Of a stretch of DNA of 31,676 nt, positions 1 to 31,676 are shown piece by piece (the stretch's first letter is position 1; every line of letters begins with the position of its first letter). Below the pieces are notes generated by a model that searched no databases, had not been told where the DNA came from, and saw only the letters and a program-made list of their open reading frames with translations. Origin of the DNA: a virus. The translations under genes were made by a program, and so were the position numbers. Location: positions 1-31,676 of the IMG/VR virus record IMGVR_UViG_3300047562_004112; one strand, given 5' to 3'.

Positions 1-207
1 ATAATTCATCAATGACGGCACTAGAAATCTACTATAGATAAAATGATTGCTACCATCACTATGCGATTCTTGATAATTGTCAAGTAGATTTAGCGCCAAT
101 GGGTGAATAGCAATTGGTTGTTGACTATGTCTAATTATACTATTCACACAGACATGAAAGGCCACTGCTTCCCTAGGATCGAAACCTATAAAAACAGGAA
201 TTGTCAC
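1..207 (-). CDS. Glycosyltransferase (LPS-type, GT8-like), 5' part only
   Basis: Only the first 69 codons lie in the window; the gene continues past position 1. The reading frame starts at a GTG (205-207) that overlaps the TGA of the upstream gene in a GTGA arrangement, which suggests translational coupling. The visible N-terminus reads TIPVFIGFDPREAVAFHVC and later contains FIYSRFLVPSLMNY. The FIGFDPREAVAFHV opening (sugar-nucleotide-binding strand plus first helix) and the YSRFLVP motif are typical of small GT8-like/LPS glycosyltransferases in bacteria and large phages. The role is presumably transfer of a hexose or heptose onto a surface or virion glycan. The family is inferred from the N-terminal third alone, because the metal-binding DxD region is beyond the window edge. 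It is co-oriented with a nucleotidyltransferase-cupin gene, which supports a sugar-metabolism cluster. Confidence 0.7.
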   Translation of the reverse strand, partial: MTIPVFIGFDPREAVAFHVCVNSIIRHSQQPIAIHPLALNLLDNYQESHSDGSNHFIYSRFLVPSLMNY

Positions 208-977
208 CGTCCCATCCTTTCTATATCTGATTCTTCGCAATTTTCGCCAAATTGTATTTCTATTAGATGTAAGGCAGTAGATTCTTCATTGGTTAATTGG
301 TGCCATTCGTTGACATGTATCCAGGTATTTTCAAATACTGATAGTCGATCGACCAATTCTAAATCAGTCGACTTATTGATTGTATAGATAGTGGCCTGAC
401 CACGACTGACAAACCAAAATTCACTGCGATCACGGTGTCGTTGCATACTGAGAGATTTTCCAGGCTCGACAACAAGTTCTTTGACTTTGACATTGCGGCC
501 TTCTTGATGCAGTATTCTATAATATCCCCAGGGTCTCGGTGTTTTGGGATTTTTCCATTCCTGTAAAATCCAACTGCTGCTGTTTTTCTTATCATCACCC
601 CCTACACCGAATATGAATTCAAGATTATTATCTTTTACATCCATTTCGGGAATATTGTCTTTAGTTCTATCGCCACCGTTGGCAAATATCAAATGGCTGT
701 TGGGGTAATGTGCACGAACTTGTTGAATAAATTGTCTAGCAGAACCATCATCGTCATCAAATGTATAGACCTCATCAACCATTGAAAGATTATTTAATAT
801 CGATAATCTTTCATTCCATGGCATAAAAGCCTGACCTTTTTTTCTAGTCAGCCATTCATCACTGTTTAGGCCCACAATTAACCTATCGCCTAATGTGCGG
901 GCAGCTTTGAGGTAAGCAATATGTCCAGAATGAACAGGATCAAACCCCCCGGTTACCAATACTATTTTAGCAGTCAC
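204..977 (-). CDS. Bifunctional sugar nucleotidyltransferase (HldE/TagD-like) fused to a mannose-6-phosphate isomerase-type cupin
   Basis: 257 aa. Residues 1-130 are a cytidylyltransferase-like Rossmann domain with the signature GGFDPVHSGHIAYL (HxGH at H16-H19), as in HldE-C, TagD and RfaE proteins that join a nucleotide to a sugar phosphate. Residues 145-245 are a cupin like the C-terminal isomerase domain of ManC (type II PMI), with PRPWG (148-151), SLSMQRHRDRSEFWFV (175-190) and a further His at 226. Known family roles suggest it makes or channels a nucleotide-activated sugar; the substrate cannot be told. The start is GTG at 977 with AAGGA about 8 nt upstream. It lies downstream of uvsY after a 59-nt gap without a convincing promoter, so it is probably co-transcribed. 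The fusion of these two domains in one short protein is unusual outside phages. Confidence 0.85.
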   Translation of the reverse strand: MTAKIVLVTGGFDPVHSGHIAYLKAARTLGDRLIVGLNSDEWLTRKKGQAFMPWNERLSILNNLSMVDEVYTFDDDDGSARQFIQQVRAHYPNSHLIFANGGDRTKDNIPEMDVKDNNLEFIFGVGGDDKKNSSSWILQEWKNPKTPRPWGYYRILHQEGRNVKVKELVVEPGKSLSMQRHRDRSEFWFVSRGQATIYTINKSTDLELVDRLSVFENTWIHVNEWHQLTNEESTALHLIEIQFGENCEESDIERMGR

Positions 978-1036
978 AATTTAGTCCTTATTAGGCAAGT
1001 TACTGTAATTATGACCAAACGGTTAGATCCTAAATT

Positions 1037-1489
1037 TTATATAGAAACATCTTCCATACCAGCAGTTCTCAATCTACTGACATGACCCAGCATGAAGTTT
1101 TTGCTTTCTAATCCTTTGATAAGACCCAGCCATTTGTTTCGTAATAAAGCAACTTCATTAATTAGTGTTTCAAATTCAATGACTTCATCTTCACCGTCGA
1201 CATATTTTTCCGCATCTCGACTTGTTAGAGCTCTTGGATAGCTTTCTAGATATTTTTGAAAATGTCTACGACGGATTTTTCTCAACTGCAAGTTAAGGTA
1301 GTTAAGTATTGCCTCAATTTCTTGCAGTTGATTAAATCGATGTTCTGTGATACCCGGCAAATTGGCAATATTTTTTTCCAAGTTACCATATATGGTACAT
1401 TCTTTTTTGCTTTCTGTTAATTCATTTTCGAAAAAAGCTATAAAGTCAGGTATCACTGCTAAATCATTGACAACTTTATTGTACCACAT
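1037..1489 (-). CDS. uvsY: UvsY-like recombination mediator
   Basis: 150 aa from the ATG at 1489. A TTG two codons upstream (1495) overlaps the preceding stop as TTGA and could be used instead; neither has a strong Shine-Dalgarno. T4 UvsY (137 aa) helps UvsX displace gp32 from single-stranded DNA. Here the C-terminal part (GLIKGLESKNFMLGHVSRLR) resembles the KSRGFAIKHIQDMR segment of T4 UvsY, and the protein is helical and charged throughout, with a basic RKIRRRHFQKY stretch in the middle. Context is decisive: it is the last gene of gp32 > uvsX > small ORF > this gene, all on one strand. Sequence similarity to T4 is weak, so the call rests on length, the C-terminal motif and neighbours. Confidence 0.78.
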   Translation of the reverse strand: MWYNKVVNDLAVIPDFIAFFENELTESKKECTIYGNLEKNIANLPGITEHRFNQLQEIEAILNYLNLQLRKIRRRHFQKYLESYPRALTSRDAEKYVDGEDEVIEFETLINEVALLRNKWLGLIKGLESKNFMLGHVSRLRTAGMEDVSI

Positions 1490-1491
1490 GA

Positions 1492-1740
1492 TCAATCATC
1501 ATAGTTGTTGAGATCGTCTTCGTCTTCGTCTTGATACTCGTCTTCGATGTCTTCTTCAATGTGATATAGTAAAGCATTTTTCACTAGTTCATCGCCTTTG
1601 AATGCCTGTTTAATATCTTCGATATTTTCGTCAAAATCAATCAACAGTGAAACTAAAACATCAGCTGCTTGTTGTTTGTCGACAGTATTAACCAATGTTT
1701 TTATTTCGGACCATAATTCTGATGCAAATTCTGAATACAT
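1492..1740 (-). CDS. Small acidic protein between uvsX and uvsY
   Basis: 82 aa, function not recognised. It has a helical N-terminal part (residues 1-60) followed by a strongly acidic tail (IEEDIEDEYQDEDEDDLNNY), which resembles the acidic C-terminal tails of ssDNA-binding proteins and DNA mimics. The start is ATG at 1740 with AAAGGA about 7 nt upstream. It begins 11 nt after uvsX and its TGA overlaps a possible TTG start of uvsY, so it is embedded in the recombination operon. The tail could contact UvsX, UvsY or gp32, or modulate their DNA binding; this is inference only. It is clearly a real gene: good ribosome site, tight packing and no conflict with neighbours. Confidence 0.75.
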   Translation of the reverse strand: MYSEFASELWSEIKTLVNTVDKQQAADVLVSLLIDFDENIEDIKQAFKGDELVKNALLYHIEEDIEDEYQDEDEDDLNNYDD

Positions 1741-1751
1741 ATTATTTTCCT

Positions 1752-2792
1752 TTATGAATTTGTAGTTGTGTTTATTACATTAAAATTTTCCATGAGTTTA
1801 TCTAGACATTCATTGAGATTAGCTTCCCATTCTTTTCTGTAAAATTTAACTAGTTCACCTGTTGGGGTAGTAAATGCCAATCGATTTCCATCCTTGACAA
1901 GATATCCTTTTTTCTCAGCTAGATCAACTAGACCCGAATAGGGATTCATACCTTGATCATAGGGAATTTTAATTTGTACACCTTCGAAGGGTTTAGCATA
2001 TCGAGTTTTCATTACCTTACATGCCGAACGAATTCCAGTAACATCAGAAATTTTGTTACCTTCGTCATCCTCTTTGAGTTTGAGTTTCTTCATTGCTACT
2101 ACAATACTACTGGCATAGATAAAACCCTGACCACCAGAGATTTTATCATCAGGATCAAACATGTCTTGACTGGCATATGTATGGTTAGTACATAACAATC
2201 CAACATTGTAACTACCAAACATATTAACACAGTTTCGAACTAAAGCGGTTAATGCTTTGGGTTTACGGCCCATATCGCCTTTGAGATCGCCGCTTTCAAA
2301 TTGATTCAAATCAGTAGGTGTTAGCAACATACCTAAACTGTCAATCACAAACAGTACTTTGGGTCGTTCTTCGGGCGGTAGTACTTTGTAGTCACTCATA
2401 AATGTGCTGATAGTTTTAGCCACATCATCAATCATGGCCATACTGAGTTTCAGCAGTTTGCTTTCATCGGTGTCAACTTCTAGTGCTTTAAGCCAATCTT
2501 CATCCAAGGCATTTTCTGTGTCAATTAACACAACAAAGATACCTTGTTGTTGAGCATTTTTAATAATATTGCCAGCACAGATATAGCTTTTGCCGCTGCC
2601 GGATTCACCAGCAAAAACTGTTACCTTACCCAAGGGAATTCCTCTACTAAAATCACCAGAGATCAAATAGTTTAGTGCATAATTACCAGTGCTGATCCAA
2701 TCTGTGGGATCATGGAATCCCACAGTGAGTCCGTCAATTGATTTAGTAATTTCTTTACGAAATTTACTGACATCAAATGGTCGATTTGCCAT
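1752..2792 (-). CDS. uvsX: UvsX, RecA-like recombinase
   Basis: 346 aa. It forms ATP-dependent filaments on ssDNA and drives strand exchange for recombination-dependent phage replication and repair. Visible motifs: Walker A GESGSGKS (62-69), catalytic glutamate region DTEN (91-94), Walker B VLFVIDS (146-152), and the L2/motif region LLCTNHTYASQD followed by ISGGQG near residues 200-224. Length is close to T4 UvsX (about 390 aa). The start is ATG at 2792 with AAAGGA 8 nt upstream. It lies 73 nt downstream of gp32; that gap holds a strong stem-loop. It precedes the small acidic ORF and uvsY. The identification as a T4-type UvsX rather than cellular RecA rests on the gp32/uvsY neighbours. Confidence 0.95.
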   Translation of the reverse strand: MANRPFDVSKFRKEITKSIDGLTVGFHDPTDWISTGNYALNYLISGDFSRGIPLGKVTVFAGESGSGKSYICAGNIIKNAQQQGIFVVLIDTENALDEDWLKALEVDTDESKLLKLSMAMIDDVAKTISTFMSDYKVLPPEERPKVLFVIDSLGMLLTPTDLNQFESGDLKGDMGRKPKALTALVRNCVNMFGSYNVGLLCTNHTYASQDMFDPDDKISGGQGFIYASSIVVAMKKLKLKEDDEGNKISDVTGIRSACKVMKTRYAKPFEGVQIKIPYDQGMNPYSGLVDLAEKKGYLVKDGNRLAFTTPTGELVKFYRKEWEANLNECLDKLMENFNVINTTTNS

Positions 2793-2826
2793 TGTTTTTC
2801 CTTTATGTTGTGACGATGTTGAAACT

Positions 2827-2852
2827 AACTAAGGGCATTGCTGCCCTTAGTT
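2827..2852 (-). terminator. Stem-loop between gp32 and uvsX (partial terminator or mRNA processing/stability element)
   Basis: The minus strand reads AACTAAGGGCA, then GCAA, then TGCCCTTAGTT: an 11-bp perfect stem closed by a GNRA-type tetraloop, 14 nt after the gp32 stop. The downstream sequence (AGTTTCAACATC) lacks a T-run, so complete termination is unlikely. It more probably protects the 3' end of abundant gp32 mRNA or attenuates read-through into uvsX. Confidence 0.65.
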
Positions 2853-2865
2853 ATGCCATTATAAA

Positions 2866-3876
2866 TTATTGTTTTTGTCTAGAACGAATCATTGCCAAGA
2901 TATCTTCGGCCCGTTGTGAACCAGATGATGCCTTGGGTGGATCCGCAGAAAATGGTGTATCATCGTCATCATCATTGTGTGATGCCGGACGAGTTTCTGC
3001 AACACGAACTTGAGGTTTAGAGACTGCCTTCGGCGCGGGAGTGTCTTCATCATCTTCGACGACTTGTCCTGAGCTGGCAGATTGATTCATTAATCCGGCC
3101 GGCCGGAAATACTGCCCCCAACGCTCCATGTCATATGGTTGCCCATCGACACTGGCTTCAAACATTTCCTTGATGGCCTGTACTTCAACTGAAGTAGGCT
3201 TCTTGGGCAGAAATGTGCTGAGATCCCAAAGACCATATTGATCAATGGCAGCAAGTTCTGTTTCGGTTAGTGGGGTTTCTTTTCGACCCCATTTACTGCT
3301 ATTATAGTCAGCAAATCCACCTTTATTGGCCTTCTGAATGCGAAAATCTAGGCCTTTTTGATAGTCAATGGGTAGTTCCTCCAACTCTGGATCCATTAGT
3401 GCTGATTTGATAATAGTAAAGATCTGCGGACCAATAATAAATCGTCGGATTGGATTTTCGGGTGCAATACGATCACCTGTCATGGGATTCTCTCGAACAA
3501 ATCCTTGAAACAGATAGCTACGCTTTTTCCAATATTTCCTGCCCATATCACTAAGACTGGCGTCCTTGAACCAAGTACGAACTTCTGTCAGAACCGGACA
3601 TGATTCTCCAAACATTTCCATGCAAGGAACCTGAACCATTATGGTTTTACTTTCGGATTCGCCTTTAATACCGTTGAAGGGCAAACGAATCATTGCTCGC
3701 TCTACCCAGAAAAATGTGTTTTTTTCATTACCATCGGGCAAGAATCTTACAACTGCAGTTTGCCCGTCTTCAATGTTCCAGTGCGGATAAATTGCGCTGT
3801 CGCCTGCTCCTGGATTGGTGGTATTTTTTTGTTCAGCTGCCTGTAGTCGTTCACGAATTTCTTTTAAAGATGCCAT
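2866..3876 (-). CDS. 32: gp32, single-stranded DNA-binding protein
   Basis: 336 aa. It coats ssDNA during replication, recombination and repair and interacts with UvsX/UvsY. Visible parts: a basic/polar N-terminus for cooperative binding (MASLKEIRERLQAAEQK), an OB-fold core (residues about 30-240) with VPCMEMFGESCPVLTEVRTW (84-103), and an acidic linker and tail (DDDDDTPF and neighbouring DDED runs) typical of the protein-interaction tail. The order gp32 > uvsX supports it. T4 gp32 binds zinc through one His and three Cys; here only Cys85 and Cys93 stand in the equivalent stretch, as I recall for cyanophage homologues, so zinc binding is doubtful. ATG at 3876 is preceded by AAAGGAG. Upstream lie a sigma70-like promoter, a palindrome and short repeats that may control expression. 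Confidence 0.92.
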   Translation of the reverse strand: MASLKEIRERLQAAEQKNTTNPGAGDSAIYPHWNIEDGQTAVVRFLPDGNEKNTFFWVERAMIRLPFNGIKGESESKTIMVQVPCMEMFGESCPVLTEVRTWFKDASLSDMGRKYWKKRSYLFQGFVRENPMTGDRIAPENPIRRFIIGPQIFTIIKSALMDPELEELPIDYQKGLDFRIQKANKGGFADYNSSKWGRKETPLTETELAAIDQYGLWDLSTFLPKKPTSVEVQAIKEMFEASVDGQPYDMERWGQYFRPAGLMNQSASSGQVVEDDEDTPAPKAVSKPQVRVAETRPASHNDDDDDTPFSADPPKASSGSQRAEDILAMIRSRQKQ

Positions 3877-3922
3877 AGTTTTTTCTCCTTTGATATGCCT
3901 ATGTTTTGCCTGTGTATGCCTA

Positions 3923-3947
3923 ATGCATACTGTTGAACAGTATACAT
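3923..3947. repeat. Palindrome overlapping the gp32 promoter -10 (operator or leader hairpin candidate)
   Basis: Positions 3927-3943 are a perfect inverted repeat, ATACTGTT-G-AACAGTAT, extended to 3923-3947 with one mismatch per arm. It overlaps the predicted -10 hexamer (3939-3944) and the expected transcription start of gp32. It could be an operator for a dimeric repressor or a 5'-end hairpin of the gp32 mRNA. The perfect 8-bp arms and promoter overlap make chance unlikely; function is inferred. Confidence 0.6.
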
Positions 3948-3967
3948 GTTATTATTTAGTTGATCAA
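3939..3967 (-). promoter_or_regulatory. Sigma70-type promoter for gp32
   Basis: On the minus strand TTGATC (3962-3967) and TATACT (3939-3944) are separated by exactly 17 nt, matching the -35/-10 consensus at 4/6 and 5/6 positions. The expected start lies about 55-60 nt upstream of the gp32 ATG. Its host-type consensus fits early/middle expression of replication genes, unlike the TATAAATA octamers at virion genes. Confidence 0.6.
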
Positions 3968-3982
3968 GAGAAAATTGTAAAA

Positions 3983-5413
3983 TTATTTGGGTTTTGCCAG
4001 ATATTTTACTCTTTCTAACCACGCATTTTCTTGTGCGTCGTCCAGACCTAGTATCTTACCTGCTGCATGAGTAGCTATATAAGGTGCAGCGGTTCTAGCT
4101 AATCCTGCAGCAATTGCAGCAAGCGGAATAGCTTCGTCGACTTGTTGAGAAGTTTCGTTGGGTATTACAACATTTAATTCATGTAGTCTAGCCATCACTT
4201 CGGGACTCTCCCAAACATTGGCCTCGGGTCCTACTTCGTTGGCATAGTTTTTAATAATATCGGACAACACTTTGTCATGTAATAGGTCATAGAGTTGCTC
4301 GCTGGCATCTATTCCATTGGGTCCGGCAATTAAGGGTTGTTGTAACAGATTTACCAGTTCTTCTTTTTCACCTTCGGTATCATTGTTAATAGGATCAATG
4401 ACATTATCGGCCCAGTTTTCAAAATCATCAGCCTCTTTGATGGTCGATCTAATTTGCATTAATATTGGCAAGGCATTTTCTATTCTAGGATCTATTGTTT
4501 GTTCAACAAATAGATTTTTTATGTCCTCGACCATTATTTCGTTATCTGTGATGTTCATTGGGCTCCACGATTCGAAATAGTGCCCATATCCTCTTGGTGT
4601 AGCAATAGCTTTAAGATTTTTTCTCAAATTGGTATAATGCTGATCGGCAGCCGAAACCAAATTACTGGCATCACCTTCGAGTATGCGGTTCTGGTTGGCT
4701 CTGCGAAATTGTGCAAGTACATTTATCTGTTCAACCATTTCCTGAATATGTTGACCTTTCATGTCGTAGGGTCGGCCACCTTGACGAACATGTTCTAACA
4801 TTGCTCGCCCACCTGACAACTTACGAAAAGGTAATTTAAATCTCTCGCCATCAGCAGTTTCAATAAACAAACTTTCGATGCATTGATGTCTAGGCTGACC
4901 ATCGGCTAAAGGTCTGCTATGTCTTATCATTAATCTGGCCTGTCTAGCTTCATTGGTATAACTGATTTTCCTGTTGCCAGAAAAACTTTCTTCTAATATA
5001 CCTTGTTTGATAGCTGCAATACCTTGTCTTGTGTATTTAAGTTTAGGAGGATTGCTGATCTGAAATTTGCTAAAATTATGTCTTACAGACATTTTTTTAA
5101 GTTGTTCTAAAAATCCCTGCGAAGTGTTGGACCCAAACCAATCTTTTTTATCCTCAGGCTCCATGGTTTTGCCAAACTTATCACCAAAAAACAATTGCAA
5201 ATTACCATTGTCTAAGGTAATAATAACTGTACCATAATTTCGTCCCGAAGGACCTATATAATGAAAAGTTATAAGATCTATCTTACCAAAATCGATATCA
5301 CCGTTATCATCTAAGGGAGTTTGCCCTGTGGAGGAATCTAATTCTTTGAAATCAAAATTTCGTGTCACTAAGATATCATGCAGAGCTTTTGGTAAAATAT
5401 TGTTGGTACTCAT
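3983..5413 (-). CDS. Conserved-looking phage protein of unknown function, between terminase and gp32
   Basis: 476 aa, no enzyme motif recognised. Residues 40-95 look beta-rich (GPSGRNYGTVIITLDNG, then a KTMEPEDKKDWF segment), residues 100-260 are basic and mixed, and the region 300-420 is acidic and helical. The C-terminus has an alanine-rich hydrophobic stretch (IPLAAIAAGLARTAAPYIAT, about residues 426-445) followed by a charged tail. I recall similar proteins in uncultured marine T4-like phages, also unannotated. Its ATG at 5413 lacks a Shine-Dalgarno, but a late-promoter-like GATAAATA ends 8 nt upstream, suggesting late, nearly leaderless expression and a virion or assembly role. The alanine-rich segment could be membrane-active if the protein is injected; that is speculative. 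Confidence 0.7.
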   Translation of the reverse strand: MSTNNILPKALHDILVTRNFDFKELDSSTGQTPLDDNGDIDFGKIDLITFHYIGPSGRNYGTVIITLDNGNLQLFFGDKFGKTMEPEDKKDWFGSNTSQGFLEQLKKMSVRHNFSKFQISNPPKLKYTRQGIAAIKQGILEESFSGNRKISYTNEARQARLMIRHSRPLADGQPRHQCIESLFIETADGERFKLPFRKLSGGRAMLEHVRQGGRPYDMKGQHIQEMVEQINVLAQFRRANQNRILEGDASNLVSAADQHYTNLRKNLKAIATPRGYGHYFESWSPMNITDNEIMVEDIKNLFVEQTIDPRIENALPILMQIRSTIKEADDFENWADNVIDPINNDTEGEKEELVNLLQQPLIAGPNGIDASEQLYDLLHDKVLSDIIKNYANEVGPEANVWESPEVMARLHELNVVIPNETSQQVDEAIPLAAIAAGLARTAAPYIATHAAGKILGLDDAQENAWLERVKYLAKPK

Positions 5414-5420
5414 AGTATTA

Positions 5421-5428
5421 TATTTATC
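5421..5428 (-). promoter_or_regulatory. Late-promoter-like octamer GATAAATA
   Basis: GATAAATA matches the T4 late consensus TATAAATA at 7/8 positions and lies 8 nt before the ATG of the 476-aa gene, which has no Shine-Dalgarno. Transcription from it would give an almost leaderless mRNA. Confidence 0.45.
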
Positions 5429-6995
5429 TAATCATGGCAATAAATGGCATGGGTTCTATTACTACATCACCATGGTCTTTTAAATGTTGATCTAAGTCAG
5501 CATAAAATGTCTGTAAAGTTTGTAACATTCTTACAACCAGTAGAGTAGCCATTACAAGATCATCCTTCTCTCCAGGTTTAGCAGCATACCCTACACCCGA
5601 GGACACAAATGTTTTAAGTTCACCTATTAATGCTGCACTATGGCATTTCATTTTGTTAGTTTCTATTAGATTTTTCAGTTTTGCACAGGCAGTTAACTTA
5701 GTTTTGGCTGTGGTATTATAGCCTTTTCTAAATCTGCGACTATTTGTTACCACAGAAGTATCTGAGAGGAAATATCCTTTGATATTTTCTTCACCAAGTT
5801 CGGCAATGCTAATTAGTGCTGCTTCTCCGATGGTGTTATTTTCTAAACTGTAGTAGATACTGTTTTCGTCCTTGGTAATTTCGTAGAGATGGTTGACAAT
5901 GTCTTTTAAAATTTTAATCTGTTCAGGGATTGGAGTTTTATTGTGTGTCCATTCACCGATTTGCTCGGTGGTTTTGGCTTCAAATATCTGTATAGCAGCC
6001 GGATCACCTCCGGTGCCCAAACTGGGATCTAATCCCACTACATAAATTTGCCCAGGCTGCGGTGGACGAAACCATCTTACTTGCCCAGTTTTATACAAAT
6101 GATCAGAGGAATTTAAGTCTAATAGTTTAGCTGGTGCGATTAATGTTTCTTCATCGATAATGAATTCGCAATCCATTTCTCGTCTGAATCTATCTTCGCC
6201 CAATGCTGCTCTTTGTTGATCGGCCCAAGATTGATCTCGATCAGGGTGTTCCCACCAAAAACTTCTGAATGCACGGAATCCATTGATACCTAAATCTGTG
6301 GTATTACCATACTCATCGATACATTTATTAGCACCTTTCCATAAGAAAGCAAATTGGTCTTCGTCACTGTTTGGTGTACTGGTCACAATAGCTTTACCGC
6401 CTGTGGCCAAGGTAGGGTTAATACTGGTCCAGAATTCTTTGGCTATAGTGGGCCTAACATAGGCAAACTCGTCGGCATACAGTAAACTGATACTCATACC
6501 CCGGCCGGTAGTTTCTGTTGTGGTTGCACTGACAATTCTACTGCCATTTTCAAAATCTATACTGCCTTTATTATAACTTGTTACTCCTGCACGAATATGA
6601 TCTGGACAGAGTTCGTAAGCATATCTGATTCTCTGCATGATTTCTTGTGCGCCTGTATACTTGTGAGCAGCTACTAAAATTGTTGAATCTGGTACAAACA
6701 TTGCATACCACAATAGATAACCAGCTGCACTGGTAGTTTTACCTGTTTGTCTTGGTAACATAGATATACTGAAACGATACCTATGGTAAGTATTAATTAA
6801 TTTTTTTTGATATTCAAATGGCTGATACAACATTTTTCCTTTAGTAGGATGTTGTATATAAAAGAAATTATTTAAAAAGTATTCTGGGCCATCACTGGGA
6901 TCAGCACAAGATAAAAATTCATCAAGTTGTTTATCAGTAAAATTTTGTCGTCTGTAAGGTGCCTTGACTAAGACTTCTTCGGATGTTTTTGCCAT
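5424..6995 (-). CDS. 17: gp17, terminase large subunit (packaging ATPase-nuclease)
   Basis: 523 aa. It powers DNA translocation into the prohead and cuts the concatemer. ATPase motifs: Walker A-type MLPRQTGKTT (79-88), Walker B LLYADE (171-176, D175/E176) and coupling motif TSTPN (205-209). The C-terminal RNase H-fold nuclease shows VVGLDPSLGTGGD (D323), SLENN (E385) and KDDLVMA (D478/D479), matching the Asp-Glu-Asp triad of T4 gp17. The N-terminus is shorter than T4's 610 aa, as is common in environmental T4-like phages. The ATG at 6995 follows the SNase stop by 21 nt; GAGA upstream is a weak ribosome site. The probable small subunit lies separately at 13677-14168. Confidence 0.96.
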   Translation of the reverse strand: MAKTSEEVLVKAPYRRQNFTDKQLDEFLSCADPSDGPEYFLNNFFYIQHPTKGKMLYQPFEYQKKLINTYHRYRFSISMLPRQTGKTTSAAGYLLWYAMFVPDSTILVAAHKYTGAQEIMQRIRYAYELCPDHIRAGVTSYNKGSIDFENGSRIVSATTTETTGRGMSISLLYADEFAYVRPTIAKEFWTSINPTLATGGKAIVTSTPNSDEDQFAFLWKGANKCIDEYGNTTDLGINGFRAFRSFWWEHPDRDQSWADQQRAALGEDRFRREMDCEFIIDEETLIAPAKLLDLNSSDHLYKTGQVRWFRPPQPGQIYVVGLDPSLGTGGDPAAIQIFEAKTTEQIGEWTHNKTPIPEQIKILKDIVNHLYEITKDENSIYYSLENNTIGEAALISIAELGEENIKGYFLSDTSVVTNSRRFRKGYNTTAKTKLTACAKLKNLIETNKMKCHSAALIGELKTFVSSGVGYAAKPGEKDDLVMATLLVVRMLQTLQTFYADLDQHLKDHGDVVIEPMPFIAMIR

Positions 6996-7016
6996 TTAAT
7001 TCTCATTGCTAAAAGC

Positions 7017-7463
7017 CTAGCACCAACTTGTTTTAGCTTCACCATAATATTCTCTAGCAAAGCCTCGTTGAATCAACTGTTGACGAAGACTTTGTCCATT
7101 AATTATGACATCTCCTAGTACCCGACCACCAAACTTATCCCAGCCCATTAATGCAACCTGAAATGTTTTTCCTTGTGCTATAAATTGCTTGGTAAACTCA
7201 GTGGCAGCGGCTCCTCGTTGTGCTTCTGATGGGCACTTGGCTCTATGACCTTTTTCAGGGGTGTCTACTCCAAATACTCGAATTGACAATTCTTTTTTCA
7301 ATGGATCAGGTAAAAAAGGTGCGTGAAATGCCACAGTGTCTCCATCAATGACACGAGTAATAACCGCATCATAAACTACACTGGGTTTTTGCTTTTGAGC
7401 AATTGACAATGTTGGTAAAGTTGATAACCATACAGACAATGCAATTGTAATAAATTTAATCAT
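7017..7463 (-). CDS. Staphylococcal-nuclease-like (thermonuclease) protein with signal peptide
   Basis: 148 aa. Residues 1-22 look like a Sec signal peptide (MIKFITIALSVWLSTLPTLSIAQ; short basic start, hydrophobic core, likely cleavage after an Ala). The rest is a compact SNase domain: VIDGDT (D40, D42, T43), IRVFGVDTPE (R62, D67, T68, E70) and FGGRVLGD (R114), matching the Ca-binding and catalytic residues D21, R35, D40, E43 and R87 of staphylococcal nuclease. An active Ca-dependent nuclease exported to the periplasm or exterior is expected. It is co-directional with terminase, 12 nt after the beta-rich virion gene, with GAAGGA before ATG 7463. Possible roles include degrading competing or host DNA outside the cytoplasm; export keeps it away from phage DNA. 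Confidence 0.88.
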   Translation of the reverse strand: MIKFITIALSVWLSTLPTLSIAQKQKPSVVYDAVITRVIDGDTVAFHAPFLPDPLKKELSIRVFGVDTPEKGHRAKCPSEAQRGAAATEFTKQFIAQGKTFQVALMGWDKFGGRVLGDVIINGQSLRQQLIQRGFAREYYGEAKTSWC

Positions 7464-7475
7464 TTAAATATTCCT

Positions 7476-9077
7476 TCAAGTAATCTGTTGCCACTGAACA
7501 GCAGAGAGTGCTGATTGATTAGTTCCAGTAGTAGCTGCCACAATTACAAATTCATAAAAAATTCCATTAAATGGATCTCGTATAAGTTGATTTTCAAATG
7601 TAAGTTCTTGATTTTGTGGGGAGCTAACACTTTGATTCGATGAGCGAATAAATCCTTCATCTACTACATCACCACTGACAATAGCAGTAGGTGCTATATT
7701 ATACTCAACTGGTGAGTCTGCACCGGCTGAAGTCCAACTGCCGCCGGAGGTCACTGCACGCCGATATATTTTCCATGCATAAATGTCATTGGAACTTACA
7801 CTTAAACTCCAAGTCACAGGTATTACAATCGCATCAGGCATAGTGCTCTTAAGCCTAATAGAAAATACCGGAACAAAACTGTCATCATTGGGTAGAGACA
7901 CTGCCTGAGTAAAATCGTGCGCAGCACTTTTTTGTTCACCCGACAGTTGATAACCTCCTTCGGAAATGATTGAGGAACAAATCTGCCGCAGATTAGCTGC
8001 AGGACCTGTACTAATTAGTTCGTAACGAATAGGCAAGTTAGCAGTGCCCATATAAGTTGTAACATTTCCAGACTGATTGGCATGATTAAAAGTGTGACAT
8101 GTGTAAAAAACACCATTGATTACGAATCCCACTCTTACCGAACCCACACCTAGCCATTCTATATCCATCCAAAATATTTGATCTCTATCAACATTGAGAG
8201 TAATACCCGATGGATTATTGGCCCCTCCGGACCCATCTAACCGATCACCATTCCAAGAACTCTGAGCCACAGTTTCGTAGGTCAATGAACCAGTACTAGA
8301 ACTACGAATCACCATATTTTTAGTAGTTCCGTTGACTTCAAAATAAATTCCATTTTCGTCGTTGAAATATCCTACCCTTTGCGTGAGACCAGATGCAGGA
8401 GTATTGCCACAAAATGTGTTAAGAACTAATAAACTTTTACCTGGTTGATAAACAAAAGTTTTTACAGTTTCACGGTATACTGCATCACCAGACCCAGATA
8501 CACTCATAAGATAAGTGCTAGAATCGCTGTTATAGACTACATTACCCGAAGCCACTAAATTGCTGGCAAACTGATTGTGATCATAATACATGGTTCTAGT
8601 GTCAAACAATGTCAGCGGATTTGACACTCGCAATCGACCAAATGCATCCGATGTAGTGCCAGCAAAACCTGAAATTATCACATTTGCATCATCGGCCAAA
8701 ACAACATTAGCAGTGCCAGTAATACCTACATTACCGTCGACAGTTATTGATCCTCCACCATCAACTATAGTGACATTGGATGTAATTCCATTTATATTGC
8801 CTGTAATAGCGTCTACATTGACATTACCTGTTACTACCCATGGATCTGTACCCTGAAGCACCGTGACATTCCCAGACTCTATAATAACCGGTAGTTCTGT
8901 GCCTGATATATCTATGTTACCCAATGAACTAATTGATACATTACCCACAGAAACATTACCAACCAATGAAGCATTAGTTCGAATAAATACATTCCCAGTG
9001 GCTTCATCTAATTCTAATGCCTGGTTTATGTTCCGCAAATACCACGGAGAGACTTGGGAGGGGTTTGGTTCAGCCAT
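7476..9077 (-). CDS. Beta-rich virion/fibre-like protein
   Basis: 533 aa, low in charged residues and rich in G, N, S, T and V. Residues 40-150 contain irregular short repeats of a GNVxV/GNIxI type (for example VGNVSVGNVSISSLGNIDIS), suggesting stacked beta strands. Residues 160-370 form a longer beta-sandwich-like region (RVGYFNDENGIYFEVNG, WMDIEWLGVGSVRVGFVING) that I have seen in structural proteins of marine phages. A tail-fibre, head-fibre or decoration role is likely but unproven; there is no catalytic motif and no clear collagen repeat. Its ATG overlaps the upstream stop as TAATG, with AAAGGA in front. It sits at the 3' end of the internal-protein cluster and before the SNase and terminase. 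Confidence 0.7.
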   Translation of the reverse strand: MAEPNPSQVSPWYLRNINQALELDEATGNVFIRTNASLVGNVSVGNVSISSLGNIDISGTELPVIIESGNVTVLQGTDPWVVTGNVNVDAITGNINGITSNVTIVDGGGSITVDGNVGITGTANVVLADDANVIISGFAGTTSDAFGRLRVSNPLTLFDTRTMYYDHNQFASNLVASGNVVYNSDSSTYLMSVSGSGDAVYRETVKTFVYQPGKSLLVLNTFCGNTPASGLTQRVGYFNDENGIYFEVNGTTKNMVIRSSSTGSLTYETVAQSSWNGDRLDGSGGANNPSGITLNVDRDQIFWMDIEWLGVGSVRVGFVINGVFYTCHTFNHANQSGNVTTYMGTANLPIRYELISTGPAANLRQICSSIISEGGYQLSGEQKSAAHDFTQAVSLPNDDSFVPVFSIRLKSTMPDAIVIPVTWSLSVSSNDIYAWKIYRRAVTSGGSWTSAGADSPVEYNIAPTAIVSGDVVDEGFIRSSNQSVSSPQNQELTFENQLIRDPFNGIFYEFVIVAATTGTNQSALSAVQWQQIT

Positions 9078-9460
9078 TATTTGGGATATCCTTTAAAACT
9101 TTTAATTGGACTAGTTTTATTTATTGTTGTAGGTTCTTGACTTAATTGGGAACCTATAGCATGTTTACCCCCTGGCGTATGAGTCATTCGCAATGCTTGA
9201 TCAATTATATCGGTGTCTTGAGAATCAAAAGTAGAAACTACTGCATATTCTCCAAATGCACCTTCGCTGCTGAATTCTGAATCAAAAATTTGATCTTGAC
9301 TTTTTTCTCCCCTAGCTCTAGCAATTGCCACGCCAAATCGATATGTTCTATAGGGATCTTGTCCGGTCAACCCAGGAATAATAAAAGCATTTTTCATTGG
9401 ATCAGCAGTCACATCTGGTAATTGTGCTCTTTGTTCAACAATAAATTCTCGAGCTCTCAT
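9077..9460 (-). CDS. Putative internal head protein with CTS-like N-terminus (paralogue A)
   Basis: 127 aa, function not recognised. The N-terminus MRAREFIVEQ resembles the T4 capsid-targeting sequence MKTYQEFIAE and ends in I-V-E, which fits the (I/L)xE cleavage rule of the gp21 prohead protease. The C-terminus SPIKSFKGYPK matches SPVIGFKGYPR of the gene at 10434-10799, so the two are paralogues sharing both ends but differing in the middle. The body (YRTYRFGVAIARARGEKSQD, then an acidic DSQDTDIIDQAL stretch) shows no enzyme signature. The start overlaps the upstream stop as TGATG, and its own stop overlaps the next start, so the cluster is translationally coupled. Packaging into the head and release with the DNA are inferred. 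Confidence 0.72.
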   Translation of the reverse strand: MRAREFIVEQRAQLPDVTADPMKNAFIIPGLTGQDPYRTYRFGVAIARARGEKSQDQIFDSEFSSEGAFGEYAVVSTFDSQDTDIIDQALRMTHTPGGKHAIGSQLSQEPTTINKTSPIKSFKGYPK

Positions 9461-10437
9461 CAGCTTTTATTTCCCCAGTTTTTTGCACCTTTTTTACGAC
9501 ATTGAACTAATGCACCACTGGCATAAGCACTAGGCCAAACTTTATAGCGACTACGAACTTTATGATAACAGGCATCTTTCTTTTCAGCTAAAATTGAACT
9601 ACTGTATGCCGGACCACCGCATTCTGGACAGATCTGTTGTTCATTTATCACAGTCTTGTCAATATATTTGATTTTTCTATCTAGTCTATCAAATTGGTAT
9701 TCTATATCCACTGTTTCGCCCATTGGATAGGATCCTATAACATGAAATATGTCATTGTCTGCATGCCGTATACGGATATTTTTTAAATCTTTTGATTGCC
9801 AGTGGGTCAGCAATTTTATTTTAATTTTTTTTATTGTATCGTTATCTAGTGGACGAATTTCATATTGCTTGTTGTTTTCGTCCACAGAAGAGTCTTTTTT
9901 AGTTTTTACATTTATAGCTTTACCTGTGCGTTCAGGATTGGGATCTTCTCTGCGTTTTTTACTGGCAGCGTACCTTCGTCCTTTTTTACCCAATGCATGT
10001 GCTTTACTTTGCGGTAGACATTTAGGTTTGCCTTCACTGCTGTCCCCGCGTGCACATTGTCCACGGATTTTACCATCAGGACCAAATCGCACCCATTTTT
10101 CTTGAAACCATTTGCGCAAATTTTCATTGATGTGCTGTTCAAATTGTGTTGTAAATGATTCAGAAACTTTTTGACCCTGGCTCATTCTATACAAAATCTT
10201 AAGTTCGTCCATTAATGCTCGACCTGCTTGTTGCACATCACCTGTTCTTTGCATGACAATGTAAGCAGTTTCTATTGCTGCTAACATTTGCTCTTTACTA
10301 GGATGCCATCCGTCGAAACTTGGATGACTAAAAAGTCTCTCCATTTGAGGTAAAGTTTTAATCAACTGCTGTTTATAAGCATCAGCAGTTGATATGTCAT
10401 CTGTCAGATTTTCGATAACGAATTCGTAAAATTTCAT
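9460..10437 (-). CDS. Multi-module basic protein with CTS-like N-terminus (putative internal head protein)
   Basis: 325 aa. The N-terminus MKFYEFVIEN is CTS-like, although the cleavage tripeptide V-I-E deviates slightly from (I/L)xE. Residues 20-130 are helical. Residues about 108-170 form a basic module (LRKWFQEKWVRFGPDGKIRG, then cysteines and KKGRRYAASKKRREDPNPER) of a kind I have seen in many marine phage proteins. A CPECGG zinc-knuckle-like motif lies near residue 270. The last about 40 residues (DACYHKVRSRYKVWPSAYAS, then ending GAKNWGNKS) are a second widespread unnamed module. The architecture suggests a nucleic-acid-binding protein carried in the head; enzymatic function is not evident. 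Its start overlaps the previous stop as ATGA. Confidence 0.72.
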   Translation of the reverse strand: MKFYEFVIENLTDDISTADAYKQQLIKTLPQMERLFSHPSFDGWHPSKEQMLAAIETAYIVMQRTGDVQQAGRALMDELKILYRMSQGQKVSESFTTQFEQHINENLRKWFQEKWVRFGPDGKIRGQCARGDSSEGKPKCLPQSKAHALGKKGRRYAASKKRREDPNPERTGKAINVKTKKDSSVDENNKQYEIRPLDNDTIKKIKIKLLTHWQSKDLKNIRIRHADNDIFHVIGSYPMGETVDIEYQFDRLDRKIKYIDKTVINEQQICPECGGPAYSSSILAEKKDACYHKVRSRYKVWPSAYASGALVQCRKKGAKNWGNKS

Positions 10438-10799
10438 CGAGGATACCCTTTAAACCCTATTACAGGACTTTTAATATTAGTGTCAGGGGATTCCATGCTG
10501 CCGGGCTCGATAAGATATTTAGATTTTAATTTTAATTTTTTAAGTGATCTTAAAATTTTTTCTTTTTCTACTTGAGTATACGCACCAAAATACGCTTGAT
10601 CGTTAATCCAACTGGCCGGATCTAAATCTTTAAGCATGGTTTCGTCGGCACCCATAAGTGTTCCTGCTCTATATAAATCATAGTACTTGTTGATGTCTTT
10701 GCCTGTAATTGCGCCAGGGTTAGCATAGTCGTATGTTGGATGCAACTTACCATCTATACTATCGTAACGACCCTCTTTAATAAATTCTTTGGCTCTCAT
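10434..10799 (-). CDS. Putative internal head protein with CTS-like N-terminus (paralogue B)
   Basis: 121 aa from the ATG at 10799; a GTG at 10808 in the same frame would add three residues but lies inside the upstream gene. The N-terminus MRAKEFIKEG is CTS-like with I-K-E before the predicted gp21 cut. The C-terminus SPVIGFKGYPR matches paralogue A (9077-9460). The middle (DLDPASWINDQAYFGAYTQV, followed by a basic KKLKLKSKYL) differs from A. Function is unknown. The pairing of constant ends with a variable middle suggests a family whose ends handle targeting or assembly while the middle carries the effector function; this is inference. The ATG lies 2 nt after the preceding TAA. Confidence 0.72.
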   Translation of the reverse strand: MRAKEFIKEGRYDSIDGKLHPTYDYANPGAITGKDINKYYDLYRAGTLMGADETMLKDLDPASWINDQAYFGAYTQVEKEKILRSLKKLKLKSKYLIEPGSMESPDTNIKSPVIGFKGYPR

Positions 10800-10801
10800 T
10801 A

Positions 10802-11446
10802 TTACCACATTCTACAAGACCAGTAACGTGCTTTAGTGCGCGGTCCTGGATTGTCACAATTATGTCTTGCACGAAAACTGCGTCTACGGTCAGGATTTGA
10901 TTTTTTAATCTTCATAGTTTTTTGTCCTGCTCGTCGTGCAGAAGTGCCACCATGCCCAAAATTTACTTTTTTAATATTACCGGTGCCCGGATCTTTTACA
11001 TAGACTTTAAATTTTTTAACATCGCCACGCATGGGTTTACCCAATGGAACCTTACGGCCCTGATATTCTGCTTCGTCTAATTCCAAAGGTCGTAGATGTT
11101 TAAATTTGGGATCTGTATAAATTTGTCTTTCTGGCGGAGTAGTAACTATTGGCTTTTCATCATCGTCAGTGTCTTGAGTAATGTCTTTATCATAGCCAAT
11201 ATCTAATTCAACATCGCCTTCATTATCTGCATCTTTTTCGGATTCATCCTCTAACATGTTCCACGATTCTAGAATACGATAGATTTCATCTGAACTATCT
11301 AATAGAAGATTACCCTGTTCATCTAGATCCAAAATATAAGTTTCTAATAGGGTCATGTCTTCTAATTCAATGCCAATATTGTCACCTATGGCAGGATTGT
11401 GATACCATTGTTCTGCTTCTATTAGATAGTGTCTAAGATTTTTCAT
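10802..11446 (-). CDS. Putative internal head protein with CTS-like N-terminus and cationic Cys-containing C-terminal module
   Basis: 214 aa. It begins MKNLRHYLIEAEQ, with L-I-E as a predicted gp21 site after residue 10. Residues 20-110 are very acidic (many D/E, including DDDEKP). Residues about 125-214 are a strongly basic module: PLGKPMRGDVKKFKVYVKD, then MKIKKSNPDRRRSFRARHNC, ending ARYWSCRMW. I recall this SFRARHNCDNPGP...YWSCKMW module as widespread and unnamed in marine phages, also attached to other proteins; its conserved Cys/His suggest metal or nucleic-acid binding. The acidic front may neutralise the basic tail. ATG 11446 has AGGA upstream and starts 4 nt before the end of the intercistronic gap after the 529-aa gene. 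Confidence 0.72.
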   Translation of the reverse strand: MKNLRHYLIEAEQWYHNPAIGDNIGIELEDMTLLETYILDLDEQGNLLLDSSDEIYRILESWNMLEDESEKDADNEGDVELDIGYDKDITQDTDDDEKPIVTTPPERQIYTDPKFKHLRPLELDEAEYQGRKVPLGKPMRGDVKKFKVYVKDPGTGNIKKVNFGHGGTSARRAGQKTMKIKKSNPDRRRSFRARHNCDNPGPRTKARYWSCRMW

Positions 11447-11449
11447 ATT

Positions 11450-13039
11450 TTATCCTAGCATTTTTTTCAATTGAGCTAACTCGTCATCTTCAGACATTTG
11501 TCTGTCCAATTGACTAGCTATTACCGGAACTGTGGTTTGGCCGGTACTCTTGGGACGGTTTAAACCACCACTGTACTGTAATGCATCATCATTGTATTCT
11601 GTGTTGGTAGGCCAGTCTGGTTTATTCTCGTCGACCATTTCTGCACAACCACAGGGTTCTTGACCGCATACCGGACAGGTGTGGTCGTCATCATGACTAT
11701 GATCATCACCATGCATACCTGCCAAATTCAATAAATCGGCGATTCTTTCTGCATCGTCATCTGTGGCTGAAATATTAATTGATTTTTCAATTTCGCCAGT
11801 CTCGGACCTATTTTGTGTAACAGTAATAGACAATGATTCAGAGATAATGTTTTCTAATTCTCTATTCCAACTGTCATAGATACCCTTGCCAAACGAAACC
11901 CCTTTGGCCTTACCTTTTGATTTATTTTCGCCATCACCGACAGCCACACTGCCTGATGTTGTAGTTTCGTCAACTTTTTTCTCTACATGTTTAGGTAGAC
12001 CTTTTCTTTTTGTTTTGGCAAATTTTTCTAATTCAGCAGTACTCATGTCCATCATTTCAGAAGAAGCAGTTCCTTTCTTGGGACGATGACCTTCTCTTTT
12101 GGCTTTTAATGCAATAGCAGCAGCTTGTTGTTGTGCACCACTAACAGCTTTTTCTTTCAATGGGCTATTTTCTTTGCTGGCCATATAATCACGGGCAGTA
12201 TCAAGATAATCCACAGCCTTGGTAATCTTAGACTGTACCCATTCAGGTAGATTTTCTTCGCTGTCTAGGATACTTCTTAATTCGTTGGCAGCGTCTTCTG
12301 CTGTTTTTAATTGTTGTTGCGCCATATCCCCTTCGCGATCATATTCGCCGCGATCTGCTGGATGAATCATTTCGTCGTCGAGTTCTTCTTTGACTTTTTT
12401 AGGACGACCTCTTTTAACTGGTTCTTTACCAGGTTCAACATCGCTGATTTTGTGTACACTTCGCGGTCCTTTCCAATCGGGAACTTTTATTTTTCCAAAT
12501 GGTGCATCATAGGTATGTTTGGGACCTGTTGGACGCCCTGGACCAGTTGCTTCTTCATCATCCTGTACTTCGCCAGTGTTGACATCATATCGCTGTGTAT
12601 GCTTTAGACCAGTGGCAGTAGTTTCTATATCACCTTTTTTTCCTTTGCGTACTTGCGCTTCTCTGACTGGATATGTTTTGCCATCTACTTCAAATTCTTT
12701 TTTACCAGTGGCACGAGCATTGGCCAGTTCACCAGAAAACTCGTTGCCTTCTTCCATGTCATCTTCGTTGACATCTTCTTTAGCACGCAGTTTGGCTAGC
12801 ACAGCGCCTGCAACTTTTTCGCCTTTTTCTTTTGAACCGTAACGCTCAGCTGCTGACCTGGCAATCTTCTCAAAGTTCCTGCCAGGCTTGCCAATGTCTT
12901 TACCGGCACGAGCCGCCTTGGCCGAGTAACTTGCTTCATCAATTTCACTTTCAACAGCAACAGTTCTATCTTCGTTGATAATTGATTTTTGTTGTGTAAT
13001 ATCAGCAAGTTTCTTATTTAAATCGTAAAAAAATGTCAT
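11450..13039 (-). CDS. Large charged head-associated protein (core/internal protein candidate)
   Basis: 529 aa from the ATG at 13039 (GAGGATAAAGAC in front, 4 nt after the upstream TAA); an upstream GTG at 13063 lies in the previous gene and is less likely. It starts MTFFYDLNKKLADITQQ and reaches I-N-E around residue 23, a possible gp21 site. Recognisable conserved segments are ARAGKDIGKPGRNFEKIARS with YGSKEKGEKVAGAVLAKLR (about 38-82), LPEWVQSKITKAVDYLDTAR (about 266-285) and an HGDDHSHDDDHTCPVCGQEP stretch with Cys/His pairs near 440-460. These modules recur in T4-like marine phage core, scaffold or internal head proteins. Composition is helical, K/E-rich and low in aromatics, as in prohead core proteins. 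Exact function is unknown. Confidence 0.72.
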   Translation of the reverse strand: MTFFYDLNKKLADITQQKSIINEDRTVAVESEIDEASYSAKAARAGKDIGKPGRNFEKIARSAAERYGSKEKGEKVAGAVLAKLRAKEDVNEDDMEEGNEFSGELANARATGKKEFEVDGKTYPVREAQVRKGKKGDIETTATGLKHTQRYDVNTGEVQDDEEATGPGRPTGPKHTYDAPFGKIKVPDWKGPRSVHKISDVEPGKEPVKRGRPKKVKEELDDEMIHPADRGEYDREGDMAQQQLKTAEDAANELRSILDSEENLPEWVQSKITKAVDYLDTARDYMASKENSPLKEKAVSGAQQQAAAIALKAKREGHRPKKGTASSEMMDMSTAELEKFAKTKRKGLPKHVEKKVDETTTSGSVAVGDGENKSKGKAKGVSFGKGIYDSWNRELENIISESLSITVTQNRSETGEIEKSINISATDDDAERIADLLNLAGMHGDDHSHDDDHTCPVCGQEPCGCAEMVDENKPDWPTNTEYNDDALQYSGGLNRPKSTGQTTVPVIASQLDRQMSEDDELAQLKKMLG

Positions 13040-13043
13040 GTCT

Positions 13044-13652
13044 TTATCCTCGTGGTTGAGCACCAGTGGCTGGTTTTGGTGGTCTCTTTATGTTAGAAAT
13101 TGGACTAACTGTACCTTGCGGCAACTTGTCAGTGGTTTCTGCTGCGGGGGTTTTACCACCTGCCACAGTAAAGTCTGATCTATAGGCATTTTTCAACACT
13201 GCGTGATCATATGGCCCAGTGCTGTAATCTTTCTTTAACTCATTTTGTTCTGAATTATTAGCAGGATAATCGGTGTCAGTTAAGAGATCTTTATTTTCAC
13301 TATTGATCGCTTCAATTTCACGATTCATGCTGTCATCATAACGAAGATCAATCATTCTCACTAAACTGGGATTCATTCCCATTATCTGTGCTAATTGCTG
13401 TATCTGTGGCTCAATGGCCGGATATCTAAATGTCACATCAACACTGGTAATTGCTTGATTTCTTTCGTCGGGAAAATCTTTCAATGTAGTCAATATGGGT
13501 GTGGTCTTGGGTTTTGACATTTTTACAATGTCAAATTGACTGAGTTTCTTTTCTAAATCAGAAAAAAAACCGTCATTGACCTCACCTACAACCTTAATTC
13601 TGTAGTCATAGGTCTTTTGACTTTCTGTTAGGTAATGCTGAAATGTTTTCAT
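13044..13652 (-). CDS. Virion/head-associated protein with CTS-like N-terminus
   Basis: 202 aa. The N-terminus MKTFQHYLTESQK is the closest in the window to the T4 CTS MKTYQEFIAE, with L-T-E as the predicted gp21 site. The following domain (YDYRIKVVGEVNDGFFSDLE, then SKPKTTPILTTLKDFPDERN and FRYPAIEPQIQQLAQIMGM) looks like a small alpha/beta fold. I recall homologues in uncultured marine T4-like phages without assigned function. The C-terminus is proline-rich and disordered. A late-promoter-like AATAAATA lies upstream, with a 16-nt predicted leader that holds AGGA, so this is probably the first gene of the internal-protein operon. Confidence 0.75.
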   Translation of the reverse strand: MKTFQHYLTESQKTYDYRIKVVGEVNDGFFSDLEKKLSQFDIVKMSKPKTTPILTTLKDFPDERNQAITSVDVTFRYPAIEPQIQQLAQIMGMNPSLVRMIDLRYDDSMNREIEAINSENKDLLTDTDYPANNSEQNELKKDYSTGPYDHAVLKNAYRSDFTVAGGKTPAAETTDKLPQGTVSPISNIKRPPKPATGAQPRG

Positions 13653-13673
13653 TTGGTCTATAATCCTATAAAA

Positions 13674-13681
13674 TATTTATT
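13674..13681 (-). promoter_or_regulatory. Late-promoter-like octamer AATAAATA before the internal-protein cluster
   Basis: 7/8 match to TATAAATA, overlapping the stop codon of the gp16-like gene. The predicted start lies about 16 nt before ATG 13652, a leader length like those of the sheath and gp19 promoters. AGGA falls within the leader. Confidence 0.45.
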
Positions 13682-14168
13682 CTTTTTTAGAATTTTGCCT
13701 GCGATCGGCCAATAACTTTTCTAATAGCTCATTGCGACTTAACACTTGTCCTTCTCCCAATGGCACGTTAGTATTTGAATCACCGTCTGTGGCCTGTTGA
13801 TCCAGTCTGGCTTTCTTTAATTGCAATTCTACCATACGCAATTTTTTGTTTATCTTTGCTGTTCTTGCAGTAATAGCATGCCCTAACATATTACCTGCCA
13901 CAGAAAATATTTCTCCAGCAAATCTACTGTCAACATTAAATCCCAAATCCATTAGATCTTGGAATTTTTCTTGAGCAAGACTGGCTAGCTCGTCTAATTC
14001 GTTATCGCTGTTGTCAAGGTCTTTGACCATTGGCAAAGCTTGATCAATTTTATCAATGGCTTGGTCAAGTTGTGTTATTACTTGCTGAGATTCTGCTACC
14101 TGTGTTTTAATTTCTTCAACGGGTATATCATCGGGTAAATCAAATAGTTGTTTAAGTTTATCGGTCAT
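13677..14168 (-). CDS. 16: gp16-like terminase small subunit candidate
   Basis: 163 aa, the same length as T4 gp16 (164 aa). The fold is predicted to be long helices: residues 20-60 form a coiled-coil-like stretch (AESQQVITQLDQAIDKIDQA), followed by a central segment AQEKFQDLMDLGFNVDSRFA leading to GEIFSVAGNMLGHAI and a charged helix INKKLRMVELQLKKARLDQQ. This order (helix, A-x-x-x-x-E-V/I-A-G-x-L-like core, basic helix, flexible tail) matches gp16 proteins, which form rings that regulate gp17. It lies next to gp4 rather than gp17. No catalytic motif is expected. ATG 14168 lacks a Shine-Dalgarno but coincides with the predicted start of a late promoter. A different small structural role remains possible. 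Confidence 0.68.
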   Translation of the reverse strand: MTDKLKQLFDLPDDIPVEEIKTQVAESQQVITQLDQAIDKIDQALPMVKDLDNSDNELDELASLAQEKFQDLMDLGFNVDSRFAGEIFSVAGNMLGHAITARTAKINKKLRMVELQLKKARLDQQATDGDSNTNVPLGEGQVLSRNELLEKLLADRRQNSKKE

Positions 14169-14173
14169 ACCGA

Positions 14174-14181
14174 TATTTATC
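14174..14181 (-). promoter_or_regulatory. Late-promoter-like octamer GATAAATA before gp16
   Basis: 7/8 match to the T4 late consensus. Its last base is exactly 6 nt from the A of ATG 14168, so transcription is predicted to begin at the start codon (leaderless). It sits within an inverted repeat CCGATA-TT-TATCGG (14170-14183). Confidence 0.45.
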
Positions 14182-14611
14182 GGCCTTTTCCTTGATGAAA
14201 CATATCAGATTCATTGATAACACGAAAAACTAGACCATGTTTTTTACACCATTTGACTGCCTGATCCCATTTGGCATAATTTACTGCCACAACTGCTCGC
14301 TGTCTTTCATTCATGCGACCTTCTATTAGACTTTGATTGCGAGGTTTAATCTCGATCAGTTCAGCTCGAACTGTATTGTCTTTGGTTCTGTATGTTACTA
14401 GAAAATCTGGAACATACATGCTCATTTTGCCAGTTACTGGATTTCTATATGGAATACTAATACTTTCACTGGCCCATTGCAATATGTTATCATTGGTATC
14501 AGCGAATCGCATAAAGGCATGTTCCCAACTGCTGCGGTATTTGGGAGACTTTTTTCCAACATACTTATCGGGATTTTGCAGTTTGTAAATTCCCTGTGCC
14601 CATTTATTCAT
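14177..14611 (-). CDS. 4: gp4, head completion protein (TnsA-like nuclease fold)
   Basis: 144 aa, close to T4 gp4 (150 aa), a head-completion protein that acts after packaging and has a TnsA/PD-(D/E)xK endonuclease-like fold. Characteristic stretches are NPDKYVGKKSPKYRSSWEHA (14-33), ILQWASESISIPYRNPVTGK, MYVPDFLVTY (catalytic Asp) and AELIEIKP (Glu-x-Lys) about residues 80-95, followed by KWDQAVKWCKKHGLVFRVI near the end. The family normally seals the head-neck vertex and allows tail joining. The start overlaps the preceding stop as ATGA, so translation is coupled to the 119-aa gene. The PD-ExK-like residues appear intact. Confidence 0.92.
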   Translation of the reverse strand: MNKWAQGIYKLQNPDKYVGKKSPKYRSSWEHAFMRFADTNDNILQWASESISIPYRNPVTGKMSMYVPDFLVTYRTKDNTVRAELIEIKPRNQSLIEGRMNERQRAVVAVNYAKWDQAVKWCKKHGLVFRVINESDMFHQGKGR

Positions 14612-14967
14612 GCTTTGACATTTCTGGCAGTATAAAAATTAGGAACTACAGCATTACTATAGCCCAACAATGTGCTGCCACTTCTTAGACCATTGAGATA
14701 ATAAGCCAGTGTTGCAGTTATCTGTATTTGATTTTGGTCTTGTATTTGACTTAATAATGTCAATACCGGAGTACCACTTTGTTCGGCAATTCTAAATAGT
14801 GTAACTGTAAAATTACCAGCAGCCTCTGCAGTGGTGAATACACTACGGAAAAAGCTGTAAACTACATCGTATTCCTCAACCGGAACATCAATATCAAAAT
14901 TATAAAAATTATCAAAAACCCTGACTGTTAGATCAGTTTTGGGATTGGCATAATTAACTGTTGTCAT
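14608..14967 (-). CDS. Small virion-associated protein of unknown function
   Basis: 119 aa, no known function. It looks mixed alpha/beta with little charge: VRVFDNFYNFDIDVPVEEYD, then YSFFRSVFTTAEAAGNFTVT and LAYYLNGLRSGSTLLGYSNA. I recall closely similar proteins in many uncultured T4-like marine phages, always beside the tube and gp4 genes, which points to a baseplate, tail or neck part. It begins 3 nt after the tube-like gene stop and overlaps gp4 by 4 nt. No signal peptide or membrane segment. Confidence 0.7.
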   Translation of the reverse strand: MTTVNYANPKTDLTVRVFDNFYNFDIDVPVEEYDVVYSFFRSVFTTAEAAGNFTVTLFRIAEQSGTPVLTLLSQIQDQNQIQITATLAYYLNGLRSGSTLLGYSNAVVPNFYTARNVKA

Positions 14968-14970
14968 AAA

Positions 14971-16119
14971 TTATCTCGGACCGGGTGGGCTAGGGAAATT
15001 AAAACCACCTAACTTTCCAATTGTTTGTCTGGTTGCAGCCGGCGTTAAATTTCTTAAAGTTTGACTGAGACCATTTTTGGCTTCTTCAGATACAATGGAT
15101 CGCAGATTTTTTCCCTTGAAAGTATCTCTGGCTGCTACAGATTTCTGTATGGCGCCGACGATACCTGTCACCGATCCACTTTGTAAATCTTCTATGATAC
15201 CAATGCCAGTGTCTAATAATCCGCCTTGACCCAATACTGTGGCAATGCTACCTGGACGAGCTAATGCACTAGGTACTGTATCGTATCTGGCCGGATCAGC
15301 AAAACCTTTGACATTTGTATCTGGTCTAACACGACCAATGGCACCAGTATAATATTTTACAGTTTCATATTCTATCGTCATGGTGTTGGTCATTGTGCCA
15401 TTGCCCTGGCTGTAGTCATAGCTGTCATGGTTCCATTCGCGTATCATTGGATTAATTAACACATACATTGCATATTCATGCTGATCAAATCCATAGATTG
15501 TGATATCCTTGAAGAATGCAGGTTTTCCAGAACTGTCATCTCCGCCACTGAATCCACCGGGTCCGCCTGCACTACCTTGGTCATAACTTTCGCCTACATA
15601 ACCCCAGTCATTGACATCTCTACGAGCAGCATAGATATCTCTGGTATTATAGGTAAATCCCGGCGGACTATTTAATGGACCCAAGCGTCCATTATTGTTA
15701 GGTGCATCTAGATATTGTTGATTGGGATCTTTAAAATAATAAGAAAAATAATTATACCACAAATTACGAGTTATATTACCACCATCATCGTGGAATTCCA
15801 CTCTAACAGGCAAGTAGTTAACTTTTTTCTGTACCAATCTTTTTCTGTTATATTGATTTAATGTATCTACTTCAAGCTGAAATTGTGGTAGTTGTATAGT
15901 TTTGACCATCAAGCCAATGGCCGTGACATCATCTTGTGGAAATACTGTTCTCAATACTGGAATTTCAGCAGTATTGATATTCATGTAAACATGAAAAAGA
16001 AATTTATTCTTAGGTACTAACTCATAACCATTGGTCAGAAAGGTCTTACTGGCATGAGCATAATCTTTAAGATTTTGCCTGCCAATAAAACCTTGTAAAA
16101 AATCTTGACCAAATGCCAT
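14971..16119 (-). CDS. 54: Tail-tube-fold protein, probable gp54-type tube initiator
   Basis: 382 aa. The N-terminal stretch DYAHASKTFLTNGYELVPKN and KFLFHVYMNINTA (about 18-52) is followed by MVKTIQLPQFQLEVDTLNQY (70-90), where tube proteins switch from the membrane-facing strand to the ring beta barrel, then VRVEFHDDGGNITRNLWYNY. Near residue 245 GTMTNTMTIEYETVKY resembles the final strand of gp19/gp54-type barrels. An insertion rich in Gly/Asp/Tyr lies about 135-195 and the C-terminal 120 residues are helical and basic. Position next to gp19 and length suggest the baseplate tube initiator gp54 rather than a second tube. The exact T4 equivalent is not certain. Confidence 0.65.
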   Translation of the reverse strand: MAFGQDFLQGFIGRQNLKDYAHASKTFLTNGYELVPKNKFLFHVYMNINTAEIPVLRTVFPQDDVTAIGLMVKTIQLPQFQLEVDTLNQYNRKRLVQKKVNYLPVRVEFHDDGGNITRNLWYNYFSYYFKDPNQQYLDAPNNNGRLGPLNSPPGFTYNTRDIYAARRDVNDWGYVGESYDQGSAGGPGGFSGGDDSSGKPAFFKDITIYGFDQHEYAMYVLINPMIREWNHDSYDYSQGNGTMTNTMTIEYETVKYYTGAIGRVRPDTNVKGFADPARYDTVPSALARPGSIATVLGQGGLLDTGIGIIEDLQSGSVTGIVGAIQKSVAARDTFKGKNLRSIVSEEAKNGLSQTLRNLTPAATRQTIGKLGGFNFPSPPGPR

Positions 16120-16758
16120 TTAAATTCCAGCTTCTACTGTACCTGCACCAGTGATTACATCACCTAAAGTACGACCTACTAACGCGCCGATGCCTGAGCC
16201 TCTTGGTGTTTGGTTGGCATTATCAAACATTATTGTCATGGCGATTGTAGCTGGTTCATTTGACCCATAATTCATATCACCATAATCGGCTTGCTTGAGA
16301 TAACAACCATAGAGTTCCCAAGTTTCTAACTCTTGAACCGTGTTACCCATACCGCCGTCTAATACTTGAAAGCGTGTTGTGAATTTGTAATCAATTCCTG
16401 AACTAGCACTAGCCATTTCAAAAAAATCCATTTGTTTTTGAATTTGTTCACCGACTAGCTTAGATATGCTGCCATCGGCAGCATCTCGTAATGTACATGT
16501 GACTTCACTCCAGTTATATTTTCCTGCTAGCTTTAATGTGCTATTGTAAACAGGAATTAATATGTCTTCAAACGACACAGTGGGTCTACGAAAATCTATT
16601 ACTTGTTTTGTTAATTCTGTTGTGGGAGTACTGACGCCAAAATTTTCAAAGATAACCCTAAATCTATATTTTAGTTTGGGCATTAATAGACCCTGATTTG
16701 GGCTACTTTGGTCACTGGCGACAGGAACTGTCATTCTTGTCAATGATGAAACGGCCAT
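16120..16758 (-). CDS. 19: gp19, tail tube protein
   Basis: 212 aa. It forms the inner tube through which DNA passes. Visible: KLKYRFRVIFENFG (29-42), VIDFRRPTVSFEDILIPVYN (53-72), an FMxxx-type loop QKQMDFFEMASASSGIDYKF, WELYGCYLKQADYGDMNYGS (146-166) and PATIAMTIMFDNA (169-181), which match tube-protein beta strands of the T4 gp19 family. Slightly longer than T4 gp19 (163 aa), as is usual in cyanophage-like relatives. It has AGGAG and ATG at 16758, and a perfect TATAAATA late promoter 24 nt further upstream, fitting its high copy number. Confidence 0.88.
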   Translation of the reverse strand: MAVSSLTRMTVPVASDQSSPNQGLLMPKLKYRFRVIFENFGVSTPTTELTKQVIDFRRPTVSFEDILIPVYNSTLKLAGKYNWSEVTCTLRDAADGSISKLVGEQIQKQMDFFEMASASSGIDYKFTTRFQVLDGGMGNTVQELETWELYGCYLKQADYGDMNYGSNEPATIAMTIMFDNANQTPRGSGIGALVGRTLGDVITGAGTVEAGI

Positions 16759-16781
16759 TTTAATGTTCTCCTATACTTAAT

Positions 16782-16789
16782 TATTTATA
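16782..16789 (-). promoter_or_regulatory. Late promoter TATAAATA of gp19
   Basis: Perfect 8/8 match to the T4 late consensus; predicted start about 18 nt before the ATG, with TAGGAG inside the leader. Confidence 0.8.
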
Positions 16790-16839
16790 GCATCTTGGTA
16801 AAAATCATTATCTACACAGATTATTTTCATAAGTATTTG

Positions 16840-16847
16840 CGTAAATA
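16840..16847 (+). promoter_or_regulatory. Degenerate late-promoter-like octamer before the homing endonuclease
   Basis: CGTAAATA matches TATAAATA at 6/8. Its spacing would place the start about 16 nt before ATG 16869, with TAAGGA inside the leader, as at the other late genes. Weak. Confidence 0.3.
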
Positions 16848-16868
16848 GTTTTATAAGGATTGATAGCT

Positions 16869-18422
16869 ATGTCTATAAAATGTCAAGTATGTCAAGAAGT
16901 TTTTGCCAAGATTATACCATGGCAACATCTACGAAAACATAATTTATCTAGTGAAAAATATAAAGAACAATATGGATCACTTTATAGTGAAGAAACACTG
17001 GCATTATTCAAAGCAAGAACTCCACATAACAAAGGTAAAAAAGTAGTAGATAGTAGACATCTAGAAAAAATTAATCAAGCTATCAAAAAAAGAGAGCAGA
17101 GATATCATTCTGGAGAACTGCAAAGGCACCGTACTGTGTTGTCAGATGAAACACGAGAAAAAATAAGTCTAGGTGTAAAAAAATATGCCATTGATAATTT
17201 AGACAAATTACAAGATCGTGCCAAAAAGGCACAACAAACCAAAAAAATACGCGGTATAAAAGGACCTATGTTGGGTCGCAGACATAATGAAAAAACTAAA
17301 GAAAAGCTAAGACAAATTTTACAACAAAATAATCAAAAGAAAAAACAGGAAAGTTGGAAAAAAATTTCAGCTGCAGTTGACATTGCAAAATTAAAAATTC
17401 TGTCTGATAAAGCTACAGCTTTAGAATTAGAATGCCAGGTATGTTATCATCAGTTTCAAATTACAAAACAATATTTTAATACAGAAAAATTCAGACCAAA
17501 TCTCTGTCCAAAATGTTTTCCAGCTGTTAAAAATAAAACTAGCAAAGGCGAACAAGAACTTTTTCATTTTATACAATCAATTTCCAGTGATTGCTGTGCT
17601 AATTATAGATCAGAATATCAGAGTTTGGAAATTGATATTTTTGTACCATCAAAACAGATAGGATTTGAGTATAATGGGTTATATTGGCATAGTGAATCTG
17701 TATTCTTACAAAATAACAGAAACCCCAAAAGTGACTACGAAAAATATCTACATTTTAAAAATAATGGTATACAAATAATACAAATTTACGAAGACGAATG
17801 GTTATTAAAAAAACATATTGTAAAAAGCAGAATCAGACATATTCTTGGCCAAACTTCAAACAAAATTTATGCAAGACAATGCAAAGTGAAATATATCGAT
17901 TCTAAGACCGCTGGCCGATTCTTTAATGAAACACATATAATGGGCAATGGCAGAAGCAATTATAGATTAGGATTATTTTATCAAGATAGATTGGTTTCGG
18001 CAATGAGTTTTTCAAAAAATAACTTGTCACGAAAAATAACTGGATGGGAATTAAATCGATTCTCTTCAGAATGTAATCTTTCGATTGTGGGGGCAGCAAG
18101 CAAATTGTTTAAGACTTTTATAAAAGATATTTGCCCCGACCAGGTCATAAGTTACTCAGATAATAGATGGAGTATGGGAAATTTATATCAATCATTGGGG
18201 TTTGAATTTGTAAGTCTGAGTTCTCCTAACTATTGGTATTTCTTACCAAATCACCCAAGAATACACAGATTTAATCTAAGAAAAAATCAGTCAGACAACC
18301 CAAACATGTCCGAAGTTGCAAATCGCATATCTCAAGGCTATAACAGAATATGGGATTCAGGTAGCACCAAATGGTTATGGACAAATAAAAAGGGAGACAT
18401 TGTCTCCCTTTTGCCCAATTAG
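16869..18422 (+). CDS. Homing-endonuclease-like protein (zinc fingers, Vsr/PD-(D/E)xK-type nuclease, GNAT-like C-terminal domain)
   Basis: 517 aa from ATG 16869 (TAAGGA upstream); a TTG at 16860 would add three residues. Domains: a C2H2 zinc finger (C5, C8, H20, H24) with HLRKHNLSSEKYKEQYG; NUMOD3-like repeats (SDETREKISLGVKKY, RRHNEKTKEKLRQIL); a four-Cys zinc site (C189, C192, C213, C216); a PD-(D/E)xK/EDxHD-type nuclease with KGEQELFHFI, EIDIFVPSKQIGFEYNGLYW (D256, E267, YNG) and IIQIYEDEW; and a C-terminal domain (about 335-470) resembling GNAT/Mom-type acetyltransferases (RLGLFYQDRLVSAMSF, YSDNRWSMGNLYQSLGF). It is very A-rich and the only plus-strand gene among tail genes from gp16 to gp18, which marks it as a mobile insertion. 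It probably cuts DNA of phages lacking it. Confidence 0.82.
   Translation: MSIKCQVCQEVFAKIIPWQHLRKHNLSSEKYKEQYGSLYSEETLALFKARTPHNKGKKVVDSRHLEKINQAIKKREQRYHSGELQRHRTVLSDETREKISLGVKKYAIDNLDKLQDRAKKAQQTKKIRGIKGPMLGRRHNEKTKEKLRQILQQNNQKKKQESWKKISAAVDIAKLKILSDKATALELECQVCYHQFQITKQYFNTEKFRPNLCPKCFPAVKNKTSKGEQELFHFIQSISSDCCANYRSEYQSLEIDIFVPSKQIGFEYNGLYWHSESVFLQNNRNPKSDYEKYLHFKNNGIQIIQIYEDEWLLKKHIVKSRIRHILGQTSNKIYARQCKVKYIDSKTAGRFFNETHIMGNGRSNYRLGLFYQDRLVSAMSFSKNNLSRKITGWELNRFSSECNLSIVGAASKLFKTFIKDICPDQVISYSDNRWSMGNLYQSLGFEFVSLSSPNYWYFLPNHPRIHRFNLRKNQSDNPNMSEVANRISQGYNRIWDSGSTKWLWTNKKGDIVSLLPN
18388..18412. terminator. Bidirectional intrinsic terminator at sheath/homing-endonuclease ends
   Basis: AAAAGGGAGAC-ATT-GTCTCCCTTTT forms an 11-bp stem with a 3-nt loop. 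Read on the minus strand the stem is followed by T5 then ATTTG, a strong terminator for the sheath gene that ends at 18429. Read on the plus strand it is followed by TTTT then GCCC, a weaker terminator. It lies inside the last codons of the homing-endonuclease-like gene. Confidence 0.8.
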
Positions 18423-18428
18423 ACTCAG

Positions 18429-21400
18429 TTAGGCTGCTGAAACTGTGGTACTAACTGCTCCTGCTATTTCGCCGGTGTTCTTTATTCTCAACGGTATGTA
18501 AACAAATTCAACAGCTTTAACAGGTTCAATCGCTATGTCCACCCATAATTCATTGGCATCAATTCTAGCTGGTGTATTGTTTGTAAGATCACAGACAACC
18601 AAAAAGTCATAGATGCCTCGTTTGGCCACAAGATCAATCATGAGACTATTAATAGCATTTTTAATTTCATCTCTGGTGATTTGATCATTGGGTTCAAACA
18701 AGAACTGCTTACCAATAGTCTCAAGTCTACTTCTAATAAACGCAATCAATCTTGCTACATTGATACGATCTAGTGCACTGGTAACAGCGTAAGATGTTTT
18801 GTTACCAAAATTTGTGATGCCCACGCCTGGTATAAAGGTAATTGGGTTAACGCGATTTTCATAAAGAACATCCCGTAGACCTTGATTTACACCTATACTG
18901 ACAAATTCCCCAGTTGCACCGTTGATATAACCAATGTCCTCGGCATTGTCAATTACACCGCGTCGGCTACCAGCAGGTGCTAACCACGGAAACGCCACTT
19001 CGTCGTTTCTGATAATTGTTCTAATCATCATATGACTAGCTGGTTGCACTACTGGACTTCCGCTAAGATCGGTAGTACGGCAGCTGGGATAAAATATACC
19101 AACATAGGGATCACCAACTGTGCTGCCATCGATCACAAAACCATCACCGGACACAGTAGTGTTATTAGCCCAAGCCAATATTTCGGTGCCATTGGCAGGC
19201 AATCTCATTGGTGTGTCTCCTATAACAAATGCGGTGTTGTTTCTTTCGTTGTTCAAGGCAACCATATTGGTAATCAATTCTGGATATCCTGGGCAACTAA
19301 TTAAGTTAAACTGCCGTTGTTCTTCTCTAATACTTGTGCTGGTATCTATGCCTGATTTCAATGCTGCAATAACTATAGCTCGCTGTGCTTGACGGCCCAT
19401 ATAGGGACTACCATCAGCACGATTACCACTGGCATTCACCCAGGCATTGGTTTCAAGTACACCCCAATAACTAGTGTTAGTTGGTATTGTACCAACAGGT
19501 GGAGTATCAATAGCCACATATAATGTGGTATTATAGAGAACTTTGTCGCCAGTGGAATATGTTACTGTTCCACTCCAAGTATCAAAATTAAAGTCAGTGG
19601 CATTAAAATAATTAACACGGAATTGTTTGACATTAAATCCACTTCTTCTGGTGTTGAACAATAACATACCAGCTGGATATAATGTAGGATCAACAACATC
19701 TATATCTGTATAGTTGCTAGTAAGCAGGCTGCTGATTGATGCTAATGTATCTGTTACCACATTACTTGTACCGTCAGTGTCCCACCTTGCATCAGCAAAT
19801 ACAACACCATTTTCTGTGGTCTGATCAGCATTGTTTATTGTAACCCATTGATCAACTCCGTCGACATTTTCAAATCTCTTGATCAATGGATACAGTTCAA
19901 GATTGGCAGTGTCGATCCATAAATCGCCATAAACAATATCTGTACCATCGCTTTGTGTCGTAGGCTGTGTTGGGCTTATGATAGGCCCGGCAGGGTCTGT
20001 ATCAGTGAGATCATAACCTCTAACATCATTGCTGACATTCCTATAACCATACCATCCATTTCCATCGTTGATCATTATATCAACTTGATTACTGGCACTA
20101 TAATACCAGTAACGACCGTCGGGAGGATCAATGCTCGGTGCAGTAGCACTGGCAGTATATTCTAGCGGAGTCCAATTACTAAGAATTAGTCCGCCTTCGG
20201 GATTAGCTCTGATTCCGGTTATAGAGGTTGTAAATCCTGCTGTATTCAATGGTGTATTTGTACCATCGACTACCTGCATTACACCGCCCAATGTCTGAGT
20301 CAATACCATATTTCCTGCAGAATCTACACTGGCTACTACGCCAGGTACATTTGCAGCACTAACTGCACTGATAAATGCTGCAGGTGTTGTTCCGTTGATA
20401 GTAACTGTTGCTACTGAAGTCAATGTCGAACTGTTTGCTGTACTAGTTTGAATCGTAAATGTCGATCCACTTATAAAAGTTGGATTAGATACACTGCCGG
20501 TGATCACCGTGGCACCCTCTGTGGATCTTTCAAAAAGTTGCAAAGTATAAGTGTTATTGAAATCGCCGGTAGTGAGATTTTCTTCTGGTGAAACGTTATA
20601 TTGTGTATATGTAGTTCCTAGTGGAATATTCAACCCGCCACCCGATGGATCTAATGTTTTATTTGCACTTTGATCATTTTCGTAGACCAGTGCATTTTGT
20701 TGTACCCAAGCACCTAATATAGTGTTCCATTTATTGACAATCATGTTAGTACCAAGATTTACAGGAGTAATCTTATTCCAAATACTACCTGTGGGTCTTG
20801 GACTAGTGTCGCCGCTTCTCCATCTTGGCACTGTATAGTTAGCACTTTGTTGTAAAGCTGGACAGAGATATGTACCAACCGTGATGCCTAAGGTTGTTAT
20901 TAATGTAGAACTACCACCGGTGTTGCCTTGTTCAATACGGATACCGCCATCTAATGTGCTGCCGTCGCTTTCGGCACTGCTATCAGCAAACAAACTGAGT
21001 TTACCATCAATATTTGCTGCATAAACACCTTGTATAGCAGCAGTATTAATAGCATCACTAAGTCCTGTAACTGTATTATCAGGACTAGCTGGCACTAAAA
21101 CCGAAGTTTCATTGATAAAAATCTCAGCACCAGCAGTTAAAGTACCGGTATAAGTGTTTGTGGCCTGATAAGTAGGCCAGCTAAGTTTCCAGGCATCACT
21201 GCCCACTAATACCCAGGTATTATAAAGGTCAGTTAATTCGGTAGCATTGCTTTGTGTTGCAGTAACAGAACCATTTTTGTAGTACATGGGATTAGCAGTG
21301 TTAGTTGTAACCACTGCATAATCACCAATTGATCCGTAATCACTGTTGGGAACTCCAGCTGTTAAATTTGCAGTATCGGTAATTTCTAACGGCACATTGA

Positions 21401-21872
21401 TTGTAAAAACACCAGTGGTTTGATTCCATTCAAACAAACCCCAAGCCGTTGGACCCAAAGTTAACCAATTTGTGCCATTATCGGGCTCGCCCACTGGCCT
21501 GGTCAAACTAGCTGTTAATTGTGACAAATCTACATCAACTCGTTGAACATATGCTCGATTGCTAACACCCAATGAACTGTATGCAGCCAACAATCCATAT
21601 TCGTTTAACTCATAACCATTGATAGGTGTTCCTGTTGTGGTCTTATAAAAGAATGGATTGCCAAATGTACTAACTAGATCACGCTGACTTGTGATCAAGT
21701 AAACACGGTTGGCATTAGCTGCTAGAGTACCTGCTGCTACACCCTCTCCTGATGGGGTGATTTTATTCTGTGCAGTGGCAATAAGTATGTAGGGGACACT
21801 ATTGGTTGCTGCTGGTATATATGTGCTTTCGTCGATTACTGTGACTTGTACGCCTGGACTAATTAATGCCAT
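18429..21872 (-). CDS. 18: gp18, tail sheath protein (very long form)
   Basis: 1147 aa versus 659 in T4. The N-terminal sheath part (1-245) shows SPGVQVTVIDESTYIPAATN, and residues about 820-1147 match the conserved sheath core: PYMGRQAQRAIVIAALK, CPGYPELITNMVALNNERNN, NRVNPITFIPGVGITNFGNK and FIRSRLETIGKQFLFEPNDQ, ending with VDIAIEPVKAVEFVYIPL. Between them lie inserts: two flagellar-hook-IN-like repeats (about 247-330 and 468-547), a Gly/Asn-rich region and a CBM5/12-like module (W766-W803). The sheath contracts to push the tube through the cell envelope. The inserts probably decorate the outside of the sheath. Late promoter TATAAATA and AAAGGAG precede ATG 21872; a strong terminator follows. 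Confidence 0.95.
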   Translation of the reverse strand: MALISPGVQVTVIDESTYIPAATNSVPYILIATAQNKITPSGEGVAAGTLAANANRVYLITSQRDLVSTFGNPFFYKTTTGTPINGYELNEYGLLAAYSSLGVSNRAYVQRVDVDLSQLTASLTRPVGEPDNGTNWLTLGPTAWGLFEWNQTTGVFTINVPLEITDTANLTAGVPNSDYGSIGDYAVVTTNTANPMYYKNGSVTATQSNATELTDLYNTWVLVGSDAWKLSWPTYQATNTYTGTLTAGAEIFINETSVLVPASPDNTVTGLSDAINTAAIQGVYAANIDGKLSLFADSSAESDGSTLDGGIRIEQGNTGGSSTLITTLGITVGTYLCPALQQSANYTVPRWRSGDTSPRPTGSIWNKITPVNLGTNMIVNKWNTILGAWVQQNALVYENDQSANKTLDPSGGGLNIPLGTTYTQYNVSPEENLTTGDFNNTYTLQLFERSTEGATVITGSVSNPTFISGSTFTIQTSTANSSTLTSVATVTINGTTPAAFISAVSAANVPGVVASVDSAGNMVLTQTLGGVMQVVDGTNTPLNTAGFTTSITGIRANPEGGLILSNWTPLEYTASATAPSIDPPDGRYWYYSASNQVDIMINDGNGWYGYRNVSNDVRGYDLTDTDPAGPIISPTQPTTQSDGTDIVYGDLWIDTANLELYPLIKRFENVDGVDQWVTINNADQTTENGVVFADARWDTDGTSNVVTDTLASISSLLTSNYTDIDVVDPTLYPAGMLLFNTRRSGFNVKQFRVNYFNATDFNFDTWSGTVTYSTGDKVLYNTTLYVAIDTPPVGTIPTNTSYWGVLETNAWVNASGNRADGSPYMGRQAQRAIVIAALKSGIDTSTSIREEQRQFNLISCPGYPELITNMVALNNERNNTAFVIGDTPMRLPANGTEILAWANNTTVSGDGFVIDGSTVGDPYVGIFYPSCRTTDLSGSPVVQPASHMMIRTIIRNDEVAFPWLAPAGSRRGVIDNAEDIGYINGATGEFVSIGVNQGLRDVLYENRVNPITFIPGVGITNFGNKTSYAVTSALDRINVARLIAFIRSRLETIGKQFLFEPNDQITRDEIKNAINSLMIDLVAKRGIYDFLVVCDLTNNTPARIDANELWVDIAIEPVKAVEFVYIPLRIKNTGEIAGAVSTTVSAA

Positions 21873-21897
21873 TTTGGCTCCTTTAATAACTTTCTAA

Positions 21898-21905
21898 TAT
21901 TTATA
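21898..21905 (-). promoter_or_regulatory. Late promoter TATAAATA of gp18
   Basis: 8/8 late consensus; leader about 20 nt with AAAGGAG. Confidence 0.8.
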
Positions 21906-21928
21906 CTATGTAGGGAAAAAACAGGGTT

Positions 21929-21936
21929 TATAAATA
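21929..21936 (+). promoter_or_regulatory. Late promoter TATAAATA of the zinc/HNH-like gene
   Basis: 8/8 late consensus on the plus strand, divergent from the gp18 promoter 23 nt away; leader about 13 nt with AAAGG before ATG 21955. Confidence 0.75.
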
Positions 21937-21954
21937 CCTTTATAAAGGTTTTAT

Positions 21955-22326
21955 ATGCGCCCTATCTGCAAAATCTGTCAGCAGCGTCCTTGTTCAGTGA
22001 ATTATCGTTACAAAAACAGAACTTACTATCGTTCTAGATGTGATTTTTGTATTGCCAGAAATAAAAAAATAAAACCGCCGGTGCCAAAATGGCAGTCGTC
22101 GGGGTATAAGAAAAAAACAAACTGCGACCGCTGCGGATTTAGGTCAAGATATCAAAGTCAATTATTAGTGGTATTCTGTGATGGTAATTTACTCAATACT
22201 ACACATAGTAATTTACGCACTATTTGTCTCAACTGTTTAGAAGAAGTCAAAAGACTTGATAATCCCTGGATTATCGGAGATCTTCAAGAAGATTATCGAT
22301 ACATTGGTAAAGATAAGCTACAGTGA
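21955..22326 (+). CDS. Small multi-Cys zinc-binding protein with a degenerate HNH-like domain
   Basis: 123 aa. Cysteine pairs at C5/C8, C29/C32, C57/C60 and C91/C94 indicate two or more zinc sites. Residues 57-95 (CDRCGFRSRYQSQLLVVFCD, then GNLLNTTHSNLRTICLNC) match the HNH layout CxxC...DHIDGN...SNLxTLCxNCH, but the catalytic DH is replaced by V73-F74 and the final His by Leu. A functional HNH nuclease is therefore doubtful; a DNA- or protein-binding role is more likely. I recall similar proteins in marine T4-like phages beside the sheath gene. It has its own late promoter. Its 3' end overlaps gp1 by 56 nt in the opposite direction. Confidence 0.75.
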   Translation: MRPICKICQQRPCSVNYRYKNRTYYRSRCDFCIARNKKIKPPVPKWQSSGYKKKTNCDRCGFRSRYQSQLLVVFCDGNLLNTTHSNLRTICLNCLEEVKRLDNPWIIGDLQEDYRYIGKDKLQ

Positions 22327-22897
22327 AATCGTTTTGAATTTCTCTATCAAACTGATACCCTACCCAACTAGTTTCACTGCTGTGGATGCCTAGTTTTTGT
22401 AATTGAGTTTGAGATACTTGACAACCTTGGTTGGCTTTAGCTGCCAAATAATACCAATCAGGAAACGGCGATCTTTTAACCCAAACGGTATAGGCAGATA
22501 ATTGTTTTAACATAGCAAATTCGTTGAGAAACCTGGCATCCGAAATCACTATATTATCTTGACTGCCAGTGAGTCTTTTCTCTAGACTGGCAATCCAAAT
22601 GTCTTGGTGAAAATTATTTCTGGCAACTTCTGTGCCCCAATACTGTAGTACCCATCTTGGTGTAAGATTGGGCATGTTGAGTCTACTGCTCCACCAAGGA
22701 TCTACTTGTTCTCTCCATTCTCGAGCTTCTGCAGTGAGACCTTCTAATAGAATACGATCCCAATGAAATATATCCGCAATAGAATCTTTTAAGGCAGCAG
22801 CAAAACTGGTACGGACAAAACCTCGTTCGCGAACAAGATATTCAGCAGCAGTATCTTTGCCACTGCCGATCAACCCCGAAATAGCTATAATAGTCAT
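22271..22897 (-). CDS. 1: gp1, deoxynucleoside monophosphate kinase
   Basis: 208 aa. It phosphorylates dNMPs to dNDPs for phage DNA synthesis, as T4 gp1 does. P-loop GLIGSGKDT (8-16) at the N-terminus, then KDSIADIFHWDRILLEG, a substrate/lid region (WWSSRLNMPNLTPRWVLQYW), GTEVARNNFHQDIW, and IVISDARFLNEFAMLK, all in the order of T4-type dNMP kinases. Start overlaps the dexA stop by 4 nt, so the pair is coupled. The last 56 nt overlap the convergent zinc-protein gene. Confidence 0.88.
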   Translation of the reverse strand: MTIIAISGLIGSGKDTAAEYLVRERGFVRTSFAAALKDSIADIFHWDRILLEGLTAEAREWREQVDPWWSSRLNMPNLTPRWVLQYWGTEVARNNFHQDIWIASLEKRLTGSQDNIVISDARFLNEFAMLKQLSAYTVWVKRSPFPDWYYLAAKANQGCQVSQTQLQKLGIHSSETSWVGYQFDREIQNDFTVAYLYQCIDNLLEDLR

Positions 22898-23418
22898 AAC
22901 ATTGTTTTAATTTGAAGAAAACTTATGGTTTTTTGTAATAGTCGAATTTGTCTTTGACAATCTTCTAAACTATTGTGACTGGCTGGTAATTTTTCCAATC
23001 CGGGATACAATGCGTATATAGTTCTGGCATCACGAACTCGATAATATTTCCATGGTAATGCTATTTTATAGCTTTTATATGCATCTTCTAAGATGTTCAT
23101 ATCAAAACTAATACCATTAGCCCAGACATGATCGCAATGAAATATAAATCTACTGAGTTCTATCAATACCTGTTGTAAAGGCTTTCGATCTTTGCCGCCA
23201 ATTGCTTCTTCTAAGCTGCCAGGAGGCTGTTGACTCCACCAATCTATAGTACTTTGATCTATAGATCGATTGGGTTGACTGTCAATATCTATACGAGCGT
23301 AATAACTTTGCTCTGAATATCCCGAAACAAAAGGATCGAATATCTGTGCACCCACAGTGAGAATACAAGCATCTTTGTTGGTACCTGCGGTTTCAATATC
23401 TATCATACAATCGCGCAT
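22894..23418 (-). CDS. dexA: DexA-type 3'-5' exonuclease (DEDDh family)
   Basis: 174 aa. DEDDh residues are visible as D7 and E9 (MIDIETAG), D106 (WANGISFDMNIL), H148 and D153 (HNSLEDCQRQ). STIDWWSQQ (57-65) mirrors STIEWWKNQ in T4 exonuclease A. It degrades DNA from 3' ends, probably host DNA or nicked intermediates. Paired with the dNMP kinase gp1, it could feed nucleotide salvage. ATG 23418 has only a weak ribosome site; a second Met at residue 5 is less likely because it would leave two residues before D7. A TATAAT lies just upstream without a matching -35. Confidence 0.86.
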   Translation of the reverse strand: MRDCMIDIETAGTNKDACILTVGAQIFDPFVSGYSEQSYYARIDIDSQPNRSIDQSTIDWWSQQPPGSLEEAIGGKDRKPLQQVLIELSRFIFHCDHVWANGISFDMNILEDAYKSYKIALPWKYYRVRDARTIYALYPGLEKLPASHNSLEDCQRQIRLLQKTISFLQIKTML

Positions 23419-23462
23419 AATCGCAATTATACTAGAAATCTTGCAGCAATAATATTGTCAGT

Positions 23463-24230
23463 TTAGCCGATTACAAAAGTAAGAGGCTGACTACCATCTA
23501 CATAATTTACTAATTCTTGTATTTTGGCATCCATTATGGCCTGTGCCTCGGCTTTCATTGCAGCACCGTTGAGTTGACTGCCACCTTGCGGACCTGCTAT
23601 AGAGGCGAATTTTTCTCTGGCTTCACCAATTATCATTTTACAAACAGCGACCATATAATCTTTAATCCATTGGCTGATTTGAAAATCACTTAACAAGTTA
23701 ATTTCGGGCCTGAGATTATAAGTCCATAACAACACAACTTCACCATTGCCTTTGGGATCACGAATTAATTGTAACTTTTTAGAAACTGGATTCCAAGTAT
23801 AATTGATAAACCCACCAAACATTCTTGCTGCCAATTCTACATATTGTGTATAGAAATCATAGGTAGCTAATCCACCTGCTTGATTGAAGTTTATTAAATA
23901 AACATTCATCTGTGCTTGACTAAATGGGTCAAAATTACTGCCAAAAGGACCAGTGGCAATACCGAAAGTTCTACGGAAAATCTGTCTAACCTGTACTACT
24001 TCCTGTGGTAAAGTATAAATGTTAACATCATTGACCAATTCCATAAAGCTATAACTTTCTTCATAGGCAGCATTGGCTCTCTGTCTGTATACTCCAATGG
24101 TTTTTTGATAGGCAATCTCATAATGCTCTGGATCTAATTCAATATCCACAATCTGATCACCTAGCAATAATCTAACATAATCAAATAAATTTTGTTTGAG
24201 GTTCTGTAATGTTTCCGCAGTTTCGATCAT
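23463..24230 (-). CDS. 13: gp13-type neck protein
   Basis: 255 aa (T4 gp13: 309 aa). Head-to-tail connector proteins of this type share LDPEHYEIAYQKTIGVYRQR (33-52), an N-terminal helical motif DYVRLLLGDQIVDIEL, and a region around EVVQVRQIFRRTFG. The C-terminal half has VVLLWTYNLRPEINLL, WIKDYMVAVCKMIIGEAREK and a helical end. It closes the head after packaging together with gp14, whose gene starts at 25493 on the other strand. A late-like promoter CATAAATA lies upstream with a 14-nt leader holding TAGGAG. Distinguishing gp13 from gp14 rests on length and motif memory. Confidence 0.72.
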   Translation of the reverse strand: MIETAETLQNLKQNLFDYVRLLLGDQIVDIELDPEHYEIAYQKTIGVYRQRANAAYEESYSFMELVNDVNIYTLPQEVVQVRQIFRRTFGIATGPFGSNFDPFSQAQMNVYLINFNQAGGLATYDFYTQYVELAARMFGGFINYTWNPVSKKLQLIRDPKGNGEVVLLWTYNLRPEINLLSDFQISQWIKDYMVAVCKMIIGEAREKFASIAGPQGGSQLNGAAMKAEAQAIMDAKIQELVNYVDGSQPLTFVIG

Positions 24231-24249
24231 AATGTACTCCTACACAGAG

Positions 24250-24257
24250 TATTTATG
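24250..24257 (-). promoter_or_regulatory. Late-promoter-like octamer CATAAATA before gp13
   Basis: 7/8 match; predicted leader of about 14 nt contains TAGGAG before ATG 24230. Confidence 0.5.
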
Positions 24258-24259
24258 GC

Positions 24260-25417
24260 TTACCACGCTTTCAGAATTACCATATCCTCGCTACTACGGC
24301 CATTGAACTTGGTTTCGACACTTTTGATATCTTTAAAAAACTTTCGCATTGCTGGTTTAGCACTGGCCATAAATGCTTTCAATTGTTCTGCTGGTTTACG
24401 CAGAGTTTTCTGCTGACTTTGGGCCGCATCAAAACCAATGATACTGGTATTTTTAACTGTAAATGATCCACTGTGACTATCAGCAACAACATGGATTAAT
24501 TTACGCTTTTTAGTATCAAAAAGCCAAGCTTCGCTGGCATTGACCAATTTGGTCGGTGATTCGCTGACCAATTTAAATTGACCGAAATTTTTCAAATATC
24601 GAAATTTAGCCACAAGTTTTTCGGTACTGACTGGCTTTTTAGCTCGAGGCTTTCGTTCAACTTTCTTGATCTGTACATAGCTTGCACAGTCATTGATTAC
24701 TTGATCAGCAAACTTAATAAGATTTTTCAGTTCTGTTTTATTGAAATTACTGTAACCTTCTACTAGTTGGCTATCGCGAGCTTTTTGCACTTGTTCCAAT
24801 TCTGCTTTTTTTGCGTGCCATATTTGAGCAATCATCCCGATCAATTGTGGACTGAGGTTACGAGCGCGAAACAAATCCAATGGCGAAAATTTTTCTACTT
24901 GACGACATTTATTAGCAATGAAATCGTCTAAATTACCTTCGATATCACCAGCACATTCAATGATTTTTTCACGCAATCTATCCTGAATAGTCACAGGGGG
25001 CGCAACAGCAACAGAGTTAGATTGCCCTTTGGCCTTTTTTTGTTCTTGTTTTTGATGTTTTTGCCGGTATACTGTGATTTGATCTTGAAGCAATTTTTCT
25101 ACGGTTTCCGTTTCTTGTTTCGTAAGTTCAAGGCCGACAGTATTCATTCTACAAATCCATCCCAATGTAGGAATGATATCATTGTCAGGAATACGGTTAA
25201 CAATCTCTAGATCTTTTTTCCGCTTGTTGGCTGTCAGCCATGTGACAATCATTTCTTTGGCATTTTTTTGATTGTAAAAATAATTGTAAAAATTGAATGC
25301 TCTAGTAATTAGGCTTTGCCGTTTGTGCTCAGCAGGCTGTTGCTGCCAATCGGGTTCTAGTCCAATATATTTGGTATCGGCATTGCGTGGATTCAGCAGT
25401 TTTACACTAGTAGACAT
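24260..25417 (-). CDS. Basic protein of unknown function with an early-type promoter
   Basis: 385 aa from ATG 25417, which has TTGGAG 7 nt upstream; an upstream start at 25477 would run through the promoter and is rejected. The sequence is helical and K/Q-rich, with LITRAFNFYNYFYNQKNAKE (about 37-56), a low-complexity QKHQKQEQKKAKGQ linker, SPLDLFRARNLSPQLIGMI near 180, and a C-terminal region with KFRYLKNFGQFKLVSESPTK and AWLFDTKKRKLIHVVADSHS. I recall similar unannotated proteins in cyanophages and other marine T4-like phages. The sigma70-type promoter suggests early expression, odd for a gene between neck genes. Its basic character suggests nucleic-acid binding (inference). Confidence 0.7.
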   Translation of the reverse strand: MSTSVKLLNPRNADTKYIGLEPDWQQQPAEHKRQSLITRAFNFYNYFYNQKNAKEMIVTWLTANKRKKDLEIVNRIPDNDIIPTLGWICRMNTVGLELTKQETETVEKLLQDQITVYRQKHQKQEQKKAKGQSNSVAVAPPVTIQDRLREKIIECAGDIEGNLDDFIANKCRQVEKFSPLDLFRARNLSPQLIGMIAQIWHAKKAELEQVQKARDSQLVEGYSNFNKTELKNLIKFADQVINDCASYVQIKKVERKPRAKKPVSTEKLVAKFRYLKNFGQFKLVSESPTKLVNASEAWLFDTKKRKLIHVVADSHSGSFTVKNTSIIGFDAAQSQQKTLRKPAEQLKAFMASAKPAMRKFFKDIKSVETKFNGRSSEDMVILKAW

Positions 25418-25448
25418 TGAATTCTCCAAAAATTCACAGCGAACAGCT

Positions 25449-25477
25449 ATTGTAACAGGTCTTGGCATTGCTGTCAA
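25449..25477 (-). promoter_or_regulatory. Sigma70 promoter of the 385-aa gene
   Basis: TTGACA (25472-25477, 6/6) and TACAAT (25449-25454, 5/6) on the minus strand with exactly 17 nt between them. The predicted start is about 25 nt before ATG 25417, with TTGGAG in the leader. The best host-type promoter in the window. Confidence 0.75.
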
Positions 25478-25479
25478 AC

Positions 25480-25487
25480 CATAAATA
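25480..25487 (+). promoter_or_regulatory. Late-promoter-like octamer CATAAATA before gp14
   Basis: 7/8 match to the late consensus; its last base is 6 nt from the A of ATG 25493, so the transcript is predicted to be leaderless. No Shine-Dalgarno is present. Confidence 0.5.
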
Positions 25488-25492
25488 CATTT

Positions 25493-26857
25493 ATGCCAAG
25501 ACTTAGTTTATATAGACCAAACCGAACCAACGACTATCAATTCTTAGATCGCACAATCAAAGAAATGTATACCGTGGGAGGATTGGATATTTTTGTACAC
25601 AAATATCTAGGTCCAAAAGTTGCCGGTGAAGAAGGCAATAATGATGCTACCTTACCTAAGTATAGCGAAAGTAATCCTTTGTTTATAGAAGATCTATTGC
25701 TACTGGAAAACAGAGATCGTGCCTATGACGCTGACATTTATATTTTGCGTGGTGTATATAACACTCAGGACATAGATTTTGATCTAACACAGTTTGGACT
25801 TTTTCTAAACAACGACACATTGTTTATTACTTTTCATTTCAACAATATGATAGATTTGTTGGGTAGAAAATTGATGAGTGGAGATGTTATCGAAGTTCCT
25901 AACTTGAAAGATTATTATCCCCTGGATAGTACCATACCAAAAGCATTACCCAAGTATTATGTTATTCAAGATGCAGCTTATGCCAGCGAAGGATTTAGTC
26001 AAACTTGGTTACCACACCTTTGGCGTGTTAAGGCAACACCTTTAGTTAATGCACAAGAATATAATGATATTTTAGACAAACCCTTTATGCCCGAACAGAT
26101 CTGGGATAATGGCAATTTTTATCCTCAAGGTTCTGTGGTCAATGCCGGTGATGTTTATTATACTGCAATTAAACCTGTACCTCCGGGTATTGACATCACA
26201 GATACAACTTATTGGCAACAGACAGACCCATCTACTATCGAAGATAAAATCAGTACAAGACCAAAAGATCTACAGCTCAATGATGCCATAATTCTCCAGG
26301 CCGAAGCCGAAGTTCCACTAAGTGGTTATGACACGGTGAGATTTTGGATTTTGCCAACAAATTTAGACGGAACATTGGGCGATCCTGACACTTATACAGC
26401 AGACTATACGGCTTCAGACGCCAGCAGAACTGTAGTTAACTTAGAAGATACTCCAAGAACAGACGGTTATACAGCAGGCTACTTGACCGGCGACGGTATT
26501 GCACCAAATGGCTTACCGGTCACTGCAGGACTACAGTTTCCATTGAATCCTGTAGTAGGAAATTATTGTCTCAGGTTAGATTACTTTCCTAATAGGTTAT
26601 TTAGATATAACGGGTCAAGGTGGATTAAAATCGAAGACAGCGTAAGAACACAACTTACACCTGGAAATACCGTAGATACATTGCGTAGCAGTTTTGTCAA
26701 CAATACCTATACAACAAATACAACAGATCAAGGCAATATACCCAGTAGACAGAGTCTCAGCGAAGCACTTAAACCTCTAGCCGATAACGGTAATCAAGGT
26801 GGTAATAAATCGGCCAATCCTTATCCATTGACACAGCCGAGACAGAAATCTAGTTAA
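25493..26857 (+). CDS. 14: gp14-type neck protein with C-terminal extension
   Basis: 454 aa (T4 gp14: 256 aa). The first about 195 residues follow the gp14 layout: YTVGGLDIFVHKYLGPKVAG, YILRGVYNTQDIDFDLTQFG, VIEVPNLKDYYPLDSTIP, then PKYYVIQD and WRVKATPLVNAQEYNDILD. An extension follows with a CBM5/12-like module (W204 to W241: IWDNGNFYPQGSVVNAGDVY and then TAIKPVPPG...YW) and a beta-rich segment with RLFRYNGSRWIKI. The gp14 family joins head to tail and anchors whiskers. The late-like octamer before it implies a leaderless transcript. Start ATG 25493 is supported by gp14 homology beginning directly. Confidence 0.7.
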   Translation: MPRLSLYRPNRTNDYQFLDRTIKEMYTVGGLDIFVHKYLGPKVAGEEGNNDATLPKYSESNPLFIEDLLLLENRDRAYDADIYILRGVYNTQDIDFDLTQFGLFLNNDTLFITFHFNNMIDLLGRKLMSGDVIEVPNLKDYYPLDSTIPKALPKYYVIQDAAYASEGFSQTWLPHLWRVKATPLVNAQEYNDILDKPFMPEQIWDNGNFYPQGSVVNAGDVYYTAIKPVPPGIDITDTTYWQQTDPSTIEDKISTRPKDLQLNDAIILQAEAEVPLSGYDTVRFWILPTNLDGTLGDPDTYTADYTASDASRTVVNLEDTPRTDGYTAGYLTGDGIAPNGLPVTAGLQFPLNPVVGNYCLRLDYFPNRLFRYNGSRWIKIEDSVRTQLTPGNTVDTLRSSFVNNTYTTNTTDQGNIPSRQSLSEALKPLADNGNQGGNKSANPYPLTQPRQKSS

Positions 26858-26907
26858 AAAAAAGCCGAAAATTGATTGTATATATACACTAGCACAGGAG
26901 ACACAAA

Positions 26908-28311
26908 ATTCAAAGTTTCTTTTACGACGAACAGATAAGAAGATATTTACTGCAGTTCACAAGACTGCTTAGTAATTTTCAAGTTGAATACGGTCGAGAC
27001 CCAGAAGGCAACAAGGACCTTATTCGTGTACCTGTTCGATATGGTGATGCCAGCAGACAGGCACAAACTATTCTACAAAATAACAGTGCAAATAGTTTGC
27101 CCTCTACTCCACTGATGACATTTTATATCAGTGATATGTCTTATGATCGTGGCCGTATTCAAGAACCTTATCATGTCAACAAAATGCAAGTTCGACAACG
27201 AACTTACGATTCCAATACAGACAGTTACGAAACTACTCAAGGTAATGCATTTACTATAGAAAGATTAATGCCAGTTCCATATACCATGACTATTAATTTA
27301 GACATATGGACCAGCAATACCAATCAAAAAATGCAGTTGTTCGAGCAGATATCCACATTGTTTAATCCTAGTCTGGAAATACAAAGCACAGATAACTATA
27401 TAGATTGGACTAGCCTTAGTGTAATAGATTTACAAAGAGTGCAATGGTCTAATAGAACGATTCCAGTGGGCACAGAAAATCCCATTGATATAATGACTAT
27501 GATTTTTACAATTCCAATTTGGATCAGCAGCCCGGCTAAGATAAGAAAATTGGGAGTGGTAGAAAGAATAATAGCCAGTGTCTATGACGGCAGTGGAGAT
27601 CTGGCTAATGCCATCACTGATAATGACTTATTATTAGGTACAAGGCTGAAAATTACTCCCTATAACTATCAAGTCTTGCTTCTAAATGGTCAACTGCAAG
27701 TATTAAACAGTAATGCAACAATTGATAATGGGCCGAGACATCTTTTACCATTTTCATTTCCAGTCATCGAAGATCCACAAATTGTTTGGCCAGCAGTATT
27801 AGCTGCTTATGGTGTATTAAGGCCAGGAATTAGCTATATAACACTGAGTAATCCTCTAGAACCCGACAAAGAAATAGTAGGTACAATAAGTATCAATCCT
27901 GCCGATGACCGGTTATTAATTTATAATATCGACCCCGACACAGCACCAGCTAATACATTGCAACCAATTGATGCCATTATCAACCCTTTACTGAGCGCAC
28001 CAGGAGATGGGTTAGATTCCAGCATGATAGGTCAAAGATATTTACTAACAGAAAGCACAGGTGATAGATCTAACACCAGCAATCCCTTGGCTTGGTTGGG
28101 AACTAACGGACAACCATTATATGCCGAAGCCAACGACATCATTGAATTTGATGGATTAAAATGGCGTGTAATGTTTGACAGTCGTTACAGAGACGATATT
28201 CAATATGTAACCAATCTTGTCACCGGAATACAATACAAATGGACTGGTACTACTTGGGTCAAAAGTATCGATGGTCTATATTCAGGTGGTGCATGGAACA
28301 TCATATTGTAA
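26908..28311 (+). CDS. 15: gp15-type tail sheath stabiliser, apparent ATT (AUU) start codon
   Basis: 467 aa when started at ATT 26908; the frame is open from 26893 (after TAG 26890-26892) and contains no ATG, GTG or TTG before 27097. AGGAG at 26896-26900 lies 7 nt upstream of the ATT. The resulting N-terminus (Q S F F Y D E Q I R R Y L L Q F T R L) matches where gp15 proteins start: an (F)xxFYxxxxRRY motif. Then come VRYGDASRQAQTI, MTFYISDMSYDRGRIQEPYH, NAFTIERLMPVPYTMTINLD and QLFEQISTLFNPSLEI, all gp15-like. The region beyond residue about 240 is an extension ending YKWTGTTWVKS. The protein caps the tail and completes sheath assembly. A shorter TTG start at 27097 would delete the conserved N-terminus. 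Confidence 0.78.
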   Translation: MQSFFYDEQIRRYLLQFTRLLSNFQVEYGRDPEGNKDLIRVPVRYGDASRQAQTILQNNSANSLPSTPLMTFYISDMSYDRGRIQEPYHVNKMQVRQRTYDSNTDSYETTQGNAFTIERLMPVPYTMTINLDIWTSNTNQKMQLFEQISTLFNPSLEIQSTDNYIDWTSLSVIDLQRVQWSNRTIPVGTENPIDIMTMIFTIPIWISSPAKIRKLGVVERIIASVYDGSGDLANAITDNDLLLGTRLKITPYNYQVLLLNGQLQVLNSNATIDNGPRHLLPFSFPVIEDPQIVWPAVLAAYGVLRPGISYITLSNPLEPDKEIVGTISINPADDRLLIYNIDPDTAPANTLQPIDAIINPLLSAPGDGLDSSMIGQRYLLTESTGDRSNTSNPLAWLGTNGQPLYAEANDIIEFDGLKWRVMFDSRYRDDIQYVTNLVTGIQYKWTGTTWVKSIDGLYSGGAWNIIL

Positions 28312-28733
28312 AAGCAGTTGGTATCTATTTTTATAGTCAATCAACCAATAGATATCTTTATCTGTTGCGCAATAGCACTAAAAATCCTGGTTGCTGGGGA
28401 TTACCCGGAGGCAAACAAGAATCCAATGAAAGTCTATTAGACACTATCACAAGGGAATGTCAAGAAGAACTGGGATTTATGCCAACCTACATTGATCTAC
28501 GACCGTTGGAAAAATTCACCAGTCCTGATAACAAATTTGAATATCACACATTTTGGGCCAGTGCAGACAGAGAATTTACCCCAAAATTAAATCACGAACA
28601 TATAGGATGGGCTTGGGTAGAAAGTGGCCATTATCCTAGACCCATGCATCCAGGACTATGGAATATGGTAAATGAAAATATTTTACAAAATAAAATGTCC
28701 ATCATGGAAAATAATCTCAAAGTCATCGATTAA
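28293..28733 (+). CDS. Nudix hydrolase
   Basis: 146 aa from ATG 28293, overlapping the last 19 nt of gp15; earlier starts within gp15 are implausible. The Nudix box is perfect: G40-x5-E46-x7-R54-E55-C56-x-E58-E59-x-G61-F62. The enzyme hydrolyses a nucleoside-diphosphate-linked compound such as a nucleotide, nucleotide sugar, NAD or RNA cap; the substrate cannot be read from the sequence. T4 NudE and other phage Nudix proteins precede it as known examples. It is the last gene of the plus-strand unit and its 3' end overlaps the convergent oxygenase by 11 nt. Confidence 0.88.
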   Translation: MEHHIVKAVGIYFYSQSTNRYLYLLRNSTKNPGCWGLPGGKQESNESLLDTITRECQEELGFMPTYIDLRPLEKFTSPDNKFEYHTFWASADREFTPKLNHEHIGWAWVESGHYPRPMHPGLWNMVNENILQNKMSIMENNLKVID

Positions 28734-29238
28734 AAAACAATTGAATACTGAGTCTAGGAAATTCTGCAGCCTGTGTAACCATCGAAGTTCCGTGCCACAG
28801 AGGCGGTATAAACCATATACAAGTATTAGACATAGGGAAAGTCCATCCTTGACCTAATACAGGATGATGATAAAGAAACAGACCACCCCAGTTTCTGTCC
28901 CAATATTCATTGATATAAATTGTACTACTGATTCTAGAATTCGCCTGATCGCCATCGTGATGCCAATTAATCTGACTGCCAGGTAACCATATATGCATAT
29001 AACAAACTAAGTTTGAATATTCAGCAAATATTGGATCAATTCGTTGATATTTTTCCTTAAAATAAGACTTATATTCATCCAATGGTAAAATTAACACAGG
29101 ACTCAAGCTGCCTTTTTCTAGTCCTGAACCCCATCGACCCATATAATTAATTTCAAAAACATTGCTGTTTCGAAATTTATTTCGCAGACCTTCTAAAACA
29201 TCTGGCTCTAGAAAATCATTAATCTGATGAATTGACAT
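28723..29238 (-). CDS. 2-oxoglutarate/Fe(II) dioxygenase (prolyl-4-hydroxylase-like)
   Basis: 171 aa. Double-stranded beta-helix fold with HxD at H93-H94-D95 (NWHHDGDQANSRISSTIYIN), distal His149 (PLWHGTS) and Arg162 (FPRLSIQLFF), the Fe(II) and 2OG ligands. N-terminal MSIHQINDFLEPDVLEGLRN is the usual start of the 2OG-FeII_Oxy_3 type. Such proteins hydroxylate proteins, nucleic acids or small molecules. The substrate is unknown. It follows a second oxygenase-like gene with which it shares a 1-nt overlap. Confidence 0.85.
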   Translation of the reverse strand: MSIHQINDFLEPDVLEGLRNKFRNSNVFEINYMGRWGSGLEKGSLSPVLILPLDEYKSYFKEKYQRIDPIFAEYSNLVCYMHIWLPGSQINWHHDGDQANSRISSTIYINEYWDRNWGGLFLYHHPVLGQGWTFPMSNTCIWFIPPLWHGTSMVTQAAEFPRLSIQLFFNR

Positions 29239-29789
29239 TAGTATTGTGTAGTTAGAAAAAATAGTTGAAACAATCTACCATCCTCAGGAGTAGATCCAAA
29301 ATAATTCAAACTACTATGAAACATATTACTACGATAAAGTATTAAACGATTATAGACATTGCCTATCCTGTCAACCATTTCCCATTTGGTTAAATCTTGT
29401 GCTTCGTAGGCCTGTATTTCGTGTGCATATCTAGCCCCATTGGCTCGATATCTAAATAGACCAGTACCACCACTAATAGGAGCATCCGGTGTGAGATAAA
29501 GAACTCCTGCCCAGGTATTATGGTGATCGGTATGTATCCAACTTCTTTCACTGGCAGTAGTTAATTGAAAACTACCAGTTAGACCATCTCGTTCGTGCCA
29601 ATCAACAATCTTACCTGCAGCATTCCATAATACAGACTGTACTGCATCTTTAGTGCCTTGATTCAAACAGGTTTTAGTTCTTCGTCCAGGGTAATTTCCT
29701 GTAACAGTAAATTCCTGTTGTAATGCAAATAAACGCACACTGTCGGGATTACTGTAAAAATTATCTACTATAATAACATTTGTTCTCAT
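29238..29789 (-). CDS. 2OG-oxygenase-like protein (DUF6445 type)
   Basis: 183 aa. H86-x-D88 in SERSWIHTDHHNTWAGVLYL (80-99), distal His158 (NMFHSSLNYFG) and Arg172 (GRLFQLFFLT) form a probable Fe(II)/2OG site. N-terminal NVIIVDNFYSNPDSVRLFAL is typical of the DUF6445 family, which often sits with cyanophage or marine phage sugar and oxygenase genes. Starts at ATG 29789 overlapping the glycosyltransferase stop as ATGA. Substrate unknown; modification of a surface glycan or virion protein is possible but unproven. Confidence 0.8.
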   Translation of the reverse strand: MRTNVIIVDNFYSNPDSVRLFALQQEFTVTGNYPGRRTKTCLNQGTKDAVQSVLWNAAGKIVDWHERDGLTGSFQLTTASERSWIHTDHHNTWAGVLYLTPDAPISGGTGLFRYRANGARYAHEIQAYEAQDLTKWEMVDRIGNVYNRLILYRSNMFHSSLNYFGSTPEDGRLFQLFFLTTQY

Positions 29790-31408
29790 AAGTGGTCCTC
29801 TTTGGCGTATTTAGAAAATTTTCTACGCAATTCTTTTTCAATGATATCTTCTACTCTTTCAAATACTGACTTTTCCCAGTATTCTCTAGCTCGTTGATAG
29901 TTTTCTTCTATGTAAGGCAGTCTTTCATCATACCATTCAGGTGTAATTTCACTGCAAATTTTGTCAAATTCTTCAATGGTTGTAAATCTTATAATACCTC
30001 TAGGATCAAAATATTTTTCTATGTTTAAACAGCCATAATAAATCGGTATAGTTCTTGACCTAAAACAATCGATTATTTTTTCCGAAAACATATTATTCAT
30101 CAAGGCATTTTCACAGGTAATATGAAATTTGGCATTGACAAAAAATTTATTTTTGCTGTCAATCTCAGGTGGATTTCTGTGCATTATAAAATCAAATTCG
30201 CCAATGCGATTTCGTTCTTCGACTCGACGCAGTATCATGAATCTCATACGATGTTCGTTGGTCATGATTTTACTGCTCATTATATAACTGATCTGATTGG
30301 TTTTTTCCAATGGCAATTCGTCAATGAAACATCCCACTGGCACAAACTCCTTATGATTAGGTAAATCAAACAATGATTGATTATAAGTTAATACCAAATC
30401 ATAATTTTGATAATTTTCCCTAATCATCTGCGGAAATGCACTCCAAATATGCGGAGGTTCGCACTGTACTAATATACGATAATCTGCCGACATATCTGTG
30501 TTTAAATTGTCGAAACTTACAGCTACTCGTTTAGGAAATTTTTTTCTAAATCCATATCGTGTATTGCCCATATATGCTGGCATATAACCGAACATCTGTA
30601 CAGGATACTGCGATTCAGCTTGAAATCGATCCATCTTTATATAACGAAAAACCCCGGTAGCGCCACAAAATCCATCAACTTGCCATGGCAATAATTCAAC
30701 ATTGTTCCACAAATTAAACTGTTTCAATATATAGTAAAATACAAACTCTATATCGATAAAATGCATCTTTTGTGTATAATCTGTGAGATTAGCAGCCGCA
30801 GCTAAACATAATTCCCATCGATCTAACAGTTGTTGTCCCACCACATATAACATAGTCAATATACTTTTTTTGGTGTGGTTTTCGTAGACAAGATCTTTAG
30901 GTGTAAAATCTGCTATATGTTTCCATTGATCCCATGTCCAATAATAGGGGCCTATGAAATAAAACTTGTCTCTATTAGTATCTAAGAAATTCTTAGTGTA
31001 AGTTGATCGATTGATCTGATAACGACCACTGAGTTTGACAATATAATCAAACTCACGAAGTTCTTCTTTGTGATGTCTAAGGAATTCTAAAAATATCAAA
31101 CATTCACCATGGGACTTCGATCTATGTGTTCTAACTGTAGTACTTAATGTAGGATTTAACTTATGCAATTGTACATATCGAAACTCTGTTACTTGTGCTT
31201 GTAATTCTACAAGTTCAGGAAATTCCTTTTCGCTGGCATCAATTAGATAAATCACAGCATCTGGATCATTGCTTTTGATATTTTGAACAGATTCTATTGT
31301 CTGTGCTAGTCGTTGTTCTTCATTGAAATGACTGCGCTGCGAACTCCATTTAACTACATAGTCGTTGTTAAATTCTATACAACTTCCTATCAAATAAACT
31401 AATTTCAT
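29786..31408 (-). CDS. Two-domain glycosyltransferase: GT-A-like N-terminus and GT10 (fucosyltransferase-type) C-terminus
   Basis: 540 aa. Residues 1-265 look like a GT-A-type region (MKLVYLIGSCIEF, DPDAVIYLIDASEKEFPEL, FDYIVKLSGRYQINRSTY, DIEFVFYY). Residues about 290-500 match the GT10 fold: KFHITCENALMNNMFSEKII (427-446), DCFRSRTIPIYYGCLNIEKY and FDPRGIIRF. GT10 enzymes transfer fucose from GDP-fucose to acceptor glycans. The partial gmd immediately upstream makes the precursor of GDP-fucose or a related GDP-deoxysugar, which fits. The protein starts ATG 31408 overlapping the gmd stop as TAATG. Confidence 0.85.
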   Translation of the reverse strand: MKLVYLIGSCIEFNNDYVVKWSSQRSHFNEEQRLAQTIESVQNIKSNDPDAVIYLIDASEKEFPELVELQAQVTEFRYVQLHKLNPTLSTTVRTHRSKSHGECLIFLEFLRHHKEELREFDYIVKLSGRYQINRSTYTKNFLDTNRDKFYFIGPYYWTWDQWKHIADFTPKDLVYENHTKKSILTMLYVVGQQLLDRWELCLAAAANLTDYTQKMHFIDIEFVFYYILKQFNLWNNVELLPWQVDGFCGATGVFRYIKMDRFQAESQYPVQMFGYMPAYMGNTRYGFRKKFPKRVAVSFDNLNTDMSADYRILVQCEPPHIWSAFPQMIRENYQNYDLVLTYNQSLFDLPNHKEFVPVGCFIDELPLEKTNQISYIMSSKIMTNEHRMRFMILRRVEERNRIGEFDFIMHRNPPEIDSKNKFFVNAKFHITCENALMNNMFSEKIIDCFRSRTIPIYYGCLNIEKYFDPRGIIRFTTIEEFDKICSEITPEWYDERLPYIEENYQRAREYWEKSVFERVEDIIEKELRRKFSKYAKEDHL

Positions 31409-31676
31409 TATATACGACTATCCCAATGGCCGATCATTTCGTCTAGCATAGTTTCAAAAGTATACTTGGGTTTCCATCCCAATATAGATCTAATTTCAGA
31501 ACTGTCACCTTTGAGATATCGCAATTCTTCGGGTCTTATGAATTTTTGATTTTGTACCACATAGTCTTGATAATTGAGACCCAATGCAGAAAAGGTATAT
31601 TCACAGAGTTCTCTCACAGTTCGTGATTCACCGGTGGCCACTACCCAATCTCTGGCCTGGTCATGATTGACAATTA
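31408..31676 (-). CDS. gmd: GDP-mannose 4,6-dehydratase, C-terminal part only
   Basis: The last 89 codons are present; the gene extends beyond the right edge. DWVVATGESRTVRELCEYTF, PEELRYLKGDSSEIRSILGW and KPKYTFETMLDEMI match the C-terminal region of bacterial GMD (for instance the ATGxxxxVREF motif). GMD converts GDP-mannose to GDP-4-keto-6-deoxymannose, the precursor of GDP-fucose, GDP-rhamnose and perosamine. The GTG within this stretch is not a start codon. Catalytic residues lie outside the window. It heads an operon with the GT10 glycosyltransferase and the two oxygenase-like genes. Confidence 0.9.
   Translation of the reverse strand, partial: IVNHDQARDWVVATGESRTVRELCEYTFSALGLNYQDYVVQNQKFIRPEELRYLKGDSSEIRSILGWKPKYTFETMLDEMIGHWDSRI

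Follow-up and report, generated by a model that had tools for sequence, protein, structure and literature searches.

Sequence evidence for a conserved AUU start codon, paired with a strong Shine-Dalgarno sequence, in the gp15-like tail gene of uncultured T4-type phages

To our knowledge, AUU start codons are regarded as nearly exclusive to infC and a handful of special cases. Among T4-type phages, such a start lies in the tail gene 26 of T4, for which Nivinskas et al. reportedly described, in 1992, an internal AUU start that gives rise to a shorter internal product, with the gene having its own normal start. The gp15-like tail gene discussed here shares AUU initiation with gene 26; however, its AUU would be the sole start, recurs in different lineages at the conserved position, and covaries with the Shine-Dalgarno (SD) sequence.

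The infC gene, which encodes initiation factor IF3, likewise is a conserved gene with such a start—AUU in Escherichia coli and AUC in Streptomyces (PMC5472188). Unlike gp15, which belongs to the tail genes of a phage, infC is cellular and autoregulated by the factor it encodes. Phage-encoded IF3 (PF00707) was found in none of 15 long phage records of the group, with 10 of 14 control genomes giving a match. The Streptomyces sigR gene also possesses a sole noncanonical start (GTC) that was misplaced by annotation; it codes for a regulatory sigma factor, for which, in contrast to gp15, repression by IF3 has been shown (PMC5472188). In prokaryotes generally, weaker start codons are associated with stronger SD sequences (Belinky et al. 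2017; PMC5622118); this trend derives from genome-wide statistics for GUG and UUG, whereas gp15 presents an AUU in one gene. AUU initiation as such is already known; the novelty lies in a single phage gene having conserved and repeatedly evolved it, together with a matching change of the SD sequence.

The gp15-like gene and its start region

The DNA under study (the window) is a complete virus record of 31,676 bases, representing a fragment of a T4-type phage; the features around the gp15 start are compiled in Table 1. The encoded protein belongs to the T4 gp15 family according to a significant profile match of its N-terminal domain (PF16724; E=8.1e-28, 97.7 bits versus a cut-off of 25, residues 5–234) and matches phrog_11196 over nearly its entire length (E=2.5e-85, residues 3–466). 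Residues 235–467 (27610–28308), about half of the protein, extend beyond PF16724 and match only this large-phage family.

Table 1. Coordinates of features at the gp15 locus of the window.
Feature	Position	Strand	Remarks
Virion structural protein gene (phrog_11591)	25493–26857	+	50 nt before the gp15 AUU
In-frame TAG	26890–26892	+	Closes the gp15 frame upstream; excludes fusion with the upstream gene
SD sequence AGGAG	26896–26900	+	7 nt before the start codon
AUU (ATT), proposed start codon of gp15	26908–26910	+	Conservation in relatives, covariation with SD
gp15-like tail sheath stabiliser/completion protein, 467 aa	26908–28311	+	PF16724, phrog_11196
TTG, first in-frame NTG	27097–27099	+	Choice of an automated caller; judged false

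A first-pass annotation of the window had noted that the gp15 frame lacks any ATG, GTG or TTG before 27097 and that an ATT follows the AGGAG motif at a distance of 7 nt. Upon re-reading of the frame, which is open from 26893 to the stop at 28311, all of these positions and counts were borne out. Since AGGAG-N7-ATT is found twice in the window versus 1.2 matches expected by chance, the evidence for initiation at this codon must come from relatives; no other convincing AUU gene was found in the window. The annotation had further taken the ATT for the expected N-terminus of gp15, with which the available alignments agree. In a match to T4 gp15 (4huh_A) that is weak on its own (E=0.013), residue 3 is paired with residue 3, the AUU codon falling on Met1 of the T4 protein, and the ATG or GTG starts of cultured relatives are located within about two codons of the AUU.

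Other elements sought at the gp15 start include a T4-type late promoter, for which TATATATA at 26879–26886 was considered and rejected, one-mismatch sites of this kind not being above chance. Folding of four leaders was no stronger than that of shuffled sequences, and an Rfam search at the gp15 start returned no match worth keeping. Elsewhere in the window, the NUDIX gene (28239–28733, + strand) overlaps the gp15 end by 73 nt when read from its called ATG, but may actually begin at another ATG, located at 28293. The ORFs at 16860–18422 (+) and 24260–25477 (−), both of which are called from a TTG without an SD sequence, may likewise have other starts.

Start codons and Shine-Dalgarno sequences among relatives

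Searches of IMG/VR proteins with four queries, covering the best 80 of about 500–600 relatives per query, resulted in a similarity-only set of 317 gp15 loci with readable start, the window and eight cultured phages included. A canonical start within 14 codons of an anchor residue is present in 289 of these loci; the remaining 28 are devoid of it and, without exception, carry ATT (26) or ATC (2) at the exactly aligned codon. All four queries were ATT genes and the set is weighted towards them, so that the proportion 28/317 should not be read as a frequency. When GGAG and ATH were required, a pattern scan of IMG/VR revealed 77 contigs, 75 with ATT and two with ATC (L091, L155), with protein identities to the window gp15 down to 56%. 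In a scan blind to the SD sequence and accepting any NTN start (at least 67 distinct loci), the matches listed comprised 55 ATG, 8 ATT, 2 TTG, 1 GTG and 1 CTC start, the CTC locus having an ATG two codons upstream; an ATA start was absent from the at least 67 distinct loci listed. Of 46 distinct ATT/ATC leaders, 42 have T as the third base of the start codon and four have C, while A does not occur. Aligning homologues, as the first-pass annotation had proposed, placed ATT or ATC at the same codon in independent lineages, and the codon is conserved in relatives that lack an alternative start. The closest cultured relatives start with ATG or GTG, and among phages of the AUU group none in culture was found.

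Within a genome, the feature appears to be confined to gp15: among 356 long ORFs of a 349-kb relative (G001, locus L133), gp15 alone needs an ATH codon with an SD sequence in a frame without upstream NTG. An ORF at 213243 of this genome was dismissed as a second AUU gene, its next codon being TTG.

The start codon covaries with the SD sequence. When the similarity-only set was reduced to distinct start regions and GGAG scored 4–12 nt upstream, the motif was present in 19/19 ATT/ATC loci, at a spacing of 6–8 nt, compared to 6/198 ATG loci. Among the matches listed in the scan blind to the SD sequence, five of the eight ATT genes possess GGAG and three AAGGGG, while GGAG is absent from all 55 ATG genes. 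As relatives are not independent, the association was tested again on a tree of 241 sequences from which the start region had been left out. In 15 independent pairs differing in start class, an average of 13.8 differed in GGAG in the same way and none in the opposite way (p=0.00012). A properly spaced ribosome-binding site is, thus, conserved together with the codon. Conserved elements in the 46 distinct leaders are the SD sequence (positions −12 to −7), AAA before the start codon and CAA after it, though most of these leaders originate from the scan requiring GGAG and CAR, so that conservation of the GGAG and CAR bases is partly due to selection of the sequences. Regarding the junction with the upstream gene, most ATG starts are located at −5 to +4 nt relative to the upstream stop, abutting or overlapping it, and the SD sequence before ATT/ATC starts often includes the upstream stop.

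Exchange between the two start classes has occurred repeatedly. At least 18 changes between ATT/ATC and NTG are required on the similarity-only tree and 27 on a tree with the pattern-found loci, where supported branches alone force 20 for ATT; among eight loci with a TTG start call, those with spurious upstream TTGs (of the L123 and L139 type) were scored as ATT in the tree. A minimal pair is provided by L344 (GATAAGGAGAATTAAAATTCAA) and L352 (GATAATGCAACAA), the genes of which are approximately 90% identical over the first 900 bases. L031 (ATT) and L030 (ATG) hardly differ beyond codon 15 but do so before it. In a bacterial and archaeal survey, relying on annotation that rarely allows AUU, a change from AUG to AUU was recorded once in 61,358 ancestral AUG starts (PMC5622118), as opposed to 18–27 changes between AUH and NUG in gp15 alone. 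At the level of sequence comparison, the position of the start, its conservation, the repeated switching and the covariation with the SD sequence are demonstrated, and AUU at 26908 is strongly supported as the true gp15 start by conservation, SD covariation, purifying selection (see below) and the alignment with Met1 of T4 gp15.

Alternative readings and mobile neighbours

If gp15 began at the TTG at 27097, which is the first canonical start and the one a caller would report, the protein would be 404 aa long. The 63 residues lost thereby, described as conserved in the first-pass annotation, are indeed under strong purifying selection. Codons 4–63, which are as constrained as the rest of gp15, differ from those of L003 by 26 synonymous and three non-synonymous codon differences (dN 0.04, dS 1.9) and from those of L006 by 30 and three, respectively; synonymous sites are saturated in the latter comparison and, yet, the start of L006 is still ATT. 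Given this predominance of synonymous change and the position of T4 Met1 on the AUU, the TTG can be regarded as a false start. In addition, the PF16724 match begins at residue 5, the TTG lacks an SD sequence, and relatives mostly have a codon other than a start codon at residue 64. A sequencing or assembly error converting ATG to ATT could be suspected from the window itself, which is a single contig; on comparative evidence it is excluded, considering that ATT or ATC is found at this position in 77 contigs from many metagenomes and divergent lineages, always with an SD sequence. Very improbable as well is that a frameshift, read-through or a recoded stop fuses gp15 to the gene before it. Frames upstream of the AUU are open for 5–45 codons in relatives, but this upstream sequence is not conserved as coding. 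For the window, the in-frame TAG after the stop of the upstream gene excludes frameshift or read-through fusion, and TAA, TGA and TAG are used normally as stops (TAG in two other ORFs, TAA or TGA in the remaining ones).

Two further readings accept the AUU and concern its origin or purpose. It is unlikely that SD sequence and AUU are a hitch-hiking scar without regulatory purpose, left by insertion of a GIY-YIG homing endonuclease gene before gp15 and subsequent gene conversion. Such genes (PF01541) directly precede gp15 in 28 loci, 22 of which are AUH loci, and the last endonuclease codons (AAG GAG AAT TAA) form the gp15 SD sequence. Moreover, similarity between endonucleases often exceeds that between the neighbouring gp15 genes (81% versus 61% for L030/L084), which indicates that they move, and L030 and L031, near-identical downstream, differ in their start. 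However, most AUH loci are without an endonuclease, ATG is kept in six endonuclease loci, most of the 28 loci stem from the pattern requiring GGAG, and independent pairs show no significant association of endonuclease and AUU (p=0.375). Moving endonucleases may, nevertheless, explain the exchange of start regions. Rather doubtful is the reading that host IF3 represses AUU-start gp15, as known for infC and sigR, and that gp15 rises as IF3 activity per ribosome falls in infection. IF3 discriminates against starts other than AUG, GUG and UUG and represses the GTC start of sigR (PMC5472188), and the AUU/AUC codons of gp15 are those of infC; a phage IF3 is not required if the host factor acts. Against this stand the lack of an IF3 gene in the 15 long records, the AUG relatives that manage without control of the IF3 type, and the frequent start switching, which argues against an essential regulatory link. 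Little probability is likewise given to a combination, where the gp15 family would have repeatedly evolved an IF3-sensitive AUU in place of a coupled AUG, with initiation fidelity setting the output and endonuclease-driven conversion possibly carrying the exchange.

An endonuclease gene separates gp15 from the structural gene upstream in L030, L084, L089, L099, L119, L123, L124, L135, L139, L147, L174, L361, L381 and others. In ten loci (including L014, L015, L016, L017, L021 and L041), the same place before an ATG-start gp15 is occupied by a gene for a ferredoxin-dependent bilin reductase (PF05996, tested on L041), i.e., these uncultured phages carry a pigment gene within their tail region. 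The AUU-type G001 genome encodes a permuted tmRNA with the tag ANDSQFALAA and 24 tRNA genes (L415 1148–1593 and 6074–9337; L414 12941–15940). The form of this tmRNA may hint at the host group; a search for the host via genome contigs found no relative.

Translation from AUU and its implications

By far the most probable reading is that gp15 possesses a genuine AUU start that is offset by a strong SD sequence, leading to low, SD-driven translation. Translation would begin at 26908, presumably with fMet, the AGGAG motif holding the ribosome in spite of initiator tRNA pairing being limited to two codon bases. Initiator-like phage tRNAs for AUU or AUC were considered as well, but tRNA-Ile(GAT) and tRNA-Met(CAT) of the 349-kb relative are without initiator features by eye. 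Relatives appear to use two interchangeable start designs. One consists of AUG with little or no SD sequence, placed against or overlapping the upstream stop and probably translated by coupling; the other comprises AUU (rarely AUC), a strong SD sequence and an A-rich spacer, approximating AAGGAGA-N3-AAA-AUU-CAA. Both designs would plausibly result in low initiation, and this would suit a protein needed in few copies per virion. T4 requires gp15 in about six copies per virion. A putative limitation of gp15 dosage by AUU, with a possible benefit of low output, fits the trade-off between SD sequence and start codon.

For genome annotation, it is of relevance that callers limited to ATG, GTG and TTG truncate members of the gp15 family by 9–63 residues (median 19), as had been anticipated for the gp15 gene of the window. 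A large group of T4-like phages, all uncultured, seems to use AUU as the gp15 start, and the switching between start codons points to a real start rather than an error. The gp15 family, therewith, constitutes a natural series for testing trade-offs between start codon, SD sequence and translational coupling, and also for testing whether phages exploit initiation fidelity.
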